Assembly: GCA_019638775.1 (NCBI GenBank)
Contig: JAHBTD010000002.1
Location: 186,001-250,000, forward strand
Origin: Fimbriimonadaceae bacterium
GTDB taxonomy: Bacteria > Armatimonadota > Fimbriimonadia > Fimbriimonadales > Fimbriimonadaceae
DNA: 64,000 nt
Direction of reading: 5' to 3'
The notes beneath the pieces were generated by a model. The model was not told the origin of the DNA. It was given only the letters and a program-made list of their open reading frames with translations, and did not search any database. Numbering within the stretch: position 1 is the first letter of the stretch; every line of letters begins with the position of its first letter. This document shows positions 1 to 64,000 of the stretch, piece after piece. The position numbers and the translations under genes are program-made.

Positions 1-315
1 CGCGCTGAGGGCCGCTTTCTTTTCTGCAGCGGACAGATTCCGCTCACCCCATCGGGCGACCTTGTTGAAGGCAACGTCGAAGCGCAGACCGAGCAGGTGA
101 TGCAAAACATAAAAGGGATGCTGGAATCCGCTGGTCTCAGCTTCGCAAACATCGTCAAGACAACAATCTTCCTCAGCTCAATGGATCACTTTGCCGCTGT
201 AAACAAGATTTACGGGGCGTATATGGGCGACATCCCGCCCGCCCGCTCAACCGTCGCCGTTGCCGGACTGCCGAAGAACGTGGACGTTGAGATTGAGGTG
301 ATTGCTGTTTACTGA
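1..315 (+). CDS. ridA: RidA family enamine/imine deaminase, 3' part
   Basis: The window opens inside this gene in frame 1, so about 20-25 N-terminal residues are missing. RidA proteins hydrolyse reactive 2-aminoacrylate and related enamines in the cytosol, usually as trimers. Visible family features are FLFCSGQIPL near the start, a central helix with NIKGMLESAG, the strand KTTIFLSS, and the C-terminal PPARSTVAVAGLPK, whose Arg is the substrate carboxylate-binding residue of the family, then VEIEVIAVY. The TGA stop merges into a heptamer repeat array. Function follows from family knowledge; I see no operon partner because the gene is cut. Confidence 0.9.
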   Translation, partial: RAEGRFLFCSGQIPLTPSGDLVEGNVEAQTEQVMQNIKGMLESAGLSFANIVKTTIFLSSMDHFAAVNKIYGAYMGDIPPARSTVAVAGLPKNVDVEIEVIAVY

Positions 316-345
316 TCGTAGATTGTAGATTGTAGATTGGTGATT
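314..345 (+). repeat. Heptamer tandem array, left flank of four-helix gene
   Basis: Consecutive 7-mers GATCGTA, GATTGTA, GATTGTA, GATTGGT starting inside the ridA stop codon. Bases 321-340 are exactly the reverse complement of 793-812, so the following small gene lies between inverted arrays. Confidence 0.85.
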
Positions 346-360
346 ATAACAGGGTTAAAA

Positions 361-765
361 GTGGATCAAGAGACCTTCAAGAACAGGACGAAAGCGCTTG
401 GAGTGTCAGTGATTCGTCTAGTCCGCGAAGTGAAGCCATCCATTGAATCGTCGGTTATTTTGAGGCAGGTTATTCGCTCCTCGACTTCTGTCGGTGCAAA
501 CTATCGTGCGGCGTGCAGATCTCGCTCAGCCGCAGAAAAGATTGCGAAGCTCAGTATTGTGCTTGAAGAGGCAGATGAGACCATGTACTGGCTTGAGGTT
601 GGAGCAGAAGTCGAGATATTCGAAACTATGGCTATAGATCACTTGTATCGCGAATGCAATGAAGTGGTCGCGATGACAGTTGCCAGTCTCAAGACGCTTA
701 GGGCAAATCATCCCCAAAAGAATGTTGTACGAGAGGAGATTCGAGATTGGTCTGACGAGGACTAA
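361..765 (+). CDS. Four-helix-bundle protein (S23/TIGR02436 type)
   Basis: A 134-residue all-helical protein of the 23S rRNA intervening-sequence (S23) / four-helix-bundle family, related in fold to the Avd accessory protein of diversity-generating retroelements. Typical features are the opening DQETFKNRTKALGVSVIRLV, the VIRSSTSVGANYRAA helix with the conserved SxGANxxAA motif, and EKIAKLSIVLEEADETMYWL. I prefer GTG at 361 because family members usually begin just before this point; TTG at 337 is an alternative lying in the repeat array. The cellular role is not established for chromosomal stand-alone members. Inverted heptamer arrays on both sides suggest a mobile or recently inserted unit. 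No reverse transcriptase or rRNA is nearby. Confidence 0.8.
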   Translation: MDQETFKNRTKALGVSVIRLVREVKPSIESSVILRQVIRSSTSVGANYRAACRSRSAAEKIAKLSIVLEEADETMYWLEVGAEVEIFETMAIDHLYRECNEVVAMTVASLKTLRANHPQKNVVREEIRDWSDED

Positions 766-785
766 GCTCTTGTAAGGACCGCAGG

Positions 786-827
786 CCAATCTCCAATCTA
801 CAATCTACAATCATCAATCTCCAATCG
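786..827 (+). repeat. Heptamer tandem array, right flank of four-helix gene
   Basis: Six consecutive 7-mers: CCAATCT, CCAATCT, ACAATCT, ACAATCA, TCAATCT, CCAATCG. They are the inverse orientation of the array at 314-345 and end two bases before the next start codon. Confidence 0.85.
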
Positions 828-829
828 TT

Positions 830-1741
830 ATGAAACGCGTCGTTTCCATCAGCCTTGGTTCCTCCAAGGGCAATAAAGAGCACGAGGTCGAAATCCTCGG
901 TGAGCAGTTTCGCATTGAGCGGATCGGCACCGATGGCGACATGGACAAGTTCTCCGCGATGTTCCGGGAGCTTGACGGCAAGGTGGATGCGATTGGCGTC
1001 GGCGGAGCCGATATCTACCTCGTCATCGGAGAGAAGCGCTATGCTTTTCGGCAGATTCAGAAGATCGCTCGGCAGTGCAAGCAAACCCCAGTTGTGGATG
1101 GAAGTGGACTCAAGCATACGCTGGAGCGCAAGACCATCTACGCGTTGAACGAAGAGGGAACTGTAAGGTTCAACGATGAGAAGGTGCTTCTCGTCTCAGC
1201 GGTGGACCGCTATGGAATGGCTCAGGCGCTTTCCGAACTGTGTCCGAACGTCGTCTACGGCGACCTTATGTTCGGAATCGGCCTCCCCTTGCGCGTGAGG
1301 CGCTACAGCACCGTCAAGCTCATAGGCGCTCTCTCGCTCCCCATCATCACGAAGCTCCCCTTCAAATGGTTCTATCCAACCGGCGAGAAGCAGGACAAGC
1401 GAACCCCAAAGTTCAAATGGGCGTTCGACGAAGCAACCGTCATCGCTGGAGATACCCACTTCGTCAAGCGCTATGCGCCCGACAAAATGTACGGAAAGAC
1501 CATCATCACGCAAACGCTGCGCAAGCACACGATCGACTTTTTCCGTTCAGCGGGCGTCAGCCGGATTATCACAACCACTCCGGTCATGGGTGGCGAAACG
1601 TTTGCGACAAACGTCATGGAAGGTGTGGTGGTCGCGCTTCTTGGAAAACGTCCCGAACAATTGACCGAGAAGGACTATTTGGACACCCTAGCCAAATTGA
1701 ATTGGCATCCCAACGTACTGAAGATACAGGAGACGGTGTAA
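830..1741 (+). CDS. Quinate 5-dehydrogenase-like protein
   Basis: A 303-residue soluble protein matching a family that databases label quinate 5-dehydrogenase in Firmicutes and related phyla. The remembered family pattern fits well: start MKRVVSISLGSS, then ILGEQFRIERIGTDGD, DAIGVGGADIYL, TPVVDGSGLKHTLER, KVLLVSAVDRYGMA, YGDLMFGIGLPL, KWFYPTGEKQ, VIAGDTHFVKRYAPD and ITTTPVMGGETFATNVMEG. I see no obvious Rossmann GxGxxG motif, so the enzyme name rests on annotation habit, not on visible catalytic residues. The next gene, 40 bp downstream, encodes an AAR-like Rossmann reductase; I recall the two being neighbours elsewhere, so they probably act together. ATG start directly follows the heptamer array. 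Confidence 0.7.
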   Translation: MKRVVSISLGSSKGNKEHEVEILGEQFRIERIGTDGDMDKFSAMFRELDGKVDAIGVGGADIYLVIGEKRYAFRQIQKIARQCKQTPVVDGSGLKHTLERKTIYALNEEGTVRFNDEKVLLVSAVDRYGMAQALSELCPNVVYGDLMFGIGLPLRVRRYSTVKLIGALSLPIITKLPFKWFYPTGEKQDKRTPKFKWAFDEATVIAGDTHFVKRYAPDKMYGKTIITQTLRKHTIDFFRSAGVSRIITTTPVMGGETFATNVMEGVVVALLGKRPEQLTEKDYLDTLAKLNWHPNVLKIQETV

Positions 1742-1780
1742 GGTAGGATACGTCCTGCCTCGCTCGCAAAGGAAACGGCC

Positions 1781-2881
1781 TTGAATCGCTTTGCATTTAT
1801 CATTCACCCCATGACCGCGAAGGACGCTGCGCGAAAGTATCCCATCGCGCGCATCGTGCCGGACTTCCTCGTCGAAAAATTTCTCAAGACCAAGAAGCCG
1901 ATCATCATGAGCGAGATCAAGGGCATAACGTCGCTCACCGGTGAAAAAACCGAAGGCTGGTTCATCGCTTGTCCGCTCACCGCCAGACAGCTTAACGACA
2001 AGTCGCTGACCGACCTTGCCAATCAGAGGCTCTTAGAATGTGCCCAACTCGCTGCAGAGCTCGGTGCCCAGGTTGTGGGTCTGGGAGCTTTTACGGCTGT
2101 CGTTGGCGACGGCGGCATCACACTTTCAAAGCACTCGCCCATTCCCGTGACCACAGGCAACAGCTACACCGTCGCCACCGCGATTGAGGGCACGATGAAG
2201 GCAGCAGACCTGATCGGGATTATCCCATCCGAATCGACCCTTGCGGTAGTTGGAGCAACCGGTTCAATCGGGAAGACCGCAGCAATGCTCCTATCCCCAC
2301 AGTTTGCCAGAACACTGCTCGTTGGGCGCGACCAGGGGCGAACCCAAGCCGTCGCAGACCAGATCCCCGGCTCAATCGCTACAACCGATCTCAACATGCT
2401 CCGAGAAGCCGATGTCGTGATAACCGTGACCTCGGCGGATGCAGAGATCATCGAGCCGAAGCATCTGAAAACGGGCTCGGTTGTGTGCGATGTCGCACGT
2501 CCGCGCGATGTTCAAGCCAAGGTTGTGAAAGAACGTCCCGACGTCTTGGTGATCGAGGGGGGAGTTGTGTCCGTGCCCGGTGATGTGGACTTTGGTATGG
2601 ACTTCGGTTTTCCCGAGAAAACGGCCTATGCCTGTATGAGTGAGACGATGATGCTCGCGCTGGAAAATAGGATAGAGCACTACACCCTCGGCAAAGATGT
2701 AACGGTCAAGCAGGTCGAAGAGACCAGGGATTGGGCAGCAAAGCACGGCTTTGAGCTTGCAGGATTTCGGTCTTTTGAGCATGCGCTTGAGCAAACGGCG
2801 ATAGATCGTGTACGCAAGGCGAGGCAGGATCAAAAGGAACGAAATCCAGCCGGTGGGACAACCGCAATACAAACTCCCTGA
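1781..2881 (+). CDS. AAR-like / shikimate-dehydrogenase-like oxidoreductase
   Basis: A 366-residue NAD(P)-binding protein resembling cyanobacterial acyl-ACP reductase (AAR), which makes fatty aldehydes from acyl-ACP. Visible: N-terminal NRFAFIIHPMTAKDAARKYP, LGAFTAVVGDGG (about 101-112), TTGNSYT (about 124-130), the Rossmann loop VVGATGSIGKTAAMLL (about 156-171), and Cys236 in SVVCDVARPRDV, near where AAR carries its catalytic cysteine. Late motifs VIEGGVVSVPGDVDFGMDFG also match AAR spacing. The TTG start is preferred over ATG at 1811 because FIIHP is part of the family N terminus and AAAGGAAA precedes it. The substrate here is unknown; aldehyde-deformylating oxygenase is not in view. Confidence 0.65.
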   Translation: MNRFAFIIHPMTAKDAARKYPIARIVPDFLVEKFLKTKKPIIMSEIKGITSLTGEKTEGWFIACPLTARQLNDKSLTDLANQRLLECAQLAAELGAQVVGLGAFTAVVGDGGITLSKHSPIPVTTGNSYTVATAIEGTMKAADLIGIIPSESTLAVVGATGSIGKTAAMLLSPQFARTLLVGRDQGRTQAVADQIPGSIATTDLNMLREADVVITVTSADAEIIEPKHLKTGSVVCDVARPRDVQAKVVKERPDVLVIEGGVVSVPGDVDFGMDFGFPEKTAYACMSETMMLALENRIEHYTLGKDVTVKQVEETRDWAAKHGFELAGFRSFEHALEQTAIDRVRKARQDQKERNPAGGTTAIQTP

Positions 2882-2892
2882 GAATGCGGCAT

Positions 2893-4134
2893 TTACACCC
2901 CACTCGTCAGTCGTAGAGTGCGCATTGCCAGCCCCCCGATTCGGGAGTCCTGCTGAAGCTGGGCAAGAGCTTTCTGGCCAGACTCCGTCGATGACAGGGC
3001 TCGCAGAACCTGCATGATCTTGTAGCTCTCCTTCTTCGGGTCAATCTGGAGCGCCAGCTTTCGTAGAGCGGGCGTCAACGCCTCACGCCCATAAAGCAGA
3101 TCGAGCGAGGGTACTGCCCCAAAACCAACCTTGTCGATTGCTGAGGAGAGCAAAGCATCTGCCTTCGGCCCAGAGAGCCGAGTCGCAAGGATCACGCGGT
3201 CCTGCGCTCGCAGCGTTGTCAGCTCAAGCGTCTTATCGCCGGATTCGGCAAGCGCGTTAATGATCCGGTCGCGCTCTGGCCCTTTGGCTTTAAGGAGTGC
3301 CTTGGCAAGCGGAGCAGTGGATTGAAGAGTGCCAATCTTTGCCAGCCCCCTTGCCGCCAGATAGCGCTCATCGTCGGTGAACTGAGAAAAGGTAAAGACA
3401 CCTTCTAGGAAGGGTCGATTTTGCGGCACACCAATCCCAACAATGGCGGAAAGATACTGTATTCGCTCGGGAGGTTTAGAGACTTTGAAGGCGGCCTTAA
3501 GCGTGTCCAGACTTTCTGGTTTACGATACTCCCCCAGGAGCGAGGCAGATTCCAATCGAACGCTGGCTTCTTTTGACTTCACAAGCGGACGAACGTAGGG
3601 CTCGGCTTGTGCGCCAGCATCCAGCAGAAGGCGCTTTGCGCTGCCCTGCAACGCCTTGTCGGAAAGTGCCGCCGCCAACTCTGGCAAAATTGTTGGTGTT
3701 GCGTCCAAAAGGGCTTTGCGAATCGCAAACTTGGGTTGCGTCGCTCCGATATTGATAAGTGGGATCGCGTCCTTGGGGTTGGATTTGGCTTGCACCGTGA
3801 GCGTATGCGTCAGCTCTTTGTAAGCCGCGCTGTCATACGTGTCCAATAGCTTGCCGGTAAGAGCTATCGACTTTGCATCGGAGTATTTGGCAAGTCGCTT
3901 TGCCATCGCGACCTTTTCTTTGGTCGAGAGCCCCTTGTAAAAGAGTTCGACTCCGGGGCGGTCAGCCGACTCGACGAAGTATTTGCGCTGCGCCTCACTC
4001 GCCGGACCGGTGGCAAGTGCGATCTCCCGAGCTTCCCGGACGCGGTCGACGATAAGAAGCACTCCTGTTAGCGCCAATAGGGCTATCAAGGTTTTGACTG
4101 GGCCGGATATTTTTCGCTTTCTCTTCTTCGTCAT
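2893..4134 (-). CDS. Membrane-anchored HEAT-repeat protein
   Basis: A 413-residue protein with a basic N terminus (KKRKRK) and one membrane segment at about 12-28 (TLIALLALTGVLLIVD), followed by an alpha-solenoid. Repeated helical pairs of HEAT/PBS-lyase type are visible, for example KRLLLDAGAQAEPYVRPLV, KEASVRLESASLLGEY and ERYLAARGLAKIGTLQSTAPLA. It is probably anchored in the inner membrane with the solenoid outside, acting as a scaffold; no catalytic motif is visible. It converges with the AAR-like gene, only 11 bp apart. An AAGAG stretch just before ATG can serve as a weak ribosome-binding site. Specific function unknown. Confidence 0.75.
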   Translation of the reverse strand: MTKKRKRKISGPVKTLIALLALTGVLLIVDRVREAREIALATGPASEAQRKYFVESADRPGVELFYKGLSTKEKVAMAKRLAKYSDAKSIALTGKLLDTYDSAAYKELTHTLTVQAKSNPKDAIPLINIGATQPKFAIRKALLDATPTILPELAAALSDKALQGSAKRLLLDAGAQAEPYVRPLVKSKEASVRLESASLLGEYRKPESLDTLKAAFKVSKPPERIQYLSAIVGIGVPQNRPFLEGVFTFSQFTDDERYLAARGLAKIGTLQSTAPLAKALLKAKGPERDRIINALAESGDKTLELTTLRAQDRVILATRLSGPKADALLSSAIDKVGFGAVPSLDLLYGREALTPALRKLALQIDPKKESYKIMQVLRALSSTESGQKALAQLQQDSRIGGLAMRTLRLTSGV

Positions 4135-4306
4135 CTCTTGCGAGCCTGACCCTCGGATTATTGCGGGTACATCAGGGTCATTCCACAGAATGCACTGCCG
4201 CCAAGGTGGGTGGGCAGATTTTGCGCATACATAGTATTTTTAGCGATGGTCACGCCTATCCATGACGGAATTCTCATGTTGAGTCTTCACGAATGGGGCG
4301 TCTACG

Positions 4307-4513
4307 ATGATGACATTGTTAGGAGTGATCGGATATATGTGCTTTGCTTATGCCATCTACGTGTGGGCGGTCAAACTTGCGCCCAACGAACAGGAGATCG
4401 TCGGTGTGACCTCGCTTGAAAAAGAAAGAGCGCGAGAAGCCGAACTGATCGACCTCACGCGCTATATCGAATCACGATCTTCCGATGTCGAAGACGTCCG
4501 CCGAGCCGCTTAG
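4307..4513 (+). CDS. Small single-pass membrane protein, hypothetical
   Basis: A 68-residue reading frame with a membrane segment at about 3-22 (TLLGVIGYMCFAYAIYVW) and a charged cytosolic tail (LEKERAREAELIDLTRYIESRSSDVEDVRR). Composition is typical of a real small membrane protein. It converges with lemA and the two overlap by 4 bp at the stop codons. ATG at 4310 is an equally possible start. No family recognised. Confidence 0.5.
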   Translation: MMTLLGVIGYMCFAYAIYVWAVKLAPNEQEIVGVTSLEKERAREAELIDLTRYIESRSSDVEDVRRAA

Positions 4514-5058
4514 AACGACACCTTCACGTTCTCACGCTCGACTGGGTTCTCAATCTCAAAGAGATCTTTCGGCTTGAATCCCATCATGCTTGCGAAGATG
4601 TTCGACGGGAATGCCTCAAGCTTCGTGTTGTAGGTCGTCACGATGTCGTTGTAGTACTGCCGTGCAAACGAAATCTTGTTCTCCGTACTCTTCAACTCCT
4701 CTTGAAGGGAAAGCATGTTCTGATTGGCCTTGAGATCAGGATAGGACTCAAACAGACCAAAAAGACCGGTCACGGCTTGGCTCACAGCCGTCTCAGCCCT
4801 TGCTTTCTCTTTCACACCCGTGGCCGATAAAGCTTGATTTCGAGCTTCGATGACCTTGGTCAGCGTCTCTTGCTCGTGCTTCATATAGCCCTTGACCGTC
4901 TCGACCAGATTCGGGATCAGGTCGTACCGGCGCTTTAGCTGGACATCAATCTGTCCCCAAGCATTCGACGTTTGTTGCCGGATCGAAACGAGGCCGTTGT
5001 AAGTCGCAATGATGAAAACCAACAGAACGACAAGTAAACCGATGAGTACCCAGATCAA
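4510..5058 (-). CDS. lemA: LemA family protein
   Basis: A 182-residue LemA protein: N-terminal membrane segment (about 1-20, IWVLIGLLVVLLVFIIATYN), then the family helices with WGQIDVQLKRRYDLIPNLVE, MKHEQETLTKVIEAR, LFGLFESYPDLKANQNM, KISFARQYYND and YNTKLEAFPSNIFA. Length is typical. LemA proteins sit in the cytoplasmic membrane with the helical domain exposed; their biochemical role is poorly defined. The start is TTG at 5058, chosen because GGAGAAAGGAA directly precedes it. The neighbouring lipoprotein gene lies upstream in the same direction. Confidence 0.92.
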   Translation of the reverse strand: MIWVLIGLLVVLLVFIIATYNGLVSIRQQTSNAWGQIDVQLKRRYDLIPNLVETVKGYMKHEQETLTKVIEARNQALSATGVKEKARAETAVSQAVTGLFGLFESYPDLKANQNMLSLQEELKSTENKISFARQYYNDIVTTYNTKLEAFPSNIFASMMGFKPKDLFEIENPVERENVKVSF

Positions 5059-5108
5059 ATTCCTTTCTCCTTATTCATGCCTATCTTACGGGTACGTATG
5101 GATAGGGG

Positions 5109-5555
5109 TCAAGGTTTCGCGTCCCGTTTCAAGATCACGGGATCGGTTTCAAAACCGTTGGGGTCAATATACTTCACGGTCCCGTCAGGCTGGGGGATCA
5201 AAGCGATATCGATATATTTGTCTACCCCGCCCGGAAAGTATTCACGAAGCGTTTGGTTCATGATCCTCGTGACACGCAGGGTTGCCTGGTCGCTCCCAAA
5301 ATAGACGGTTCCGCTCTTTTTCAAGCCTCCCTCAAACATATCGAACGTTCCGTCGGTGTTCACCTGGACCTTAATCATCGCGAGCGAGTTGATGATGAGT
5401 TGATCTTGCCCGGGCTTAGCCTCGATCTTTCGCATTCCTTCCCAAGTCCCAACATAGTCGAAGGTGACTCCACCGCCGCAACTTGCGAGGAGAATCGCGA
5501 GGAATCCGGCGACACAAACCATCGGAACAAGTACCCGGAGCCAAGTTCCCCGCAA
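5109..5555 (-). CDS. Lipoprotein, hypothetical
   Basis: A roughly 148-residue secreted lipoprotein: RGTWLRVLVPMVCVAGFLAI forms a charged-plus-hydrophobic signal and LLASC is a lipobox, followed by GGGVTFDYVGTWEG. The mature part has a lipocalin-like opening (YVGTWEGMRKIE) and alternating beta-type stretches. TTG at 5555 was chosen because it keeps the arginines of the signal peptide and avoids reading into purL; ATG at 5522 or 5582 are alternatives. It is divergent from purL, and both starts crowd around the same TATAAT region. Confidence 0.65.
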   Translation of the reverse strand: MRGTWLRVLVPMVCVAGFLAILLASCGGGVTFDYVGTWEGMRKIEAKPGQDQLIINSLAMIKVQVNTDGTFDMFEGGLKKSGTVYFGSDQATLRVTRIMNQTLREYFPGGVDKYIDIALIPQPDGTVKYIDPNGFETDPVILKRDAKP

Positions 5556-5558
5556 GGA

Positions 5559-5564
5559 TATAAT
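5559..5564 (+). promoter_or_regulatory. -10 box TATAAT for purL, leaderless spacing
   Basis: A perfect TATAAT ends 7 bp before the purL ATG at 5572, too close for a transcript with a ribosome-binding site. Confidence 0.6.
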
Positions 5565-5571
5565 CGAACCG

Positions 5572-7848
5572 ATGCCTGCCATCTCCTCCGAAGTGTACTC
5601 CTCAATGGGTTTGAACGATTATGAGTACGGGCTGATCCTCGACCTTCTCAAGCGCGAGCCAAGCTACACCGAACTCGGAATGTTTGCCGTCATGTGGAGC
5701 GAACACTGTGGCTATAAGTACTCGCGCCCAGTGCTCGCCTACTTCAAGAAATACAAAGAGGCGATGGAAGGTTCCGGCCTGGAGAATGCCGGGGTCGTTG
5801 ATATTGGAGACGGTCTTGGCATTACGATGAAGGTCGAATCCCACAACCACCCATCTGCGGTGGAGCCCTATCAAGGCGCGGCTACTGGAGTGGGCGGCAT
5901 CATTCGAGACATTTTGACGATGGGCGCGCGTCCCATCGCCTCCCTGAACTCGCTAAGATTCGGCCCGATTCGAGATGGAGAAGGCGATCCAGAGGTGGTC
6001 AAACGCAACCGTTATCTTTTCGAGCACGTTGTCGCCGGAATCGCCGGTTATGGCAACTGCGTGGGCGTGCCAACGGTCGGCGGGGAAGTAGGATTCCACG
6101 CCCGCTACAACGGAAACCCACTCGTGAACGCGATGTGCGTAGGCCTGCTCGACCTCAGTAAAGTCACTACCGCCGCTGCATCGGGAGTCGGCAATCCCGT
6201 GATCTACCTAGGCTCGGCGACCGGCAAAGACGGCATCCACGGAGCCTCGTTTGCGAGTGAAGCTCTGGGTGAAGACAGCGACGCCAAGCGTCCAAACGTA
6301 CAAATTGGAGACCCGTTCGCCGAAAAGCTCTTGATTGAGGCCACGCTTGAAGCCCTCGATACGGGCGCGGTCGTTGCAATTCAAGATATGGGCGCTGCGG
6401 GCCTCACATGCAGCACGGTAGAAATGTCGAGCCAAGGCAAAGTTGGGATGACCGTCGATCTCGACAAAGTCCCCATGCGTGAATCGGACATGAGCGGCTA
6501 TGAACTGATGCTCAGCGAAAGTCAGGAGCGCATGCTATGTGTCGCTCAAAAGGGTCGCGAGCAGGAAGTCCTCGACGTTTTCCGCAAGTGGGGTGTGCAT
6601 GCCGAGATCATTGGCGAGGTCACCAACGACGATCAAACGACGGTAACCCGACACAACGAAGTAGTCGCAAACCTTGATCCCACGCTCCTTACCGACCATT
6701 GCCCAACCTACAAGCCCGACGCCGAAGAGCCCGAATACTACGGCAAAGCCAAACAGTTCGATCCAGATTCGGTCAATCACCCAGAGCCGGTAACGGCGCT
6801 CAAAAAGCTTCTCGCAAGCCCAAATATCGCCAGCAAGGTTTGGGTGTATCGACAGTACGACCAACAGGTTCAAACTCAATCGGTGGTTCTTCCCGGAGCC
6901 GGTGATGCTGCCGTACTCGCGCCCAGAGGCACGAAGAAGGGAATCTCGGTGAAGCTCGACGGAAATGGTCGCTGGGTCTACTTCGATCCCTATGTAGGCG
7001 GCCAGCTTGCCGTCGCCGAAGCCGCCCGAAACGTGGCATGCACGGGAGCGATGCCAAAGGCCGTCACCGATGGTTTGAACTACGGCAATCCACAAAAACC
7101 CCATGTTTACTGGCAGTTCAGAGAATCGGTGCGGGGAATCGCCGATGCTGCCGAAGCGATGGACACGCCCGTCATCTCAGGCAACGTCAGCTTCTACAAC
7201 GAAAGCGATCTTGGGGAAGTCCTGCCCACGCCTCTGATCGGAATGCTTGGCGTCATCGATGACGCAGAAAAGCGTGTCTCCATGGTTCCCAGCCGCACCG
7301 CCGGGGAAGTTGCCCTTATCTGGACGCGTCTAGATGAAGTTCGTCATGAAGGGCTCGGGGCTTCGGAGTATCTGGCAGAGTGCTGCGGTCTTGAAGACGG
7401 CTTGCCCGTGGCCCCAAACATGGCAGCGGAACGAAAACTGTGTGAATTCTTGGTAGATTCAGCGAACAAAGGCCTATTAGATTTCGCCCATGATTGCAGT
7501 GATGGCGGTTTTGGCGTGGCTCTTGCAGAGATAGCGATTGTAGGTAAGACCGGTGTATCGGTTGATGTCGCCAAGTCGTTTGCATTCGCTTATACTGGAC
7601 GTATACAGAGCAAGCTGTTCGGAGAAGCTCCGGGCAGAGTTGTCGTCGGCGTTCAGGAGGCAAACCGACACGAGCTCGCCACTCTTGCTGAGGCTTACGG
7701 GCTTGGTTGCGATGTCATCGGAGCGTACGGCGCCGATCTAAAGCGCTATTCGATTCAAGATGGCGGTGACGCGGCTCTATCGTCGAACGTTGAAGAATTG
7801 GCAGAGATTTACTATGGCTCGATCGGTCGCGTAATGGCAGAAGCCTGA
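5572..7848 (+). CDS. purL: Phosphoribosylformylglycinamidine synthase subunit PurL
   Basis: A 758-residue FGAM synthase II, which converts FGAR, ATP and ammonia into FGAM in purine synthesis and in this small form works with PurS and PurQ (neither is in the window). Family signatures are SEHCGYKYSRP (about 43-53), the ATP/metal segment ESHNHPSAVEPYQGAATGVGG (about 89-109), GDPFAEKLLIEA, QDMGAAGLTCSTVEM, RESDMSGYELMLSESQERM, and the second half with DGLNYGNPQKP and SGNVSFYNES. Length matches small PurL. ATG at 5572 is preferred over an upstream frame extension to 5464 because of the TATAAT 7 bp before it. ATG at 5605 is a less likely start. Confidence 0.97.
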   Translation: MPAISSEVYSSMGLNDYEYGLILDLLKREPSYTELGMFAVMWSEHCGYKYSRPVLAYFKKYKEAMEGSGLENAGVVDIGDGLGITMKVESHNHPSAVEPYQGAATGVGGIIRDILTMGARPIASLNSLRFGPIRDGEGDPEVVKRNRYLFEHVVAGIAGYGNCVGVPTVGGEVGFHARYNGNPLVNAMCVGLLDLSKVTTAAASGVGNPVIYLGSATGKDGIHGASFASEALGEDSDAKRPNVQIGDPFAEKLLIEATLEALDTGAVVAIQDMGAAGLTCSTVEMSSQGKVGMTVDLDKVPMRESDMSGYELMLSESQERMLCVAQKGREQEVLDVFRKWGVHAEIIGEVTNDDQTTVTRHNEVVANLDPTLLTDHCPTYKPDAEEPEYYGKAKQFDPDSVNHPEPVTALKKLLASPNIASKVWVYRQYDQQVQTQSVVLPGAGDAAVLAPRGTKKGISVKLDGNGRWVYFDPYVGGQLAVAEAARNVACTGAMPKAVTDGLNYGNPQKPHVYWQFRESVRGIADAAEAMDTPVISGNVSFYNESDLGEVLPTPLIGMLGVIDDAEKRVSMVPSRTAGEVALIWTRLDEVRHEGLGASEYLAECCGLEDGLPVAPNMAAERKLCEFLVDSANKGLLDFAHDCSDGGFGVALAEIAIVGKTGVSVDVAKSFAFAYTGRIQSKLFGEAPGRVVVGVQEANRHELATLAEAYGLGCDVIGAYGADLKRYSIQDGGDAALSSNVEELAEIYYGSIGRVMAEA

Positions 7849-7876
7849 TCGAGATTATTGTTGAAGGAAGCTTGCG

Positions 7877-9340
7877 ATGAAACTGAGGAATGTTTGGATA
7901 TTGTTGACCGTGGCGGCATCGTTCGCCATGGCGGCCTTGGGCACGGCTCAAGGAATGTCGGAGAAGGAGTTTCACGACTCAGTCGCGAAAGCGGTAGCCC
8001 TCTTTACAGAGAGTAACGACGTGCCCGGAGCCACGGCATCGTTCGAGGCGCTCTATAAGGAGAGACCGGAAGACGTTGACGTTCTGGCATGGCTCGGTTT
8101 TCTGTACGTGAAGGCTGAGAAGTACCAAGAGTCGGTGCCTCTGCTTGAAAAGGCAAACAGCAAGCGAGCGAACGATCCGGCAATTCTGAACAACCTCGGA
8201 AACGGTTACTTGGGCATCGGCAATCTGCAGAAGTCTTACGAGAGCTTCGCAAAGGTCGCAAGCCTGGACCCGAAAATGTTCGACGCTTGGTACAACCTTG
8301 CCGTCATCCACATGCGCCGAAAGGAGTATCCGAAGTCTATTGAAGCTGGCCTGAAGGCCGCCGATCTTCGACCGAGCGATCCGTTCACTCAAGTCAATCT
8401 TGGTGCCTGCTACGAAGCCCAAAAGCAATACGCCCAAGCTGCCAGTCGGTACGCACGAGCATCCGACCTTCGCCGCGAAAGCCGCCCCTTCGCCCGCAAC
8501 GCAGGCTTTGCTTACGCCAACGCGGGAAGCACAAAGGAAGCGATTGTCTATTTGGAGCGGGCTTACGCGAGCGATTCGGATGACACCGAACTGATCGTGG
8601 CTCTGGGGAACGCCTATCTCAAAGCGGGCAGAAAGGCCGACGCAGGGCGACTCTATGAGCAGGCTGTCAAGCGCATGCCCGACAACAGCCGGCTTTGGTA
8701 CAACGTTGCTTGTGTCCGTCGAGATTCTGGCGACACCGCAGGCGCTGTAGAAGCCTTCAAGAGATCGCTCGACATCGATCCGATGGACCTTCAAGCAATG
8801 CACAGCATCGGCTTGTTGCAGTACGAAATGGGCGATTATGAGGCCGCCAAGACATCCTTCTCGAAACTCAACGGTCTCAAACCCGGGAACCGAGAAGCAA
8901 AGCTAAACCTTGCTGCCGCCTGTGCCAAGACCAAGGATTACGAAACCGCCATCGAGATTTGGAAAGAGGTGGTTCGCGCGGAGCCAAACAACGTTCCTGT
9001 GCGCACTTGGCTTGCTCAATCACTGTGGGTGACCGGTGAAGAAGACAACGCTCTGTATCACTACCGCGAAGTCTTAAAGCAGGACCCCAAGAACAGCGCG
9101 GCCCACATGGGTATCGGAGTCGACCTGCTGCAGAGAGACAAGCTTGCAGAAGCTGAGAAGGAGCTACGACTGGCGGTACAGCTCGACCGCAGCAGCGCAG
9201 TAGCTTGGAATAACTTAAGCAGTGTCCTCGCCAGGCTCAACCGCGTACCCGAAGCGATCAAGGCGGCGGAGCAGGCCGTCAAGCTTGATCCGAATTTCAA
9301 GGAAGCACAAGAGCAATTACAGCGGCTCAGAGGCCTATAA
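7877..9340 (+). CDS. Secreted TPR-repeat protein
   Basis: A 487-residue protein with a signal peptide (MKLRNVWILLTVAASFAMAA, cleavage near GTAQG) followed by about twelve tetratricopeptide repeats covering residues 35-485. Clear TPR units include AWYNLAVIHMRRKEYPKSIE, PFTQVNLGACYEAQKQYAQA, LWYNVACVRRDSGDTAGAVE and AWNNLSSVLARLNRVPEAIK. Such proteins act as protein-protein scaffolds, here in the periplasm. A GGAAG stretch lies 7 bp before ATG. It follows purL by 28 bp. Its stop codon overlaps the -10 box of nadK. Partner proteins cannot be inferred. Confidence 0.85.
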   Translation: MKLRNVWILLTVAASFAMAALGTAQGMSEKEFHDSVAKAVALFTESNDVPGATASFEALYKERPEDVDVLAWLGFLYVKAEKYQESVPLLEKANSKRANDPAILNNLGNGYLGIGNLQKSYESFAKVASLDPKMFDAWYNLAVIHMRRKEYPKSIEAGLKAADLRPSDPFTQVNLGACYEAQKQYAQAASRYARASDLRRESRPFARNAGFAYANAGSTKEAIVYLERAYASDSDDTELIVALGNAYLKAGRKADAGRLYEQAVKRMPDNSRLWYNVACVRRDSGDTAGAVEAFKRSLDIDPMDLQAMHSIGLLQYEMGDYEAAKTSFSKLNGLKPGNREAKLNLAAACAKTKDYETAIEIWKEVVRAEPNNVPVRTWLAQSLWVTGEEDNALYHYREVLKQDPKNSAAHMGIGVDLLQRDKLAEAEKELRLAVQLDRSSAVAWNNLSSVLARLNRVPEAIKAAEQAVKLDPNFKEAQEQLQRLRGL

Positions 9341-9341
9341 T
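9336..9341 (+). promoter_or_regulatory. -10 box TATAAT for nadK, leaderless spacing
   Basis: TATAAT overlaps the stop codon of the TPR gene and ends 7 bp before the nadK GTG at 9349. Confidence 0.6.
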
Positions 9342-9348
9342 CGCCGCA

Positions 9349-10212
9349 GTGCATATCAATTTCGTCGTCAACACACATCGGCCCGATGCGATTGAGGCTG
9401 CCCAAAAGGCGAAGACTTATTGTTTGTCTCATGGCATTAGCGTCGGCGCAGAACCCGACGTCGCCGACCTGATCGAAGTCCCTGAATATAAAGGGGCGGA
9501 GATTTCTCACGCCAGCTTTGTGGTTTGCTTCGGTGGGGATGGCACATTGATGCGCGCCGCACATTTGTGTTCAGAGCGCGGCACTCCGATCCTCGGCGTG
9601 TATTTCGGACGTTTTGGGTTCGTCACCCAGTGCAAGGGTGACGAGGTTGGAGCCGCCATTAGCGCAATGGCAGATGGCTCGCTGTCATGTGAAGAGCGGT
9701 TGATGCTCAAGGCCGACCTGCTCAGAAATGGCGATGTCGTGACGACCATTCATGCACTGAACGAAGTCGTGCTCCAACGGTCGGTAACGGCTCGAATGAT
9801 GATCTTCGGCGTCATGATCGACGGCATTGATGTCACCAGCTATCCAGCCGACGGCGTCATCGTCTGCACGCCAACCGGTTCGACGGGCTATAACCTCTCC
9901 GCTGGTGGCCCGATCATGGACCCCAATCTCCAAGCCATCGCCCTCACTGCGCTCTCGCCCCACACGTTAAGCGCACGCCCACTTTTGCTCAGAGCAGACT
10001 CCGTCGTCATGCTCATGCTGCATGCCGAAGGGGACGCCGTACTGTCTGCCGATGGCCAGAGCCGTTTACATTTGCTCAGCGGCGACGAGGTGCGCATCAC
10101 GCGCTCTGAGCGCGTGACGAGACTTGTCACGGTCGAAGCTCAAGACTTTTTGGTAAAACTCAGCGAGCGATTGTTCTGGGGACACAGCATCGCTAAAGAG
10201 AAGCAGCGATGA
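9349..10212 (+). CDS. nadK: NAD kinase
   Basis: A 287-residue ATP-NAD kinase that makes NADP in the cytosol. The signature GGDGT is at about 62-66 (VVCFGGDGTLMRAA), followed by GVYFGRFGFVTQ, the NEVVLQR motif (about 141), and the glycine-rich TPTGSTGYNLSAGGPI (about 178-193), all in family order. The GTG start fits the family N terminus and sits 7 bp after TATAAT. The last four bases overlap the ATG of the following oppF-type gene, so the two are translationally coupled. Confidence 0.95.
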   Translation: MHINFVVNTHRPDAIEAAQKAKTYCLSHGISVGAEPDVADLIEVPEYKGAEISHASFVVCFGGDGTLMRAAHLCSERGTPILGVYFGRFGFVTQCKGDEVGAAISAMADGSLSCEERLMLKADLLRNGDVVTTIHALNEVVLQRSVTARMMIFGVMIDGIDVTSYPADGVIVCTPTGSTGYNLSAGGPIMDPNLQAIALTALSPHTLSARPLLLRADSVVMLMLHAEGDAVLSADGQSRLHLLSGDEVRITRSERVTRLVTVEAQDFLVKLSERLFWGHSIAKEKQR

Positions 10213-11150
10213 ACGAAGACGCAGCCGAGATGTTTGAAGGTCCTGTCGTAGAGATTAAGGGCGTGACCGTTGAGTTTGATTCACCGGGGGGGATCATCCG
10301 GGCGATGGATGATGTGAGCTTGACGGTCGAGCAGGGCGAAACAGTTGCCGTCGTTGGCGAGTCGGGCTGCGGAAAGACAACGCTTGCCCGCGCCGTTCTT
10401 GGGTTGCAAAAAACAGTCGGCGGCGAGATCGTCGTCAAAGGGGAAGCCGTCACCGGAGTTACCAAAGGGATTGCCGAGCGAATAGGGATGGTCTGGCAAG
10501 ACCCTTATGCCAGCCTTGATCCTCGATGGGAAGTTGGCAAGAGCGCAAACGAACCCGCCGCATTGACCAAGCGGAAAATCGACCTTGACCCCCTTTTCCG
10601 AGAGGTTGGACTCGATCCGTCAATGCGGTCGCGCTATCCGCATCAGCTTAGTGGAGGCCAGCGCCAGCGCGTTGCCATCGCTCGTGCAATCGCATTGCGC
10701 CCACCGCTGCTTATCTGCGATGAGCCTACGGCCGCGCTTGATCTCAGCATCCGTGCCCAAATCCTGAACTTGCTCAGGCAGATTCAAGGTCAGGTGAGGT
10801 GCTCGATTCTGTACATCTCGCACGACCTGATGACCGTTCGCTTCTTGGCAGATCGAATCGCGGTCATGTATCTCGGTCGCATCGTCGAAGAGGGGCCCAC
10901 TGAAGAGGTGTTCACAAATCCAAGACATCCCTACACTAAGGCTTTGCTCGATTCTGCTCCAACGCTTGAGAAACTGCGGCAGCTCCCCGAAGCTTTGCCG
11001 GGCGAACTTCCCGACCCTCGGGAGAGGTTTGCGGGTTGTCGGTTCGCAGCCCGCTGCGTTCACGCTCAGGAGTCGTGCCTGGTCGATGATCCTGGGGTAA
11101 CTGAGGAAGGCCAGCGCAAGTTTCGATGCCACTTTCCCATCGCGAACTAA
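10209..11150 (+). CDS. Oligopeptide/dipeptide ABC transporter ATPase (OppF/DppF type)
   Basis: A 313-residue ABC ATPase with Walker A GESGCGKTT (about 50-58), signature [15 protein letters not shown], Walker B LLICDEPTAALD and switch His in YISHDLMTV. The C-terminal oligopeptide-transporter domain is present: HPYTKALLDSAP followed by a cysteine cluster (GCRFAARC, QESC, FRCHFP). It would energise uptake of peptides or similar solutes, but no permease, binding protein or OppD partner is adjacent; it is instead coupled by ATGA overlap to nadK. Partners are presumably elsewhere. Confidence 0.9.
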   Translation: MNEDAAEMFEGPVVEIKGVTVEFDSPGGIIRAMDDVSLTVEQGETVAVVGESGCGKTTLARAVLGLQKTVGGEIVVKGEAVTGVTKGIAERIGMVWQDPYASLDPRWEVGKSANEPAALTKRKIDLDPLFREVGLDPSMRSRYPHQLSGGQRQRVAIARAIALRPPLLICDEPTAALDLSIRAQILNLLRQIQGQVRCSILYISHDLMTVRFLADRIAVMYLGRIVEEGPTEEVFTNPRHPYTKALLDSAPTLEKLRQLPEALPGELPDPRERFAGCRFAARCVHAQESCLVDDPGVTEEGQRKFRCHFPIAN

Positions 11151-11249
11151 CGCTTAGCCAATTTTGAGTTAAAACTTCTTCGCGGCGAATGTGCCTTAAT
11201 AGGAGTCTTAACAATCACAGTCCTTAATGAGTGCGACAGGAGGTCGCTA

Positions 11250-11968
11250 TGTTAGGGTTCGTGAGTGCGGAAATGGATATTCCACATCACTTGCGGCAGG
11301 CGTTCGACGACTCTCTACGAGAGCTTGAACATGACCTGCTAGAGATGGGCAGCTTCGCAGAAGCAATGGTAGCCCAGGCCGTCGAATCTCTCGTTCGACT
11401 CGATCATGAACTCGCCATCGAGGTCATCGAGCGTGACGATGCGATCGACGAAAAAGATGTCGACATCGAGAGTCGATGTCTGCGTCTGCTTGCCCTCCAA
11501 CAACCGATGGGGACCGATCTGCGCGTTATCGGCACGGCGATGAAGGTGATCGCGGATATCGAGCGCATCGGTGATCTTGCCGTCGATATTGCCAAATGTG
11601 GGCTCAAGATCGAAAAGGAACTCGGTTCGACGGAGTTCATCGACATTCGAAAGATGTCGAACGTGGCACGCTTAATGCTCGTCGATTCGCTACAGGCTTT
11701 TGTAAAGCATGACCTCGAACTTGTGCAGGAGATTTGCTCCCGAGACGATGAGGTGGACGAACTCTACCGCCAACTTCGTGAGCAGATTCACAACCACATG
11801 CGCACCCATCCCGACGAGGTGGTCAGCGCCAGCTGGATGCTTCTCGCCATCCATCATGTGGAAAGAATTGCCGACCACGCAACGAACATCGCCGAGCGTG
11901 TTCACTTCATGGTTACGGGTAAGCTAGAGCAGATCGCGAAATCCCACCAAACCGACCAGGCACAATAA
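11250..11968 (+). CDS. phoU: Phosphate signalling protein PhoU
   Basis: A 239-residue PhoU made of two three-helix repeats: ELEHDLLEMGSFAEAMVAQA / IEVIERDDAIDEKDVDIESR / MKVIADIERIGDLAVDIA, then VQEICSRDDEVDELYRQLR / LAIHHVERIADHATNIAERV, both with the E(R)IxDxAxNIA metal-binding motif. PhoU restrains the PhoR-Pst phosphate pathway at the inner membrane. ATG at 11250 was chosen over a start at 11231 because the sequence GACAGGAGGTCGCT before it is a good ribosome-binding site, making this one of the clearly leadered genes. No pst genes are nearby. Confidence 0.93.
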
Positions 11969-12020
11969 GAAAGGGTCCCGGTCGCGGCGCATTTTGGGGA
12001 GGGCAATCGTCCGTTCTGAT

Positions 12021-12482
12021 ATGCAAGGCGATATTGTGGGTGCGCTGGGAGTCGGTTTGAGCCTGTTGGGGTCTCCTCAAGCAGCGCCCATTGCGTTGCC
12101 TTCCGCCGATCTCCTCAATCCAAAGGTGACGATAACCGAAGTACGTCCCGGTTCTGGGCGTTCCATTCAGCCTGGCGATCTCGTCACGATCCATTTTCAA
12201 GTGGAAACCGCCGAGGGTCGCGAACTAGCAAATACCCACAAACGCGGGCTCCCATATTCGATTGAGTTTCGCGTTGGCGACTCCTTCTGGGCCACGATGC
12301 TATCGGGAATGCGCGCAGGCGGAGAGCGAAGGCTCATGCTCCCTTCCGACGTTTACTTTGGTGAGAATGGCGTGCCCGGAGTAGTTCCTTCAGGCACAAC
12401 TCTGATGGCCAAGATTCAGGTGATCTCGGCGGCTCCAGCGACCCGGCCTGAATCCCAGACCGTCGTCATCAAGAAGGGATGA
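12021..12482 (+). CDS. FKBP-type peptidyl-prolyl isomerase, probably secreted
   Basis: A 153-residue protein with a weak hydrophobic N terminus (VGALGVGLSLLGSPQAAP) and one FKBP domain at about 40-140: GDLVTIHFQVETAEGRE, ELANTHKRGLPYSIEFRVG, MRAGGERRLMLPSDVYFGENG, VPSGTTLMAKIQVI. FKBPs isomerise Xaa-Pro bonds and assist folding; the signal suggests an envelope location. GTG at 12036 would also give a signal peptide. The C-terminal tail is short and Pro/Gln-rich. It stands alone between phoU and the polysaccharide exporter. Confidence 0.85.
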   Translation: MQGDIVGALGVGLSLLGSPQAAPIALPSADLLNPKVTITEVRPGSGRSIQPGDLVTIHFQVETAEGRELANTHKRGLPYSIEFRVGDSFWATMLSGMRAGGERRLMLPSDVYFGENGVPGVVPSGTTLMAKIQVISAAPATRPESQTVVIKKG

Positions 12483-12582
12483 AGGGGAACGCATCTTCGG
12501 TGCGGTGTGTTAGCCTTTACGCACGTGGCGCTTGGGGCGTATCGAACCTCAACGTCTAATGCTCAGACTCCATCTCCCAAGG

Positions 12583-12588
12583 TATCAT
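12583..12588 (+). promoter_or_regulatory. -10-like TATCAT for the Wzm gene
   Basis: TATCAT ends 7 bp before the ATG at 12596. Confidence 0.5.
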
Positions 12589-12595
12589 CACCCCC

Positions 12596-13465
12596 ATGCT
12601 GAATGAGCTGAAAGAGCTTTGGAAATACCGCGAGCTCTTGTTCAGCATGGTCGAGCGCGAGCTCAAAATCCGCTACAAGAACAGCGTGATCGGATTCTTC
12701 TGGTCGCTCCTGAACCCCCTCATCACGATCTTCGTGCTCTGGTTCGTCTCGCGAAACTTCATGGGGTTCAAGACCGACAACCTCAGCGCGTATCTCCTCG
12801 CCGGGTATCTGCCGTTCTTGTTCTTCCAGATGTCGGTGCTGGATTCGTCCCAATCAGTGATCGTTTCGCTGCAGCTCATCAAGAAGATCTACTTCCCGAG
12901 GGAGATCCTGCCGCTGGCGGCGGTGATCGGCAACTTCATCCACTTTCTGCTCGCGCTGGTCGTATTCTTCGGGTTCCTGCTGGCGGTGTGGATTTTCAAC
13001 CCCGGACAGGTGCCGTTCCAGCTCACCACGCTCTATCTGCCGATCCTGCTGGTGGTCAACTTCGCCCTGGCGACGGGCGTGGCGTTTATCGTCAGCGCGC
13101 TCAACACGTTCTACGAGGACGTGAAGTACATCGTGAGCGTGCTGATGTACCTGATGTTCTTCCTGTGCCCGGTCATGTATTTCAGCGAGACGGTTTGGGA
13201 GGCCTCGCAGAACAGCACCAACCCTGGGCTGATGTACAACATCTACCATCTGAACCCGGTAGCCGCGCTTTCGACGGCTTATCGCAAGGTCCTCGTTGCG
13301 CCGCAGGACGTGGTGACGGGGCGTGGCGAAGCCGAGAAGATCATTCCGGCGCTGCCGCTGGATTGGGGGCAGATCGGCGTAGCCGCTGCAATATCGTTCG
13401 GACTGCTCGTTTATGGGTACTGGCTGTTTAACCGCATGAAGTGGAGGTTCGTGGAGCGCCCATGA
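12596..13465 (+). CDS. wzm: Polysaccharide ABC exporter permease (Wzm/TagG type)
   Basis: A 289-residue ABC-2 permease with six membrane segments. The N-terminal signature of polysaccharide exporters, ELKIRYKNSVIGFFWSLLNP (about 21-40), is clear, and the loop KKIYFPREILPLAAV is also typical. It would form the channel that exports lipid-linked O-antigen or another surface glycan, with the ATPase encoded next. The ATGA overlap with that gene shows translational coupling. Codon use is very GC-rich in the second half, so reverse frames are open there but these are shadows. Confidence 0.93.
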   Translation: MLNELKELWKYRELLFSMVERELKIRYKNSVIGFFWSLLNPLITIFVLWFVSRNFMGFKTDNLSAYLLAGYLPFLFFQMSVLDSSQSVIVSLQLIKKIYFPREILPLAAVIGNFIHFLLALVVFFGFLLAVWIFNPGQVPFQLTTLYLPILLVVNFALATGVAFIVSALNTFYEDVKYIVSVLMYLMFFLCPVMYFSETVWEASQNSTNPGLMYNIYHLNPVAALSTAYRKVLVAPQDVVTGRGEAEKIIPALPLDWGQIGVAAAISFGLLVYGYWLFNRMKWRFVERP

Positions 13466-14220
13466 GCCAGCCGACAATCCATATCCAAGACCTCAAGAAA
13501 GAGTTCTTGCTGAGCCACTCCGGAATCGGAAGCATCAAAACGATGCTGCTGTGGTGGAAGAAGCGGGAGCTGGAGCATCTGCAGGTGCTGAAGGGGATCG
13601 ATATCGACGTGCATCCGGGCGAAGCCGTCGCAGTGGTGGGCCGCAACGGAGCGGGGAAGAGCACGCTTCTTTCCCTGCTGGCGAGGGTTTACAAGCCGAC
13701 GTCGGGCTCCATCGAAGTGAAAGGCCGCATTGCGCCGTTGCTGGAGCTTGGCGCGGGGTTCCACCCAGACCTCAGCGGCATCGAGAACGTCTTCTTCAAC
13801 GGCATCATCCTGGGCCTGACGCGCAAGCAGATCAAAGAGCGGCTTAACGAGATCATCGAGTTTTCTGAACTGCGCTCCCATATCGATTCGCCGGTGCGCA
13901 CCTACTCTAGTGGGATGCTCGCAAGGCTTGGATTTTCGGTCGCCGTCCACGTCGATGCCGACATCCTACTGGTGGATGAGGTGCTGGCAGTGGGCGACCT
14001 GGACTTCGAGCGAAAGTGCTACCGCACGATCGATGAATTCCGAAACAATGGTGGTTCGATCCTTTTCGTGTCGCACAACATGGATTCGGTGCGCCGCGTT
14101 GCCGACCGGGTGATCTGGCTCAAGGATGGGCAGATCGAAGCTCAGGGCAAAGCCGACGAGATCATCCCTCGGTATGAGGCGGCGTTCGGCTTGAACGGGG
14201 ATCCGGCGGACCCAGCTTAG
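13462..14220 (+). CDS. wzt: Polysaccharide ABC exporter ATPase (Wzt/TagH type)
   Basis: A 252-residue ATPase with Walker A GRNGAGKST (about 60-68), the Wzt-type stretch GRIAPLLELGAGFHPDLSG, signature YSSGMLARLGFSVAVH, Walker B ILLVDEVLAVGD and switch LFVSHNMDSV. There is no C-terminal glycan-binding extension of the kind found in some Wzt proteins, so this is the short form. It pairs with the overlapping permease. Its 3' end overlaps, by 59 bp, the 3' end of a convergent glycosyltransferase gene. Confidence 0.93.
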   Translation: MSQPTIHIQDLKKEFLLSHSGIGSIKTMLLWWKKRELEHLQVLKGIDIDVHPGEAVAVVGRNGAGKSTLLSLLARVYKPTSGSIEVKGRIAPLLELGAGFHPDLSGIENVFFNGIILGLTRKQIKERLNEIIEFSELRSHIDSPVRTYSSGMLARLGFSVAVHVDADILLVDEVLAVGDLDFERKCYRTIDEFRNNGGSILFVSHNMDSVRRVADRVIWLKDGQIEAQGKADEIIPRYEAAFGLNGDPADPA

Positions 14221-15454
14221 GTGCGGCTAAGACCTTCCAAAACAGCTTGGCTCTTTCGATCCACTCCGGGTTTTTGTTGAGGCTGAGAACGGCAATCAGC
14301 GTCCAGACCAGTCCGCGCAGGAACGCGCCCCAGCGGTTCAGCCACCAGCACATGAATGCAGCGGTCTTCCCGTGATGAATCTCAAAATACAGCTCCTTGC
14401 CCCGGTTGTAGAAGGCGACCGCCCGCCAGCGGGAGGCATCGCTGCTGGAGCCTAGATCGTGGGTTACTTGAGCCGACGGCACGTAAAGAATCTTCCCTTG
14501 CTTGCGCAAGCGCTTGCAGAGTTCGGTGTCTTCGCAGTAGAGGAAGAACCGCTCGTCGAAGAACTCGAATCCCTTGCGCATCATCATGCAGGCACCCATC
14601 ACCTGCTCGACCTCCGCAGTCCCGTTGTGCTTGCGTGAGTTCCAGTAGGGCGAAAAGAGTCGGGAGTTGGGGAAGAGCTTTTCCAGGTAGGACTGCTCGC
14701 AGAAAACCGCCCACAGCGTCAGTTCGTTGCAGCTGGATTCTTGGAGGGTGCGGTCAGGATTAAGGAGTCTGGCTCCAGCGGCGACGACTGGATTTGCGCC
14801 CGGTGAAGGGTCATTGGGTGGAGGGTCACTGTCCACAGTGACCTCAGCTTGAGAATGCGCAGAGTGTTGCCCGGTCATCGAGGACGATGACCCTCCAGCC
14901 TTTTCTTGTGTATGGAGCGGATCAAAGACTTCCACTGTTGGAATTGCGTCCCGTGGAGGGTCACTGTCCTCAGTGACCTCAGCTTGAGAATGCGCAGAGT
15001 GTTGCTTGGTCATCGAGGACGATAACCCTCCAGCCTTTTCTTGTGTATGAAGCGGATCAAAGACTTCCACAAGCCTTTGTATTGCGCCGCTGTCAACATA
15101 AGCATCACTGTTCAAAAGGAGAACGAGATCGCGAGTGGCCGCCCGAATCCCTATGTTGTTCGCCGTGCCGAACCCTACATTCGTAGCATTCCGAATAAGC
15201 CGTACTTCAGGGAAATCCTCGCTGACGACACCAGCCGACCCGTCGTTAGAGTTGTTATCGACGACGATGATTTCGTATCCAACCCCTGTGCTCTGCTGAT
15301 CTTCTTGCAGGTGATAAAGGCATTGCCGAAGCTTGTCACGGGTGTTGTAGCTGACGATTACCACCGACACTGGCAACGGGTCAAGCTCCTCCGCCGGGAT
15401 GTGCTTTGCGATGGGTATGGGCGCGGGATGCGCAGACGGTAAGGGTGTCGCCAT
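14162..15454 (-). CDS. GT2 glycosyltransferase with in-frame repeat insertion
   Basis: A 430-residue rhamnosyltransferase-like GT-A enzyme. The N-terminal half has SVVIVSYNTRDKLRQCL (about 29-45), IIVVDNNSNDGS and the acidic LLLNSDAYVDSG; the C-terminal half has VEQVMGACMMMRKGFEFFDE, RFFLYCEDTELCKRLRKQG and VTHDLGSS, all conserved in this family. Between the two, roughly residues 131-220, lies a foreign block: a 45-residue segment beginning VEVFDPLHTQEKAGG, present twice in tandem with small differences, encoded by REPIN-like palindromic DNA. The normal family goes straight from this loop to ARLLNPDRTLQ. The frame is kept, so the enzyme may still work with a surface loop. Likely cytosolic face, surface glycan assembly. 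Confidence 0.85.
   Translation of the reverse strand: MATPLPSAHPAPIPIAKHIPAEELDPLPVSVVIVSYNTRDKLRQCLYHLQEDQQSTGVGYEIIVVDNNSNDGSAGVVSEDFPEVRLIRNATNVGFGTANNIGIRAATRDLVLLLNSDAYVDSGAIQRLVEVFDPLHTQEKAGGLSSSMTKQHSAHSQAEVTEDSDPPRDAIPTVEVFDPLHTQEKAGGSSSSMTGQHSAHSQAEVTVDSDPPPNDPSPGANPVVAAGARLLNPDRTLQESSCNELTLWAVFCEQSYLEKLFPNSRLFSPYWNSRKHNGTAEVEQVMGACMMMRKGFEFFDERFFLYCEDTELCKRLRKQGKILYVPSAQVTHDLGSSSDASRWRAVAFYNRGKELYFEIHHGKTAAFMCWWLNRWGAFLRGLVWTLIAVLSLNKNPEWIERAKLFWKVLAAPKLGPPDPRSSRTPPHTEG
14820..14896. repeat. REPIN-like palindromic element, copy 1, inside CDS
   Basis: A 77-bp element with outer inverted ends GGAGGGTCA / TGACCCTCC. It holds two hairpins: 14824-14843 (9-bp stem) and 14873-14892 (8-bp stem, AGGA loop). 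The spacer between them is not palindromic. It lies fully inside the glycosyltransferase gene and is translated. Confidence 0.8.
14955..15031. repeat. REPIN-like palindromic element, copy 2, inside CDS
   Basis: Second copy, 135 bp (45 codons) after the first, with hairpins at 14959-14978 and 15009-15028. A few substitutions separate it from copy 1, and the adjoining gene segment coding VEVFDPLHTQ is duplicated with it. Confidence 0.8.
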
Positions 15455-15456
15455 GC

Positions 15457-15462
15457 TACAAT
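15457..15462 (+). promoter_or_regulatory. -10-like TACAAT for greA
   Basis: TACAAT lies 11 bp before the greA ATG in the 19-bp gap shared with the divergent glycosyltransferase gene, so both promoters must overlap. Confidence 0.4.
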
Positions 15463-15473
15463 ATCGCCTTACT

Positions 15474-15956
15474 ATGGCACACGAAGTGTTGCTGACCCCA
15501 GCCGGTTACGACAAGATCAAAAAGGAGCTCGATGAGCTTAAGACAGTCGTACGTCCGAACATCGCCGACGCGATCCGCGAAGCGAAGTCGCACGGAGACC
15601 TGCGCGAAAATGCCGCGTACCACGAGGCCAAGCTGAACCAGCAGCGCAACGACGGACGCATTGCCGATCTGGAAAAAGTACTTCAAATTGCCAAGATTGT
15701 CGAGCGTCCCGAGGGTGCGGGCGATATGGCTCATCTGGGATCACAAGTCACGCTGCTCGATTTGGAGTTTGGCGATGAGCTTACGATCACGCTTGTGGGC
15801 AATTTCGAGGCTGACCCTGCCAACGATATGATCTCAATTGCAAGCCCGCTTGGCGAAGCGATTCTCGGGAAGTCCGAAGGCGACGAAGTGTCGTACACCG
15901 CGCCTGCCGGTGAAGTTCGCTACAGGATCAAAAGTGTCTCGCACGACCCGGCTTAA
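15474..15956 (+). CDS. greA: Transcription elongation factor GreA
   Basis: A 160-residue GreA that rescues backtracked RNA polymerase by stimulating transcript cleavage. The N-terminal coiled coil carries LTPAGYDKIKKELDELK and the tip motif REAKSHGDLRENAAYHEAK with its acidic residues; the C-terminal FKBP-like domain has DMISIASPLGEAILGKSEGDEV. Length is standard. The start ATG gives the usual short N terminus. The gene is divergent from the glycosyltransferase with only 19 bp between. Confidence 0.96.
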   Translation: MAHEVLLTPAGYDKIKKELDELKTVVRPNIADAIREAKSHGDLRENAAYHEAKLNQQRNDGRIADLEKVLQIAKIVERPEGAGDMAHLGSQVTLLDLEFGDELTITLVGNFEADPANDMISIASPLGEAILGKSEGDEVSYTAPAGEVRYRIKSVSHDPA

Positions 15957-15973
15957 AACCAGCCGATGCGTAG

Positions 15974-15979
15974 TAGACT
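15974..15979 (+). promoter_or_regulatory. -10-like TAGACT for lipoprotein gene
   Basis: TAGACT ends 7 bp before the ATG at 15987. Confidence 0.45.
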
Positions 15980-15986
15980 GTGATTG

Positions 15987-16676
15987 ATGCGGTTTGCACT
16001 CCTTGCAACGATAACGGCGACGTCTGCATGCCTTTTGATCGGCTGCGGCAATGCGGGCAAAGCCGCTCCCACGACGGACGAACTCACCTATCGCATTGTT
16101 TACGACGGCCCCACACGCCCACCCGATCTTGACGGCAAGTCGGCGCTCTTCATGCGCGCTGGCGAGAAAAACGTCACCGTGGGGATTGGAGCCGAACTGT
16201 TGAGAGAGATGTTCCCAAAGCCAGAGAAGGCGACCGAGATTCGGCAACTCCCCCCTGGCTTTACGGAGGACTACCTGTCGAGGGGTTGGGAAACCGAAGA
16301 CGAATCGGTAGGCTGGGTGAGCTACAGCGGACAAGCCGTCCTGGTGATGCAAACGCTTCGTCGCCTTGAGGACGGCGATCTTCAACGCGACTATGTTCAG
16401 CAATACACCCGCTTGTTCAGTGGAATTGAACCGACGGTTATCCAAGGCGCCACGGCCAGCTTTTGGTTTTGGCAGAACGGCCCGCACAGGTTCATGATCT
16501 GTGGCACCAAAAGCCGGAAGGGTGGCATCGACATCACGCTTGCTCTCGGCGACGTTTCGATCATGGATGCTCTGCGGATGATGCCTTCTAAGGCCGAGTT
16601 TGACAAGGGTCGTGCCGATACAGCTTGGGCTGAGGATGCGGCAAAGGCCGCCAAGAACAAGCAAGCTTCAAAGTAG
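15987..16676 (+). CDS. Lipoprotein, hypothetical
   Basis: A 229-residue lipoprotein: signal MRFALLATITATSACLLIGC with the lipobox LIGC at about 17-20, then GNAGKAAPTTDE. The mature part holds a mixed alpha/beta domain with aromatic stretches (ATASFWFWQNGPHRFMIC) and ends in a basic, Ala/Lys-rich tail. I do not recognise the family. ATG at 15987 is preferred to the TTG just before it because of the -10 box spacing. It follows greA by 30 bp. Confidence 0.75.
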   Translation: MRFALLATITATSACLLIGCGNAGKAAPTTDELTYRIVYDGPTRPPDLDGKSALFMRAGEKNVTVGIGAELLREMFPKPEKATEIRQLPPGFTEDYLSRGWETEDESVGWVSYSGQAVLVMQTLRRLEDGDLQRDYVQQYTRLFSGIEPTVIQGATASFWFWQNGPHRFMICGTKSRKGGIDITLALGDVSIMDALRMMPSKAEFDKGRADTAWAEDAAKAAKNKQASK

Positions 16677-16740
16677 GCAGAAAACTCTTTCGCTGCAAAA
16701 AGCGTCTCTCTGAATAGCTTTGCATTCCGCAGAGTAAATC

Positions 16741-16905
16741 TTTAAAAAACCAGGAGGTGGCGCAGCTACATGTCAAGTAAACCTAAACACCGAGGTGACG
16801 CTGGGTTTTAGCTCCCGCGTCCGAGGGTGGAAACGGGTTTTGTCATGAACCCAGTCTCCTCGGGAAGTCAAAAGAACGCGCTTGAGACGGCTCAAGCGCG
16901 GTTTG
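16741..16905 (+). ncRNA. Structured intergenic region, possible small RNA
   Basis: In the 336-bp gap between two convergent genes. CCGAGG (16790-16795) pairs with CCTCGG (16858-16863), enclosing CTGGGTT/AACCCAG, and further on is a perfect 10-bp stem with ACGG loop at 16877-16900. At the 5' side AGGAGGTGG precedes an ATG at 16770 that opens a 13-codon frame (MSSKPKHRGDAGF). No known riboswitch, 6S, SRP or tmRNA signature was recognised, and the strand is uncertain. Confidence 0.3.
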
Positions 16906-16921
16906 CACTATCCAAGGAGCT

Positions 16922-16963
16922 GATAGCCGATCGCTGATCGCTGATCGCTGATCGCCGATAGCA
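16922..16963. repeat. Heptamer tandem array
   Basis: Six 7-mers in register: GATAGCC, three GATCGCT, GATCGCC, GATAGCA. Intergenic, between convergent genes. Confidence 0.85.
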
Positions 16964-16967
16964 GGCC

Positions 16968-17000
16968 TTACAACCCTTACCCATTACAACCCTTACAAGT
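16968..17000. repeat. TTAC-phased repeat (9-7-9 spacing)
   Basis: TTACAACCC and TTACCCA alternate so that TTAC recurs at spacings 9, 7 and 9. The same spacing recurs at 32611-32640 and partly at 58304-58320. Confidence 0.6.
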
Positions 17001-17012
17001 CCCCCGCATCCA

Positions 17013-19112
17013 TCACTCCGTCGTTGCAAGTCCCTTTAAGACTTCCTCTTGGAAAGTGCCAGCATCCTTGAGCGTCACGTCATCACGAACCTCTTGGCTT
17101 GCTTGAACGAGTATATCGGCAATCTCCTGGGCCTTGAAAAGTGCGGCACGAGCGCTATCCTTCGTCTCTCCCGGAAATCGCCCTTGAAGGATATTTGGCA
17201 GGGTGTTGCCGATATATCTTCGGAATCCCTCCATCGCAGGACTGAGGTATTCGATCTGTTTCCTGGGGTCGGACTCCGTCTTGGCGAGGTAGAGCCTTGC
17301 CTCGAAGGTTTCGGTGGGGATGTCCTCGGGAATCGCGCGAACCGTGTAGTAAGTGCTCTTTTCCACGTCAACCAATCGCTGAGCTGCAATCTTGGCCTCA
17401 CGCGGATTCCCCATCATGAGGTGTACGTCGATGAGCTGCTTGAGTGCCAACATGTTGTTCGGGTCGACCCGTAGGGCCTGTTCGAGGCTGGAGACCGCCC
17501 CTGCCGGGGTTCCTGCCTCAGCCTGCGCTCGGGCGAGAGCGCGGTAGTACTTGGGCCAAGGCGAAAGGTCGGCGGCGGCTTGGAACGCCTCAACCCGATC
17601 TTTGACATTCCGGCTTACGAACCCCTTCAAATACCAAGTCTCGCCGTCCGCACTCGCAGATTGCTCAAGCCCCTCCACGCCCTTCAGCGCAGCTTCATAC
17701 TTTTGCTCGGCGATGGCTCCCCGCACACCCGCCTGCAAGGCCTCCTGATAGCCAAACCACAGCAACGCCAAGGGCACGACTGTCGCCGTAAGGATGCCCA
17801 TGATCCGTGGGCCTTTGGGAATCGCCTCTGGAGTGACGCCATCGGCGCAAAGCTGCAAGCCAACACCCAACAGGACAAAGAAGGCCAGCCCGCTGCCGTA
17901 GTAGCTGAGATCGCTGTCGATCAAGCTGTGGACGCCTGAAGCAAGCACTGCGGCGACAACTCCCGCTCGCAGAATGTTCTGCTCGGGCGGGAGCTTGCGC
18001 GCTCCTCGAAACATATCCCTAAACCAAAGCGCCCCAAGCGCCAAGAACGCCGCAAGCGCAAGCACCCCAAATTCGACTCCGATCTGAAGAAACGATTGGT
18101 GGGCCACAGGCGTCGCCGTCGTGAGGCCGGGCTTGGTCGAGACAAACTGATAAGAGCCACCCCCCGTGCCAAGCGGATTCTGCTTCATCAGCTCAATGGA
18201 GCCCTTCCATAACTGCTTGCGAAATCCAGAGGATTGCCCCGATTGCGCGCCCGCCGCACTCACCCTGCCCAGCATCGATCCACCCTGACTGTCGGCAGGT
18301 CGGGAGGCAGTCATCTGCAAAAGGCTCGTAAACGCCACGACCACCACAAGCACGACGGCAATCGGAGCAAACCGCTTCAGTCGCGGTGGGTGGGTCCAAG
18401 TCCAGCCGAGAGTTAGCGCTGCAAATCCAACGATTCCGACCCCCATCGCAAGCAGTCCACCCTTCGATTGCGTGAGCAGGATCGCGACGCCGATGAACGT
18501 AGCTGCAATGCCCGCAAGGAGCGATTGGACGCGCTTTAAGGCCGATAAGAGTCCAAGGGCGGAGAAGAAGCCCAGCAGGAGCATTCCGGCAAGCGCGTTG
18601 GGATTCATCCAGCTTGCAAAGATTCGCCAGTTGGGGTCTATCGCGCGCATACCCGCATACTCAAGGACACCCTGAAGCGACACGATCGTACAGCCCACGG
18701 TCAGAGCCCCGAGGATTCCGATGGCGCCCTGTTGTCTTCCTGCTAAGGCTGCTGCTGCCCCCATCGCGATCACGTAGGTCATCCACTGCAGGCTCGTGTA
18801 CATCGCAGGCCAGCGGTAGCTCGAAAACATCATCGAAATGAGAATGGCCGCGACAAAAAACACACAAACAAACAGAGTTTGCTGAAACGGGACCTGAATA
18901 ACACGCCTTGTCGAAAGGGCATAAACCAATGCCCCGCAAGCGAGCAACGCCACAAGCCCGGAACAGAACAACGCCGGGTTGCCTGCAAGCAGATTCTGCC
19001 AGAGTGAGTCGGGCGAGAGTTGGGTTGCATCGGTGGGGAAGTTGCCGCCGATCACCGCCGCAAGCAGAATTGCGATTCCAAGCATGACCTGTCCTGCAAT
19101 TGGCTTGCTCAT
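17013..19112 (-). CDS. O-antigen ligase/polymerase family protein with C-terminal TPR
   Basis: A 699-residue membrane protein. Residues 1-455 hold about a dozen membrane segments with the Wzy/WaaL-type periplasmic loop region (GTGGGSYQFVSTKPG, TPVAHQSFLQIGVEFG and DSDLSYYGSGLAFFVLLGVG), where His in AHQSFLQ corresponds to the conserved loop His. Residues 460-640 form TPR-like repeats (YYRALARAQAEAGTPAGAVS, NMLALKQLIDVHLMMGNPRE). Such proteins join or polymerise surface glycans at the periplasmic face; TPR tails occur in bacterial pilin/S-layer O-ligases. The start ATG overlaps the stop of the upstream glycosyltransferase by ATGA. Last gene of a three-gene leftward operon. Confidence 0.85.
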   Translation of the reverse strand: MSKPIAGQVMLGIAILLAAVIGGNFPTDATQLSPDSLWQNLLAGNPALFCSGLVALLACGALVYALSTRRVIQVPFQQTLFVCVFFVAAILISMMFSSYRWPAMYTSLQWMTYVIAMGAAAALAGRQQGAIGILGALTVGCTIVSLQGVLEYAGMRAIDPNWRIFASWMNPNALAGMLLLGFFSALGLLSALKRVQSLLAGIAATFIGVAILLTQSKGGLLAMGVGIVGFAALTLGWTWTHPPRLKRFAPIAVVLVVVVAFTSLLQMTASRPADSQGGSMLGRVSAAGAQSGQSSGFRKQLWKGSIELMKQNPLGTGGGSYQFVSTKPGLTTATPVAHQSFLQIGVEFGVLALAAFLALGALWFRDMFRGARKLPPEQNILRAGVVAAVLASGVHSLIDSDLSYYGSGLAFFVLLGVGLQLCADGVTPEAIPKGPRIMGILTATVVPLALLWFGYQEALQAGVRGAIAEQKYEAALKGVEGLEQSASADGETWYLKGFVSRNVKDRVEAFQAAADLSPWPKYYRALARAQAEAGTPAGAVSSLEQALRVDPNNMLALKQLIDVHLMMGNPREAKIAAQRLVDVEKSTYYTVRAIPEDIPTETFEARLYLAKTESDPRKQIEYLSPAMEGFRRYIGNTLPNILQGRFPGETKDSARAALFKAQEIADILVQASQEVRDDVTLKDAGTFQEEVLKGLATTE

Positions 19113-20008
19113 CGCGCCATCCTCCGTTTCAGTTCATCGGTCCAGTTCTTGATGATGAACATGGACGCGCGCAACCCGAGCCCCCCAGCGGCAAAAAGCC
19201 ATAACATGGGGCGGAGCAGGATGAACTTGGTGGGCAGCATGTTCTTTCTGTAAAAGTACAGCATCGACCGATGGAATCGCCGAATCATGCGGTTCGCGGC
19301 CTTGTCGGTGCTCCTGCCGATAGCGTGTGTGCAGACAGCTTGGGGCAGATAAACGACCTCGAATCCCGCTTCCCATGCCCGCCAAGCCCAATCCACATCT
19401 TCACAATACATGAAGAAAGCCGGGTCCATAAAGCCGACCTTCTCCATCAAACTCTCCGTTGCCAGCATCGCCGCGCCGGAAACCCAGTCCACGGTTCGCG
19501 ATTTGTCGTGATCCCAATCCGCCATCAAATACTCGCGAGTAAAGCGGTTGTTCGGGAAGAGACGCCCCACGATCGTATTGCGAAAGAGGGCTGCAACAGG
19601 GTTAGGGAAGGTGCGGCAGCTGAGCTGTAGCGATCCATCAGGATTAAGAATCTTTGGCCCAATAATGCCTGCTTTCGGATTCGAATTCGCGTAGTCGAGC
19701 AGCGTCTTCAAGCAGCCAGGATGGACCGTTGCATCTGAGTTGAGAAGGAAAGCGTGGCGGCCTTTACGCTCCGACATCGCAAAGTTGTGCCCTCCCGTAA
19801 AGCCCAGGTTCTCCTTGATCTCGTACAGGCGTACCCAGGGAAACTCCGATTTCACCATCTCAGGAGAGCCGTCATGCGAAGCGTTGTCAACGACGATGAC
19901 CTCAAACGAGCATTCGTCGCGCACATCGGCAAGGCTCTGCAGGCAAGCGCGAAGATCGTCCTGGGTGTTCCAAGAACAAATCGTAACGCTAAGGTCGAAA
20001 TCCGGCAT
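19109..20008 (-). CDS. GT2 family glycosyltransferase
   Basis: A 299-residue rhamnosyltransferase-like enzyme: LSVTICSWNTQDDLRACLQS near the start, VIVVDNASHDGSPEMVK, LGFTGGHNFAMSE, LLNSDATVHPG (nucleotide-sugar metal site), VSGAAMLATESLMEKVGFMD and FFMYCEDVDWAWRAWEAGF. The C terminus has a basic and hydrophobic segment (LRPMLWLFAAGGLGLRASM) likely to touch the membrane. ATG at 20008 gives the family N terminus. It overlaps the upstream glycosyltransferase by 20 bp and the downstream ligase by 4 bp, so the three are coupled. Confidence 0.9.
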   Translation of the reverse strand: MPDFDLSVTICSWNTQDDLRACLQSLADVRDECSFEVIVVDNASHDGSPEMVKSEFPWVRLYEIKENLGFTGGHNFAMSERKGRHAFLLNSDATVHPGCLKTLLDYANSNPKAGIIGPKILNPDGSLQLSCRTFPNPVAALFRNTIVGRLFPNNRFTREYLMADWDHDKSRTVDWVSGAAMLATESLMEKVGFMDPAFFMYCEDVDWAWRAWEAGFEVVYLPQAVCTHAIGRSTDKAANRMIRRFHRSMLYFYRKNMLPTKFILLRPMLWLFAAGGLGLRASMFIIKNWTDELKRRMAR

Positions 20009-20858
20009 GATATCCCTTGGCCCGCAACAGCGCTCCAATATACAGCACAAGCGCCAACAAAGGGAAGAACACAGCGTTCCACGGCCTGCGATAGTGCTTC
20101 ACAAGATAACGATGAAGGCTCTTGTGCGATTCCCAGATCATGCTTTTCTTGACTTGGCGTGTGCTTGCTCCTCCCAAGTGCAAGATTCGGACCTTGGGCG
20201 AGTAGAGCGTTGGGAACCCCGCTTCTTTGAGTCGATAAAGCAGATCAACCTCGTTAAAAAAGATAGGGAAACGCTCATCGAAAGGTTGTTTTGGATCGCC
20301 AACAGCCTGAAGCGCCTCGCGTCGAAACATCAAAAACGTGCCCATAGGTTGCGGGGCATCTTGCTCAGATTCGTAGTCGAAAGCGGGGAGTCGGTAGGAG
20401 CCAAACCGTGAGTGCGGCATTCGACGTGCAAGGCCAGTGACATCTCCCATTATTCCGGCGAGTGTGGGGAATCCGCGTACCGATTGTTGGGTGCTCCCAT
20501 CTCGGTCGATAAGTTTAGCGCCTAAACAACCATAGCCAGGATACTGATGCAGCAGGTCTATCGCGGTTTGTAAAGCATCATCCAACACCTCAGTATCGGG
20601 GTTAAGTGTAAGCAGAAAGTCCCCTTTTGCCCGTAAAAATGCAGAGTTGTTTCCTTTGGCATAACCGAGATTAGAATTCTCGCCAACTAATAGGACTTGG
20701 GGGAACTCAGCGCGAACCATTTCAGCGCTGCCGTCCGAACTTGCGTTGTCCACGACGATGACTTCGAGCGGCTCGCGGGGTGGGTTTGCGTAGACTGAAG
20801 CCAGGCAAGTGCGGAGAAGGTCTCTCGTGTTCCAATTCACGATGAGAACGCTCAGCAT
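19989..20858 (-). CDS. GT2 family glycosyltransferase
   Basis: A 289-residue GT-A enzyme similar to the next gene: MLSVLIVNWNTRDLLRTCLA, EVIVVDNASSDGSAEMVRAE, NLGYAKGNNSAFLRA, LLTLNPDTEVLDD, MGTFLMFRREALQAVG and IFFNEVDLLYRLKEAGF. The C-terminal hydrophobic stretch AVFFPLLALVLYIGALL may associate with the membrane. ATG at 20858 fits the family start; TACTCT lies 10 bp upstream as a possible -10 box. First gene of the leftward glycan operon. Confidence 0.9.
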   Translation of the reverse strand: MLSVLIVNWNTRDLLRTCLASVYANPPREPLEVIVVDNASSDGSAEMVRAEFPQVLLVGENSNLGYAKGNNSAFLRAKGDFLLTLNPDTEVLDDALQTAIDLLHQYPGYGCLGAKLIDRDGSTQQSVRGFPTLAGIMGDVTGLARRMPHSRFGSYRLPAFDYESEQDAPQPMGTFLMFRREALQAVGDPKQPFDERFPIFFNEVDLLYRLKEAGFPTLYSPKVRILHLGGASTRQVKKSMIWESHKSLHRYLVKHYRRPWNAVFFPLLALVLYIGALLRAKGYHAGFRP

Positions 20859-20986
20859 AGGTGGGCCGAGAGTACCCCAAAGGAATCTGCGCAAATGCGC
20901 GCAACATAAGCTAGCTGCTGAATCGTATATAGGTTGTCAGCGTCCTTTCAGAAGGGCATATGTGGACAATTTCGAGTTCACGGCGG

Positions 20987-21016
20987 TTGACTGAGGGTAG
21001 CCTCGGAAGGTAGTAT
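20987..21016 (+). promoter_or_regulatory. Sigma-70-like promoter for the LysM/NlpC gene
   Basis: TTGACT (20987-20992) and TAGTAT (21011-21016) are 18 bp apart, about 60 bp before a gene with a clear ribosome-binding site. The rest of the 220-bp gap shows no feature. Confidence 0.55.
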
Positions 21017-21078
21017 TTAGCCTGTCCAGAGGGCACGAAAGGGCAGAGTTGCGACTCTGCGAGGGGGATGGAGGAAGG

Positions 21079-22329
21079 ATGCGGAAAACAGTTTTTACGA
21101 TAATCGGCGCGTTAGCGATTATCTCAAGTTCATTTGCGGGAACCTATAAGGTTAAGAGCGGCGACACGTTCATCGAAATCGCACACCGACTCGGAATCGA
21201 TTCGAACGTACTCAAAGCCGCCAACCCAAAAATTGACACTCATAAACTTAAAATTGGCCAAATCCTTAACGTCCCCTCCAAAACAAGCTCGAAATCCACT
21301 TCAAAATCGACTTCCAAGTCAGCTCCAGCCAAGAACGTCTCTTATTCTGACGGCAGCTACACGGTCGTCAAGAACGACAACGATTGGATTATCGCCCGCA
21401 AACTTGGCATCACAGTATCGCAGCTACACTCGGCAAATCCCAAAGTGGATTGGCGAAAGCTTCAGATAGGACAGAAGATCAACAAACCCGGCACGGCAAA
21501 GGCACAAACAGCCTCTGCGCCAGTGAAAAGCCGATACGCCCAGATTACAAAGGATTCAGTAATCGTTCGAACAGGCGCATCCACCAGCAGACCGAAAATC
21601 ACGACGGTCAGCGCCGGTACCAAGGCTACAATTCTCGACCACCTGAACGGCTGGTACAAGTTGAAGTTCCCACACGGGACGGTAGGTTGGGTCCGCGGCG
21701 ATATGATGAAGTCGATTTCGGCTACTCAAGTCGCCAGTTCGACCAAGAAGATGTTGTCGAAGCCAAGGGTAGTTGCTCAGAGTTCTGGCAAGGCTGGCGG
21801 CGCCTACGCATCCGCAAGCCCGCTCATCAAAACCGCGACCTCAATGCTCGGAACCCGCTACCGATACGGAGCCATGAGCCGTTCTGCAACGGACTGTTCG
21901 GGCTTTACAACTCAGGTCTTTGCAAAGCACGGGATAAAGATTCCCAGGACAAGCCGAGAGCAATCAAAAATCGGAACGGCTGTGAGCAAAAGCGCGCTCA
22001 AAGCCGGTGATCTGGTTTTCTTCCACACTGGACGCTCGTCGCGAATCAACCACGTCGGCATCTACATGGGCGGCGGAAAGTTCATTCACTCGAGCAGCGG
22101 AAAGGGCAGCGTTCGGATCGATTCGATCAACGATGGTTACTACAGCCGCAAGTATGTGACGGCACGACGCGTGTCGGGTGCTTCAAAGATCACAACCAAG
22201 GCGGTTGAGGAGATCACCACTTCCGACAAGGACATGGAGCCGACACAGCCAGCGGACGCTCCCGCAACGGAGCCCGCTATTAAGAATCCGACCGCGCCGA
22301 CAGGCGGCGTGGATGATATCGGAAAGTAG
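21079..22329 (+). CDS. Secreted LysM-LysM-SH3-NlpC/P60 peptidoglycan hydrolase
   Basis: A 416-residue cell-wall endopeptidase. Order: signal peptide (MRKTVFTIIGALAIISSSFA), LysM 1 (about 20-65, YKVKSGDTFIEIAHRLGI), a Ser/Lys linker, LysM 2 (about 90-135, YTVVKNDNDWIIARKLGI), an SH3b domain (about 150-210, SVIVRTGASTSRPKI, GTVGWVRGDMM), then NlpC/P60 (about 250-375) with catalytic Cys in DCSGFTTQVF and His in NHVGIYMGGGKFIHSS. It would cut stem-peptide bonds in peptidoglycan. GGAGGAAGG before ATG at 21079 fixes the start. The acidic Pro/Thr-rich tail has no known role. Confidence 0.93.
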   Translation: MRKTVFTIIGALAIISSSFAGTYKVKSGDTFIEIAHRLGIDSNVLKAANPKIDTHKLKIGQILNVPSKTSSKSTSKSTSKSAPAKNVSYSDGSYTVVKNDNDWIIARKLGITVSQLHSANPKVDWRKLQIGQKINKPGTAKAQTASAPVKSRYAQITKDSVIVRTGASTSRPKITTVSAGTKATILDHLNGWYKLKFPHGTVGWVRGDMMKSISATQVASSTKKMLSKPRVVAQSSGKAGGAYASASPLIKTATSMLGTRYRYGAMSRSATDCSGFTTQVFAKHGIKIPRTSREQSKIGTAVSKSALKAGDLVFFHTGRSSRINHVGIYMGGGKFIHSSSGKGSVRIDSINDGYYSRKYVTARRVSGASKITTKAVEEITTSDKDMEPTQPADAPATEPAIKNPTAPTGGVDDIGK

Positions 22330-22350
22330 GGTTTTAGCCCGAGACTGAAG

Positions 22351-22387
22351 GAACACAAGACCCTTGGGACTTGTGTTCTTTTGTTTT
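22351..22387 (+). terminator. Rho-independent terminator after the LysM/NlpC gene
   Basis: Nine-bp stem GAACACAAG / CTTGTGTTC with a 10-base loop, then TTTTGTTTT. Confidence 0.8.
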
Positions 22388-22457
22388 GATCGGGCACACT
22401 ATACAACCCGCAAGGGAGGGCAACGCAGCGTCGTTGCCAAGATAGAGATACGCTTCT

Positions 22458-22533
22458 GGCCCGGTCGTCTAGCGGTTAGGATGCCGCCCTTTCACGGCGG
22501 AGATCGCGGGTTCGAGTCCCGTCCGGGCTACCA
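22458..22533 (+). tRNA. tRNA-Glu (anticodon TTC)
   Basis: A 76-base cloverleaf with CCA encoded. Acceptor GGCCCGG pairs with CCGGGCT (one G-U), the anticodon loop is CTTTCAC between GCCGC and GCGGC-type stems, and the T arm GCGGGTTCGAGTCCCGT is standard. The D loop reads AGCGGTTAGGA. Confidence 0.95.
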
Positions 22534-22542
22534 TTCTTTTTG

Positions 22543-22647
22543 TAGCTATCAGCTATCAGCTATCAGCTATCAACGATTTGCAATCAGCGGTCAGTAATCA
22601 GCGATCTGCAATCTGCAATCTGCAATCTCCAATCTACAATCTACCGA
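22543..22647. repeat. Heptamer tandem array, 15 units
   Basis: Fifteen 7-mers in one register drift from CAGCTAT through CTGCAAT and CTCCAAT to CTACAAT. It starts 10 bp after the tRNA 3' end. Confidence 0.85.
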
Positions 22648-22693
22648 CCACTTGCCGACTACTTGCCGACTACTTGCCGACTACCTGCCAACG
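22641..22693. repeat. 11-bp tandem repeat
   Basis: Three exact copies of TTGCCGACTAC (22652-22684) with degenerate copies at both ends. It continues directly from the heptamer array and stops just before the end of the nif3-like gene. Confidence 0.8.
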
Positions 22694-22696
22694 CTT

Positions 22697-23797
22697 TCAA
22701 AAGGCCCTTCCCCCCGACCCAATCTCCGGCACGTACAAACTCCAATCGACACTTGGCATTGTATCGCGCAAGCGCAAAGTGAGCGCTTCCATCCCTGGCT
22801 GTTCAGTTGCAAAGTGGCCCGATGAGAGGATGGCGATACCGGATTCAGCAGCATCCAGGGCAACATTCTGTTTGACCTCTCCCGTCACAAACACGTCTGC
22901 ACCGGCGGACTTTGCGTTCTTCCATTCCCCATCCGCCGCCCCACCAACAACCGCAACGCTCCGCACGGTTTTCTTGGGGGCGCCCCATGCCAATGTCTTG
23001 GTGCCCAGCTGCACATCCACCAAAGCACAGAACTCAGCTAGTGGCATCCCGGCAGGAAGCTCGCCGATCCTTCCTGCGGGCTGCTCCGGCAGCGGCTCAA
23101 TGGGATACAGATCAAAGGCGGGCTCATCGTAGGGGTGGTTCTCCTTAAGTGCGTTTATCACACCAACTTTATGCTCGGCCCGCAAAACCATCTCAACCCG
23201 CACCTCTTCAACGGTCTCCGTATTGCCGACCGACCCGATTGTCGGCGCAGAGCCCTCTTGGGGACGGAAAGTCCCCTCACCTGCCGATAGGAACGCACAA
23301 CGCTCATAGAGGCCAATAGAACCTGCCCCCGCCATCGAAAGCGCGTCTATGAGCCTCTCAGCGTGCTCTTTAGGGACAAAGGTGACGAGTTTGAGCTGCT
23401 TCACGTCCGACGCCGATCCAAATGCGCGAACATCCTTCAAGCCCAGTCTTGACGCCAAGGCATCGTTGACTCCCCCGACCGCACTGTCCCAATTGGTATG
23501 GCATGCAATAAAGGCTCGCTTGCTAGTCAGCAATCGCAGAGCAATCTGCCCCGAGCGGCTGTTTGACGTCACGGTCGTTAGGGGTTCCCAAATCAACGGG
23601 TGGTGGCAGATCGCCAACTCCGAACCGTTGGAATCCATAAAGTCGCAAAGACCCTCCGACCAATCCAGCGACACCGACGCTTTGCGGACTGTCCAAGAGG
23701 GATCGCCTAACTGAAGCCCAACCTTATCAAACGGGAAGGCAAAGCGCTGGGGTGCGATGGTTTCGAGGGCTTTCAGGACGTCGCCAACCGTGGACAT
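22697..23797 (-). CDS. Nif3-like dinuclear metal-centre protein (YbgI/DUF34)
   Basis: A 366-residue Nif3 family protein, also annotated GTP cyclohydrolase 1 type 2 homolog. Metal-ligand motifs appear at both ends: ICHHPLIW (about 62-69), HTNWDSAVGGVNDAL (about 97-111) and, near the C terminus, SSGHFATEQPGMEAL. The middle insertion (about 120-260, with KLVTFVPKEHAERLIDAL and HPYDEPAFDLYPIE) is the PII-like domain of the long form. Function is still unclear. ATG at 23797 is preferred to the TTG two codons upstream; TAGAAT lies 5 bp before it. Confidence 0.92.
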   Translation of the reverse strand: MSTVGDVLKALETIAPQRFAFPFDKVGLQLGDPSWTVRKASVSLDWSEGLCDFMDSNGSELAICHHPLIWEPLTTVTSNSRSGQIALRLLTSKRAFIACHTNWDSAVGGVNDALASRLGLKDVRAFGSASDVKQLKLVTFVPKEHAERLIDALSMAGAGSIGLYERCAFLSAGEGTFRPQEGSAPTIGSVGNTETVEEVRVEMVLRAEHKVGVINALKENHPYDEPAFDLYPIEPLPEQPAGRIGELPAGMPLAEFCALVDVQLGTKTLAWGAPKKTVRSVAVVGGAADGEWKNAKSAGADVFVTGEVKQNVALDAAESGIAILSSGHFATEQPGMEALTLRLRDTMPSVDWSLYVPEIGSGGRAF

Positions 23798-23802
23798 GCC
23801 CA

Positions 23803-23808
23803 ATTCTA
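23803..23808 (-). promoter_or_regulatory. -10-like TAGAAT for the nif3-like gene
   Basis: On the minus strand TAGAAT ends 5 bp before the ATG at 23797. Confidence 0.45.
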
Positions 23809-23877
23809 AACGAAAAACGCGACCGAAGTCATTCGACTTCGCCGCGCATTCGTTTTATATATGAACGATCCGGCCCC

Positions 23878-24087
23878 TTAAGAGGCGGTCTGGCTAAGCG
23901 GGAATAATTGCATTTCTCGATCGATACATTCTGGTCCGAACTCTCGAACACAGTACTCAGCCAGCTTCTTTAGCGCCGCTTCAGAAGTTTTGTCAAACCC
24001 GTTAGGGCTCGTCAGACACATCGTCAAGAGGGCCAAAGCTTCCTCCTCGGTAAGGTCCAGACCAGCCTGCTTTAGGCTAGTGGTCAT
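23878..24087 (-). CDS. Small helical protein, hypothetical
   Basis: A 69-residue soluble protein, MTTSLKQAGLDLTEEEALAL then MCLTSPNGFDKTSEAALKKL, predicted to be mostly helical, with two late cysteines (EYCVREFGPECIDRE). The ATG at 24087 is preceded by AGGAGGTGCT, the strongest ribosome-binding site in this area, which supports a real and possibly highly translated gene. An in-frame ATG at 24132 is less likely. No family recognised. The 251-bp gap to the next gene shows only a short GTGAGG/CCTCAC inverted repeat at 24303-24320. Confidence 0.65.
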   Translation of the reverse strand: MTTSLKQAGLDLTEEEALALLTMCLTSPNGFDKTSEAALKKLAEYCVREFGPECIDREMQLFPLSQTAS

Positions 24088-24325
24088 AGCACCTCCTGGA
24101 TTCGCTACGGGATACTTGACGATGTGCGACATACTTTTGTTCCTACCGATCCGGCAAATTCACGTTAAGGGTTGAGAAACCTGGCAATTGCCGTCCCATC
24201 CCTAGGAGAGAAGACCCGAAAGTCCTCTGTCGCGAGCCCGTTGGCTTTGCTCTCAGCGCCCACTCACGCTGCACTAACTCGCTACGAATAATAGATCGGA
24301 CCGTGAGGGCGCTTACCTCACCCGG

Positions 24326-24331
24326 TATAAT
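24326..24331 (+). promoter_or_regulatory. -10 box TATAAT for the DUF1385 gene, leaderless spacing
   Basis: TATAAT ends exactly 7 bp before the GTG at 24339. Confidence 0.6.
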
Positions 24332-24338
24332 TGCGCTC

Positions 24339-25394
24339 GTGCCGACCGGCGAGTATCTCCAATATGGCGGGCAAGCCATCATCGAGGGCGTGATGATGCG
24401 TTCTCCGCATCATTATTCAGTTGCAGTGAGGGCTCCAAACAAGGAAATCATCATCCACTGCGAGCCGCTTGAGAAGACTTGGATCGGTCGTCAAAAATGG
24501 TTGAAACTGCCATTCTTACGAGGGACTCTTGGCATCCTCGACGCGATGGCGCTAGGCTATCGGGCCCTGCGCTTCGCCGGAAACATCCAGATCGACCCCA
24601 AGTACGCCGCGCCAGAAGAAGGCAAGAGCGACGAATCCGCAGAAGCGTCAGCGACGCCGGAGCCGTCAACCGAGGCCGAAACCACCGATGATGTCGTGGA
24701 TGACAGTGGCGAGCCAGGATCTGCAAAAAAAGACAGCTTGACAAGCATTGCAGTCGGCGGGGCGATGATCGGCGGTTTGGCGATTGGACTTTTTCTCTTT
24801 AACTATCTGCCAAACTTCCTCGCCATCCAACTCAAGAGCGCAAACATCAACCACCCGATCGCCATTAACTTCGCGACGGAAGTGATCAAAGTCATCTTCT
24901 TCCTCGGCTACCTCTATCTCATCAGCCTCATGGGTGAGATTAAGCGCCTGTTCCAATATCACGGCGCCGAGCACAAAGCCATCAATGTTCTGGAGGCGGA
25001 TCAAGACCTCACGATAGAGAATTGCCAAGCCCAAACAAGGCTTCACCCTCGCTGCGGAACGAGCTTCGCAATCATCGTTCTCATCGTTGGGATGATCCTC
25101 TTCACCTTTATGCCCAAGCCGGAGATCGAAGGCTCTCGAATCCTTACCTCTATCGCTCGGTTTCTCGTCGAAATCCCCCTTTTGCCGATTATCGCTGGCA
25201 TCAGCTATGAGGCTATTCGACTTGCCGGTCGGATGAAGAACAAGAAGCTGATGACCTGGCTGTTCTGGCCCGGCCTAATGACGCAATACATCACCACGAA
25301 GGAGCCGGATGAGAGCCAGATCGAAGTCTCCATGGCTGCTCTTCAAGCCGTGATTGACGCCGACGAAGCCAAACTCGCCGCCGAAGCTGCCTGA
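24339..25394 (+). CDS. DUF1385 family membrane protein
   Basis: A 351-residue DUF1385 (YqhQ-type) membrane protein. The signature N terminus LQYGGQAIIEGVMMRSP (about 7-23) is followed by YSVAVRAPNKEI, four or five membrane segments, and the conserved QYHGAEHKAINVLEAD and RLHPRCGTSFAIIVL motifs. A low-complexity acidic insert (about 90-130, rich in Glu, Ser, Thr and Pro) separates the first part from the membrane core and is longer than I expect. Function of the family is unknown. GTG at 24339 is chosen from the TATAAT spacing and family start. Confidence 0.88.
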   Translation: MPTGEYLQYGGQAIIEGVMMRSPHHYSVAVRAPNKEIIIHCEPLEKTWIGRQKWLKLPFLRGTLGILDAMALGYRALRFAGNIQIDPKYAAPEEGKSDESAEASATPEPSTEAETTDDVVDDSGEPGSAKKDSLTSIAVGGAMIGGLAIGLFLFNYLPNFLAIQLKSANINHPIAINFATEVIKVIFFLGYLYLISLMGEIKRLFQYHGAEHKAINVLEADQDLTIENCQAQTRLHPRCGTSFAIIVLIVGMILFTFMPKPEIEGSRILTSIARFLVEIPLLPIIAGISYEAIRLAGRMKNKKLMTWLFWPGLMTQYITTKEPDESQIEVSMAALQAVIDADEAKLAAEAA

Positions 25395-25474
25395 GCTAGC
25401 GATACCTCTATAGGGGCTCAGGGCCCCAAAAACACGCACTGCTTTCAGAGCGTCGAAAGGGGTGGAGGTATCTC

Positions 25475-25780
25475 ATGAAACATTGGAAAGCCTTAGCCGC
25501 TACAATCCTTTTCGCAGCGTTTGCAATCTGGATTCTTTCAGCGCAAAGTGTGTCTCAGGTCCGTGTTATCGGCCAACCTCCGATCATCCATGATCGTGTG
25601 TTCTTGCTTGAAGATGTGCTCAAGCAGACTTTGTACCGAGTCGAACGGCTCGAAGCAACGGTCAAGCAGCACGAAGCCAGCATTGAGAGTCTAAAGAAGA
25701 CGAACTCAGCCCAAGCGGCTCAGCTTAAGAAGCTGCAGGGAAACACTCTCACAGCACAGAGCACAAAGAGAAAACAATAG
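25475..25780 (+). CDS. Small secreted coiled-coil protein, paralog 1
   Basis: A 101-residue protein: N-terminal signal or anchor (MKHWKALAATILFAAFAIWI), a conserved segment SQVRVIGQPPIIHDRVFLLED, then a heptad coiled coil (VERLEATVKQHEASIESLKK) and a Lys/Gln-rich end. It is a clear paralog of the gene at 26337-26654, sharing the layout and QVR..PPxIxDRVxxLE. A good ribosome-binding site (GGTGGAGGT) precedes ATG. Likely periplasmic and oligomeric through the coil; role unknown. Confidence 0.75.
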   Translation: MKHWKALAATILFAAFAIWILSAQSVSQVRVIGQPPIIHDRVFLLEDVLKQTLYRVERLEATVKQHEASIESLKKTNSAQAAQLKKLQGNTLTAQSTKRKQ

Positions 25781-25847
25781 CAGCGCGGGTTTCACCCGTC
25801 CAGACTAGGTAAAGATCAGACGCGCCCAGACCCTTGTATGGAACTGG

Positions 25848-26285
25848 GTGCGCCTTAGTAAGGTATTCATAGCCATGAACGCCGCGTTGATATCACTGGT
25901 CATGCTCTTTGCCGGGCTCCAACAACAAACGAAACCTGTGCAGAAAGAAGCCGAGTTCGTAGCAGCAAAAGCCGTCATCACCTACTACATCGACGCAAAA
26001 GGCGATCAGATCAAGCCGCCACGAAAGCACGACCTCAAGGACAAGGACGCCATCAAGAAGCTGCAGAAGATGTTCAAAGAGGCATTCAATCGAACGGAGG
26101 GAGAAAAACCCGCCGGTTGGAAGGCAGGCACCTGGATTCGTTTTGAGAATGATAAAGGCCGCAGTCGTGAGGTCGGCTTTAACTACAAGTTCGACCGTTG
26201 GTCGTGGGGCAAAGGTGATTTCAAAGCAACCAAAGAGATGAAGACCGAGGTCTGGCAGTACTTCTCAAAAGCCAAATCCAAGTAG
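25848..26285 (+). CDS. Secreted small basic protein, hypothetical
   Basis: A 145-residue protein with a signal peptide (VFIAMNAALISLVMLFAG) and a basic mature part containing AVITYYIDAKGDQIKPPRKHD, KLQKMFKEAFNRTEGEKPAG and WKAGTWIRFENDKGRSREVG. It lies between two paralogous coiled-coil genes but is unrelated to them. GTG at 25848 keeps the charged start of the signal; ATG at 25875 is possible. No family recognised. Confidence 0.6.
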   Translation: MRLSKVFIAMNAALISLVMLFAGLQQQTKPVQKEAEFVAAKAVITYYIDAKGDQIKPPRKHDLKDKDAIKKLQKMFKEAFNRTEGEKPAGWKAGTWIRFENDKGRSREVGFNYKFDRWSWGKGDFKATKEMKTEVWQYFSKAKSK

Positions 26286-26336
26286 GACTCCCAACAATCT
26301 CCGGCTTTTCATCGTCCAAGAAAGCAGGAGTACTCT

Positions 26337-26654
26337 ATGAAACGTTGGACAGCCATTGCCTCGACACTCGTCTTTGCCTCTATCGCCGTATGGTCCCTTG
26401 CCCCAATGGGCGTCACACAGGTCAGAACTCAGGGCGGGCCGCCCGTCATTCAAGATCGCGTGATTATTCTTGAGGAGTACCTGCGCCACACCATGGAGCG
26501 CGTCGACAAGCTTGAGAACACCGTCAAGCTGCAAGAGAAGACCATCGACACACTCAACAAGACCGTCGGAGAGCATACGACGACCATCAAGAAGATGGAA
26601 GACCGCCTTGCAAAGACTGAGGGCGCTGTCAAGAAGCTTCAAGACGGCAGTTAG
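26337..26654 (+). CDS. Small secreted coiled-coil protein, paralog 2
   Basis: A 105-residue paralog of the gene at 25475: signal MKRWTAIASTLVFASIAVWS, conserved TQVRTQGGPPVIQDRVIILEE, then a regular coiled coil from about residue 52 (MERVDKLENTVKLQEKTIDT, KMEDRLAKTEGAVKKLQD). AAAGCAGGAG precedes ATG. Duplication with an unrelated gene between suggests an older segmental event. Function unknown. Confidence 0.75.
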   Translation: MKRWTAIASTLVFASIAVWSLAPMGVTQVRTQGGPPVIQDRVIILEEYLRHTMERVDKLENTVKLQEKTIDTLNKTVGEHTTTIKKMEDRLAKTEGAVKKLQDGS

Positions 26655-26726
26655 ACCAAGGTCCCACAATAGCATCAGCCCGCTCAGATAATGGCAGTAC
26701 ACTCTTGCGCCTGCGAGAGTGTCTCC

Positions 26727-27710
26727 ATGCTTGAGATCAAACGTTTTGAACCCAGCCCGGAAGCCTATGAAGCTTCCGTTCCGGTGTACAACGATGTGCA
26801 CCTGATATGGCCCCTCACAGCGGCTGAGCTTGAGCGTTGGGACGGCTATCGTGACCCACGGTTTGTGCTGGAAAAGTGGGTTGGGTATATGGATGGGAAA
26901 GTCTCCTTCATCGGAGAAGTAGGCCATTCAGAAACGATCCACCGCCGTGGACGACGCTACTTTTATCCGAACGGCCTTAAAGAAACCCACGACACACCCG
27001 CCGAACGCGAATTCTTCGACTGGCTGTACAAGCGAGTGTTGGAGTGGGACCCGTACGAGGTCGTAACGCTCGTTCAGAGTAACCAGACTTCGTTGCTGAA
27101 ACTCTTTGAGGAGTGGGGGTTCGAGCATCGGCAGCGCGAACGCGTGAGCCTGCTCAAGCTCGATAGCTTTCACCCTGAAAAGTGGCAGGGAATCTTTCCA
27201 AAAGTCGCCGAGCAAGAGATTGAGCTTGTCCCATTCACCACCATGGACACAGGCGATGAATCGATCCTGCGCGATCTCTACGACCTCGCCGAGGCGCTCT
27301 TCCACGACGTCCCCCAACCAGATGCCCATAGCATGGACAGTTTTGAGACGTTCAAGCGGCGGATCGAAACCATGCCATACAACCGTCGGCTCCGGTGGTA
27401 CGCCAAAAAGGATGGCAAGATGATCGGACAAACGGCGGTCATCGACAATCAGGCAGACCCGACGATTGGCTATACAGGGCTTACTGGCGTGAGAAGGGAA
27501 TTCCGCCGAAGCGGCGTTGCCACCGCGCTCAAGGTCAACTCTCTAATCGCCGCGAAAGAGTTGGGCATGAAGATTATCCAAACCGAAAACGAAGAAAACA
27601 ATCCGATGTTCAACCTGAACGAGCGGCTAGGCTTTGAAGAGTGCATGTCTTGGTTTCAGCTAGTTAAGCGCCTTCGCGAGCCCACCGAAGAGGACTTGCG
27701 TCAGGATTGA
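26727..27710 (+). CDS. Tandem-domain GNAT N-acetyltransferase
   Basis: A 327-residue protein with two GNAT folds. The N-terminal half (about 1-150) has a degenerate acyl-CoA site (NQTSLLKLFEEWGFEHRQR); the C-terminal half (about 165-310) has a good one, TGLTGVRREFRRSGVATALK, then AAKELGMKIIQTENEENNP and FNLNERLGFEE. It would acetylate an unknown amine in the cytosol. ATG at 26727 matches the start of the first domain; ATG at 26691 would add an odd Cys-rich stretch. Its stop overlaps the convergent ABC ATPase gene by 10 bp. Confidence 0.85.
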   Translation: MLEIKRFEPSPEAYEASVPVYNDVHLIWPLTAAELERWDGYRDPRFVLEKWVGYMDGKVSFIGEVGHSETIHRRGRRYFYPNGLKETHDTPAEREFFDWLYKRVLEWDPYEVVTLVQSNQTSLLKLFEEWGFEHRQRERVSLLKLDSFHPEKWQGIFPKVAEQEIELVPFTTMDTGDESILRDLYDLAEALFHDVPQPDAHSMDSFETFKRRIETMPYNRRLRWYAKKDGKMIGQTAVIDNQADPTIGYTGLTGVRREFRRSGVATALKVNSLIAAKELGMKIIQTENEENNPMFNLNERLGFEECMSWFQLVKRLREPTEEDLRQD

Positions 27711-28405
27711 GCGACACTTTCCTGGATTTCGGCAAGCGCTCCGTCGCGAATATGAAAAATCCGGTCCGAGACATCCAGCATCTTGTGGTCGTGAGTCGCG
27801 GCGATAATCGTGACCTGCTTGTCCTTGTTCAGCATTCTCAAAAGCTCAATGATCTCAGTGCCCGTCTTGAGATCAAGATTGCCCGTGGGCTCATCGGCAA
27901 GCACAATCTTGGGGCTGTTCGCCAAAGCCCGCGCGATCGCGACGCGCTGCTGCTGCCCGCCAGATAGCTCCGTGGGGCGGTGATGATACCGGTGCCCAAG
28001 CCCCACCATCTCCAAAAGCTCCATCCCCTTTTGATCTGCTTCCTCAGGGTTCGTCCCTGCAAAGAGCATCGGCAAGGTCACGTTCTCCAACGCGGTCCGA
28101 ACGGTGATTAGGTTGAAGGTCTGGAAGACGTAGCCAATCATATGGCAGCGCAGATACGCCAACTCGACGGCCGTGAGCTGGGAGATGTCCACGGAGTTGA
28201 TGAACACGTTGCCCCGCGTGGGTTTGTCCAGCCCTCCGATCATGTTGAACAGGGTACTCTTCCCCGAGCCCGACGGACCCACAATGCTGAGGTATTCCGC
28301 ATCGTAGATCTCGCAAGAGATGCCGTTCACGGCCATAACCGCCGCCTCCCCCTCGCCATACTGCTTCACGAGATCGAGAGTTCGAACGATGACGTTTCGG
28401 GCCAA
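27701..28405 (-). CDS. ABC transporter ATPase (LolD/MacB type)
   Basis: A 234-residue ATPase with Walker [11 protein letters not shown]-loop FQTFNLI, signature [15 protein letters not shown], Walker [13 protein letters not shown] and switch ATHDHKM, typical of exporters working with FtsX-like permeases. Start TTG at 28405 is chosen because GGTGGAGGTTTAGC precedes it and this gives the family N terminus ([16 protein letters not shown]); an open frame continues upstream but overlaps the permease gene. One base separates it from the permease stop. Last gene of the operon that includes the PqqD-like protein. Confidence 0.9.
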
Positions 28406-28406
28406 G

Positions 28407-28991
28407 CTAAACCTCCACCCGAAGCGCAGCCGCTGCGGGCATCTTTGCAGCCTGAACAGCCGGCAATATCGCCGCGACGACGGTGATCGCGATCCCAATC
28501 GTCACGGAGAGCGCGAAGACCGGCAACACAGAAAAGAGAGTTACCGAGTAACCCTGCACACTCAGCATAATCCCCATGAAGGCCGAGCCGACAAGCGAGC
28601 CCAACCCAGAACCAATTGCGCCGAGGATGAGCGACTCCATAAAGAAAACCATCACGATAAACCCGTCGGGTGCGCCCAAACACTTGATCGTTCCAATCTC
28701 ACGGTAGCGCTCGGCAACCGACATCAGCATCGCGTTCGTGATCCCGACAAGGCACATCAGAAGGGAAGTCACCACCAGCCAGGTGAGGCGTGATGCCCCC
28801 GCCTGGTCGAGGTTGCCCGCTGCCGACTCAACTGTTCGCAGCGTCTGCATTGACGCAAAGAATGCCGTACCCAGCATAATCCCTGCCGAAGTTAGCGCTT
28901 GACGCATAAGCCGAACGCGAATACCGGAGACAGCTTGGTTCCAGGCAACCCACAAGGGCGGTCTGACGGCGGGGTGGCTCTCTTTGCTCAT
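28407..28991 (-). CDS. Short FtsX-like ABC permease
   Basis: A 194-residue permease with four membrane segments and the FtsX-domain motifs SVAERYREIGTIKCLGA and ILPAVQAAKMPAAAALRVEV at the C terminus. The first segment (RLMRQALTSAGIMLGTAFF) is joined to the FtsX core by only about 25 residues, so the large periplasmic domain of MacB/LolC permeases is missing; it should act as a homodimer with the following ATPase. ATG overlaps the upstream PqqD-like stop (ATGA). Confidence 0.85.
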   Translation of the reverse strand: MSKESHPAVRPPLWVAWNQAVSGIRVRLMRQALTSAGIMLGTAFFASMQTLRTVESAAGNLDQAGASRLTWLVVTSLLMCLVGITNAMLMSVAERYREIGTIKCLGAPDGFIVMVFFMESLILGAIGSGLGSLVGSAFMGIMLSVQGYSVTLFSVLPVFALSVTIGIAITVVAAILPAVQAAKMPAAAALRVEV

Positions 28992-29398
28992 GACTTTGGC
29001 AGCTTAAGGGTAATCAGCCCTCTTTGACCGAGCATTCGAAGGAAGGCAGCAAGGGCCGTCTCTGCTTCAAGCCGATTCATCTTAAACCGTTCGCCGATCT
29101 TCCGCGCGATACCTTCGAACGTGTGCTTGCCATCGCAAAGTTCCCACACATAAGCGCCAACGGGCTCTAGCTCAAACCGCTTGGTTGCCGGGTGTTTCGA
29201 AACCCGTGCCAGTTTTCCAACCCAGCCACGATCCTCCTTCACCGGACACTCAAGCACCGTGCCTTCATCCGTCTGAGCCGCGATGGTCACAACTGGATTT
29301 CGCATCGGCTTGGATGCACGGAAGGTCTTCGCCGACGGTCCACGCCGACCCTCTACGATTCCTCGAAGTCGGGTAACCAATCCCATTCCGGTCTCCAT
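28988..29398 (-). CDS. PqqD-like protein
   Basis: A 136-residue protein whose C-terminal half is a PqqD/RRE-type winged helix: RFELEPVGAYVWELCDGKHT, then FEGIARKIGERFKMNRLEAE and LAAFLRMLGQRGLI. PqqD-like domains bind leader peptides in RiPP pathways, but here no radical-SAM or peptide gene is seen. The N-terminal half is basic. It overlaps the upstream unknown gene by up to 46 bp (ATG at 29398, or 34 bp if ATG at 29386) and the downstream permease by 4 bp. The coupling to an ABC exporter suggests a shared job, perhaps substrate recognition. Confidence 0.75.
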   Translation of the reverse strand: METGMGLVTRLRGIVEGRRGPSAKTFRASKPMRNPVVTIAAQTDEGTVLECPVKEDRGWVGKLARVSKHPATKRFELEPVGAYVWELCDGKHTFEGIARKIGERFKMNRLEAETALAAFLRMLGQRGLITLKLPKS

Positions 29399-30168
29399 TG
29401 TGCATCACGAAACGAGCTTTTGACGATGCAAATCTGATTCGGCTCGGGTTGAAGCTGGACGATAGCTTCCCGCCTTTGGCCCAGTCGAGCCTTCCCAACA
29501 AGCCTTAGCCCACCATCCTCTTCGACCGTTTCTGCGCTCTCCCAGCCGAGATTCGACTTCGCCCACGACTCAAGCCCATGCTTGGCGACAAGCTGAGAAC
29601 CCATCGCCCACCGTTCGACCTCGACCTTCGTCAATCGGTGTTTGAACATAAGCCGCGTACGTCCAGATTCAAATCTCTTCGAGTCCAACGCCAGCCCCGA
29701 CGGGATAAGGGCTTGCAACCCAAAAACGCTCCACAACTCCCTCGAATCTGCCGCAGTTTGAAAACTTGATCGTGCTGCACGCACTTGGCTTAAGAGACTG
29801 GCCGATCGGTCACCCGTAACTTCAAGAAAGAAAACCCGGTTCGAAATGGGCTCAAGAAAGAGGACACCGCGCCCCTGGCCTTGACCGACCCAGCGATACT
29901 CATGCTCGAACTCACCGACCTCTTTATGCTCCCTACGGAAGGGAACTTTGAAGCGCTTAGCGTCCGATTTGAGCTTCGAGAAGTAGCCGTCGATCAACGC
30001 CTCCCCGTCAAAAGCGCCCTTTTGCAGCTTCCACCTAATCTGGAGAGCCTGCACCCCCGTAGACGAAAGGCGCACGTAACCTTCGTTACGTGCGCCCGAA
30101 ATTGATGTCGGAGCCCAGTCAATGGGGTGTCGAACTTGAAAGCCGTACCAGCCGAAAGTGCCTTGCAA
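29353..30168 (-). CDS. Unknown protein in PqqD/ABC operon
   Basis: A 271-residue protein without signal peptide or membrane segment. The beginning TFGWYGFQVRHPIDWAP resembles DcrB/PsbP-like folds that start with a folded aromatic strand, and the pattern repeats with SVFGLQALIPSGLALDSK in the second half, suggesting two similar domains. It is rich in Arg and Trp. It overlaps the PqqD-like gene downstream and follows tatA by 4 bp. The TTG start at 30168 is uncertain. Function unknown. Confidence 0.65.
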   Translation of the reverse strand: MQGTFGWYGFQVRHPIDWAPTSISGARNEGYVRLSSTGVQALQIRWKLQKGAFDGEALIDGYFSKLKSDAKRFKVPFRREHKEVGEFEHEYRWVGQGQGRGVLFLEPISNRVFFLEVTGDRSASLLSQVRAARSSFQTAADSRELWSVFGLQALIPSGLALDSKRFESGRTRLMFKHRLTKVEVERWAMGSQLVAKHGLESWAKSNLGWESAETVEEDGGLRLVGKARLGQRREAIVQLQPEPNQICIVKSSFRDAQWRPEWDWLPDFEES

Positions 30169-30172
30169 CTAG

Positions 30173-30406
30173 CTACTCGCTGTCGTCTTTCTTGCTGTCA
30201 GCTTTCTCAGCGCTGCGCTTGCCCTCTTCGATCGTCTCTTTCATGCTCCTCTTGCCCTCTTCAAGACCCTTCTGGAGCTCGCCAACGCCTTTGCCGACGC
30301 CGCGGAACAGTTCGGGGATTTTCTTGCCCCCAAAGAGAAGAACGACCAGACCGACAATAATCCAGATCTCTGGTCCGCCCAGACCGATTGCGAAAAGTTG
30401 ATTCAT
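30173..30406 (-). CDS. tatA: Sec-independent translocase subunit TatA
   Basis: A 77-residue TatA: short N terminus, membrane segment (PEIWIIVGLVVLLFG), the FG hinge in LLFGGKKIPELFRGVGKG, an amphipathic helix and a charged tail. TatA oligomers form the Tat export pore for folded proteins with TatC, which is not in view. ATG at 30406 gives the family N terminus and has GGAG ahead of it; a -10 box lies 22 bp upstream. It leads the five-gene leftward run ending with the ABC ATPase. Confidence 0.92.
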   Translation of the reverse strand: MNQLFAIGLGGPEIWIIVGLVVLLFGGKKIPELFRGVGKGVGELQKGLEEGKRSMKETIEEGKRSAEKADSKKDDSE

Positions 30407-30427
30407 GAAGACTCCGCTTACACCCTT

Positions 30428-30433
30428 AGTATA
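30428..30433 (-). promoter_or_regulatory. -10-like TATACT for the tatA operon
   Basis: TATACT on the minus strand would start a transcript with a leader of about 15 bases containing GGAG, so this operon appears leadered. Confidence 0.4.
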
Positions 30434-30523
30434 CGTTAGCCACTGACGCAATGGCTCGTACGGTGTTCATTCCATATTTGCCAAGTCCTAGCAAAACCAC
30501 AAACTGTCTGCCTCTTCGTGCCC

Positions 30524-31156
30524 TCACTCGCCAGAGTCACTTGAGCCGGTGGTGCTCACCTTAACTCGCCCGGATCCTCCGCTGCTCATGCCCTGCATTT
30601 CTCCTTCCACAGGCATAACAAACCAGCCACGGTGCTCGCCAAACATCTTCGGGGACGTGTTATGGTCACGTCGCTTAAAGGGCTCGTTTGCGTTTCGACG
30701 AGGTTGCTCAATCTCAAAAATCGCGATAGTTGCGTATTTGTCAGCGATATCCGCAAGCTTCTTTTCCGACAGGTCGCTATTGAAAGCGATGCCCGTCTTC
30801 ATGCCTTCGGTATCGCAGTACCACTCACCATTGGGGTCCATCACCTCGATCGGGCCCATGTCATCTCTTCGGAGGTGCGCCCCGACATATTGCTTGATGT
30901 CGTCCTGCCATGTCTCAGCTCTGGGCAGCGTGCCATCGTTGGCCCGAGCGTAGTCCATCAAACCTTGACGGGTGGCTTCGACATTCACGACGCAAGCCAA
31001 AGTAGAACCGACTTTGTTGAAGGCGTAAAGGCCAGAGGCAACAGCGCCGATACCGCAGACCAGACAAATACCAACGACGACGCAGACAATCACAATCAGA
31101 ACGGTGTTGTTCGACTTACGCGCCGGAGGCGAAAAGGGGGGCGGAAACTGACTCAC
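30524..31156 (-). CDS. Membrane-anchored protein, hypothetical
   Basis: A 210-residue protein with a Pro-rich cytosolic start (MSQFPPPFSPPARK), one membrane segment (VLIVIVCVVVGICLVCGIGA, about 18-38) and an extracytoplasmic domain beginning VNVEATRQGLMDYARANDGT, which resembles the pseudopilin-like stretches of DUF1559-type proteins; the Gly/Ser-rich tail is disordered. GTG at 31156 fits the -10 box 6 bp upstream. Function unknown. Confidence 0.65.
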   Translation of the reverse strand: MSQFPPPFSPPARKSNNTVLIVIVCVVVGICLVCGIGAVASGLYAFNKVGSTLACVVNVEATRQGLMDYARANDGTLPRAETWQDDIKQYVGAHLRRDDMGPIEVMDPNGEWYCDTEGMKTGIAFNSDLSEKKLADIADKYATIAIFEIEQPRRNANEPFKRRDHNTSPKMFGEHRGWFVMPVEGEMQGMSSGGSGRVKVSTTGSSDSGE

Positions 31157-31162
31157 AGGTTC

Positions 31163-31168
31163 AGTTTA
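31163..31168 (-). promoter_or_regulatory. -10-like TAAACT, leaderless spacing
   Basis: Ends 6 bp before the GTG start at 31156. Confidence 0.45.
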
Positions 31169-31227
31169 CAACGACTCCCAATTTCGTCAAGTCTAAGACC
31201 CCAATAGTCCCTTATCGCCGTAGGCTC

Positions 31228-32394
31228 TCAGCTACTAAATAGGACCTTGGCAACTTCCAACGCATAGGCATAAGGCGATCTCTTAGCCGCTCGCATATCG
31301 TCGGTATTGATCTGCACCGCGATGGAAACTTTCTTGTCAGGCAGGTAGATCACGCTGCTTAGATAGCCGGGAAACCAACCGTCGTGACCCCAGGTCTTGC
31401 CCCAGGTTGAATTGCGGACCTCCACACCCAAACCATAATCCCCCTCAATTCTGCCATTGGCATGAACGGTGGTGAGCAGATCTTTCATTAGCTTGGGCGG
31501 GAACGTCTTGCCTTCGTAGAGGAACTTTGCCCACCTGGCAAGGTCGGCAGGAGTCGTTACCAGCCCACCGCCCGCATACTCCATCTGAGGGTTGAACGGC
31601 AGCTTGCCATCGGTAAGAACCGATCCGGCAGGGACGAACGGGTTGTTGCGCCCCGCATAGCCGGGCACGAGTCCGTTGATCCGTGCCGAGTTTGCATGCG
31701 CGGTATCGGTGAGGGCAAGGGGCTCAAGCAAGCGGGTAGCGATCAGATCAAAAAGCGGTTCCTTCGTGACCTTCTCAATCGCCATCCCAAGCAGCACATA
31801 GTTTGTATCTGCATAAGACCAACCCTTGCCGACTTCGAAAAGAGGGTCCTTGCCGAGAACGAACATGACGAGATCCGCCGGTTTCCAAACCTTGTCTGAA
31901 TTACCCTTGAGCGTCGCGATGAACTCCGGCATGAGAACGTGCTCAGGGATTCCGCTCGTATGATTCATGAGGCTCTTCAGCGTAATGCTGCCAGAGTTCG
32001 GCAATCGTTTGAACCAGATTTCGCTTCCAAGATGCTTCGACAGTTTGTCGTTCAGGTTGAGTTTGCGCTCGGCGACGAGTTGGAGAGCAATCGCCGATAC
32101 AAACGTCTTGCCGACACTCCCACTCAACATCCGGTCAAGAGGCTGAAGGCCAGCCTTCGTTTCCAAGGACGCATAACCCGCGCTTGCCGCACCCGACCGT
32201 CCATCTTCAAGGACAAAAGCGACGCTGATGCCCGGCATATCCGCCTCTTTGTAGAGGTCAAGCAGCCTCGCTCGAACCTTCTCTATTGTCGGTTCGAGGG
32301 GCTGTTGCGGACTATCCGTCGATGTCTGCGATAGCGCAGATGCCGCCAATATCAGACTCAAAAATAATGTAGAACAAACTCTTCTTGTAACCAT
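31228..32394 (-). CDS. Secreted serine hydrolase (class C beta-lactamase family)
   Basis: A 388-residue protein with signal peptide (VCSTLFLSLILAASALSQ). The penicillin-binding fold motifs are SVGK (SxxK, in LSGSVGKTFVSAIAL), Y-A-D in WSYADTNYVLLG at the YxN position, and HDG in WGHDGWFPGYLSS replacing KTG. Such enzymes are peptidases or esterases of the S12 type; beta-lactamase activity is not implied. Located in the periplasm. TTTTTGGAGTTCT before the ATG is a usable ribosome-binding site. A similar gene is at 54791. Confidence 0.88.
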   Translation of the reverse strand: MVTRRVCSTLFLSLILAASALSQTSTDSPQQPLEPTIEKVRARLLDLYKEADMPGISVAFVLEDGRSGAASAGYASLETKAGLQPLDRMLSGSVGKTFVSAIALQLVAERKLNLNDKLSKHLGSEIWFKRLPNSGSITLKSLMNHTSGIPEHVLMPEFIATLKGNSDKVWKPADLVMFVLGKDPLFEVGKGWSYADTNYVLLGMAIEKVTKEPLFDLIATRLLEPLALTDTAHANSARINGLVPGYAGRNNPFVPAGSVLTDGKLPFNPQMEYAGGGLVTTPADLARWAKFLYEGKTFPPKLMKDLLTTVHANGRIEGDYGLGVEVRNSTWGKTWGHDGWFPGYLSSVIYLPDKKVSIAVQINTDDMRAAKRSPYAYALEVAKVLFSS

Positions 32395-32495
32395 CGCAGA
32401 ACTCCAAAAAGTCTCCCATCGGGAGAAATCAATAAGGTCATTGTATCATTCCGCGTGCCAAAGCGGGGTGTATCGGGAAATGCGTGCTTACCTAT

Positions 32496-32537
32496 GAGCT
32501 GGGAGCTGTGAGCTTGGACCAGGAAGCTGGGTGCTGT
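32496..32537. repeat. Heptamer tandem array
   Basis: Six 7-mers: GAGCTGG, GAGCTGT, GAGCTTG, GACCAGG, AAGCTGG, GTGCTGT. It lies in the 359-bp gap before mutM, which otherwise holds only the two arrays listed next. Confidence 0.7.
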
Positions 32538-32610
32538 GGAAGCGCGATGCAAGCCCTGACGAGCTGAGCGAAAGTGTTCGGGTGTTAGGGTCTGTAAATC
32601 TATCTGATCC

Positions 32611-32640
32611 TTACAACTCTTACTCTTTACAATCCTTACA
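32611..32640. repeat. TTAC-phased repeat (9-7-9 spacing)
   Basis: TTACAACTC, TTACTCT, TTACAATCC, TTACA: the same 9-7-9 spacing as at 16968-17000. Confidence 0.6.
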
Positions 32641-32680
32641 GTTAGGACCATGGTGTCCTGTACGGCAAAACCCCCCGCTG

Positions 32681-32736
32681 CTCACTCCCAGCTCATAGCC
32701 CCGAGCTCCTCGCCACCAGCTCCCATCTCCTCCCCC
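32681..32736. repeat. Heptamer tandem array, inverse orientation
   Basis: Eight 7-mers in register (CTCACTC, CCAGCTC, ATAGCCC, CGAGCTC and so on), broadly the reverse complement of the 32496 array. It ends just before the mutM -10 box. Confidence 0.7.
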
Positions 32737-32740
32737 CGAG

Positions 32741-32746
32741 TATCCT
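32741..32746 (+). promoter_or_regulatory. -10-like TATCCT for mutM
   Basis: Ends 7 bp before the mutM ATG at 32754. Confidence 0.45.
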
Positions 32747-32753
32747 TTCACTC

Positions 32754-33596
32754 ATGCCCGAACTTCCCGAAGTCGAAACTGTCTGTCGCGTAATGCGTCG
32801 CGTTCTCGAAGGCAAACGCATTAAATCGGTCGAAGTTGCCGACGATCATTTGGTTTTGTCAAAGGCTCCGAAAGAGGCTTACGAAAAGGCGCTCTTGGGC
32901 CGCACCGTCACCGGAATCGGCAGGAAAGGGAAGTATTGGTGGATTGAACTTGATGAGCCGCCCGTGGTGTTTGGGCACCTGGGCATGGCGGGTTGGATTC
33001 GAGAGATTGGAGCCCATTCGATTCGTCTGCGCGAGCACGGGAATGCCCCCTTTGAAGACGCCGACGGCAGGCCGCGCTTTCTAAAGCTCCTCCTCGAAGC
33101 CGAAGATGGCGGCAAAGTCGTGCTCACCGACGGTCGAAGGTTGGCGAGGCTTTGGCTGGGCGAATCGGCAGAGAAGGACAAGCGAGTCAAGCAGCTTGGC
33201 CCCGACATGTTCAACGAACCGTACACGGTGAATGCGCTAAGCGCAGTTCTGCGAAAGCGAAATGCCCCCATTAAGGCGCTCCTGCTTGACCAAAAGCTTT
33301 TCACCGGAGTCGGGAACTGGATCGCCGACGAAGTCCTCTATCACGCGCGGATCTCACCAAAACGGCTGGGCTCCGAACTTGACACCAAAGAAGTCAAAGC
33401 CCTGATTGACGCGATTGCAATGGTGCTGAAGTTGGCAGTGGAAGTCGGTGCGGATAGCGAGAAGTATCCCGAAGACTGGCTGTTTAGCCATCGTTGGGGC
33501 GGAGCAAAGGGCGCCGAGACCATCCAAGGACAGGCGATTGTCAGGGAGCCGGTCGGAGGAAGAACCACGGCCTGGGTTCCGACCCGGCAACGATAG
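32754..33596 (+). CDS. mutM: Fpg/MutM DNA glycosylase lacking the zinc finger
   Basis: A 280-residue formamidopyrimidine/8-oxoguanine glycosylase. The catalytic N terminus PELPEVETVCR (Pro1, Glu2 after Met removal), the loop GHLGMAGW and the helix-two-turn-helix LLDQKLFTGVGNWIADEVLY are intact. The C-terminal four-Cys zinc finger is absent: the corresponding end reads GGRTTAWVPTRQR, keeping the substrate-phosphate Arg but no cysteines, so this is a zincless-finger form as known from NEIL1 and plant Fpg. Length is close to normal, so this is not a truncation. Confidence 0.92.
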   Translation: MPELPEVETVCRVMRRVLEGKRIKSVEVADDHLVLSKAPKEAYEKALLGRTVTGIGRKGKYWWIELDEPPVVFGHLGMAGWIREIGAHSIRLREHGNAPFEDADGRPRFLKLLLEAEDGGKVVLTDGRRLARLWLGESAEKDKRVKQLGPDMFNEPYTVNALSAVLRKRNAPIKALLLDQKLFTGVGNWIADEVLYHARISPKRLGSELDTKEVKALIDAIAMVLKLAVEVGADSEKYPEDWLFSHRWGGAKGAETIQGQAIVREPVGGRTTAWVPTRQR

Positions 33597-33630
33597 CGTG
33601 GGTTGTCCGATAGTTCAGATGAGGACTTAT

Positions 33631-33734
33631 ACGCCCCCACGCCCGAACACCCGAACGCCCGAACGCCCCAACACCCGAACGCCCGAATGCCCGAACACCC
33701 GAACACCCGAACACCCGAACGCCCCAACACCTAA
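33631..33734. repeat. 8-bp tandem repeat, 13 units
   Basis: Thirteen octamers of type ACRCCCGA in register. The last unit contains the stop codon of the following minus-strand oxidoreductase gene. Confidence 0.85.
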
Positions 33735-34714
33735 CCCACCTTCACCCAAGTTTGCTCGCTTGCCGCACGATAAATCGCTTCGGTCACCTTGCAGCTGTAA
33801 GCGGCGTGGCGAATATCCACAAGCTCGGCGGGCTTGCCCTCACACCAGTCTAGGAATGCGTTAAACCCTGCCGGGGCCGGGTCGCCAAAATCCGCTTCGG
33901 CGGTTTGTCCGTCCGACTTCTCCGGGATCGTAAGATACAGTTCGTTTCGATAAAGCGTTGCGTGTCCACCGGTGCCCGAAACTTCCAGCCGGTTTGGACT
34001 GCTGTGATCATCCCACGAGGCCATTAAAGTCGCGATCACTCCGCTCTTGAAGTGCAGGATCGCCTCTCCCACTTCGTCACAATCGGGGTAGCGCGCTGTC
34101 CCGTTGGCAATGCACCCAGTCACCCTATCGACCTCACCAAATAGCCAAAGCAGCAGGTCAAGTGCGTGCGTACCCAGGTCGCCAAAGCCGCCAATTCCAG
34201 CCTGACTCACATCAGCCATCCAGCGCCACTCGCCATCGAACCAGCCGCCCAGCGCTCCGTTGTGGCTGACGCAGGCCCGTGCCCTTGTGATTGTGCCGAG
34301 AGAGCCGTCGTCGATGAGCTGCTTGATACGCCGAACTCTGGCCTCTCCGCGCATCATATAGCCGGTTTGAAAGGTAACGCTCGCTTGGGTCACTGCATCG
34401 GCGATGATGCTCGCATCCCGAGCGCCGAGCCCGATCGGTTTCTCGATAAAGACGTGCTTCCCAGCCTCCACCGCTGGCAAGACGATCTCTTCGTGCCGAT
34501 TCGTCTCGCTGCAGATGACAACCGCTTCAACCGCTGCGTCACCAAGGATTTCATCCATCGTCCGAACCGGACAGCCGAGCTTATCGGCATTCTTTTGCGC
34601 TCGCGCCGCATCATGATCCCAAACTCCCCGAACGGGAAATCCGCGTTTGACCGTGCTATCGACGAATGCAGGAGTGTGAATATGGGCGCAACCCAAAAAC
34701 GCTAAAGGACGCAT
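33731..34714 (-). CDS. Gfo/Idh/MocA family oxidoreductase
   Basis: A 327-residue NAD(P)-dependent sugar or cyclitol oxidoreductase. The N-terminal Rossmann part starts LAFLGCAHIHTPAFVDST (the usual GxGxxG is altered to GCAHIH), followed by ICSETNRHEEIVLPAVEAGK and the conserved EKPIGLGARDA containing the catalytic Lys. The C-terminal half has GIGGFGDLGTHALDLLLWLFG with the His of the family. Substrate unknown. Start ATG has a -10 box 6 bp upstream. Confidence 0.88.
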   Translation of the reverse strand: MRPLAFLGCAHIHTPAFVDSTVKRGFPVRGVWDHDAARAQKNADKLGCPVRTMDEILGDAAVEAVVICSETNRHEEIVLPAVEAGKHVFIEKPIGLGARDASIIADAVTQASVTFQTGYMMRGEARVRRIKQLIDDGSLGTITRARACVSHNGALGGWFDGEWRWMADVSQAGIGGFGDLGTHALDLLLWLFGEVDRVTGCIANGTARYPDCDEVGEAILHFKSGVIATLMASWDDHSSPNRLEVSGTGGHATLYRNELYLTIPEKSDGQTAEADFGDPAPAGFNAFLDWCEGKPAELVDIRHAAYSCKVTEAIYRAASEQTWVKVG

Positions 34715-34720
34715 GCGCCA

Positions 34721-34726
34721 AGTTTA
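34721..34726 (-). promoter_or_regulatory. -10-like TAAACT for the Gfo/Idh gene
   Basis: Ends 6 bp before the ATG at 34714. Confidence 0.45.
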
Positions 34727-34759
34727 GCCATACCAAGATAGCCAAAAACAGCGGCAAGC

Positions 34760-35296
34760 TTATTTTTTAGTGTCGACAGGTGGGGGGATTGCAATCTTTG
34801 TCGTCTGGATGGTGACGATACTGATCTCAGATCCGCCTTCGTGATCCTTAACGCTGATCGTGCCGCTGATCCCTTCGCTGATCTTGAAAAGAAGGGTGGA
34901 TTCCCCAACCGCCTCAGCGCTTGGAACGTGCTCCTTGTACCACTCGATCACCGACTTCGGCTTTGCGATGGCGGTGCGCTTCGAGTGATACATGCGCACA
35001 TCGGCAGACCCCGTGACCAGCCCTTGCTTCTCCACTGCCTTGGAACCAGGGTAGAAAGGAACGCCAAGCTGCAGCTCAGTAGGGCCAGCGTTGCTCACGG
35101 TCGTCGTGCCCTCTTCCGACCGCAATGTCAGAGTAGGGTCTTCTTGTCCCGCTGCCTCAGCCGCTGCTTGAGCTTCGGCAGCAGACATCGTGATTTTGTT
35201 GTCCCCCGGCTTGATCGTCTGCTTGTTGTCCTCGCAGCCAACAACAAAGAGCAAGCCCGCCAAGACGGCTATTGAGCAAAGTGATCGCCAGATCAT
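34760..35296 (-). CDS. Lipoprotein, hypothetical
   Basis: A 178-residue lipoprotein: signal MIWRSLCSIAVLAGLLFVVGC with lipobox VVGC (about 18-21). An Ala/Glu-rich linker is followed by a small domain containing LGVPFYPGSKAV, VIEWYKEHVPSAEA and an end rich in Pro and Lys; this pattern (YPGAK...V..fY...L) is common in exported proteins of unknown function. ATG at 35296 rather than the longer frame to 35401 is chosen from the lipobox and the CATAAT 7 bp upstream. Confidence 0.75.
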   Translation of the reverse strand: MIWRSLCSIAVLAGLLFVVGCEDNKQTIKPGDNKITMSAAEAQAAAEAAGQEDPTLTLRSEEGTTTVSNAGPTELQLGVPFYPGSKAVEKQGLVTGSADVRMYHSKRTAIAKPKSVIEWYKEHVPSAEAVGESTLLFKISEGISGTISVKDHEGGSEISIVTIQTTKIAIPPPVDTKK

Positions 35297-35303
35297 AGTT
35301 TTT

Positions 35304-35309
35304 ATTATG
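35304..35309 (-). promoter_or_regulatory. -10-like CATAAT for lipoprotein gene
   Basis: Ends 7 bp before the ATG at 35296. Confidence 0.45.
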
Positions 35310-35343
35310 TGACCAAGGCACAGATTGTTACATCTTTGCAATC

Positions 35344-37647
35344 TCATCGATCCCAAGTTTCCTGCACCAGTGGCTCGCGCGAAAGTGGCAGGGAGTTCCA
35401 ATTCGGCGGTTCAACTCCCAAAAGGTGCTTCACGAAGAAGTCCCTGCGCTTGCGCTCGCCGTAGAACCCGCCATCGGTGTGGTCCATCCCCGGCAAGATC
35501 ACAAATTCAAACTCCTTCCTCTCTTTAATAAGCGCGTCGCAGAGCCGAATCGTAGACTCCGGCGGAACGTTGGTATCCAACTCGCCCACGAGCAGCAGCA
35601 GTCGCCCTTGGAGCTTCCCGGCGTTCGTGATGTTCGACTGCTCGTCGTAGTGCGGCCCAACGGGGTAGCCCATCCACTGCTCGTTCCACCACATCTTGTC
35701 GATGCGGTTGTCGTGGCAGCCGCACGAAGAGACGGCGACCTTGTAGAAGTCGGGATGGAACAGCAGCGCTCCGGTCGAGTTCTGGCCTCCGGCGGAGGTG
35801 CCGTAGATGCCGACGCGACCGATGTCGGCCTGCGGATACTTCTTCGCCATCGCCTGCATCCACAGGATGCGGTCGGGGAATCCGGCGTCGGCGATGTTCT
35901 TCCAGCAGACGTCGTGGAACTTCTTGCCGCGGTTGCGCGTGCCCATGCCGTCGATCTGCACGACGATGAAGCCAAGCTCGGCAAGGCTCTGCATGCGCAG
36001 GATCGGGAAGAACCGCTTGGGGACGTGGGAATCGTGCGGTCCGGCATAGATGTTCTCGATGACTGGATAGCTTCGGCTGGGGTCGAAGTTGCTGGGGCGA
36101 ACGATGATGCCCCAGATGTCGGTCTGACCGTCGCGGGCCTTCGCCATGAAGACTTCGGGGAGCTTGACCCCTCGGCTGAGCAGCTCGGAGATGTCGGTCT
36201 TCTCCAGTTCGCACACGAGCTTTCCGTCGGACGCTCGTCGAAGCTCATGCACGGGAGCCATGTCGATCCGCGAATACGTATCGACGTAGAACTTGCGGTC
36301 GGGCGACCATTGGATGGTGTGGGTGCCGGGTCCGGGCGTTAGCTCGGTCAGGCCCTTGCCGTCGAAGCCGACGCGGTAGCAGCGGATGAGATAGGGGTCT
36401 TTGGCGGACAGGGGTACGCTTGCGCCCACATTCCCGAAGTCCCGCGCGTTCGCGGTGAAGCAAAGCTCGCGCTTGTCTTCGTCGATCCATTCGATGCTGC
36501 GCACGACCCAAGGTCCGCTGGTGATCTGATTCTTGGCCGTTCCCGTGCGGCCGTCGATGAGATAGAGGTGCCCCCAGCCGTCGCGCTCGGACCGCCAAAT
36601 GAACTCATCCGTCTTGGATAGCAGCCGCATGATGATGCTGGTCGTATCCACAAAGGTGGGAGATCGCTCATCAACCAGAGTCGTTACCTTGCCGGTGCCT
36701 ACGTCAACCTTGTCGACACGATATGCCTGATAGCCGCGTATCGAGTAGTCCACGATAAACGAACTGCCGTTGTTCCGCCAGTCGATCCCCGGAGCCCCGG
36801 CCCAAGGTTGCCCACCACCCACGATTGGATCGATACCTACCTTCCTTTCTGACTTTGAGGCAGGGTCAAAGACGTATAGCTCGAAGGTGTCGAGCTTGTC
36901 CCCTGGCTGGTCGTAGTTGCGCGTCCGGACCTGACCGCGCGTCGTATTAGTCGCCGAAGATTGCAGGATCGATACCTGCTTGCGGTCGCCAGGAATGAGT
37001 CGAAATCCTACGAGACGCTTGGAATCGGGGGCCCAGCGAACCTGCGTGAACGAGCCGTCTGCTCCCAAGGTGAAAGGAGTTCCATCGCGTGGCTCAACCT
37101 CGACCTTTCCATCCACGATCCTCGCCGTCCACTTTCCGTCAGGCGAAGAGTTGCGATTACCCTGCCCACGATTCGGATTCTGTCGCGACTCGGCTTCGTA
37201 CTCAGAGACAACATAAGTACCAAGATTGCACCGATAGTGTTTGCTCTGGATATCGAACTCGACTTGCCCGAGGTCGCTGGCAAGTCGAATCGTCTGAAAT
37301 GGCAGCTTCGTCGGTTCGACTGCTCTTCCAAGTGTCTTGCTCAGTGCTTCAGCCAACCGCTTATGATCGAATGCCGGTTTCTTCGCCGCCTTTGCCGCTT
37401 CGACCAAGATGAACTCTTGCGAATTACCCTTCAACTCCTTGCGGTACCAGAAGAGCTCGTTATTGATCCAAGTGGCGTTCAGCGAGAGATTGAAGGTGGC
37501 ATCTCTGGCTCGTCCACCCCACTGGTCCGCTCGTCGATAAGCTTCGAGCAGTTGTTCGGAAGAAGGCTTGTACGGTGTTTGCGCGCTGAGGAGGGGTTGG
37601 AGCGCAAAGACGACAAGCAGAGGGAGGAACAAGCGTCGCGGTGCCAT
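35344..37647 (-). CDS. S9 family peptidase (dipeptidyl peptidase IV type)
   Basis: A 767-residue secreted serine peptidase: signal peptide (RRLFLPLLVVFALQPLLSAQ), an eight-bladed beta-propeller (about 130-500) and a C-terminal alpha/beta hydrolase (about 520-765). The triad is Ser in VGIYGTSAGGQNST, Asp in LLVGELDTNVPPEST and His in PGMDHTDGGFYGE. DPP IV-type enzymes remove N-terminal dipeptides, often after Pro; here the location is probably periplasmic. The oxyanion motif YPVIENIYAGPH is present. Start ATG has TAAACT 6 bp upstream. Base composition becomes very GC-rich in the hydrolase part. Confidence 0.92.
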   Translation of the reverse strand: MAPRRLFLPLLVVFALQPLLSAQTPYKPSSEQLLEAYRRADQWGGRARDATFNLSLNATWINNELFWYRKELKGNSQEFILVEAAKAAKKPAFDHKRLAEALSKTLGRAVEPTKLPFQTIRLASDLGQVEFDIQSKHYRCNLGTYVVSEYEAESRQNPNRGQGNRNSSPDGKWTARIVDGKVEVEPRDGTPFTLGADGSFTQVRWAPDSKRLVGFRLIPGDRKQVSILQSSATNTTRGQVRTRNYDQPGDKLDTFELYVFDPASKSERKVGIDPIVGGGQPWAGAPGIDWRNNGSSFIVDYSIRGYQAYRVDKVDVGTGKVTTLVDERSPTFVDTTSIIMRLLSKTDEFIWRSERDGWGHLYLIDGRTGTAKNQITSGPWVVRSIEWIDEDKRELCFTANARDFGNVGASVPLSAKDPYLIRCYRVGFDGKGLTELTPGPGTHTIQWSPDRKFYVDTYSRIDMAPVHELRRASDGKLVCELEKTDISELLSRGVKLPEVFMAKARDGQTDIWGIIVRPSNFDPSRSYPVIENIYAGPHDSHVPKRFFPILRMQSLAELGFIVVQIDGMGTRNRGKKFHDVCWKNIADAGFPDRILWMQAMAKKYPQADIGRVGIYGTSAGGQNSTGALLFHPDFYKVAVSSCGCHDNRIDKMWWNEQWMGYPVGPHYDEQSNITNAGKLQGRLLLLVGELDTNVPPESTIRLCDALIKERKEFEFVILPGMDHTDGGFYGERKRRDFFVKHLLGVEPPNWNSLPLSREPLVQETWDR

Positions 37648-37653
37648 GCGCCG

Positions 37654-37659
37654 AGTTTA
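37654..37659 (-). promoter_or_regulatory. -10-like TAAACT for the S9 peptidase gene
   Basis: Ends 6 bp before the ATG at 37647. Confidence 0.45.
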
Positions 37660-37730
37660 CACGCGCTTGGGGCGAAAGGGAACAGGTTAACTGGAAGAGG
37701 CTTCGATCCTTCAAAGCCTCTTCAGGCGGC

Positions 37731-38591
37731 TTACTTTTTCGAGCGCTTCCGCCGACGCACGGCAAGAGCACCAATTCCAAACGCCACCGCTGCCACCGTC
37801 CCCGGCTCCGGTACGCCAGTAGTCGTGCGAATGAAGTCGGAATAATGCGAAAGCCGAATTCCCACACCAATCGTGCCGAACTGCGTTCCGCCGCCACTGC
37901 CTCCAAACCTTCCGACATGCAGCGCAAAAACGTTGCCGTTCTCGAAGATTCCACCGCCCGAATCTCCCGAAAGTCCAAGCGCGTCGCCACCGCTTACCGG
38001 ACCGCCGTCGTTAAAAAAATCCACGCCGTCGCCGTCAAAGTCGTAACGGTAAACCTGCGTCCATCGGTTGAATCCGCTGTTCTGTCCAACGTTAAAGGTG
38101 TTGCTGACCACGTTCTGGCCACGCCTTCGCGTACCGTAGGAGCCTCCAGTCGTTGTCCAGGTGCCCGCGTTGTAGGTGCCAGTGATTCCGAATCCGACGA
38201 TATCGAACTGCGTCTGATTCGCGACCGTGTTAAGGTTCATTCCGTACCACCCAGGAAGATTGGTAGTCGTACGAATGAGCGCCACGTCGTCCGTTGCGTG
38301 CGGAATGATCTGATCGATAGCGTAGTTGGTGCCCGAACTAAGGCTTCCCAACCTGAAGTTGGTGGTGCCGGTGCCCGTGATCGTCCCGCTTCCACTTCGA
38401 ACCACGTGTCCGGCAGTAAGAACCCATCGGCTCGAGATTGGCACACCGCTCCCCGAACCTCCGCTGGTCAGCACCATTCCGACGTTATCCCAAGGGGCTG
38501 CTGCACTGAGCAAATTACCCATGACCGCTTGGCTGCTGGCTGCCACAGCGATCATGGCAAAAACGAATAAATTGCGTTTGATAGCCTTCAC
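37731..38591 (-). CDS. Trypsin-like serine protease with PEP-CTERM sorting signal
   Basis: A 286-residue secreted S1 protease: signal peptide (LFVFAMIAVAASSQAVMG), triad His62 in VLTAGHVVRS, Asp102 in ATDDVALIRT and Ser211 in GLSGDSGGGIFE. The C terminus is a PEP-CTERM tail: VPEPGTVAAVAFGIGALAV followed by RRRKRSKK (about 259-286), the target of exosortase, which usually processes such proteins during export in biofilm formers. Exosortase is not in view. GTG at 38591 follows GATGAGGAT, a weak ribosome-binding site. Confidence 0.92.
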   Translation of the reverse strand: MKAIKRNLFVFAMIAVAASSQAVMGNLLSAAAPWDNVGMVLTSGGSGSGVPISSRWVLTAGHVVRSGSGTITGTGTTNFRLGSLSSGTNYAIDQIIPHATDDVALIRTTTNLPGWYGMNLNTVANQTQFDIVGFGITGTYNAGTWTTTGGSYGTRRRGQNVVSNTFNVGQNSGFNRWTQVYRYDFDGDGVDFFNDGGPVSGGDALGLSGDSGGGIFENGNVFALHVGRFGGSGGGTQFGTIGVGIRLSHYSDFIRTTTGVPEPGTVAAVAFGIGALAVRRRKRSKK

Positions 38592-38745
38592 ATCCTCATC
38601 TGATTTGCGCCCACAGGCCGCCCGGGCGTCCCCACCATTCTACAAAGAAGTCAACTTTTAACCAACCGCGCCGCGCCGGAAGCATCCGCCTTCTGGTAGT
38701 TTTACCGGGGTAGAACAATGAGTCACATGTGGAGAAAGACGCTGT

Positions 38746-38751
38746 TACAAT
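38746..38751 (+). promoter_or_regulatory. -10-like TACAAT for the selenoprotein candidate
   Basis: Ends 6 bp before the ATG at 38758. Confidence 0.5.
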
Positions 38752-38757
38752 AGGAGC

Positions 38758-39858
38758 ATGCTCGCGTCGCTTGCCATTGCTGCCTTTGTGCTCGCCGGTC
38801 CAACTCTCGATGAGCGAATTGCCGAAATCCTCCCAACAAAGCAGGAGGAGAAATGGCTGAGCATCCCTTGGCGAACGAACCTGTACGAAGCTCGCAAAGT
38901 TGCCCAAAGCGAAGGCAAGCCGATCTTCATGTGGATCATGAACGGGCACCCTTTCGGCTGTACGTGAAACAACGGCCTGTGGGACCGTAGGTTCCTCTTC
39001 GCCGACGATTTGATCATCGACCAGCTCAAGAATTTTATTCCCGTCGTGGGCAACACGCACGATTGGCAAACACGCAATCACGACGTTGGGAAATGGTTCA
39101 TGTCCACAGTCGCCAAGGTGAATCCGCGAGCGAATCAGGGACAGACCACCCAAGGTTTCTACGTTATCGGAGCCGATGGATCCGCCTATGTTTACAACAA
39201 CAACCGCAGCGTCGAGCGTGTGCAAGACTTTCTGCAAAGAGGTTTAAAGGCGTTCAAAGCCAGCCCACCGGCAAAAGCAGATATCCCAGATGCGCCAGAT
39301 ATGCAAAGAAAGGCTCCAGCCGGGACAACGATTTTGCGCATCTATTCACGGATAAAACCGGTTCCGATGGGCGCAGACACTGCTAACGAGAACGTCCAAA
39401 GAGACCATTTCTGGCTCTTGCCGCAGGAAGTAGCCGCCTTGTCCACCTCCAACTCAGTGCCCGAGTCGTTGAGTGCGAGATTATGTCGGTTTGTCTTCGT
39501 CGACGCGATCCGTGGTGAGCCGGATTTCTGGTCGGCTGGAGAGATTAAGTCAAAAGAGTTTTCCATAACGAAACTGTCTTCCGGCGAGCTGAAAATCGTC
39601 GGCAAGTTTGCGATGGCTACTGGGAACCAGGCCAGAGGACTTGAGGGAAGTCTCGAAGCGATTGTGCGGGTAAATGGAGAGCGCGTCACCGCGTTCAAAG
39701 GGTTCGTCAATGCCACGGCATGGGGCAAGGGAACATACACCCCCAATCCTCCGAACGGAAAGTTTCCAATAAAGTTCGCGATTGTGATAGCCCCTAACAC
39801 GCCGGATACGGTTTCCCCGCAAGCCGCCTTCTATGGCCCAGAGTACTTGAAGGGTTAA
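38758..39858 (+). CDS. Thioredoxin-like protein, probable selenoprotein (in-frame TGA)
   Basis: Two open segments in the same frame, 38758-38964 and 38968-39858, are separated only by TGA at 38965-38967. Read through, they give one 366-residue secreted protein: signal MLASLAIAAFVLAGP, then a thioredoxin-like domain with EARKVAQSEGKPIFMWIMNG, the active-site region HPFGCT-(TGA)-NNGLWD with TGA at residue 70, IIDQLKNFIPVVGNTHDW and TTQGFYVIGADGSAYVYNN. A C-T-U redox motif at the place where thioredoxin-like proteins carry cysteines strongly suggests selenocysteine. GGGACC (38981-38986) pairs with GGTTCC (38990-38995) around a GTA loop, 13 bases after TGA, as expected for a bacterial SECIS. The C-terminal half is unrecognised. 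A nonsense mutation or sequencing error is the alternative. Confidence 0.75.
38968..38995 (+). promoter_or_regulatory. SECIS-like hairpin after the in-frame TGA
   Basis: A 6-bp stem (one G-U pair) with loop GTA at 38987-38989; loop starts with G and lies about 19 bases after TGA, within the usual bacterial range. Stem is short, so this is tentative. Confidence 0.45.
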
Positions 39859-39946
39859 GGCAGGCTGGCACTTGGTGCATATCAGTCCGATAGGACCTAT
39901 ACGTCTTCTTCGAGCGAGAGCTTAATGTCCCGCCTCCCAAATCCGC

Positions 39947-39952
39947 CATAAT
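39947..39952 (+). promoter_or_regulatory. -10-like CATAAT for leuB
   Basis: Ends 7 bp before the leuB ATG at 39960. Confidence 0.5.
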
Positions 39953-39959
39953 CCTCCTC

Positions 39960-41033
39960 ATGCCATTCAAGATTGCGGTCCTTGCCGGTGACGGCATCGG
40001 CCCTGAAGTCGTCAACGAAGCCGTCAAAGTTTTGAAAGCCGCCGGGGCTTCGCTTGAGTTTGAGCCCGCGCTTGTTGGGGGCGCTGCCTACGACGCCAAA
40101 GGCCACCCGCTGCCCCCCGAGACCCTCGACCTCTGCAAGAAGTCTGATGCCGTTCTGCTCGGCGCGGTCGGTGGACCCAAGTGGGACAAGGTCGAGCCGG
40201 TCAGCATGCGCCCTGAGGTCGGCGCGCTCCTGCCCCTCCGCTCCGAACTGAACCTTTACGCAAACGTCCGCCCCGCCAAGACGCTCCGACCGCTGCTTTC
40301 CGCAAGCCCGCTGAAGGGCGAGCGCGGTCTGGTGGATATGGTTGTGATGCGCGAACTGACCGGCGGAATCTACTTCGGCAGACCCCGCGAGCGTCGGGAC
40401 GATGGCAACACGGCGGTGGATACTTGTCTTTACTCCAGGCATGAAGTGGAGCGGATCGCTGTCATGGCTTTCGACATCGCCCGAACGCGAAGGCGCGAGG
40501 TCGTGAGCGTGGACAAGGCCAACGTGCTGGAAACCAGCCGCCTTTGGCGCGAGGTCGTCACCGAGCTCGGCGAGAAGAACAAGGACGTCAAGGTCACCCA
40601 CATGCTGGTCGATAACTGCGCGATGCAGCTCATCCGCGACCCCCAACAGTTCGACGTGATCCTCACCGAAAACATGTTCGGCGACATCCTCTCCGACGAA
40701 TCGTCGGTGATCACCGGCTCTCTCGGACTGCTCCCCAGCGCATCGCTTTCCGACATGAAGGGCGACGTCGTCTTCGGCATGTACGAGCCGATCCACGGCT
40801 CCGCGCCAGACATCGCCGGTCAGGGCAAGGCGAACCCGATCGCCACGATCCTGAGCACGGCGATGATGATGCAGTACAGCTTCAAAGACACGGCGACCGC
40901 AAAGCGGATTGAGGATGCAGTCGATGCCGTTCTCGAAGACGGCCTGCGCACCGCCGATATCTTCACCCCCGGCAACAAACTCGTCTCGACGAGCGAGATG
41001 GGCGATGCCATCGCCGCCAAAGTCGCAGGATAG
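39960..41033 (+). CDS. leuB: 3-isopropylmalate dehydrogenase
   Basis: A 357-residue LeuB, which oxidises and decarboxylates 3-isopropylmalate with NAD in leucine synthesis. Family motifs are [11 protein letters not shown] (about 7-17), [37 protein letters not shown] and the metal/substrate signature [19 protein letters not shown], then GLLPSASL and [18 protein letters not shown]. Length is standard for homodimeric LeuB. It stands alone; no leuA, leuC or leuD is adjacent. Confidence 0.97.
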
Positions 41034-41050
41034 GGCGGAACCATAGCTAG

Positions 41051-41098
41051 CCCCTCCTTCCATTTTCCGAAATGGAGGGAGGGGTTGGGGAGGGAGGT
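41051..41098. repeat. G-rich palindromic element, intergenic copy
   Basis: A 15-bp stem (41051-41065 with 41070-41084) followed by a G-rich tail. It is the same family as the two copies inside trmFO at 45006-45055 and 45685-45734. Confidence 0.8.
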
Positions 41099-41220
41099 CC
41101 CCATGCGTCCCATAGGCGTCTCGCCCGTGGCGACCATCCGGGAGGGAACCGCTCTGTCGGTTCCGTTACACCTTCGCTCGCGAACGCCCCTCCCCACACA
41201 TGCACGCAGGGAAGTAAGAT

Positions 41221-41290
41221 TTCTCACGAAGGCACAAAGAACCACAGAGGCACAAAGGATGGGCTTTGCGTCTTTGTGCCTTTGCGAGAA
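41221..41290. repeat. Inverted repeat element with AGGCACAAAG units
   Basis: TTCTCACGAAGGCACAAAG (41221-41239) is inverted with two mismatches at 41272-41290; AGGCACAAAG also recurs directly between. It resembles dispersed intergenic repeats seen in other bacterial genomes. Confidence 0.65.
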
Positions 41291-41318
41291 AAACGAAACC
41301 TAAACGGATCTTCCAGCC

Positions 41319-41855
41319 ATGGCAACTGTCGAAATCGTCCACGGATCGCTCTTAGATCAAAGCGTTGAGGTGATCGTTAACGCCGCGAACACGATGATGC
41401 GCGGCGGTGGCGGGATCGACGGCATGATCCACCAGAAAGCTGGACAACGGCTTCTGTGGGAGTTGCAAAAGGTCGCGCCCAAAGGATGCCCCACTGGGGA
41501 AGTGGTCGTGACTGCCGGACATGACCTGCCGTTCAAAGCGATCCTGCACACGCCCGGGCCGATCTGGCGTGGCGGCGCCGAAGGGGAGGCCGAACTGCTG
41601 CAGGCTTGCTACCGCAACTCACTGGCGGAAGCCGACCGGCTTGGGGTGGCAAGCATCGGTTTTTGTTCGATCTCTACCGGAGCCTACCGCTATCCTCTGC
41701 CGGAGGCGGCAGAGATCGCCCTGACGACCGCATATTCTTGGCATGAAGTGAAGCCGGACTCCTCGCTGGAGCGTATTGTGTTCGCGCTGTGGGGGCGGGA
41801 AGAGTACGCCGCGTTTTGCGAAGCCTTCTTGCACTTGAACGAGAAAGCTCCATGA
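41319..41855 (+). CDS. Macro domain protein (O-acetyl-ADP-ribose deacetylase type)
   Basis: A 178-residue single macro domain, which binds and often hydrolyses ADP-ribose derivatives. Key parts are IVNAANTMMRGGGGIDGMIH (about 21-40, the catalytic Asn-containing loop), GEVVVTAGHDLP, AILHTPGPIW and the phosphate-binding loop IGFCSISTGAYRYPLPEAA. It resembles YmdB/MacroD types. The stop overlaps the next start (ATGA), coupling it to the PhyH gene. Confidence 0.93.
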   Translation: MATVEIVHGSLLDQSVEVIVNAANTMMRGGGGIDGMIHQKAGQRLLWELQKVAPKGCPTGEVVVTAGHDLPFKAILHTPGPIWRGGAEGEAELLQACYRNSLAEADRLGVASIGFCSISTGAYRYPLPEAAEIALTTAYSWHEVKPDSSLERIVFALWGREEYAAFCEAFLHLNEKAP

Positions 41856-42559
41856 TTCACCTTCCTGAGTTGAAGTCGCAGTTTCGGACGAACGGATTCT
41901 TCATCCAAGAAGGCGTCCTTTCGCCTGACGAAGTCCAAACCCTAACCGCCTGGACCGAAAGCTTCCTCGGCCACCGAAGCCCCGCCGGAGTGCGTAACCT
42001 CCTCGACGAGGAAGCCGTCCGCGCCCTAGTGCGCCACCCGTCCATCCGCAAGCTCGCCACAACCCTTCTCGGCGAAGGCGCATTTGCCGTCCGCGCCATC
42101 CTCTTCGACAAAAACCCGGAGAAGAATTGGGTCGTACCCTACCATCAGGACGTCTCCATCGCCGTCAAGAACCGCGCCGAAGCCGAAGGCTTTAAGACGT
42201 TTTCGGTGAAGGACGGAGTCCTGCACGTGCGCCCGCCTGCTTGGGTGTTGGAGTCGATGGCGACGCTCAGGATTCACCTGGATCCCTGCGGCCCGGACAA
42301 CGGCCCTGTCCGCATTCTGCCCCGAACGCACCGCAATGGCCTGCTCGACAAGGATGCGGTGAAGCATCTCCAAGAGGTGAGGGAAGAGGTTCTGTGCACC
42401 TGCGACGCGGGCGGAGTCCTGGCGATGTCGCCTCTGATCCTCCATGCCTCCTCCAAAGCCAGCAAGCCGGGGCACCGCCGCGTGATCCATATCGAATTTG
42501 CCGCGTTCGACCTTCCCGGTGGGTTAGAATGGCACGACCGGGTGAGGGTGCTTGATTGA
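41852..42559 (+). CDS. Phytanoyl-CoA dioxygenase family protein (PhyH)
   Basis: A 235-residue Fe(II)/2-oxoglutarate oxygenase. The facial triad is visible: HxD in VPYHQDVSIAVK and the distal His in RTHRNGLL or near ASKPGHRRVIHIEFA, with the following Arg binding 2-oxoglutarate. N terminus FRTNGFFIQEGVLSPDEV is typical. The substrate is unknown. ATG at 41852 gives the family start and the ATGA overlap with the macro gene; the stop overlaps the TTG of the next gene. Confidence 0.9.
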   Translation: MIHLPELKSQFRTNGFFIQEGVLSPDEVQTLTAWTESFLGHRSPAGVRNLLDEEAVRALVRHPSIRKLATTLLGEGAFAVRAILFDKNPEKNWVVPYHQDVSIAVKNRAEAEGFKTFSVKDGVLHVRPPAWVLESMATLRIHLDPCGPDNGPVRILPRTHRNGLLDKDAVKHLQEVREEVLCTCDAGGVLAMSPLILHASSKASKPGHRRVIHIEFAAFDLPGGLEWHDRVRVLD

Positions 42560-43512
42560 ATTCAGTCACAAGATTTATTAGAAGAAAAATCACGCACAAG
42601 TTGATGGATCGAGGCATTAAGGCGCTTCATAACTACGAATACGAAGAAGCCAATCGGATCGGGGATCGCTTGATCAAGAGACGTTTTACAGGCGGATATG
42701 AGGTCAAAGCGAGAGCACTGGCGGCCGACGACAGAACTCAGGAAGCTATCGTCATTCTCCGGGCTGGTCTGGATCTGGCTCCAACCAACTATATTTTGTG
42801 GAGCTATCTTGGCGAGTATGAGTCGAATTTAGGGAACCACCAAGAAGCGATTGCCGCATTCCGACGTCACGAAATGCTTGGTGGCGGAACCTTTTGGTCA
42901 CACCTCAATATCGGCATGATCTACGGTCGAATGGGTGAGTACGACTTGGGATTTCAGTTTATCGATGGGTTAGAACCCGACTCGGAAGAAGATGAGTTGA
43001 CCAAGACGAAGTCGAGGGCTTGGCTTATGGTTCATACCGAACAATACGCTGACCTTAACGCGCTCTGTAAGCAAGCGCTTCTCAGATTTCCAGACTGTGC
43101 GGAACTCTACGGTTACGCCGCCGTTGCGAGATTCGAGCATGACGACTCCGTTCAAGCTCGGGACTACGCCCTTGAGGCACTGGCACGTGACAAGACCGAC
43201 AACCTGGCGTCTCAAGTACTTCGAGCACTCCATGGCGTGGAGTCGCCGGGTTCCAGGTGCTTTGAAATCTTGGTCGAGGGCGTTAGGGAGTTTGAGAGAC
43301 GCCCCGGCAGAGTTGAGCGGTTGGGGTTTTTCGCCGTCTATTTTGTGAAGGCGGTTGATGAAGACGCGGCCCTTGACTTCGTCGGGCCATTCGAGCCCCG
43401 AGCGCAAGGCTCGCTGGCCGTTGCCAAGGCTGTCGCAACAGGGGAGAAAGTCGAGGGCCCGGACGGTGTCTACCGTGCCCGCGGCGGGTATTCGTTTTAT
43501 ACGCTGGACTAG
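42556..43512 (+). CDS. TPR protein, paralog 1
   Basis: A 318-residue soluble TPR protein: MDRGIKALHNYEYEEANRIG, TGGYEVKARALAADDRTQEA, ILWSYLGEYESNLGNHQEAI, WSHLNIGMIYGRMGEYDLGF. It shares this layout and many identical residues with the next gene, for example TGGYEVKARAL and LWSYLGEY. The last 90 residues form a separate alpha/beta-like domain (FFAVYFVKAVDEDAALDFVG) shared by both paralogs. TTG at 42556 overlaps the PhyH stop (TTGA); ATG at 42604 is possible. Function unknown. Confidence 0.8.
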   Translation: MNSVTRFIRRKITHKLMDRGIKALHNYEYEEANRIGDRLIKRRFTGGYEVKARALAADDRTQEAIVILRAGLDLAPTNYILWSYLGEYESNLGNHQEAIAAFRRHEMLGGGTFWSHLNIGMIYGRMGEYDLGFQFIDGLEPDSEEDELTKTKSRAWLMVHTEQYADLNALCKQALLRFPDCAELYGYAAVARFEHDDSVQARDYALEALARDKTDNLASQVLRALHGVESPGSRCFEILVEGVREFERRPGRVERLGFFAVYFVKAVDEDAALDFVGPFEPRAQGSLAVAKAVATGEKVEGPDGVYRARGGYSFYTLD

Positions 43513-43554
43513 AACTGAGTGCTTCAGAATGACAGGCATGACTGGTGTGAATGG

Positions 43555-44550
43555 ATGACGGCTTGGACTAGGGGGTGGCGCAATCATGTCACTCAGCGAC
43601 TCATGAAGCGTGGATTGGCCGCCTTGGATCGAGGAGATGCCGACATGGCCATCAAGACAGGTGACAAGCTTATTGCTCGTCACTATACGGGCGGTTACGA
43701 AGTCAAGGCACGGGCCCTTTATCAAAGTGGGGAGCCTGACCAAGCGATTAAAGTGCTGGAGTTGGGTGTCCAGAAGGCTCCTGGCATCTTCCTTTTGTGG
43801 AGCTACCTCGGTGAGTACTATTCCAACGTCAGGCGCTATCAGGATGCCATAGCGGCATTTCGCCGATCGGAGATGGCGGGCTGCAACCCGAACATGGCCC
43901 GTTATAACGTCGCCGTCGTTTACGCACGTGCAGGGGACGGAGCCGGTGCAGCGCAGTCCATTGAGGGCGTTGTGCCTGTGAGTGCTGATCATGAACATAA
44001 CATTGCTGGTGTTAAGTGTTGGGCAATGATTTTGGAAGCGTCCTGGGACGAGGCGATTGACTTCGCGCAGGATCGGCTGAAAAAGCATGAGGCACATAAA
44101 GATCTATTGGCATACGAAGCGTACGCTCGGATGAAGCTTGGGCAAAGTGAAGAAGCACTTAGATTGGCTTGGCAAGTCGTCGAATTGAGTGAACCCCAAG
44201 AGTACGCACTCGAAGTTATCCGGGAGATCACAGGCCGAAAATCGGAGGGCAGCAAGCGTTACCGACTGATGGTTGTCGGACGGCATTCGGTCCAGCACTC
44301 CAGCGGACCGATTCGCGACTTGCCCTTTATGCGTGTCTATTGGGTTCAAGCGGTATCGGTAGAGGAGGGGCTGGAGTATGTCCGACCCTTCGAAAAGGAG
44401 ACAATCGCCCCTTTGGCTGTCGAAGAAGCAGTTGAATTAGATGAACAGATCGGGGGAAATGACGGTGTTTACTCCTTTGACGAACATTATTTGGCGACCC
44501 TCGACCAGATTCCCCGCCAGTTGAGATCGAAAATGCGCCGAATTCAATGA
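43555..44550 (+). CDS. TPR protein, paralog 2
   Basis: A 331-residue tandem duplicate of the preceding gene: MKRGLAALDRGDADMAIKTG, TGGYEVKARALYQSGEPDQA, LWSYLGEYYSNVRRYQDAIA and the C-terminal domain (FMRVYWVQAVSVEEGLEYVR). ATG at 43555 aligns with the start of paralog 1; an upstream ATG at 43519 adds 12 residues of poor fit. The two have diverged well beyond recent duplication. Likely cytosolic scaffold proteins. Confidence 0.8.
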   Translation: MTAWTRGWRNHVTQRLMKRGLAALDRGDADMAIKTGDKLIARHYTGGYEVKARALYQSGEPDQAIKVLELGVQKAPGIFLLWSYLGEYYSNVRRYQDAIAAFRRSEMAGCNPNMARYNVAVVYARAGDGAGAAQSIEGVVPVSADHEHNIAGVKCWAMILEASWDEAIDFAQDRLKKHEAHKDLLAYEAYARMKLGQSEEALRLAWQVVELSEPQEYALEVIREITGRKSEGSKRYRLMVVGRHSVQHSSGPIRDLPFMRVYWVQAVSVEEGLEYVRPFEKETIAPLAVEEAVELDEQIGGNDGVYSFDEHYLATLDQIPRQLRSKMRRIQ

Positions 44551-44599
44551 GCGTAGGCACAAGATCAGAGTCGGCAGGATCGTGCCTTGTGTAAGCCTT

Positions 44600-44605
44600 C
44601 ATAAT
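44600..44605 (+). promoter_or_regulatory. -10-like CATAAT for trmFO
   Basis: Ends 6 bp before the ATG at 44612. Confidence 0.5.
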
Positions 44606-44611
44606 CGACCT

Positions 44612-46456
44612 ATGGTTGTGATCGTCGGCGCTGGATTTGCGGGGGTTGAGGCGGCTTGGGCCCTGGCTTCGCGTGGAGTGCCCGTGATCCTCTATGAGAT
44701 GCGACCCCAGCGCATGACCCCCGCCCACACCACCGACCATTTCGCCGAGCTCGTCTGCTCAAACTCCTTCAAATCCAAATCGCCAACCTCTCCAGCGGGC
44801 CAACTGAAAAAAGAAATGGAAGCGCTTGGGTCGATTGTGCTTGCGACGGCCTACGAGCACGAGGTTCCGGCGGGCGAGGCTCTGGGGGTGGATCGGGAGG
44901 CGTTCGGCGCGGCGATCACCAAGAAGCTGGAAGAGCACCCGCTGATCGAGATTCGCAGGGAAGAGTTCACGCCCGAAATGGCGGACGAGATTGTACAGGC
45001 ATTTTCCCCTCCCTCCATTTTTCCGGAAATGGAGGGAGGGGTTAGGGGAGGGAGGTCCAAAATCCAAAATCCAAAATGCTCCGCCCTAATCCTCGCCACC
45101 GGACCCCTCACCTCACCCGAAATGGCCGAATGGCTCGCCCAAATGTCCGACCGCCAGCATCTCTATTTCTATGATGCGGTCAGCCCCACCGTCGAGGCAT
45201 CCAGCCTGGATAGGAGCATCATCTTCGCCCAAAGCCGCTATGACAAAGGGGAGGGCGACGACTACCTGAACTGCCCGTTTAACAAGGAAGAGTACGAGGC
45301 GTTTGTGCGGGAGCTGGTCGCGGCGGAAAGAGCGCCGATCCACGCTTTCGAGGCTGGCGGAGTACGCGGCGACGCCGTGGTGGATGACGGGTATCGGTTG
45401 AAGAGTGATCGGCTAACGGCTATCGGCGATCAGCAATCATCAATCATCGATCAACAAGCTGAGGCCTTGTCAGAATCCCCTCCCCTTGAGGGGGAGGGCT
45501 GTGAACGGAGTGAACAGGGGAGGGGTGGGAACTCCACGGTCTCAGCTCACACGGCTAATGCCGACCTTGAAGAGCCCTCCGACAATCATCAATCGCCAAT
45601 CCACAATCCTCGCTCCGAGACCTTGTCAGAATCCCTTCCCCTTGAGGGGGAGGGCTGTGAACGAAGTGAACAGGGGAGGGGTGACCTCCCACCCCTAACC
45701 CCTCCCTCCATTTCCGGAAAAATGGAAGGAGGGGCATCCAATCCAAAATCCAAAATCGAAAACCCAAAATCCACCGAAGAGCGCTATCTCGAAAAGATCA
45801 AATACTTCGCCGGATGCACCCCGATCGAAGCCATCGCCGAAAAGGGCGCCCGCTCGCTGGCCTTTGGTAACTTCAAACCCGTCGGCCTCACCGACCCCCG
45901 CACAGGCCGCCGCCCTTGGGCCGCCCTCCAACTCCGCCCCGAGAACAAGGAAAAGACGCTCTACTCGCTGGTCGCCTGCCAAACACGCCTCAAGTGGGGC
46001 GAGCAAAAGCGCATCTTCCGGATGGTGCCGGGAATGGAAAACGCCGAGTTCGTCCGCTTCGGCGTCATCCACCGCAACACCTACATTGAAGCCCCTAAAA
46101 CCCTCAACGCGAACCTGGAGATGAAGGACGTCCCCGGACTCTTCATCGCCGGACAGCTCACCGGAGTCGAAGGCTATGTCGAAAGCGCAGCGATGGGCAT
46201 CTACGCCGGACTCTGCGTCCTGCAAAAGCTGGCAGGGAAGGAGCCCGCCATCCCGCCGCGCTCCTGCGCCTACGGCTCGCTGGTGTCGCACCTGCAAGAC
46301 GACACCGAGCGCGAGTTCGCCCCCATGAACATCAACTGGGGACTCTTTCCCGAACCCGAAACCCCCATCCGCGACAAGGGCCAAAAGCGGGCCTGGAAGC
46401 TGGAGCAGGCGAACAAGGTCTTTGAGAAGTGGTTTTTAGAGTACGGTACTGTGTAG
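44612..46456 (+). CDS. trmFO: TrmFO tRNA (uracil-54-C5) methyltransferase with repeat inserts
   Basis: A 614-residue FAD/folate-dependent tRNA m5U54 methyltransferase; the family is about 430-450 residues. Conserved parts are intact: VVIVGAGFAGVEAAWALA (FAD), AELVCSNSFKSKS with a catalytic Cys, ILATGPLTSPEMAEWL, LYFYDAVSPTVEAS, SRYDKGEGDDYLNCPF, FAGCTPIEAIAEKGARSLAF with the second Cys, PVGLTDPRTGRRPWAALQLR, FVRFGVIHRNTYIEAP and GQLTGVEGYVESAAMG. Two foreign blocks interrupt it without changing frame: about residues 131-158 and 266-387, made of G-rich palindromes and heptamer arrays. Ends of blocks fall in surface loops, so activity may persist. ATG at 44612 is chosen by family start and CATAAT spacing. 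Confidence 0.93.
   Translation: MVVIVGAGFAGVEAAWALASRGVPVILYEMRPQRMTPAHTTDHFAELVCSNSFKSKSPTSPAGQLKKEMEALGSIVLATAYEHEVPAGEALGVDREAFGAAITKKLEEHPLIEIRREEFTPEMADEIVQAFSPPSIFPEMEGGVRGGRSKIQNPKCSALILATGPLTSPEMAEWLAQMSDRQHLYFYDAVSPTVEASSLDRSIIFAQSRYDKGEGDDYLNCPFNKEEYEAFVRELVAAERAPIHAFEAGGVRGDAVVDDGYRLKSDRLTAIGDQQSSIIDQQAEALSESPPLEGEGCERSEQGRGGNSTVSAHTANADLEEPSDNHQSPIHNPRSETLSESLPLEGEGCERSEQGRGDLPPLTPPSISGKMEGGASNPKSKIENPKSTEERYLEKIKYFAGCTPIEAIAEKGARSLAFGNFKPVGLTDPRTGRRPWAALQLRPENKEKTLYSLVACQTRLKWGEQKRIFRMVPGMENAEFVRFGVIHRNTYIEAPKTLNANLEMKDVPGLFIAGQLTGVEGYVESAAMGIYAGLCVLQKLAGKEPAIPPRSCAYGSLVSHLQDDTEREFAPMNINWGLFPEPETPIRDKGQKRAWKLEQANKVFEKWFLEYGTV
45006..45077. repeat. In-gene insert 1 of trmFO: G-rich palindrome plus CCAAAAT heptamers
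   Basis: A perfect 15-bp stem (45006-45020 with 45027-45041), G-rich tail to 45055, then three CCAAAAT heptamers (45057-45077). Translated as part of TrmFO. Confidence 0.85.
45407..45455. repeat. In-gene heptamer array in trmFO
   Basis: Seven 7-mers: GATCGGC, TAACGGC, TATCGGC, GATCAGC, AATCATC, AATCATC, GATCAAC. The same kind as the intergenic arrays. Confidence 0.8.
45465..45527. repeat. 63-bp direct repeat in trmFO, copy 1
   Basis: CCTTGTCAGAATCCC followed by a G-rich palindrome and GTGAACGGAGTGAAC. It repeats at 45621-45683 with two mismatches, offset 156 bp (52 codons), giving the peptide LEGEGCERSEQGRG twice. Confidence 0.85.
45581..45608. repeat. In-gene heptamer array in trmFO
   Basis: Four 7-mers: GACAATC, ATCAATC, GCCAATC, CACAATC. 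Confidence 0.7.
45621..45683. repeat. 63-bp direct repeat in trmFO, copy 2
   Basis: Second copy of the element at 45465-45527; two substitutions only, which points to recent duplication or strong sequence constraint. Confidence 0.85.
45685..45771. repeat. In-gene insert of trmFO: inverted G-rich palindrome plus CAAAATC heptamers
   Basis: The 50-bp G-rich palindrome of insert 1 in the opposite orientation (stem 45699-45713 with 45720-45734), followed by five heptamers (TCCAATC, CAAAATC, CAAAATC, GAAAACC, CAAAATC). Confidence 0.85.
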
Positions 46457-46560
46457 CTAGTTAAATTACAATCCCCACTTATGCCCGATTATTGTGGGCG
46501 CCTAATGAACGGCCATACTCAGAGACTGGAGGTTACATATTCTACAAATCTATATAGAGA

Positions 46561-46566
46561 TAGCTT
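46561..46566 (+). promoter_or_regulatory. -10-like TAGCTT for the 817-residue gene
   Basis: Ends 6 bp before the TTG start at 46573 in an AT-rich gap. Confidence 0.35.
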
Positions 46567-46572
46567 TTTAGC

Positions 46573-49026
46573 TTGAAGATTCTGTATGATGCGATTGATG
46601 ATCGGGAGGCGGCATTGAATAAAGCATCTCAAAAAGTTGACGACAACAATCCTAAAGGCGTACGAAAGCCAATCTCTATTGCTATTCGGACATTCATTCA
46701 GAACCGTGACAACGGTGAGCCTGTAGCAGGACAGATACTCGACTTCTACTTTTTGGATGCGCAAGAACAGGAGCGTGCGCTTGGTTCACTCGCGAGTGAT
46801 CACACAGGCTATACATCCCTAAAGGCTGAACTCCCACCGGATACCCAAAAAGTTATTGTGAGAGTAAGAGGAGGAGGCGCTGCCGATCTCATGGTCTCGC
46901 CGACTTCTGACTTTTCTTCGGCTTGGCAAATTCCGGTGAATGTGGCTGCAGTTGAACCCAGTCGTCTATCGGGCTCCTTTCCGTCTATTATTGATGCCGA
47001 TCATATAGACCACAATCTCTCCCCCGCGTCCTTTTCAGTGCTGCCTAGGCCATATCCGCCTTTTGGTTTGTGCAGTCAACTTATCCCTTCAAGTCTGACA
47101 ACACGTAGATATACCTTTATGTCAGTTGAATTCGAGTGTGGGACATTAGCTGGTGTGATCTGTGGCATTGGTACAAGAAGAGACCAAGTGATTCAGAGAG
47201 GAAAAATACACACTTACCGACAAACATGGCAACCAAAAGGGTTTTCTCTTGGGGGACTTTTGAACTCATTCTCACTAGCGCCGTGTGAGCAGATCAAAAT
47301 CGGTTCATATTCGCGCCTCAAAGGCTTGAACTCCTTTAAGAACGATAGTCTAACCCAGAGCCAATCAGAATCGGCCTCAAACAGTCGACATGCCACTACC
47401 ACAAATTCAGTTGATTGGGCTGTCAAGCGTGGATGGAATGTTAGCTTGGGGGCTGTGATTAAGGGTGTGCCAGTCTCTGTAGGCTTTGGGCAACCCACTG
47501 TGCAAACACCAAAGAGCACCATCACCTCACTTAGCGATAGTGTGATACGAAGCGCGACAGCTTCATTTGACTATCTTTCAACCTCAATATTTGAGCTTTC
47601 AGAATCGGAGTCAGGCAGTGTCCAGACCAGAATCCTGACAAATAACAACCATTGTCACATGCTTAATGTGATGTACTACGCTCTCAATGAAAATTACAGA
47701 GTAGTAACGGAGTATGTCGGTTCAAGAAAAGTAGTTTTTATACGGATCAATCCTATCGACATCAATGTAGAAGCTGTTTTTGCATCAAGACACCTTTTGA
47801 AGGGCAACTTGTTGGATTCAGCGCTCGAAGGCTGTATGGATGTCTTCGAGGAATACTTCTGTTGCGCGAAGTCAACAGTGCCGCAGATAGCAAAGCTGAG
47901 AGTCTTAATGACTTTAGGGAACCGTCATACGGGAGGTACAGTTTGGATTCGCCTTAAACTCAAGGATGGGACATTCTTAGAAAAAAACCTTACACTAAAT
48001 AGTTGGGTTCCAGGAACGGAACATGTTACTGTTTTTGACTTGATCGGTGCAACGGATCCATCGAATGTAACGGCTATCGAAATTGGAACGCAAGTTCAAG
48101 GAGTACCGCTCTTTGAATCTCCGGTTGTGCTTCTTTCGAACATTAAGGTTGAGTACCAAGCTTCAAGCAGCTCCAATTGGACGGGGTTGTCTCAGGCTAG
48201 CAGTGTTCCGGTATACGCTTCACAAACTTGGACTGATAACATCTCCATCGTGTCCCCGCCCAAACAAGAAGAAGAGGGATGTGATGAAGCAAAGTGCTGC
48301 ATCGAAAACCTGATGAGGCACATCAACGGCAACAAAGCACACTATATGTGCCTCTTGCTATCAAACATTGACCATGGTCACATCTTGGCAGAATGGTGCT
48401 CTTGCCATGCAGAAGGGAGAGAAGTCCCCATGATCCAAGGCGAACCGCTTGGAGTTGTTCATGTGGGGAACGACTATTGGTTGGTTATGGCCGAAGAGGG
48501 GTCTGTCGTGGTTCCTGACCCGTCCGTACCGAAGGAGATTGTTGACCTTGCAGTTCCATCTCCTGGCGTGTTCTCAGAAGCCCTGCTTGGCTCATGCAAC
48601 TCATGCGAAAAGATTGAAAATGATCGATTCTGGAAGTGGGACGACGCGCCTTGTTCATCTGCTCCCGACTTGAAGGATGTGACTTCGATGACCGGTAGTG
48701 GCGTTAAGCCTTCGGACTTCGCATTTGTCACACCTACGTCAATGATTACGACACAGACTTGGCCCGATCCCTTAGGTACAGCAAGCTTAGCCGACTTAGC
48801 CAAATCGCTGGCAGCATCAGCAGAAGCAGGCAGCAAAGAGGCACAGGCGAATCTGAACAAAGTTCTTGAAGTTCTTAAGGACATCGGCAAAGCGGCTGTG
48901 AAGGCCTGGCAAGACAATCAAGGAAGCAACCAGACGGGATCAGGTACAGACAAAGCCCCTTCCAGCGATGGGGAACCTGCTCCAGATGGCCCTCCAGGAG
49001 GAGTGTCACCTGATGATATGGGATAG
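46573..49026 (+). CDS. Large unknown protein with PLAT-like segment, AT-rich
   Basis: An 817-residue protein without signal peptide or membrane segment. Seen in order: an N-terminal beta-sandwich-like region (about 30-110); the segment FSLGGLLNSFSLAPCEQIKI (about 224-243), which recalls a widespread uncharacterised family whose members carry L..LL.SL.LAPGE..xI; a Ser/Gln/Asn-rich stretch; RINPIDINVEAVFASRHLLKG; a PLAT/LH2-like stretch (AKLRVLMTLGNRHTGGTVWI, about 439-458); a region with paired cysteines (CDEAKCCIENL, EWCSCHAEG); and a Pro/Gly-rich acidic tail. The gene is visibly richer in A and T and uses codons unlike its neighbours, suggesting transfer. Function unknown; phage-like or injection-system cargo is possible but not shown. 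Confidence 0.75.
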   Translation: MKILYDAIDDREAALNKASQKVDDNNPKGVRKPISIAIRTFIQNRDNGEPVAGQILDFYFLDAQEQERALGSLASDHTGYTSLKAELPPDTQKVIVRVRGGGAADLMVSPTSDFSSAWQIPVNVAAVEPSRLSGSFPSIIDADHIDHNLSPASFSVLPRPYPPFGLCSQLIPSSLTTRRYTFMSVEFECGTLAGVICGIGTRRDQVIQRGKIHTYRQTWQPKGFSLGGLLNSFSLAPCEQIKIGSYSRLKGLNSFKNDSLTQSQSESASNSRHATTTNSVDWAVKRGWNVSLGAVIKGVPVSVGFGQPTVQTPKSTITSLSDSVIRSATASFDYLSTSIFELSESESGSVQTRILTNNNHCHMLNVMYYALNENYRVVTEYVGSRKVVFIRINPIDINVEAVFASRHLLKGNLLDSALEGCMDVFEEYFCCAKSTVPQIAKLRVLMTLGNRHTGGTVWIRLKLKDGTFLEKNLTLNSWVPGTEHVTVFDLIGATDPSNVTAIEIGTQVQGVPLFESPVVLLSNIKVEYQASSSSNWTGLSQASSVPVYASQTWTDNISIVSPPKQEEEGCDEAKCCIENLMRHINGNKAHYMCLLLSNIDHGHILAEWCSCHAEGREVPMIQGEPLGVVHVGNDYWLVMAEEGSVVVPDPSVPKEIVDLAVPSPGVFSEALLGSCNSCEKIENDRFWKWDDAPCSSAPDLKDVTSMTGSGVKPSDFAFVTPTSMITTQTWPDPLGTASLADLAKSLAASAEAGSKEAQANLNKVLEVLKDIGKAAVKAWQDNQGSNQTGSGTDKAPSSDGEPAPDGPPGGVSPDDMG

Positions 49027-49067
49027 TTCACTTGCTGCAGGAGTTTGAGCAACGACGCGACTAAAGG

Positions 49068-49073
49068 TAACCT
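49068..49073 (+). promoter_or_regulatory. -10-like TAACCT for the YqjF gene
   Basis: Ends 6 bp before the ATG at 49080. Confidence 0.4.
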
Positions 49074-49079
49074 CACCCT

Positions 49080-49841
49080 ATGGTCGAGCTTGCCGAATAC
49101 GAAAGCCTGCGGCTTCGCCCACAAGGCCGCCCAGAGCTCTTCCAGCGTTGGCACGATCTCACCTTTCTACATTTCGCCGTAGCGCCCGAACTTGTCCAGC
49201 AGTCCCTCCCGAGCAGCCTCACGGTAGACACCTACCCCGACGAAAATGGCCAAGAGATGGCCTGGATCGGGCTTGTCCCGTTTCACATGAGCGGCATAAG
49301 ATGGCCAGGAACGCCCGCCCTGCCTTGGCTGAGTGCATTCCCAGAAACCAACGTCCGAACGTATGTCCACCGAGACGGGAAGAGGCCGGGGGTTTGGTTT
49401 TATAGCCTGGAAGCGGCGAGGTGGCTGGCATGCAAGTATGCGCGCCTCATTTTCAAACTGCCTTATTACAACTCAAAAATGTCCGTTGAGAAGCACAGCG
49501 GCTTCATCAAGTATCAGAACCGAAGGCTGGAATCTCCCAAACCCGCCGACCTTCAGATCGAAGCAAAGCCAACAGGAGAACTAGAAACGGCAACGCCAGG
49601 AACTTTCGAGTTCTTCCTTATCGAGCGATACTTGCTCTATTCCCGGCGCGGAGACAAGCTCTACACAGGTCAGGTTTGGCACCAGCCCTACCGGTTGCAG
49701 AATGTCGAACTCTTGCAGTGTCAGCAGAATGTGACAGATCGCATTGGATTTCCCGGCCGGTCATGGACCCATCTGGCCTTTTCCCCGGGTGTGGAAGTCG
49801 AAGTCTTTTCGCTCAATGAAGATGTTTCGCCGAGTACCTGA
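49080..49841 (+). CDS. YqjF family protein (DUF2071)
   Basis: A 253-residue DUF2071 protein similar to B. subtilis YqjF. Family features are WHDLTFLHFAVAPELVQQSL near the start, AWIGLVPFHMSGIRWPG, LPWLSAFPETNVRTYVHRDG, GVWFYSLEAARWLAC and the C-terminal ERYLLYSRRGDKLYTGQVWH. It is related to the acetoacetate decarboxylase-like fold; its reaction is unknown. No signal peptide. It ends just before a heptamer array. Confidence 0.9.
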   Translation: MVELAEYESLRLRPQGRPELFQRWHDLTFLHFAVAPELVQQSLPSSLTVDTYPDENGQEMAWIGLVPFHMSGIRWPGTPALPWLSAFPETNVRTYVHRDGKRPGVWFYSLEAARWLACKYARLIFKLPYYNSKMSVEKHSGFIKYQNRRLESPKPADLQIEAKPTGELETATPGTFEFFLIERYLLYSRRGDKLYTGQVWHQPYRLQNVELLQCQQNVTDRIGFPGRSWTHLAFSPGVEVEVFSLNEDVSPST

Positions 49842-49880
49842 GGAATCAATCGGATCTAACCATAGATCCGTGGATCGAAG

Positions 49881-49964
49881 ATTTCCGATTTCCGATTTCC
49901 GATTTCCGATTTCCGATCTCTGATAGCTGATAGCTGATAGCTGATAGCTGATCACCGATCGCAA
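49881..49964. repeat. Heptamer tandem array, 12 units
   Basis: Five ATTTCCG, one ATCTCTG, four ATAGCTG, ATCACCG and ATCGCAA, all in one register, between two convergent genes and ending 2 bp from a stop codon. Confidence 0.9.
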
Positions 49965-49966
49965 TC

Positions 49967-50179
49967 CTACGCCGCTTCGTCTTCGATGGGGTCAATTCGA
50001 ACATCGCCAGCTGGCTCAGCGCTCTGGAAATCCCAGTTGTCGCAATCAAGGCGCTTGCAGAAGATCATGCGCTGGGTACCGCCGTCGGCAGCTTCAACGT
50101 CCGCCATCTTTGCAAAACGGCAGTCCATACACAACTCCGGCTCCAGCAGCCGGACAATTTTAAGATTTCTTCGTGCCAT
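49967..50179 (-). CDS. Small cysteine-rich protein, possible zinc-binding
   Basis: A 70-residue protein: MARRNLKIVRLLEPELCMDC, then CKRLDCDNWDF. The CMDC plus CKRLDC spacing suggests a four-Cys metal site, perhaps a zinc ribbon. The acidic tail ends IDPIEDEAA. ATG at 50179 is chosen because GAGGGTGTGC precedes it; a longer frame to 50227 would overlap non-coding DNA. No family recognised. Confidence 0.6.
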   Translation of the reverse strand: MARRNLKIVRLLEPELCMDCRFAKMADVEAADGGTQRMIFCKRLDCDNWDFQSAEPAGDVRIDPIEDEAA

Positions 50180-50289
50180 TTTGCACACCCTCTGAGCGCA
50201 ATTTGGAGCCAAACCGTCAAGGCTCATTGCTCGCCGTAAAGGTGTTTCCGTAAAACAACCGGGTCCGGTCCGGTTAGAATTACTTGGTT

Positions 50290-50955
50290 GTGGACGAAGT
50301 CGAAGGCAAACACCTGAACTATATGGATCGGCGCAGACAAGCTCTCGCCGAAATCAAGGAGGCTTGGAACCTCGAACACGTCGTGCAAGACCCCGGTTTG
50401 CGTGAGGTGTACGAAGATCTGCCTCGGGCTGCGGTCCGTCTGATTTGCTGCGCTTTGGGAAAGGACGTCAACCAAGGCGGGATCCTCCGACTTGCTGAGG
50501 CGTTTCGACTGGAGGCCGTCGACTACGAGCCGCCCTATGGCGAACCCTTTGATTTCACTGCCGCAAGCGGCGTGGAAACATGGCAGCCGCATCGGTGGAT
50601 CGACCCTTCAGCCGCCATTGAGCAGGCCAAAGAGAACGGGTACACCGTCTACGGGCTGACCTTAACCCCCACCGCCCAGGCCATTCAAAGTGTGCATTGG
50701 CAGTTTCCATGCGCAGTGGTCTTGGGTGAAGAGCAGAAGGGAATAAGCGATGAGGTCGCCGCGCTCTGCGACGCTCATGTCGGCATTCCAATGTACGGCA
50801 TGATCCCTTCGCTCAACGTCAGCACCGCCGCGGCAATCGCCGTCTTTGAAGTTATAAAGGCCTATTGCAACGTACACCCAGAGTTCGAGCCCGCTCGTAA
50901 CGCTAGCCGCCAACTGTTGAACCTAACCGAGGTTGAATATCGGTCTAATTTGTAG
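50290..50955 (+). CDS. SpoU/TrmH family RNA 2'-O-methyltransferase
   Basis: A 221-residue SPOUT enzyme that methylates a ribose in tRNA or rRNA using SAM. The three family motifs are seen: NQGGILRLAEAF (motif 1, normally NxGxxxRxA), VVLGEEQKGISDEV (motif 2) and GIPMYGMIPSLNVSTAAAIA (motif 3), forming the trefoil-knot SAM site. The N terminus is short and has no L30-like domain. GTG at 50290 is used; TTG at 50284 is possible. TAGAAT lies about 9 bp upstream. The target nucleotide cannot be told. Confidence 0.92.
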   Translation: MDEVEGKHLNYMDRRRQALAEIKEAWNLEHVVQDPGLREVYEDLPRAAVRLICCALGKDVNQGGILRLAEAFRLEAVDYEPPYGEPFDFTAASGVETWQPHRWIDPSAAIEQAKENGYTVYGLTLTPTAQAIQSVHWQFPCAVVLGEEQKGISDEVAALCDAHVGIPMYGMIPSLNVSTAAAIAVFEVIKAYCNVHPEFEPARNASRQLLNLTEVEYRSNL

Positions 50956-51041
50956 CCGAGAGAAACTTTCGGGCTGATTCGTCCGTTTTTTCCGATAGGG
51001 ACCAAAAGTCCCCGCGTAGTTTCTTGCGGGAACGCACGTCT

Positions 51042-51047
51042 TATACT
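51042..51047 (+). promoter_or_regulatory. -10-like TATACT for the outer-membrane protein gene
   Basis: TATACT lies about 90 bp before the start codon, giving a leader that holds a direct repeat and AGGAGG. No good -35 box was found. Confidence 0.4.
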
Positions 51048-51057
51048 TGTTGACGTG

Positions 51058-51111
51058 CTAGCCACAGAGGCAAGGCGAAACAATGGACAGCCTAGCCACG
51101 AAGGCAAGGCG
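51058..51111 (+). repeat. 20-bp direct repeat in 5' leader
   Basis: CTAGCCACAGAGGCAAGGCG (51058-51077) recurs at 51092-51111 with two mismatches, between the -10 box and the ribosome-binding site. Confidence 0.7.
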
Positions 51112-51135
51112 CACGCAAAGAACAGGAGGTTCTAA

Positions 51136-51687
51136 ATGAAGAAATTAGCATTTCTGGCCGCCGCGACTGTCGTCGCTGGTTCGGCCATGGCCGCAGAGTC
51201 GGCTAAGCCAAACATGATGATGGGCACAAACAAGTGGACCATCAACGTCGGTATCGGATTCCCGGCCGGAGACCACAAAGATCTCGGCGTGGATACGCAG
51301 ATCATGGTCGGAGTCGACATGGATCTTGGCCCATTGAGCTATGGCTCGCAAGGCACGTCCTATGTTGGCCTTGGCTACATGTTCGGCAGCGGCGACTCTG
51401 ATCTCGATACACGATCCTGGGGCGTCCACTATGGCGTTCGCTTCCCCCTCGGCAACAGCGGCCAGACATCTGCTCTGGGTGCATCAGCCCAGCTTGGTTA
51501 TTACAACACCGAGCTGAAGCAGGGCAGCGCAAAGGCCGACAAGTGGGCTCTTGGTGGTCAAGCTGCTCTCACATGGACCCCGCAGGGCCAGATGTGGAGC
51601 CTGAACTTTGGCTACTACTTCATGCCGGAAGTTGAGGGTGTCAACAATAACGGCTGGTTCGTAGGAGCAAGCTTCCGCGCGAAGTAA
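51136..51687 (+). CDS. Outer-membrane beta-barrel protein, hypothetical
   Basis: A 183-residue protein with signal peptide (MKKLAFLAAATVVAGSAMA) and alternating beta strands with Tyr/Phe girdles: WTINVGIGFPAGDHKDLGVD, TSYVGLGYMFGSGDSDLDT, WGVHYGVRFPLGNSG, WSLNFGYYFMPEVEGVNNN, ending WFVGASFRAK with the C-terminal aromatic/charged strand typical of barrels of eight strands. AACAGGAGG precedes ATG. A strong terminator follows, so it is probably expressed at a good level on its own transcript. Confidence 0.8.
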   Translation: MKKLAFLAAATVVAGSAMAAESAKPNMMMGTNKWTINVGIGFPAGDHKDLGVDTQIMVGVDMDLGPLSYGSQGTSYVGLGYMFGSGDSDLDTRSWGVHYGVRFPLGNSGQTSALGASAQLGYYNTELKQGSAKADKWALGGQAALTWTPQGQMWSLNFGYYFMPEVEGVNNNGWFVGASFRAK

Positions 51688-51705
51688 GCCGAAAGCAACG
51701 ACCTC

Positions 51706-51738
51706 AAGACGGCTGCGATCTAAGATCGCAGCCGTCTT
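51706..51738. terminator. Bidirectional rho-independent terminator
   Basis: A perfect 15-bp stem AAGACGGCTGCGATC / GATCGCAGCCGTCTT with loop TAA, then GTCTTT. It serves the beta-barrel gene and also covers the last codons of the convergent transporter gene. Confidence 0.9.
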
Positions 51739-53111
51739 GTCTTTAGAGGATCGTTTCTGAGTATCTTTGGCCCGCGAGCCTGAGCCGTTCGCCAAGCGCC
51801 AACCAGCACAAAGAGCTCAGCCGCCAACGAAAGGGTCATCGCAATCGCGGCGACCGCTACACTCGGCAGAGATGTCTGAACGCCAATGGCCAGCGAAGCG
51901 ATCAGTGTTGCTACGCCAACGATATTCGCCTGAAAACGCGACGTTGTGTAGTGGTAAAGCGTAAGCGCCCCTCGGAGATAAGACTGCAGCGCACCGATGA
52001 GCGGCTGCAAACAAAGCGCGAAAAAGGCGATATGCGCGGTTGCGGCCAAAGCGGGTTTCTTCATGATGTGGATGAAGAACTGCTTGTCCAGCCCGGACAA
52101 GCATAGGAACACGATTGCACCCGTAGCATAAAGCCCAACCAGTAGACAGAAGCGCCGGAGCGTCTCGCGCTCTTCCGCCGTCTTGCCAAGCGTAATCACA
52201 ACCTCCGGCAGCGCAAAAACAAAGCTCCTCGTAAGGAATCCAAGCGTCATCGCAACTTGCCAGGCCGCCAGACTCGACGTCTTGTTGGGCATCATCGAGA
52301 TCGCCGCGACGATGATCGGAAAGGCGGCGAGTGCAATCATCGTGGTGAGCGTAAGCGGAGAGTGAAACCGCACCAACTGCGCAATCGTTAGCTCTTGCTC
52401 GCCCGGCTCTGGGTGAATCTCCCGAAGCTTGGCAACGGCTGGCCTGCTTACGATGTGGACATAGACCATTTCAACGAGAACCGACGCAACGAGTGCCGTC
52501 GCGGTGATCACAATCCCGGAAAATGAACTCGTCAATAGAAGCACTATCGCAACCGATGCGATGGTGCAGAGCCGCAACCCCGTTCCATAACTGATCAAAC
52601 GCGTCATCCCGTTGCGGATCAGCACACCTTGCAGATATCTTCGCCAGCCAATAAACGCGCTCCACGGAATCATGATCGCCAGACCAACGCGCGTCGCCTC
52701 GGCAACCGGACGGTCCAGCCCCAGAATCGTGTAAGCAACAAGACCATACACTGGCGTAAGAACGATTATCGCGTGAACCGCTGTTACCCCAATCATCAAG
52801 TACCACACGAATCGACTCAGTTCGGCAAAGGCTTGTTTGTTCCGTGCCAGGGTCGTCGAAGTTGAAAGGAGGTCGATTACGGGGCTCTCCACAAAAAGCG
52901 CGAGCGCCATCATCGCGTTAAAGGCAGCGGTCAGGATGATGTCATTCGGGAGCTCGGCAATGACCCGAATAGAGATCGGCGATTCAATCGCCATCAGCAT
53001 CCACGATAGCCCGAGTGGAACGTAGAATTTGAGAATGTAGCCGTAGTTCAGGGGCGGGGCAGGAGGTTTGGACTCTTCAGGTTCTTGTTCGGTGACGACG
53101 GTTGAGTCCAT
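51720..53111 (-). CDS. MATE/ANKH-like multi-pass transporter
   Basis: A 463-residue inner-membrane protein with about twelve membrane segments. It starts with a Pro/Glu-rich cytosolic tail, then YGYILKFYVPLGLSWMLMAI. The spacing of segments and YLQGVLIRNGMTRLISYGTG and LRGALTLYHYTTSRFQANIV, halfway and near the end, look like the two repeated halves of MATE-superfamily proteins, closest in feel to the ANKH (progressive ankylosis) branch. Substrate unknown. Its stop lies inside the shared terminator stem. TACTAT is 18 bp before ATG. Confidence 0.65.
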   Translation of the reverse strand: MDSTVVTEQEPEESKPPAPPLNYGYILKFYVPLGLSWMLMAIESPISIRVIAELPNDIILTAAFNAMMALALFVESPVIDLLSTSTTLARNKQAFAELSRFVWYLMIGVTAVHAIIVLTPVYGLVAYTILGLDRPVAEATRVGLAIMIPWSAFIGWRRYLQGVLIRNGMTRLISYGTGLRLCTIASVAIVLLLTSSFSGIVITATALVASVLVEMVYVHIVSRPAVAKLREIHPEPGEQELTIAQLVRFHSPLTLTTMIALAAFPIIVAAISMMPNKTSSLAAWQVAMTLGFLTRSFVFALPEVVITLGKTAEERETLRRFCLLVGLYATGAIVFLCLSGLDKQFFIHIMKKPALAATAHIAFFALCLQPLIGALQSYLRGALTLYHYTTSRFQANIVGVATLIASLAIGVQTSLPSVAVAAIAMTLSLAAELFVLVGAWRTAQARGPKILRNDPLKTRRLRS

Positions 53112-53270
53112 GGCCTTGCTACAAACAGATAGTACCGAAACGAAATTCGGCCCAAGAGCCAGTAGGGAGTTTGGATTCTGTTTTACTGTCCGGGTGTTAT
53201 GCCACGCAGGACCCGACCCTGCTACTCCACCGAAATGAATGTAGCGCCAAAGCGTAACTGTCCAAACCGG

Positions 53271-54557
53271 CTACGCCACAGGAGGCAGATTGTGATGCGC
53301 GTTGCGCAGGTGGTGCTCCAAGCTGAACAGCTCGTCGATCTCTTCTGGCGTAAAGCGCGACTTCATATCCTCGTCGTTCGCCACACTGGTCTTGAAATCT
53401 TCACCGTCCCATGCCTTCGCCGCGTTTCGTTGGGCTACTTTGTAAGCGTCAGCCCGAGGCATCCCCTTGCCGACCAGCGCGACCATGATGTGCTCGCTAA
53501 AGACGAGATCGCCCATCTTGCGCAGGTTCGTCTTCATGTTCTCCGGCATCACCACGAGTCCAGTGAGGATGCGCGTGAGGCGGTTCAGCATGAAGTCGGC
53601 AAGGTGGAAGGTGTCGGGGAGGATGATCCGCTCCATCGACGAATTCGTAAGGTCGCGCTCGTGCCAGGTCGCGATGGTTTCCAGCATCGCATGAGCGTTT
53701 CCGCGCACGATGCGGGCCAGCCCGCAGACCGTTTCGGAGTTCCACGGGTTGCGCTTGTGCGGCATCGCCGAGCTTCCCGTCTGACCCTTGGCAAACTCCT
53801 CCTGAACCTCCAAAATCTCCGTGCGCTGAAGGTTGCGGAGTTCGGTAGCAATCCGCTCCAAGCCGCCCGCCATCACCGCGATGGTGCAAAGCAGGTTCGC
53901 AAGCCGGTCACGGTTGACGATCTGGGTACTGATGGGGTCGGCCTCAAGACCGAGCTTGGCAAGCACCCGCTTCTCCATGTCCGGCGAGACGTGGGCATGG
54001 ATGCCGACCGCGCCGCTGATCTTCCCAACCGCCACATCCTTTTGGCAAGCCTTGATGCGCTCAATATTGCGTTGAAGCTCGTGCCACCACCCCGCCGCCT
54101 TCGCTCCGAAGGTCACCGGCTCGGCGTGGATGGCATGGGTGCGCCCGATGCAGGGGGTGTCCTTGTGCTCGTCGGCAAGGCGCGCGATCTGCCTGCCCAG
54201 CTTGTCTGCCGACTCCAGAAGGACCGTACACGAGTCGCGGAGCATCATGCCAAGCGCGGTGTCGATCACGTCGTAGCTGGTGACGCCGAAGTGAATCCAG
54301 CGTCCGGCTGGGCCCACGTTCTCTTCCAGATTGCGTACGAAAGCCACCAGATCGTGGCGGGTTTCCAGTTCGATCTCGTCGCATCGCTCGATGCTGAACT
54401 TGGACTTCGTGCGGATGTCTTCCCAGTCGGGAGCGGGGATGACCCCGTCCTCAAAATAGACTTCGCAGATGGCGAGTTCGGCTTCGAGCCAGCGCTGATA
54501 CTTGGCCTGCCGGTCCCAAATGGCAGACATCGCGGGGGTGCAATAGCGATCGATCAT
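53271..54557 (-). CDS. purB: Adenylosuccinate lyase
   Basis: A 428-residue PurB, which releases fumarate from SAICAR and adenylosuccinate in purine synthesis. Family residues are MIDRYCTPAMSAIW at the start, FGVTSYDVIDTA, GRTHAIHAEPVTFG with the catalytic His, and the signature GSSAMPHKRNPWNSE with the flexible-loop Ser. Length is standard for the bacterial form. ATG at 54557 is preferred because upstream in-frame sequence up to 54791 does not look coding. The 233-bp divergent gap to the next gene shows no feature apart from its -10 box. Confidence 0.95.
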   Translation of the reverse strand: MIDRYCTPAMSAIWDRQAKYQRWLEAELAICEVYFEDGVIPAPDWEDIRTKSKFSIERCDEIELETRHDLVAFVRNLEENVGPAGRWIHFGVTSYDVIDTALGMMLRDSCTVLLESADKLGRQIARLADEHKDTPCIGRTHAIHAEPVTFGAKAAGWWHELQRNIERIKACQKDVAVGKISGAVGIHAHVSPDMEKRVLAKLGLEADPISTQIVNRDRLANLLCTIAVMAGGLERIATELRNLQRTEILEVQEEFAKGQTGSSAMPHKRNPWNSETVCGLARIVRGNAHAMLETIATWHERDLTNSSMERIILPDTFHLADFMLNRLTRILTGLVVMPENMKTNLRKMGDLVFSEHIMVALVGKGMPRADAYKVAQRNAAKAWDGEDFKTSVANDEDMKSRFTPEEIDELFSLEHHLRNAHHNLPPVA

Positions 54558-54777
54558 GGAAGGGTTTGAGGGTACCACGCGCATAACAGGACCGGCTGGG
54601 GCGAATTGGGAAACGATGAACGAGGAGTAATGAATACTGACTTTGGATGGGCACGGCGAAAGCAACGCCCCGCTATTAGCGAATAGCAGGAAATACGTGA
54701 AGGGAGGACAACACTCCGTCATCGCCTCACAACAAACTTCATCGTAAAACCAATGCACCTTGCATCCAAGATCATCG

Positions 54778-54783
54778 TAAACT
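54778..54783 (+). promoter_or_regulatory. -10-like TAAACT for serine hydrolase gene
   Basis: Ends 7 bp before the ATG at 54791. Confidence 0.45.
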
Positions 54784-54790
54784 AAACTCA

Positions 54791-55807
54791 ATGCTTACAA
54801 CCTTTCTCCTCACCGCTGTCCTATCTACAACCCAGACCTCAAACGCCGACCTCATGAAGCTCCTGCCCCAATGGCTCGCCGACGAGGGCGCCGTAGGGGT
54901 TTCCGTTGCCGTCGTCGCCGACAACCACCAATGGCAGGCCACCTCAGGCTGGGCCGACCGAGAAAATCAGAAGCCAGTCCAAGCGACAACAGTCTTTCGA
55001 CTCGGCTCAGTCAGCAAGCAGATCGCCGGCACAGCGGCAATCCAACTGGTGGACCAAGGAAAGCTCAACCTTGATGTGAGCGTCACGAAGTACGTGGCCG
55101 GGTTCCCAGAACCCGATGGAACCGTGACCCTAAGGCAACTCCTCAGCCACACGTCTGGAATGAGACATTATCAAGTTCTAAAAAGGGAGAACCTCTTCGA
55201 GTTCACTCCAACCAATAAGGCGCTCGGAATGTTTATGAACGACCCACGAGTGGGGAAGCCCGGAGAGAAATACTCCTACAGCACCCATGCCTTCACCGTC
55301 GTCGTCGCAGCGGTTGAGAAAGCATCCGGCATGTCATACACCGATTACGTCCGCAAGAACATCTCCGGCGGATCGACGCTCGATTGTGAGCTGCTTAGCG
55401 ATTCAAAGCCCGCCCGAACTCAGCTCTATCGAAAGAACAAAGAGAAACCGGTGCTTGAAACGAAGCGCGAAGACAACAGTTGGAAGTTCGGCGGCGGCGG
55501 GTTGGAATCCACAGCCAGCGACCTCGCCAAGTTCGGCTACATGGTTGCCAAAGCCGAGGTTGTAACGCCTAAAGGCCGCGACGCGATGTGGACCAAGCAA
55601 AAAACCAGCGACGGTAAAGAGGTCAACTATGGCTTGGGCTGGGGCATCGGCGCCGATGGGATGATCCAGCACAGCGGAGGACAACAAGGCTGCTCGGCAT
55701 ATCTCCTCATCGACCCTAAGCGAAACATCAGCGTAGCCGTGATGAGCAACACAAACGGCATGGATGTTGGACGACTGGCCCGTGCGATCTTGAAGGATTG
55801 GAAGTAA
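54791..55807 (+). CDS. Secreted serine hydrolase (class C beta-lactamase family)
   Basis: A 338-residue S12-type hydrolase with a short signal (MLTTFLLTAVLSTTQ). Motifs: SVSK (SxxK) in LGSVSKQIAGTAA, Y-S-T in KYSYSTHAF at the YxN place, and HSG in IQHSGGQQGCSAY in place of KTG. It is related to but clearly different from the gene at 31228. Probably periplasmic peptidase or esterase; a beta-lactam substrate is not implied. Confidence 0.88.
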   Translation: MLTTFLLTAVLSTTQTSNADLMKLLPQWLADEGAVGVSVAVVADNHQWQATSGWADRENQKPVQATTVFRLGSVSKQIAGTAAIQLVDQGKLNLDVSVTKYVAGFPEPDGTVTLRQLLSHTSGMRHYQVLKRENLFEFTPTNKALGMFMNDPRVGKPGEKYSYSTHAFTVVVAAVEKASGMSYTDYVRKNISGGSTLDCELLSDSKPARTQLYRKNKEKPVLETKREDNSWKFGGGGLESTASDLAKFGYMVAKAEVVTPKGRDAMWTKQKTSDGKEVNYGLGWGIGADGMIQHSGGQQGCSAYLLIDPKRNISVAVMSNTNGMDVGRLARAILKDWK

Positions 55808-55829
55808 GAAAAGCTGGGTAAGGAACCCA

Positions 55830-56324
55830 ATGAGCACCGACGAAAAACAGACGGCCCAAACTCAACCGCCTAGAGAGTGGGACGAAGTTAACGACGAACG
55901 ACTGCAAGCGTATCACTACGATGAGCGTAGACAGCGGTCGATGCGTATCGTCTTGTCGAGTGGAATTGGCGCGATCTTTGTTTCTCTTGTATGGTTGTTC
56001 ATGAAGCTGTGGGTAGAGGAATTCTTTAACGCACATGGCCCTGTTATCTTGATAGTATCCATGATTGTCCTTGGAGTCGTATCCGTCATCGCACTTGCCG
56101 CGTTTGGGGAGCGCAGATCTGTCGATCAGTTGCTGGCGGGAGCGCTCTCCTTTTTCGTGCTGACGTTCGTTGTATGGTTTTTTTCGATTTCAGGAATAGA
56201 GTACTTGGCCCTCGGCCTGATGATTGGTTTGCTGCCCGCCTCTCTTGGAGTGTCAATCGGGCATGGGATCGTGTGTGTTCTGCCAAAGTTCTCTTCTCGC
56301 AACGGTGCTGCAAAGAAAGAATGA
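55830..56324 (+). CDS. Membrane protein, hypothetical
   Basis: A 164-residue protein with a charged N-terminal tail (about 1-38) and four membrane segments: IVLSSGIGAIFVSLVWLFM, VILIVSMIVLGVVSVIALA, LLAGALSFFVLTFVVWFFS and YLALGLMIGLLPASLGVSI. No family recognised. It follows the serine hydrolase by 22 bp and may share its transcript. Confidence 0.65.
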   Translation: MSTDEKQTAQTQPPREWDEVNDERLQAYHYDERRQRSMRIVLSSGIGAIFVSLVWLFMKLWVEEFFNAHGPVILIVSMIVLGVVSVIALAAFGERRSVDQLLAGALSFFVLTFVVWFFSISGIEYLALGLMIGLLPASLGVSIGHGIVCVLPKFSSRNGAAKKE

Positions 56325-56378
56325 CGGGTGGCGCTCCACAACGGAGCTAAAGCTCCATACGCCACAGGACCACTCAAG

Positions 56379-56384
56379 TAAACT
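56379..56384 (+). promoter_or_regulatory. -10-like TAAACT for transaldolase gene
   Basis: Ends 7 bp before the ATG at 56392. Confidence 0.45.
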
Positions 56385-56391
56385 CCCACAC

Positions 56392-57048
56392 ATGAAGTTG
56401 TTCGTCGACACTGGGGATATTGAAGAGGTACGTCAGGCTGCGGAGTGGGGGATTTTGGACGGCGTGACGACCAATCCCACGCTCATCGCCAAGTCCGGCA
56501 AAGGGTTCAAAGAGACCGTTCTCAAGATTTGCGAACTCGTCCCTGGTGGCGACATCAGCGCTGAGGTCGTCGCAACTGACTACGACACGATGCTCAAAGA
56601 GGCGCTAGAGATCGCAAGCTGGCATCCTCAGATCGTCGTCAAAGTTCCGCTCATCTCGCCTGGAGTGAGGCTTGTAAGCACCCTCACCGAGAAGGAAATC
56701 CGCACAAACGTCACCCTCGTATTCACCGTCACCCAAGCCCTCCTCGCCGCAAAAGCGGGAGCGACCTACATCAGCAACTTTGTGGGCCGCGTCGACGACA
56801 TCTCCGGCGATGGCATGGAAGCGGTTGCCGAGACGGTGAACATGGTGAGCACCTACGATTTCGACAGCGAAGTTTTGGTTGCGAGCGTTCGACATCCCCA
56901 ACATGTGGTGCAGTCGATGCAGGTCGGCGCCCACGTGGCGACAATGCCGTTCTCGATCATGAAGCAACTGTTTGGTCATCCGTTGACCGATAGCGGTTTG
57001 AAGAGATTCTTGGACGATTGGAATAAGGCCGGGCTAAGCATCTTTTAG
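56392..57048 (+). CDS. tal: Transaldolase (TalC/fructose-6-phosphate aldolase type)
   Basis: A 218-residue short transaldolase of the TalC/Fsa family in the pentose phosphate pathway. Family features are MKLFVDTGDIEEVRQAAEWG, DGVTTNPTLIAKSG, VVKVPLISPGVRLV with the Schiff-base Lys, NVTLVFTVTQALLAAKAGA, SNFVGRVDDISGDGM and VATMPFSIMKQLFGHPLTD. Transaldolase is more likely than aldolase but the two cannot be separated by eye. ATG at 56392 gives the exact family start and fits the -10 spacing; the frame open to 56224 upstream is not used. Confidence 0.95.
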   Translation: MKLFVDTGDIEEVRQAAEWGILDGVTTNPTLIAKSGKGFKETVLKICELVPGGDISAEVVATDYDTMLKEALEIASWHPQIVVKVPLISPGVRLVSTLTEKEIRTNVTLVFTVTQALLAAKAGATYISNFVGRVDDISGDGMEAVAETVNMVSTYDFDSEVLVASVRHPQHVVQSMQVGAHVATMPFSIMKQLFGHPLTDSGLKRFLDDWNKAGLSIF

Positions 57049-57060
57049 CCTTAATAAAAG

Positions 57061-58047
57061 ATGGAAGACAACAAGCTGAAGCGAAAGAGAAACGATGCGG
57101 CTTGTGTGTGGCGTGCAGGCGCGATTACTGCGGCTGCGGTTGGGTTGATCCTCGGGCTTGTTGCCTTTGCCATTGGAGGAATCAACCTTGAGTATTCGTT
57201 ATATTTCTTTGCACTTCTACCCCTGCTCGTGGGAATGATCGCCTCGGGCGTTCTTTCGATCTGGGGGTATTTTGGGTTCGATAAGCATCTCGGTGCTGGC
57301 CTTGTCGCTTGTGTACTTCTTTCTTTTGGCCTGTTGGTGTTTTCTTTCGAAGGGGCCATATGTCTGCTGATGGCAGCGCCCCTCATCCTCATCTCTATGT
57401 TTGTGGGAAGCGCGATCGGCTGCGCCATCTATAACTACATTGATGACTTCAAGAGACAAAGGATGAACGTTGCGGTACTGATTCTCGCGCTGCCGTTTGT
57501 GTCCGTACTAAATCAGCAGCTTGCTCCACCGCCTCAGAAGAACACGACTTCGACAGCGATTATCATTGACGCACCTGCCAACAAGATTTGGCCTTACTTA
57601 AACAACCTGCCAGATATCCCTGCGCCAAATGAGCTTTTGTTCAGAGCAGGGGTTGCCCACCCGGTTTCGACGCGAACATTGGGGAGCGGAGTTGGAGCAG
57701 AGCGGCATTGTGAACTTTCAACGGGCGACATGCCAGAGGTGATCACTCGCTACGAGCCGAACAAGCTGCTGGAGTTCAAGGTGCTGAAGACGCCTCCAAG
57801 CATGATTGAGATGAACCCGTTTGGAGAGGTTCATGCCGCGCACTTGGAGGGGTTCTATGAGTGCCGAATCGGACGGTTTGAGTTGATTCCGCTAGCCGAC
57901 GGAAGGACGAAAGTTGTCGGGACATCGGTCTATGAGCATCGCTTTGGACCGCGTTGGTACTGGACTTTGTGGACCGATAAGATCGTCCACGATGTGCATC
58001 TGCGCGTACTGCGAGAGGTCAAGAAAAGGGCAGAAGCGGAGGGATGA
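57061..58047 (+). CDS. Four-TM protein with C-terminal SRPBCC domain
   Basis: A 328-residue protein: four membrane segments (about 20-130), a link segment (VAVLILALPFVSVLNQQLAP), then an SRPBCC/polyketide-cyclase-like domain (about 160-328) with SRPBCC-type opening TAIIIDAPANKIWPYLNNLP, ITRYEPNKLLEFKVLKTPP and the end VVGTSVYEHRFGPRWYWTLW. The domain probably binds a hydrophobic ligand near the membrane. ATG at 57061 follows transaldolase by 12 bp. Function unknown. Confidence 0.8.
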   Translation: MEDNKLKRKRNDAACVWRAGAITAAAVGLILGLVAFAIGGINLEYSLYFFALLPLLVGMIASGVLSIWGYFGFDKHLGAGLVACVLLSFGLLVFSFEGAICLLMAAPLILISMFVGSAIGCAIYNYIDDFKRQRMNVAVLILALPFVSVLNQQLAPPPQKNTTSTAIIIDAPANKIWPYLNNLPDIPAPNELLFRAGVAHPVSTRTLGSGVGAERHCELSTGDMPEVITRYEPNKLLEFKVLKTPPSMIEMNPFGEVHAAHLEGFYECRIGRFELIPLADGRTKVVGTSVYEHRFGPRWYWTLWTDKIVHDVHLRVLREVKKRAEAEG

Positions 58048-58050
58048 GTT

Positions 58051-58162
58051 GAGAGATCAGAAATCCGATATCCGATATCCGATATCCGATCTCCCATCTC
58101 CCATCTCGGATCGCCGATCTCCGATTTCTGATTTCTGACAACTGATCGCCAATAGCTGATAG
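58051..58162. repeat. Heptamer tandem array, 16 units
   Basis: Sixteen 7-mers in register, drifting from CCGATAT through CCCATCT and CTGATTT to CTGATAG. It starts 3 bp after the upstream stop codon. Confidence 0.9.
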
Positions 58163-58182
58163 CTGGAGCCAGTCTCACCCTC

Positions 58183-58257
58183 CCTGTTCACGCTTCGCTA
58201 TGAACTTCCCTCCCTCAGAGGGAGGGACGGTGAACGGAGTGAACCGAGGGCGGGTGG
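58183..58257. repeat. G-rich palindromic element related to the trmFO insert
   Basis: CCCTCCCTC / GAGGGAGGG stem around one base (58208-58226), flanked by GTTCAC and GTGAACGGAGTGAAC; the latter motif is shared with the 63-bp repeats inside trmFO. Confidence 0.65.
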
Positions 58258-58303
58258 ATTACAGTTCGCAGTTTTGAAATCGGCTCGCCGACCTCTGCCC
58301 CCC

Positions 58304-58320
58304 TTACCACCCTTACAATC
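58304..58320. repeat. Short TTAC-phased repeat
   Basis: TTACCACCC TTACAATC, a short member of the TTAC-phased family, just before the end of the next gene. Confidence 0.45.
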
Positions 58321-58323
58321 AAC

Positions 58324-59514
58324 TCACTTCAACCCATTCGCAATCTCATCGCAACCTACTCCAAGCGTCTTGCGGGCGATCTTGTCCAAGTCGGCCTTTG
58401 ATCCGATGAAGTGCATCGTTCGATGGACGTGCGTGATCGATCCACCGGGTTGCAAAGCTGCTGCCGCAGAAGAGGATTCGATTTCATAGAAAGGCCCAAG
58501 CGGCTTCTTTCCAGGCGCGGGCGGACCATCGTTGTAGCTGTTGACCACGTCGCCACCGTACGGATCAGCCTGCAACTCCCACATCGAATTCACGTAGTCG
58601 GTCACACCCTTTTTCTGCGTGTATTGTGCGACGGTGAGCATTCCTCGAACAGGGTCATAGCTCCCAATCACACCCTTTGACCGGTGTGGATTGAGGCCGA
58701 TCTTGCTTCGGAACTGCCCGTCAGCCTTAAAGTAGACCGCCTTATCGCTGACGCTGATACGGTCATCGGGGACCTTGCCAAAGTAGGTGTCGTTGACAAT
58801 CGGACCCATCGTGGATTCGTCTCCCGCGTTGTAAGGAACCACAACCGTTGTTGTCGAGGAGTGCTTCAGCATCGCCAAAATCCAGATCGAAAGCAAACCT
58901 GTGTCCTTCTTCCAAGCGTCGCTGCCGGTGTTCTTCAGTGTGTTGACAGTTTCGTAGGCCGCCACTTTCACGCCCGAACCCGGGGCAAAACCCAAAGCCT
59001 TTGTAACAGCTGAGGAGTTAAGCATCTGGACCTTCCGTGTGATATCCATATTGAAGGTCGTGCCCCAATAGTTTTGGAGGGATGCGCTTTTCTTGAAAGT
59101 GACCTGGCTTGCCGACTTGCTGGCAACCGGGTAGCTCACGGTGTCGATCAGTGGGGGTGTCTGCCAATGCTCCAGATTAAAAGGATCGCCACCCTTGAAG
59201 AAAACGGAGAACTGCCCGCCCTCCGGACCCAGCCAAAAGCGCTCCTCTCCACCAAACGCGTTCATATGCGGCACCAACTTCCCGCTCGCGATATGCTCGT
59301 AGTTGATCCAGCCGTTTCCAACACCCTTGGCAGCGTCAACGGTGCTGGTCATCACGCGGCCCTGATAGTCGGCGACAACAGCAACGGCAGCGTTCCCTTG
59401 TCGGAGAACGATGGTCGATTTGTACTTGCTAAGAAAGCGGACATCGTCCGCAAAGCTTTTGGGTGTATCCATGATGCCGAGTGAAGCGGCGATAAGTAGT
59501 GTGGACAGTGGCAT
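58324..59514 (-). CDS. Secreted protein, DUF6786-like
   Basis: A 396-residue exported protein: short signal-like N terminus (MPLSTLLIAASLGIM), then STIVLRQGNAAVAVVADYQG, VGNGWINYEHIASGKLVPHM, NAFGGEERFWLGPEGGQFSV, FFKGGDPFNLEHWQTPPLID and YDPVRGMLTVAQYTQKKGVT. This pattern matches proteins I recall labelled DUF6786 in Armatimonadetes and Planctomycetes; the galactose-mutarotase-like fold is a possibility. ATG at 59514 is preceded by GGAGGAAAG, so the longer frame to 59733 is rejected. Role unknown. Confidence 0.75.
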   Translation of the reverse strand: MPLSTLLIAASLGIMDTPKSFADDVRFLSKYKSTIVLRQGNAAVAVVADYQGRVMTSTVDAAKGVGNGWINYEHIASGKLVPHMNAFGGEERFWLGPEGGQFSVFFKGGDPFNLEHWQTPPLIDTVSYPVASKSASQVTFKKSASLQNYWGTTFNMDITRKVQMLNSSAVTKALGFAPGSGVKVAAYETVNTLKNTGSDAWKKDTGLLSIWILAMLKHSSTTTVVVPYNAGDESTMGPIVNDTYFGKVPDDRISVSDKAVYFKADGQFRSKIGLNPHRSKGVIGSYDPVRGMLTVAQYTQKKGVTDYVNSMWELQADPYGGDVVNSYNDGPPAPGKKPLGPFYEIESSSAAAALQPGGSITHVHRTMHFIGSKADLDKIARKTLGVGCDEIANGLK

Positions 59515-59590
59515 GCTTGCTTCTTTCCTCCAATCCCCTAACTTCGCGCTCGCGCAAGGGGATTCCTCCTTATCGTCGCATGGGCTCGGA

Positions 59591-59596
59591 TAGAAT
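59591..59596 (+). promoter_or_regulatory. -10-like TAGAAT for the DinB-like gene
   Basis: Ends 5 bp before the ATG at 59602. Confidence 0.45.
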
Positions 59597-59601
59597 GAAC
59601 C

Positions 59602-60078
59602 ATGCGTTACCAGGATCAGCTTGTGAAAGCGACCCAGAAAGCCCTCGACGATATCAGCCGCTCTGCATTGGCGGTCCCCCAGGATAAGGTCGATTGGGTG
59701 CCGATGGGGAACGCAAGATCGGTGCTCAGCCAAATGCAGGAGATCGCTATGTCAGCCGCGTGGATTCTGCCCATCGTCCAAAGGCGAGAATTGCCAGAGT
59801 TCGACGAACATGCACGCAATGAAATGGAGCGCACCCGCGCCTCTTACGATACGGTGGAGAAGTGCCTCGAGGCCGCGCAAGTAGGAACATCTGAGTTTTG
59901 CCAAGCGATAGCCGAGTTTCCCGAGAGTCGGCTGGACGAAGAAATGACGCTGCCGTTCGGGGGCGGAATGGTGATGACGATGGCCGATATTTTGGACCTG
60001 CACCGCTGGAATATGGTCTATCACCTGGGGCAAATCAATGCAATCCAGCTCATGCTCGGCGATACCGAAATGCACTAA
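59602..60078 (+). CDS. DinB superfamily protein
   Basis: A 158-residue four-helix bundle of the DinB/YfiT class, which often holds a metal with three His. Visible: SQMQEIAMSAAWILPIVQRR, MTMADILDLHRWNMVYHLGQ with two His spaced as in the family, ending INAIQLMLGDTE. The usual first His (in the second helix) is not obvious, so metal binding may be altered. It may be a thiol-S-transferase-like or unknown enzyme. It diverges from the DUF6786-like gene and its stop runs into a heptamer array. Confidence 0.8.
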   Translation: MRYQDQLVKATQKALDDISRSALAVPQDKVDWVPMGNARSVLSQMQEIAMSAAWILPIVQRRELPEFDEHARNEMERTRASYDTVEKCLEAAQVGTSEFCQAIAEFPESRLDEEMTLPFGGGMVMTMADILDLHRWNMVYHLGQINAIQLMLGDTEMH

Positions 60079-60087
60079 CTGGGGTAG

Positions 60088-60247
60088 CCAATAGCCGATA
60101 GCTGATAGCCGATCGCCGATCGCCGATCGCCGATAGCAGATAGCAGATCTCTGATCTCCGATTTCTGAAACTGATCGCCGATAGCTGATCACCGATAGCC
60201 GATCTCTGATCTCTGATCTCTGATTTCCGACAACTGATCGCTGACTT
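60088..60247. repeat. Heptamer tandem array, longest in window (about 23 units)
   Basis: About 23 units such as CCGATCG, CCGATAG, CTGATCT and CTGATTT, one slip of 6 bp at 60165-60170. It fills the whole gap between two convergent genes and touches the stop codon of the next. Confidence 0.9.
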
Positions 60248-60552
60248 CAAATATGCGCAGTGATGACCCAAGCCGTCCAGATCGTGACGTAAGCGATGCT
60301 TGCCAGAATCGCGGCTTTGCGCACGAACTCCCGATTTGTCTTGCAATAGTGGGCCATCACAAACCACGCCAAGACAAGAGTCATCCCCTTCACCGCCACG
60401 AAAAGCAATTCATTGCGCTCGATGAGTGGCTTCATCAGGGGGTTCAGCTCACTGATCATGCCAGCCGCATGAAGCCAAGCCGTCATCACCAGATCGGTGA
60501 AACCAATCAGCATGAGGAGAGCTATGCTTCGGGACGGAAAGAGTACACGCAT
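60247..60552 (-). CDS. DUF5658-like small membrane protein
   Basis: A 101-residue protein with three membrane segments: IALLMLIGFTDLVMTAWLHA, LLFVAVKGMTLVLAWFVMAH and ILASIAYVTIWTAWVITAHI, with SELNPLMKPLIERN between the first two, the N-P-L-M motif of DUF5658 proteins. Function unknown. The start (ATG at 60552, or GTG one codon before) overlaps or abuts the PBP4 stop, so it is translationally coupled to that gene. Confidence 0.75.
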   Translation of the reverse strand: MRVLFPSRSIALLMLIGFTDLVMTAWLHAAGMISELNPLMKPLIERNELLFVAVKGMTLVLAWFVMAHYCKTNREFVRKAAILASIAYVTIWTAWVITAHI

Positions 60553-60554
60553 CA

Positions 60555-61829
60555 CTATAAAATAGAAGCATAATTTGTGCCAGAAATCGGGGTCTCTTCA
60601 GCCAATTTCACAAACCGATCTGCAATCTCACGGGCTTTTGCAGAACTGCATGCGTAGTGGTTGAAGATCACACTCACAATGACCCGCTCCCCAGACTTCC
60701 TCGTCACATAGCCAGAGATCGCCGAGGCCATATCGAGCGTGCCCGTCTTGCCTTGAATACTCGAACCGGCAAGACGTGACCGAAGCGTTCCCTTTCCGGG
60801 AACGGCGAGACCCGCCCGCCAATCCTCAAACCATGGCTGCTTCTGCGCCCAAACCAGCAGCTTGACAACGCCACGAACTGTCAGATTGTTGTGCCTGCTC
60901 ATCCCGCTGCCATCGTCGGGCCGGACATCATTGGCCTCCCAGCCCACCGTCTCCACCAAGAACTTCTTGAGCCCTTGTTGCGCGGCTGGGTAAGGGTTGT
61001 CTTCCGCCGGCTTGCCTTGCTGCGTCGCCATCAAAAGCAAGTTCTCAGCATACAGGTTGTCGCTGATGGTCAAGCACTCAGCGATAATCTCTTTTAGCGG
61101 CTTGCCATCCAGCGTGAAGTCTGGCGCACGAGACGGCAATGAGTGCGACACAAAGAGCGGTCCGCCCAGGGCACGAGCAGCCGCCCTGTCAGGTTGGTTA
61201 AACGCGCAAGTCATCAGCTCCTTGCGTTCAGCAGGCAAGGGACCGCGCACCGTAACAATCTTTTGAAAGGGGTCGTACTCAGCACTGGCGGTGATACCGG
61301 GCAAAACCCTCAACCAGACATCCACAAAATCTGGAAGCGGCTCAACCTGTCCGTCGCTCGCCCAAACCTTGAACACGCCTTTGTCGATCGTGAAGGCTGT
61401 GACGGCGGCGGCGTAGTATTCCGGAAGATCGCCGTACTCCCAATTCGGTCCAAACTGCGGGCGGTATGCCTGCCGCACAAAAATCGGCATGATCTTATCG
61501 ATCCCCAACTTCTTCGCCGCCGAAAGAAGCTGCGCTGAAGTCATCGTCGGGTCGCCCGGCGCATCCACAATCACCCGGTCCGACTCCTTCCAGAATCTCG
61601 TCTTCGGCACAAAATTCGGCCCCAGCCGATTCATCGCAAACATGGTCGTTAGCAGCTTCTGATTGCTCGCCGGCATCACCCTTTGACCAGAGTTCCGTTC
61701 GTACAGAATCGTTCCGTCGGCCTTCGCCACAACCGCCGACACAAGAGCCCCCGAGAGCTCGGGCGCATCCAGAACGACATCGAATGGGGTGGAGTAGGCG
61801 ATGAGCGCGAACGTGAGCGATGCGAGCAT
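60555..61829 (-). CDS. dacB: D-alanyl-D-alanine carboxypeptidase/endopeptidase (PBP4, S13 family)
   Basis: A 424-residue S13 peptidase acting on peptidoglycan in the periplasm. Signal MLASLTFALIAYS; SxxK in VMPASNQKLLTTMFAMN (about 52-68); SxN in LTISDNLYAENLLLMA; KTG in SIQGKTGTLDMASAISGYV. The order and the large insert between SxxK and SxN (about 90-240) are those of PBP4/DacB. Start ATG has TATTCT 6 bp upstream. The following small membrane protein overlaps its stop codon. Confidence 0.92.
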   Translation of the reverse strand: MLASLTFALIAYSTPFDVVLDAPELSGALVSAVVAKADGTILYERNSGQRVMPASNQKLLTTMFAMNRLGPNFVPKTRFWKESDRVIVDAPGDPTMTSAQLLSAAKKLGIDKIMPIFVRQAYRPQFGPNWEYGDLPEYYAAAVTAFTIDKGVFKVWASDGQVEPLPDFVDVWLRVLPGITASAEYDPFQKIVTVRGPLPAERKELMTCAFNQPDRAAARALGGPLFVSHSLPSRAPDFTLDGKPLKEIIAECLTISDNLYAENLLLMATQQGKPAEDNPYPAAQQGLKKFLVETVGWEANDVRPDDGSGMSRHNNLTVRGVVKLLVWAQKQPWFEDWRAGLAVPGKGTLRSRLAGSSIQGKTGTLDMASAISGYVTRKSGERVIVSVIFNHYACSSAKAREIADRFVKLAEETPISGTNYASIL

Positions 61830-61835
61830 GTGTCA

Positions 61836-61841
61836 AGAATA
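61836..61841 (-). promoter_or_regulatory. -10-like TATTCT for dacB
   Basis: Ends 6 bp before the ATG at 61829. Confidence 0.45.
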
Positions 61842-61868
61842 CTCAGCACGACAGCATCACAGCCGCGA

Positions 61869-62864
61869 TTATTCTTCGTCTTCAAAGACCGGCTCAGCGA
61901 TGTGATCAAAAGCCGCGCTTTCGATATCGTTCGCCATCGCTTCGGCATACTCCCGCAGAAGCGGCTCGGGATCGTGTTTGGCGACTTTCCGAATTGCCGC
62001 GACCACCGACTCGCGCATCTGTTGGCTCCACTCAACCACATGAAAAAGGCCGTGAATGGCGCTGCGCCGCGCAATCCGTGATGGCGCATTCAAACAGTCG
62101 ATCAGCAACGGCCCGCCGATGGTTCCAGGCAAATGCCCCCCCACTACAACCCCCGCCTTATAGATCGTCCTCGCATAGTCGTCTTCGGCATCCCAAATGA
62201 GACTCCGTATCGCCGCCACGGCGGAATCGATCTCCTCTTGAGTCTTGCAGAAGCTGCTCATATCCTCAAACAAGTCGAGTACACACCATTGCGCAGATCG
62301 CCTGTTCGGGTGCTTGCGTCCGTTCAAAACAATGAGCAAAGCCGGAAGGAAGATATGATCGCTGCCATGAAGCTCGATAACGGTGCGGGCTTCATTTGCC
62401 ACGTCGCGGTCCGTGCAGTACAGCAGCTTCATCAGCGAAAGCGGGTCGAGCTCGCTGATATGCCCCTTAAATCTCGTGCTCATTCCGAGCGACTCTGCGA
62501 TAGCAAATTGACGGTCGAAGTAAGGTTTGCTGGTTTCTATCAGGTTTTGTGTCGCCTGTTCAAGGGTCTCGCCGCGTTCTTCGTGCCAAATATCGTCACA
62601 TCGCACAAACACCCCATGCGGCGTGCGCGCCACTTGCAGATCAAACTCCTCACCGTACATCTTTACGGTTGACGTCCCGCTCCAATCACTTCGCAAAACG
62701 TGATACTTGTAGCTGATCGGATGGGGAGGCCAATGAAAGGGCACCCGGTGTCCGGGTTTTACCGAGGTTGTGGAGCCGCCGTGGGCATCGACATACGCGT
62801 CGATGTATGCCTGCAAGTCTTTGGCGAGCTGTTCCGCCAGTTCAGCCGAGGGCGCATTGGGCAT
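61869..62864 (-). CDS. Soluble HEAT-like protein, hypothetical
   Basis: A 331-residue cytosolic protein. The first third (about 1-130) contains a helix (ELAEQLAKDLQAYIDAYVDA) and a beta-rich part (VARTPHGVFVRCDDIWHEER); the remainder (about 140-325) is alpha-solenoid with HEAT-like pairs such as LPALLIVLNGRKHPNRRSAQ and LLIDCLNAPSRIARRSAIHG. The C terminus is acidic. No family recognised; scaffold role is an inference. Start ATG has CATAAT 6 bp upstream. Confidence 0.75.
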   Translation of the reverse strand: MPNAPSAELAEQLAKDLQAYIDAYVDAHGGSTTSVKPGHRVPFHWPPHPISYKYHVLRSDWSGTSTVKMYGEEFDLQVARTPHGVFVRCDDIWHEERGETLEQATQNLIETSKPYFDRQFAIAESLGMSTRFKGHISELDPLSLMKLLYCTDRDVANEARTVIELHGSDHIFLPALLIVLNGRKHPNRRSAQWCVLDLFEDMSSFCKTQEEIDSAVAAIRSLIWDAEDDYARTIYKAGVVVGGHLPGTIGGPLLIDCLNAPSRIARRSAIHGLFHVVEWSQQMRESVVAAIRKVAKHDPEPLLREYAEAMANDIESAAFDHIAEPVFEDEE

Positions 62865-62870
62865 AGCTCT

Positions 62871-62876
62871 ATTATG
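62871..62876 (-). promoter_or_regulatory. -10-like CATAAT for the HEAT-like gene
   Basis: Ends 6 bp before the ATG at 62864. Confidence 0.45.
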
Positions 62877-62914
62877 CCGTTACGGAACCTGTGGGTGTCG
62901 AGTTGCACCTTCGA

Positions 62915-62954
62915 TAGCTGTGGAGTCGGGACTGCTCCCCCGGCCCCACAGCTA
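62915..62954 (-). terminator. Hairpin after the metalloprotease gene
   Basis: TAGCTGTGG (62915-62923) pairs with CCACAGCTA (62946-62954) around a 22-base loop, directly after the stop of the minus-strand metalloprotease. There is no clear T-tract, so termination is a guess. Confidence 0.4.
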
Positions 62955-62963
62955 CGTCCAGCT

Positions 62964-64000
62964 CTACCGACCGATCACCTGCGTCCGGTTCAAGAAACGG
63001 TCGATGGTCTCCTTCGTATCGCGTAGGTAGATGACGGTCATCGAGTCAAGCCCTTTGGGAGATTTCATCTGCGTTCCGTATCGAATCGAGAGCCGCCGAA
63101 GGCTGTCCGAAGCCAATATCCGAACGTCCTCGTTCACAGCTCCCTGCCCAGCCGATGCTTGAATGATAAGCCCATTGATGGCAAACCTCTGAAGATCACG
63201 GCGTACCGGAGCGATACTCTTGTTTTGCCCAACTTCCGAGAACACCGCCCCCAGCAGAGTCGCGAAGTGCTCCTCCAGAGTGTAGGCACCCTTTTGGCCC
63301 TTCGTCTTGTAAGCGTTCTCCGCGATCATATTCAACTTCTGAGCGCTCATCAGCGAAGCGTAAAGCAGGCTCTGCTGCTGCCCAATAATCTGCCGAACCG
63401 GCGCTGTCCAAGTGTTGTCCTCATAAGGTTTGTCCTCTTGTCGCAAGTTCAAAAGAACGCTTTCTGGAAGGTCAAGCGCAGTCGACGAGAAACAGTATCG
63501 AGCAATCATCTGAACTGCTTGCCGTTGGTCAGCGCTAGGTACGGGAGGCAGGGTCGCCGTCTGGCCTCGATCTCCCGCGAAGTTTCGATTGCCCGCAATG
63601 CCGCCGACGAATCGAGCGGCATATCGCCCCTCTCGGAATGTCCGAGCGATAGTGCCAAGAATGATCTCTGTGCGTTCGCCGTAGCTTTCACCCGGTCTCG
63701 GGAGCTGGGTGATCGCCCACTTGCGAACCTTGTCGGCAAGTTGTAGGTTCTTCGTGCTGAAGTTCAGCGGGTCCTTGGCGTCGTCAAACCGGACGGCGTA
63801 AGGATCGAAAGTATCCGCGTCCTCATCGGTCATAAACTTCAGGCCCGGCATCCCCGATTGCGACGCGATACGCGAAAGGAAGTATCGCTCACCTTCGGGC
63901 ATTGTCACGTTCGGGCCATCGACATAGCCGTACTTGATCGCCCACTTATCGTAAACACCGATGGTCGGAGAGAAGAAGTTGCCACGACCCTTCAGAACCG
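62964..64000 (-). CDS. DUF5117/DUF4953-type zinc metalloprotease, C-terminal part
   Basis: The frame is open to the window edge, so the start lies beyond 64000 and about 345 residues are seen. The fragment begins within FFSPTIGVYDKWAIKYGY and continues MPEGERYFLSRIASQSGMPG, LKFMTDEDADTFDPYAVRFD, DPLNFSTKNLQLADKVRKWA, the pattern that follows the HExxH catalytic site in DUF4953 metalloproteases of Planctomycetes, Bacteroidetes and Armatimonadetes. The HExxH itself should lie upstream of the window. Expected to be exported. The end is helical (VNEDVRILASDSLRRLSIRY). Confidence 0.75.
   Translation of the reverse strand, partial: VLKGRGNFFSPTIGVYDKWAIKYGYVDGPNVTMPEGERYFLSRIASQSGMPGLKFMTDEDADTFDPYAVRFDDAKDPLNFSTKNLQLADKVRKWAITQLPRPGESYGERTEIILGTIARTFREGRYAARFVGGIAGNRNFAGDRGQTATLPPVPSADQRQAVQMIARYCFSSTALDLPESVLLNLRQEDKPYEDNTWTAPVRQIIGQQQSLLYASLMSAQKLNMIAENAYKTKGQKGAYTLEEHFATLLGAVFSEVGQNKSIAPVRRDLQRFAINGLIIQASAGQGAVNEDVRILASDSLRRLSIRYGTQMKSPKGLDSMTVIYLRDTKETIDRFLNRTQVIGR

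What the first reader, a model, noticed from the sequence alone, without database searches (positions are those of the whole stretch)
38758..39858. Probable selenoprotein: thioredoxin-like fold with Cys-Thr-TGA at the active site
Seen: two same-frame open segments separated by one TGA codon (38965-38967), context GHPFGCT-TGA-NNGLWD, preceded by a signal peptide and followed by coherent thioredoxin-like sequence. A 6-bp stem with a G-first loop lies 13-29 bases after TGA. Known: bacterial selenocysteine insertion needs such a hairpin just downstream, and redox motifs are its usual place. TGA is an ordinary stop in many other genes here, so a changed genetic code is excluded. The selenium machinery (selA, selB, selC, selD) is not in this window.
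Basis: partly seen in the sequence, partly recalled or inferred. Interest (0 to 1): 0.88.

Follow-up and report, generated by a model that had tools for sequence, protein, structure and literature searches.

The report
Undescribed thioredoxin-like selenoprotein family
A gene that looks broken by a stop codon most likely encodes an exported redox enzyme with selenium (selenocysteine) in its active site, and it belongs to a selenoprotein family shared across a little-studied bacterial phylum that I did not find in the catalogues I checked.

Summary
The finding holds. ORF 38758-39858 is one gene of 366 sense codons with an in-frame TGA at codon 70. The genome has selA, selB, selD (itself with a TGA) and a tRNA-Sec with anticodon TCA. 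A second copy elsewhere in the same genome has the same TGA. In relatives, 83 of 88 family loci that I examined across the site have TGA exactly there; the other five have Cys 1, Ser 2, Asp 2. The family with TGA occurs in 39 of 86 selA-positive but 1 of 65 selA-negative genomes. A hairpin fitting the published bacterial SECIS model lies at the right distance. The predicted structure is a thioredoxin domain, with Sec at the helix N-terminus, plus a second domain without a clear match. No NCBIfam model reaches its cut-off; the nearest, VPGUxxT, is remote. Sec almost always has a Cys one or two residues before it, and that Cys is missing in all four Ser/Asp forms. Best reading: an undescribed family of exported C-x-Sec thioredoxin-like oxidoreductases. 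No protein-level proof exists.

The parts
38722..38751 (+). sigma-70-like promoter match (GTCACA-18-TACAAT, TG before the -10) ending 6 bases before the ATG; suggests a leaderless mRNA
   Evidence: 1 match found, 0.7 expected by chance: weak
38758..39858 (+). selenoprotein gene, 366 residues with Sec at 70, stop TAA
38758..38808 (+). hydrophobic N-terminus, likely export signal (no charged n-region)
   Evidence: alignment; inference
38839..39267 (+). thioredoxin-fold domain, residues 28-170
   Evidence: 3f9u_B Z 13.3, rmsd 3.6 over 129 residues; 1sen Z 12.8, rmsd 2.7 over 121
38959..38961 (+). Cys68, two residues before Sec; candidate partner of Sec
38965..38967 (+). TGA read as selenocysteine 70, at the N-terminus of helix 71-80
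38973..39004 (+). bacterial SECIS-like hairpin; apical loop GUA at 38987-38989, first loop base 22 bases after the T of TGA
   Evidence: model
39325..39855 (+). C-terminal mixed beta domain with the conserved motif D-x-x-RGEPxxW; no clear known fold

Best explanation
The gene encodes a selenoprotein. SelB with Sec-tRNA(UCA) decodes the UGA at codon 70, helped by a bSECIS hairpin about 22 bases downstream (machinery and hairpin shown in sequence; decoding itself inferred). The product is an exported two-domain protein (export inferred). Its N-terminal thioredoxin domain puts Sec70 where the first, nucleophilic Cys of a CxxC motif would sit, with Gly73 at the place of the second Cys. Cys68, or Cys at -1 in distant paralogs, is the likely partner that forms a selenenylsulfide with Sec (inferred from its near-constant presence and its loss together with Sec). 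It most likely works as a thiol/selenol oxidoreductase or peroxide-reducing enzyme outside the cytoplasm; the C-terminal domain may bind substrate or partner (inferred). It is one member of a multi-copy family spread through the phylum of the window genome.
For: selA, selB, selD and tRNA-Sec in the genome. Paralog with TGA at the same place. 83 of 88 unnamed-genome family loci examined across the site have TGA there (64 of 68, with two loci re-anchored; 19 of 20). Genomes with a TGA member: 39 of 86 with selA over cut-off against 1 of 65 without (Fisher p 7e-11, not corrected for kinship). Cys at the site in L025 and in L108, a Gemmatimonadaceae MAG. Protein-like substitution pattern after the TGA: differences at codon positions 1/2/3 of 0.46/0.35/0.65. 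SECIS-like hairpin energy against synonymous-codon shuffles: 36 of 62 TGA genes at p<=0.05, window gene p=0.050, 0 of 4 non-TGA homologs. One pair with compensatory changes in the close family, 7 cells. Thioredoxin fold. Cys at -1 or -2 in 80 of 83 TGA loci and in 0 of 4 Ser/Asp loci.
Against: No peptide or selenium data. For the window gene the hairpin is only borderline: p=0.050 on the SECIS score, p=0.39 on plain folding energy against synonymous shuffles, and 18 of 200 dinucleotide shuffles fold as well. The paralog group GVRGRQ shows a significant hairpin in only 1 of 14 genes. In the VIARR/KTRQF group no pair changes on both sides. G102 has a TGA member and no selA match, but is 73% complete; G005 has selA but Asp at the site. 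Three TGA loci have no adjacent Cys, so C-x-U is not obligatory.
Confidence: 0.93

Rival explanations
1. Pseudogene or sequencing/assembly error: the TGA is a nonsense mutation or miscall in a formerly intact gene.
For: A single in-frame stop in a draft assembly (126 contigs) is often an artefact (one search gives the contig count).
Against: The same codon is TGA in 83 of 88 loci across many genera; the frame after it stays open and under protein-level constraint.
Confidence: 0.01
2. TGA is reassigned to a standard amino acid (code 4 or 25), or is read through by near-cognate decoding.
For: None specific.
Against: selA and selB end in TGA, as do 8 of the 17 open frames of at least 400 codons in the window. 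Non-TGA homologs have Cys, Ser or Asp, never Trp or Gly. Presence tracks selA.
Confidence: 0.01
3. UGA is a regulated or leaky stop: mostly a 69-residue product, with Sec readthrough only when selenium is plentiful and little function for the full-length protein.
For: The hairpin is weak in some members; UGA/Sec decoding is known to be inefficient in bacteria (general knowledge).
Against: The 296 residues after the TGA are conserved (44% mean identity to 13 orthologs) and form a confidently predicted domain, so the full-length product is under selection.
Confidence: 0.05

Closest known systems
VPGUxxT family thioredoxin-like (seleno)proteins, NCBIfam NF041382 and NF041383 (hypothetical protein OS_HP5 in the 2026 review, PMC13188914, table passage seen)
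   Same: Thioredoxin-like selenoproteins; the N-terminal part of this family matches them weakly (best E 7e-7, 29 bits, in the distant member L090; 19.5 bits for the window protein).
   Different: Far below the curated cut-offs (275 and 350 bits); motif here is C-T-U-N-N-G, no VPG before and no Thr three after Sec; 0 of 151 genomes searched reach the NF041382 cut-off.
DsbD-gamma / ERp18 / AGR2-type thioredoxin domains (3f9u, 1sen, 3ph9, 2fwe)
   Same: Fold and place of the active residue.
   Different: Those have a CxxC-type site (recalled for most; the CVNC of 3f9u is seen); here Sec is first, Gly stands at the second Cys place, a Cys lies at -2, and an extra C-terminal domain follows.
CxU selenoproteins such as thioredoxin-like selenoprotein Sec.1 (PF13192) listed in PMC13188914 (passages seen)
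   Same: Cys two before Sec in a thioredoxin-like protein.
   Different: No Pfam match of P0001 at all; no PF13192 match among the families listed for the 35 members scanned.

Membership tests
Bacterial selenoproteins | In-frame UGA with conserved protein on both sides | tested here: met
Bacterial selenoproteins | Sec machinery (selA, selB, selC, selD) in the genome | tested here: met
Bacterial selenoproteins | bSECIS hairpin: loop 3-9, stem 4-16, G in the first two loop bases, 16-37 nt from UGA, MFE <= -7.5 (model text) | tested here: met
   Window gene: loop GUA, 6-bp upper stem, loop starts 22 bases after the T of TGA, MFE -14.2 for the whole hairpin; significance borderline for this gene, strong for the family
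Bacterial selenoproteins | Cys in place of Sec in some homologs | tested here: met
   L025 TGC, L108 TGC; only two found
Bacterial selenoproteins | Selenium or Sec shown in the protein | not testable with these tools
   needs mass spectrometry or 75Se labelling
VPGUxxT thioredoxin-like (seleno)protein | Score over NCBIfam cut-off | tested here: not met
   19.5 bits against 350; best member 29.1 against 275
VPGUxxT thioredoxin-like (seleno)protein | VPGU and UxxT motif | tested here: not met
   GCTUNNG in the window protein; 10 motif variants among 64 loci, none with VPGU or UxxT
Thioredoxin fold | Central sheet, active residue at N-terminus of the helix after a core strand | tested here: met
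   model pLDDT 87.6; strand 56-61, Sec70, helix 71-80; Z 13.3 over 129 residues. Predicted model only
Thioredoxin fold | CxxC redox pair | tested here: not met
   U-N-N-G; extra Cys at -2

The most novel reading that the evidence does not exclude
This is a nearly Sec-obligate redox family with an unusual active site: Sec at the CxxC nucleophile place and a Cys one or two residues before it, in the loop rather than in the helix, forming a C-x-Sec (or C-Sec) selenenylsulfide. Sec cannot easily be swapped for Cys here. When a lineage loses the Sec trait, the site is abandoned (Ser or Asp, with the neighbouring Cys lost too) instead of becoming Cys, which would make the question 'why Sec and not Cys' directly testable.
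Probability: 0.35. Interest if true: 0.75.

Novelty: new member of a known kind. Interest (0 to 1): 0.62.

Why it matters
It would add a selenoprotein family with an unusual active-site motif, spread through a poorly studied phylum and likely annotated in databases as truncated or split genes (inference; I saw no database annotation of these genes). Families where Sec is nearly universal are uncommon (general knowledge); here Sec loss to Ser/Asp with loss of the adjacent Cys gives natural experiments on what Sec does that Cys cannot. It also gives material for the missing NCBIfam model.

Tried and rejected
Plain folding energy of the 39 bases after the TGA against synonymous shuffles is not informative (4 of 60 at p<=0.05, mean z -0.53); the amino-acid sequence itself fixes much of the stem. 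The SECIS-constrained score was used instead; this choice should be kept in mind. A single consensus structure for all members fails because the hairpin shifts register between subfamilies. Direct Pfam and PDB sequence searches with the window protein gave nothing. Gene neighbourhood: only one of 15 named loci (L097) shares a neighbour (leuB) with the window, so no operon clue. The C-terminal domain has no convincing fold match: best Z 5.8, Foldseek none with E <= 0.001. Foldseek's listed rows did not show the thioredoxin domain for the full model; the second look found it. A changed genetic code, a pseudogene and a sequencing error were considered and rejected.

Literature: searches 'selenoprotein'+'Armatimonadetes', 'VPGUxxT', 'selenoprotein'+'Fimbriimonas', 'GCTU' with 'selenoprotein' and 'thioredoxin-like', 'selenocysteine'+'Armatimonad', 'OS_HP5', a six-term search, 'selenocysteine'+'Fimbriimonad', 'selenoprotein'+'Armatimonadota' (94) gave no paper that, from its title or the passages read, describes this family. 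Papers: PMC13188914, outline/abstract, passages and section 5 read; PMC12013277, PMC4807772, PMC5029168 and PMC9312934, passages only; other listed papers, listing only. One selenoprotein paper of interest (PMC12013261) is not held, so absence from print is not shown.

Full report
OBSERVATION. The frame 38758-39858 is open except for TGA at 38965-38967 and ends in TAA; with TGA read as Sec it gives 366 residues with the context NGHPFGCT-U-NNGLWDRRF. TGA is otherwise an ordinary stop: 8 of the 17 open frames of 400 or more codons in the window end in it, as do the genome's own selA and selB.

MACHINERY. In the window's own genome (4.3 Mb, 99.9% complete) selA scores 491 bits against a cut-off of 268, selB 377 against 242, selD 358 against 125 with one TGA of its own in the motif CAGUASK, and tRNA-Sec 70.8 bits against 47; ARAGORN calls the same place tRNA-SeC with anticodon TCA.

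FAMILY. A paralog with TGA at the same place (NGHPLGCT-U-NNG) lies on another contig. Of 151 genomes (the window genome plus 150 relatives) 43 have a match at E<=1e-3, and 40 of these have at least one match with a TGA inside. A profile search of 291 genomes of the phylum matched 67, among them some generic thioredoxins at weak E-values. I fetched 68 loci that span the site: 64 TGA, 1 TGC (Cys, L025), 1 TCC and 1 TCG (Ser, L078, L091), 1 GAT (Asp, L089). Of 20 further loci, 19 have TGA and one (L133) Asp. Together 83 of 88. Named genomes: 17 relatives in 84,980 species genomes, although one of the two search patterns spelled Cys at this position; they are Armatimonadetes/Fimbriimonadaceae/Chthonomonas MAGs and one complete genome, plus a MAG named Cyanobacteria SZAS-4 (TGA, L103) and a Gemmatimonadaceae MAG (L108) with GCTCNNG, a true Cys form. 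All 5 named genomes tested, both of these included, have selA.

LINK TO THE SEC TRAIT. selA is over cut-off in 86 of 151 genomes. TGA members occur in 39 of these 86 and in 1 of the other 65, the exception being 73% complete (Fisher p 7e-11; kinship not corrected). Three of the four Ser/Asp forms (L078, L091, L133) lie in genomes without a selA match; the fourth (L089, G005) lies in a genome with selA.

HAIRPIN. The published bSECIS model asks for a 3-9 nt loop with G in the first two places, a 4-16 bp stem, 16-37 nt from UGA to loop and MFE <= -7.5 (PMC13188914, section 5). The window gene has loop GUA starting 22 bases after the T of TGA, a 6-bp stem and an outer stem, MFE -14.2. A search for the best such hairpin, against shuffles of synonymous codons inside each gene, gave p<=0.05 in 36 of 62 TGA genes (median p 0.037; window gene 0.050) and in 0 of 4 non-TGA homologs; other positions in the same genes score weaker (mean -2.7 against -7.0 kcal/mol; 9% of 2875 control positions reach the native median). 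Against this: plain MFE was not significant, 18 of 200 dinucleotide shuffles of the window stretch fold as well, and the GVRGRQ paralog group has 1 of 14 at p<=0.05. The 62 genes are related, so they are not 62 independent tests. Covariation is modest: one pair with 7 compensatory cells in the close family (0 of 500 shuffles reach it), none in the VIARR/KTRQF group, where 98% of cells pair because the stem hardly varies.

PROTEIN. Between the window gene and 13 orthologs amino-acid identity is 54% before and 44% after the TGA, with third codon positions most variable on both sides. AlphaFold2 on 14 sequences gives pLDDT 87.6. Residues 28-170 are a thioredoxin fold: 3f9u_B Z 13.3 (rmsd 3.6, 129 aligned), 1sen Z 12.8 (2.7, 121), AGR2 12.2 (2.4, 116), DsbD-gamma 10.1 (3.3, 114). 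Sec70 stands just before helix 71-80; a profile alignment puts it on the first Cys of the CVNC motif of 3f9u, with Gly73 on the second (weak E 0.028). The C-terminal domain (model pLDDT 90.8) has no clear match.

ACTIVE SITE. Of 83 TGA loci, 80 have a Cys at -2 or -1 of Sec (61 of 64, 19 of 19); the three without are GTTU, GSTU and GMTU. In the four Ser/Asp loci neither place is Cys. This co-loss suggests that Cys and Sec work as a pair. That they form a selenenylsulfide, that the protein is exported and what it reduces or oxidises are inferences.

COMPARISON. NCBIfam gives only weak N-terminal matches to the VPGUxxT selenoprotein models (window protein 19.5 bits, cut-off 350; best distant member 29.1 bits, cut-off 275), and 0 of 151 genomes reach the NF041382 cut-off. 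The 2026 review passages list VPGUxxT and CxU thioredoxin-like selenoproteins, and the text does not contain the string 'armatimonad'. I therefore file it as a family of selenoproteins new to the sources searched, remotely related to VPGUxxT and not a member of it.

VERDICT. Selenoprotein: about 0.95 likely. Thioredoxin-fold oxidoreductase with Sec as nucleophile: about 0.85. C-x-Sec redox pair: about 0.5. The phylum name (Armatimonadota, order Fimbriimonadales) is inferred from the titles of the named relatives.

Noticed in passing
window 38722-38760: A TG-TACAAT -10-like box ends 6 bases before the ATG, and the paralog (L005, about 4305-4325 on the minus strand) has TAGGAT at a similar distance: possible leaderless mRNAs.
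   Followed up: partly
L052: The genome's selD is itself a selenoprotein form with TGA in CAGUASK.
   Followed up: yes
L077, L079-L085, L087, L088: A distant paralog group with motif FGDPRGHCUQNG has a very constant hairpin CCAGRC-AGUUU-GUCUGG after the TGA and Arg encoded by AGA/AGG in the stem.
   Followed up: partly
G164 and G156 (L135-L138, L141-L143, L148, L151): Some genomes have several family copies (7 and 6 matches, fragments included), including GRCUGG-type members.
   Followed up: partly
L103: A MAG labelled Cyanobacteria SZAS-4 carries the family with TGA and selA; horizontal transfer, binning error or mislabel not resolved.
   Followed up: no
   Followed up: no
window 39325-39855: C-terminal domain with invariant D-x-x-RGEPxxW and no convincing fold match (best Z 5.8).
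   Followed up: partly

Follow-up and report, generated by a model that had tools for sequence, protein, structure and literature searches.

The gene trmFO and its two inserts

We will start with the gene trmFO, which codes for the FADH2/methylene-THF-dependent tRNA(U54)-C5-methyltransferase. It lies in the window, by which we mean the whole stretch of 64,000 nucleotides that was analysed (C2:186001-250000). The genome is a draft assembly of 4.31 Mb in 126 contigs with 3.96% contamination. Judging from its TrmFO relatives, this uncultured organism belongs to Fimbriimonadaceae, phylum Armatimonadota, and it is the sole species of its genus in our comparison set. The trmFO reading frame is intact, with 614 codons from the ATG at 44612 to the stop codon at 46454-46456. 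By its sequence the product is clearly a TrmFO equivalog: the NCBIfam model gives E 5e-171 and 569 bits, compared with a cut-off of 262, and its match is split in three stretches. Two adjacent paralogous TPR-like genes, at 42556-43512 and 43519-44550, are found directly 5' of trmFO; both contain the motif GGYEVKARAL. The features of the gene, together with an intergenic example from the same window, are as follows.

44612-46456, plus strand: trmFO, 614 aa, with two in-frame inserts (from the open reading frame, the NCBIfam equivalog and the alignment to relatives)
45002-45079, plus strand: insert 1, residues ~131-156, preceding the conserved LILATGPLTS strand; without counterpart in 29 relatives and in structure 3g5q; AlphaFold2 pLDDT <50 at 136-154
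45006-45057, plus strand: palindromic unit CCCCTCCCTCCATTTTTCCGGAAATGGAGGGAGGGG and its tail, inverted repeats I1 and I2
45056-45077, plus strand: heptamer array (TCCAAAA)n, n=3, peptide SKIQNPK
45404-45769, plus strand: insert 2, residues ~265-386, preceding TEERYLEKIKYF; without counterpart in relatives and in 3g5q; AlphaFold2 pLDDT <50 at 244-395
45410-45453, plus strand: degenerate heptamer array of the CAGCTAT / ATCAGCA type, inside insert 2
45424-45527, plus strand: direct repeat D1, copy 1, 104 nt, which includes LSESPPLEGEGCERSEQGRG
45580-45683, plus strand: direct repeat D1, copy 2, 84% identical to copy 1 and 156 nt (52 codons) downstream
45683-45734, minus strand: the palindromic unit of 45006-45057 inverted, 96% complementary (I1), also open in frame
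45740-45773, plus strand: heptamer array AATCCAA, peptide NPKSKIENPKS
58052-58244, no strand assigned: intergenic heptamer array AGAGATC with GTGAACGGAGTGAAC

The original prediction described this TrmFO as longer than its family, and this is what we find. We assembled 29 homologues of Fimbriimonadaceae from genome searches; they have ~447-490 residues, except for a few that are extended at the N or C terminus. The alignment, which had been proposed as a way to locate the insertion points, places the extra blocks at residues ~131-156 and ~265-386, and none of the 29 aligned homologues has a comparable block at either site. In the nearest genus (g7, three genomes, 80-84% identity in the matched stretches) there are 0-7 residues at the site of insert 2. 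The crystal structure of Thermus TrmFO (3g5q) falls into three pieces when aligned, and neither site holds anything similar. A pile-up of elements at one site had been supposed, but there are two sites, since the region 45006-45771 then delimited covers both blocks together with the ~325 conserved nt that separate them. Some relatives have long trmFO open frames (572-809 aa); where aligned, these correspond to N- or C-terminal read-through and not to inserts. The long-frame relatives G008, G036 and G022 were left out of the alignment.

The 52-nt unit at 45006-45057 is formed by a 36-nt palindrome and a GC-rich tail. It is open in frame both here and, inverted, at 45683, so the palindrome is tolerated in either orientation. 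The two 63-bp copies 52 codons apart that had been noticed earlier are present and are contained in the 104-nt direct repeat. The five other frames of insert 2 have 1, 10, 2, 6 and 5 stops and the true frame alone is open; intergenic windows of 348 nt centred on arrays are open in just 2.4% of frames. The longest composite unit, a 36-mer, is specific to trmFO and has two copies in the genome, while the dispersed parts are heptamers and shorter palindromes. Candidate insert-junction peptides, taken from the sequence, are LEGEGCERSEQGR, SEIGNR and SAIGDPIQNPK.

An AlphaFold2 model from 22 aligned sequences has pLDDT values below 50 in the two regions listed above and otherwise only at the C-terminal residues 570-572. 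Its top match among solved folds is Thermus TrmFO 3g5q (E 2.4e-40). With a mean pLDDT of 69 and a pTM of 0.64 the model is of moderate quality, and it should not be relied on for where exactly the loops lie. It predicts an intact core fold, with disorder confined to the inserts apart from the three C-terminal residues. The conserved trmFO sequence stays in frame on the outer sides of the two inserts as well as between them, as the original prediction had said of the catalytic motifs, and we infer that the repeat-bearing TrmFO is an intact functional enzyme.

Period-7 arrays in the genome and in its relatives

We surveyed 2.04 Mb of this genome, 47% of the total, taken as stretches in which genes were located with a simple home-made codon-usage caller. 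The sample contains 137 arrays of period 7, compared with 2-17 arrays for each of the periods 4-6 and 8-12. Most of them (105) are intergenic, though spacers make up only ~10% of the sequence. An excess of period 7 over other periods and a location mostly between genes are also the features of STRR-type arrays. A 25-mer of the AATCCAA repeat, with up to 2 mismatches, has 110 matches in the genome, compared with 0-5 in 84 other genomes of the family; a control pattern has 0 matches in the window genome. The exact 22-mer has a punctate distribution among 291 Armatimonadota: 34 matches in the window genome, 33 in G116, 8 in G228, three more across two genomes and none elsewhere. G116 and G228 belong to families other than Fimbriimonadaceae. 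Other repeats were also observed. Long arrays of the heptamer CCCAACG (NAQHPTP / NAQRPTP) are found at or just upstream of gene starts at C1:623866 and C2:253306, and in the C1 sample (L038-L057) the 12-mer counts are led by CRISPR-like repeats, GTGGGGATGAACCG, with ~25 copies.

A search for other genes holding these elements had been proposed; in the 47% sample it gave at least nine genes with arrays including trmFO, and 13 when genes with palindromes only are added. In-frame arrays with coding signal on both flanks are found in miaB, argS (3 sites), metG, leuS, mutS, ubiD, glcD and a rhamnosidase-like gene. The genes with palindromes only are weaker cases: alaS (1152 aa) and those for a THUMP-like, a DUF2961 and a GH38/57-like protein. 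By comparison with sister genomes, MiaB is longer by ~141 residues, which follow its N-terminal part and precede the radical-SAM cysteines, and MutS has ~70 more immediately before the Walker A motif. The corresponding values are ~70 for GlcD, ~48 for UbiD and ~26 for MetG, in a linker. The arrays of ArgS and LeuS lie in loops which are variable among relatives as well. Three further loci are probably hosts: C3:509231, C1:1238413 and C4:79462, with heptad peptides in open frames of 712, 1005 and 879 aa.

Some candidates were rejected. We judged that arrays at 5' ends (e.g. C1:718407, C1:623866, C2:253306, C1:631099 and C2:817609) probably reflect wrong start codons, and did not count them. Matches to CCCTTGAGGG or GAACGNAGTGA at C1:614244, C1:1046594, C1:1136095, C2:63530 and C2:831468 were dropped, as they look like ordinary coding sequence. 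We also observed that region ~228-371 of ArgS in the window genome has no counterpart in G006 and G002 and is matched in part in G051; it is not built of these repeats. At the loop which holds heptamers in the window genome, the LeuS of genus g7 (L278, L276, L279) contains a conserved insertion that is longer.

The nine array hosts contain 22 arrays; all of them have the strand sense that is free of stops, and their peptides are mostly hydrophilic. For most words this orientation is forced, because the opposite strand has stops. The word AATCCAA is open on both strands, and gives either the polar peptide NPKSKIQ or the hydrophobic one LDFGFWI. The polar sense is found in 8 of 8 arrays in genes, as against 3 of 11 in codirectional spacers (Fisher p 0.0034, 19 arrays). 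This bias suggests selection on the protein, although the numbers are small; mutational bias in transcribed DNA may be an alternative. On a given strand the same heptapeptide cycle is read in all three frames, because 7 is coprime with 3.

Repeats are also found in genes of other Armatimonadota. In genus g7 the same loops of ArgS, UbiD and MutS are occupied by other repeats. ArgS (L259) and UbiD of G035 have a common palindrome AACCCCCTTCTCCCC with peptide NPLLP.GEKGA, ArgS of G051 (L256) has the inverted arms GTAAAGGG/CCCCTTAC and MutS of the same genome has the inverted repeat GGAGCGGAGG. The ArgS loops of this genus (L256 in G051, L259 in G035, L258 in G006) were seen to hold other GC-rich repeats. 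G006 has its own period-7 arrays, CACCTAA, with 10 arrays in 400 kb, compared with 0-1 for other periods. One of its CACCTAA arrays is in frame in MnmG (L296:1671-3593, minus strand), just before VILTTGTFL; this position corresponds to that of insert 1 in TrmFO, to which MnmG is related. Heptad peptides in frame are also found in TrmD and RsmE of G054 (L346:1030-1944 and L355:1363-2130) and in UvrA of G228 (L347:1-2367): RNPKSVIRNPKS, SKIQNPESE and SKIQNPKSKI. The phenomenon thus appears to recur in at least three other Armatimonadota lineages.

Five of the nine array hosts (trmFO, miaB, argS, metG and leuS) act on tRNA, and alaS is a palindrome host. The probability of five by chance is 3e-7 to 1e-5 if 35-70 of the 1745 sampled genes act on tRNA, a background which is assumed, in a test made post hoc. 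These six genes, together with MnmG, TrmD and RsmE in relatives, have led us to a tentative idea, which we regard as rather unlikely: polar loops bearing lysine might be useful, or specially tolerated, in proteins for tRNA charging and modification, which would be preferred hosts, and intergenic heptamers might be a recurrent source, throughout the phylum, of disordered loops in the translation machinery.

Origin of the inserts

We are confident that the extra part of TrmFO comes from repeat DNA of the intergenic kind, formed by 7-bp arrays and GC-rich palindromes, which entered a gene that already existed and was kept because its position is a surface loop and its frame is open. In at least nine enzymes, repeats of this kind lie in frame in surface loops, and very probably they are translated into floppy additional stretches of protein while the gene survives. 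Repeats from the spacers would get into genes time and again, but last only where they keep the frame and lie in a permissive loop, as disordered polar peptides. Heptamer arrays would be good colonists because of the relation between 7 and 3: their heptapeptide (AATCCAA giving NPKSKIQ) does not depend on the frame, and only the length of the array modulo 3 would have to fit. The least certain step is their spread. Replication slippage may be at work, or template switching from one repeat cluster to another, followed by selection, rather than a dedicated transposase; we favour these processes over a classical transposon because tandem arrays and palindromes are mixed, without fixed ends.

A family mobilised by a transposase, similar to MITE or REP/RAYT and inserting its units as is usually supposed for the Rickettsia palindromic elements, would account for the two orientations of the palindromic units and for the composite clusters that recur between genes. 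Genes of the Y1_Tnp type do exist, two in the window genome and more in genus g7, but there is no element within 2 kb of the one at C2:835 kb and none on the 3.3-kb locus that holds the second. The inserts vary in length and composition and no fixed ends are seen, although palindromes are present; their commonest component is a tandem array and not an element with terminal inverted repeats. We find this origin unlikely. G002, which has no Y1_Tnp and no sign of repeats in genes at the sites checked, is uninformative on the question of a transposase. We give about the same low credence to growth in place, by 7-bp slippage in loops that were already variable, with nothing arriving from the spacers. 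The three argS arrays and that of metG fit such growth, as they are short and found in variable linkers, and sister genera have period-7 arrays with different words (CACCTAA in G006). On the other hand the inserts of trmFO, miaB, ubiD and the rhamnosidase gene are composites of several heptamers with palindromes found in spacers, and the spacer word AATCCAA recurs in eight arrays across seven genes.

Two other explanations concern the gene itself. The assembly is a draft, and an assembly chimera or a decayed pseudogene might then be thought of. This is very improbable: the conserved trmFO sequence continues in frame, without stops, on both sides of each insert, the only open frame of the composite insert 2 is the true one, similar inserts occur in at least nine genes and other repeats occupy the same loops in sister genera. 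Even less credible is the removal of the inserts after transcription or translation, as an intron, an intein or by bypass. An insert excised from the RNA would have no need of an open frame, while these are low-complexity repeats that stay open, and Pfam and NCBIfam scans of the full-length TrmFO found no intein or other extra domain.

Relation to known repeat elements

Intergenic repeats that have colonised protein-coding genes and are translated are known above all from Rickettsiales; the case of Armatimonadota is apparently independent. The palindromic elements of Rickettsia and Wolbachia (RPE and WPE) occur in spacers, but also lie in frame within conserved genes that are unrelated to one another, and in this respect they are similar to those described here; the RPE have ~100-150 bp and some are located inside ORFs whose frame they leave intact (PMC3767692, PMC10969869). 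As with RPE, the repeats in the window genome are in frame in pre-existing conserved genes (trmFO, miaB, mutS, glcD and ubiD), with sites that are empty or shorter in sister genomes. An RPE or WPE may occupy one and the same site in orthologues, and here the same loop is also occupied in sister genera. However, an RPE is a single palindromic unit with a peptide specific of its family, whereas here we find variable heptamer arrays and palindromes of 20-50 bp. The heptapeptide arrays are independent of the frame, the same loop has different words in sister genera and the phylum is another one. Judging by the architecture of their units, the repeats described here would not be members of the RPE family. 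The parallel with Rickettsia drawn in the original prediction is accordingly maintained as a similar way of working in another phylum, Armatimonadota; it does not extend to the nature of the elements, whose core is a tandem heptamer with no mobilising enzyme linked to it.

Heptamer arrays of the STRR type are found in cyanobacteria, TAACTGA in Beggiatoaceae and Microcystis (PMC4679880) and GGGAATC in Xanthomonas and Nostoc (PMC4692102). They have in common with those studied here the 7-bp unit, a mostly intergenic location, words specific of each lineage and a punctate distribution. For TAACTGA just one orientation is translatable, and a few arrays are found within ORFs of small hypothetical proteins (PMC4679880). 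In contrast with these reports, the arrays described here are found inside conserved core enzymes: aminoacyl-tRNA synthetases, tRNA-modification enzymes and MutS. In the open-access literature we found no report of heptamers inside core enzymes, no match for the peptide SKIQNPK and nothing relevant on tandem repeats in Fimbriimonas. PARCEL repeats form domains of 25 residues in ORFs without assigned function (PMC2996958), and the palindromes of nematomorphs are mitochondrial and coding (PMC6649704). Both resemble the present case in that repeat or palindromic DNA is translated in proteins there and very probably is here, but neither is an intergenic heptamer in the loops of housekeeping proteins.

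A tandem heptamer can colonise genes without having to maintain a conserved coding frame itself. For annotation it should be kept in mind that such genomes will have inflated core proteins which are not errors. Here natural insertions are numerous and affect enzymes that are among the most conserved; sister genera have the sites empty, or have acquired repeats independently at the same loop. It is thus possible to ask which loops of aminoacyl-tRNA synthetases, of tRNA-modifying enzymes and of MutS are permissive. One can also ask whether protein chemistry chooses the orientation of the repeats and how new disordered segments are born from non-coding DNA.
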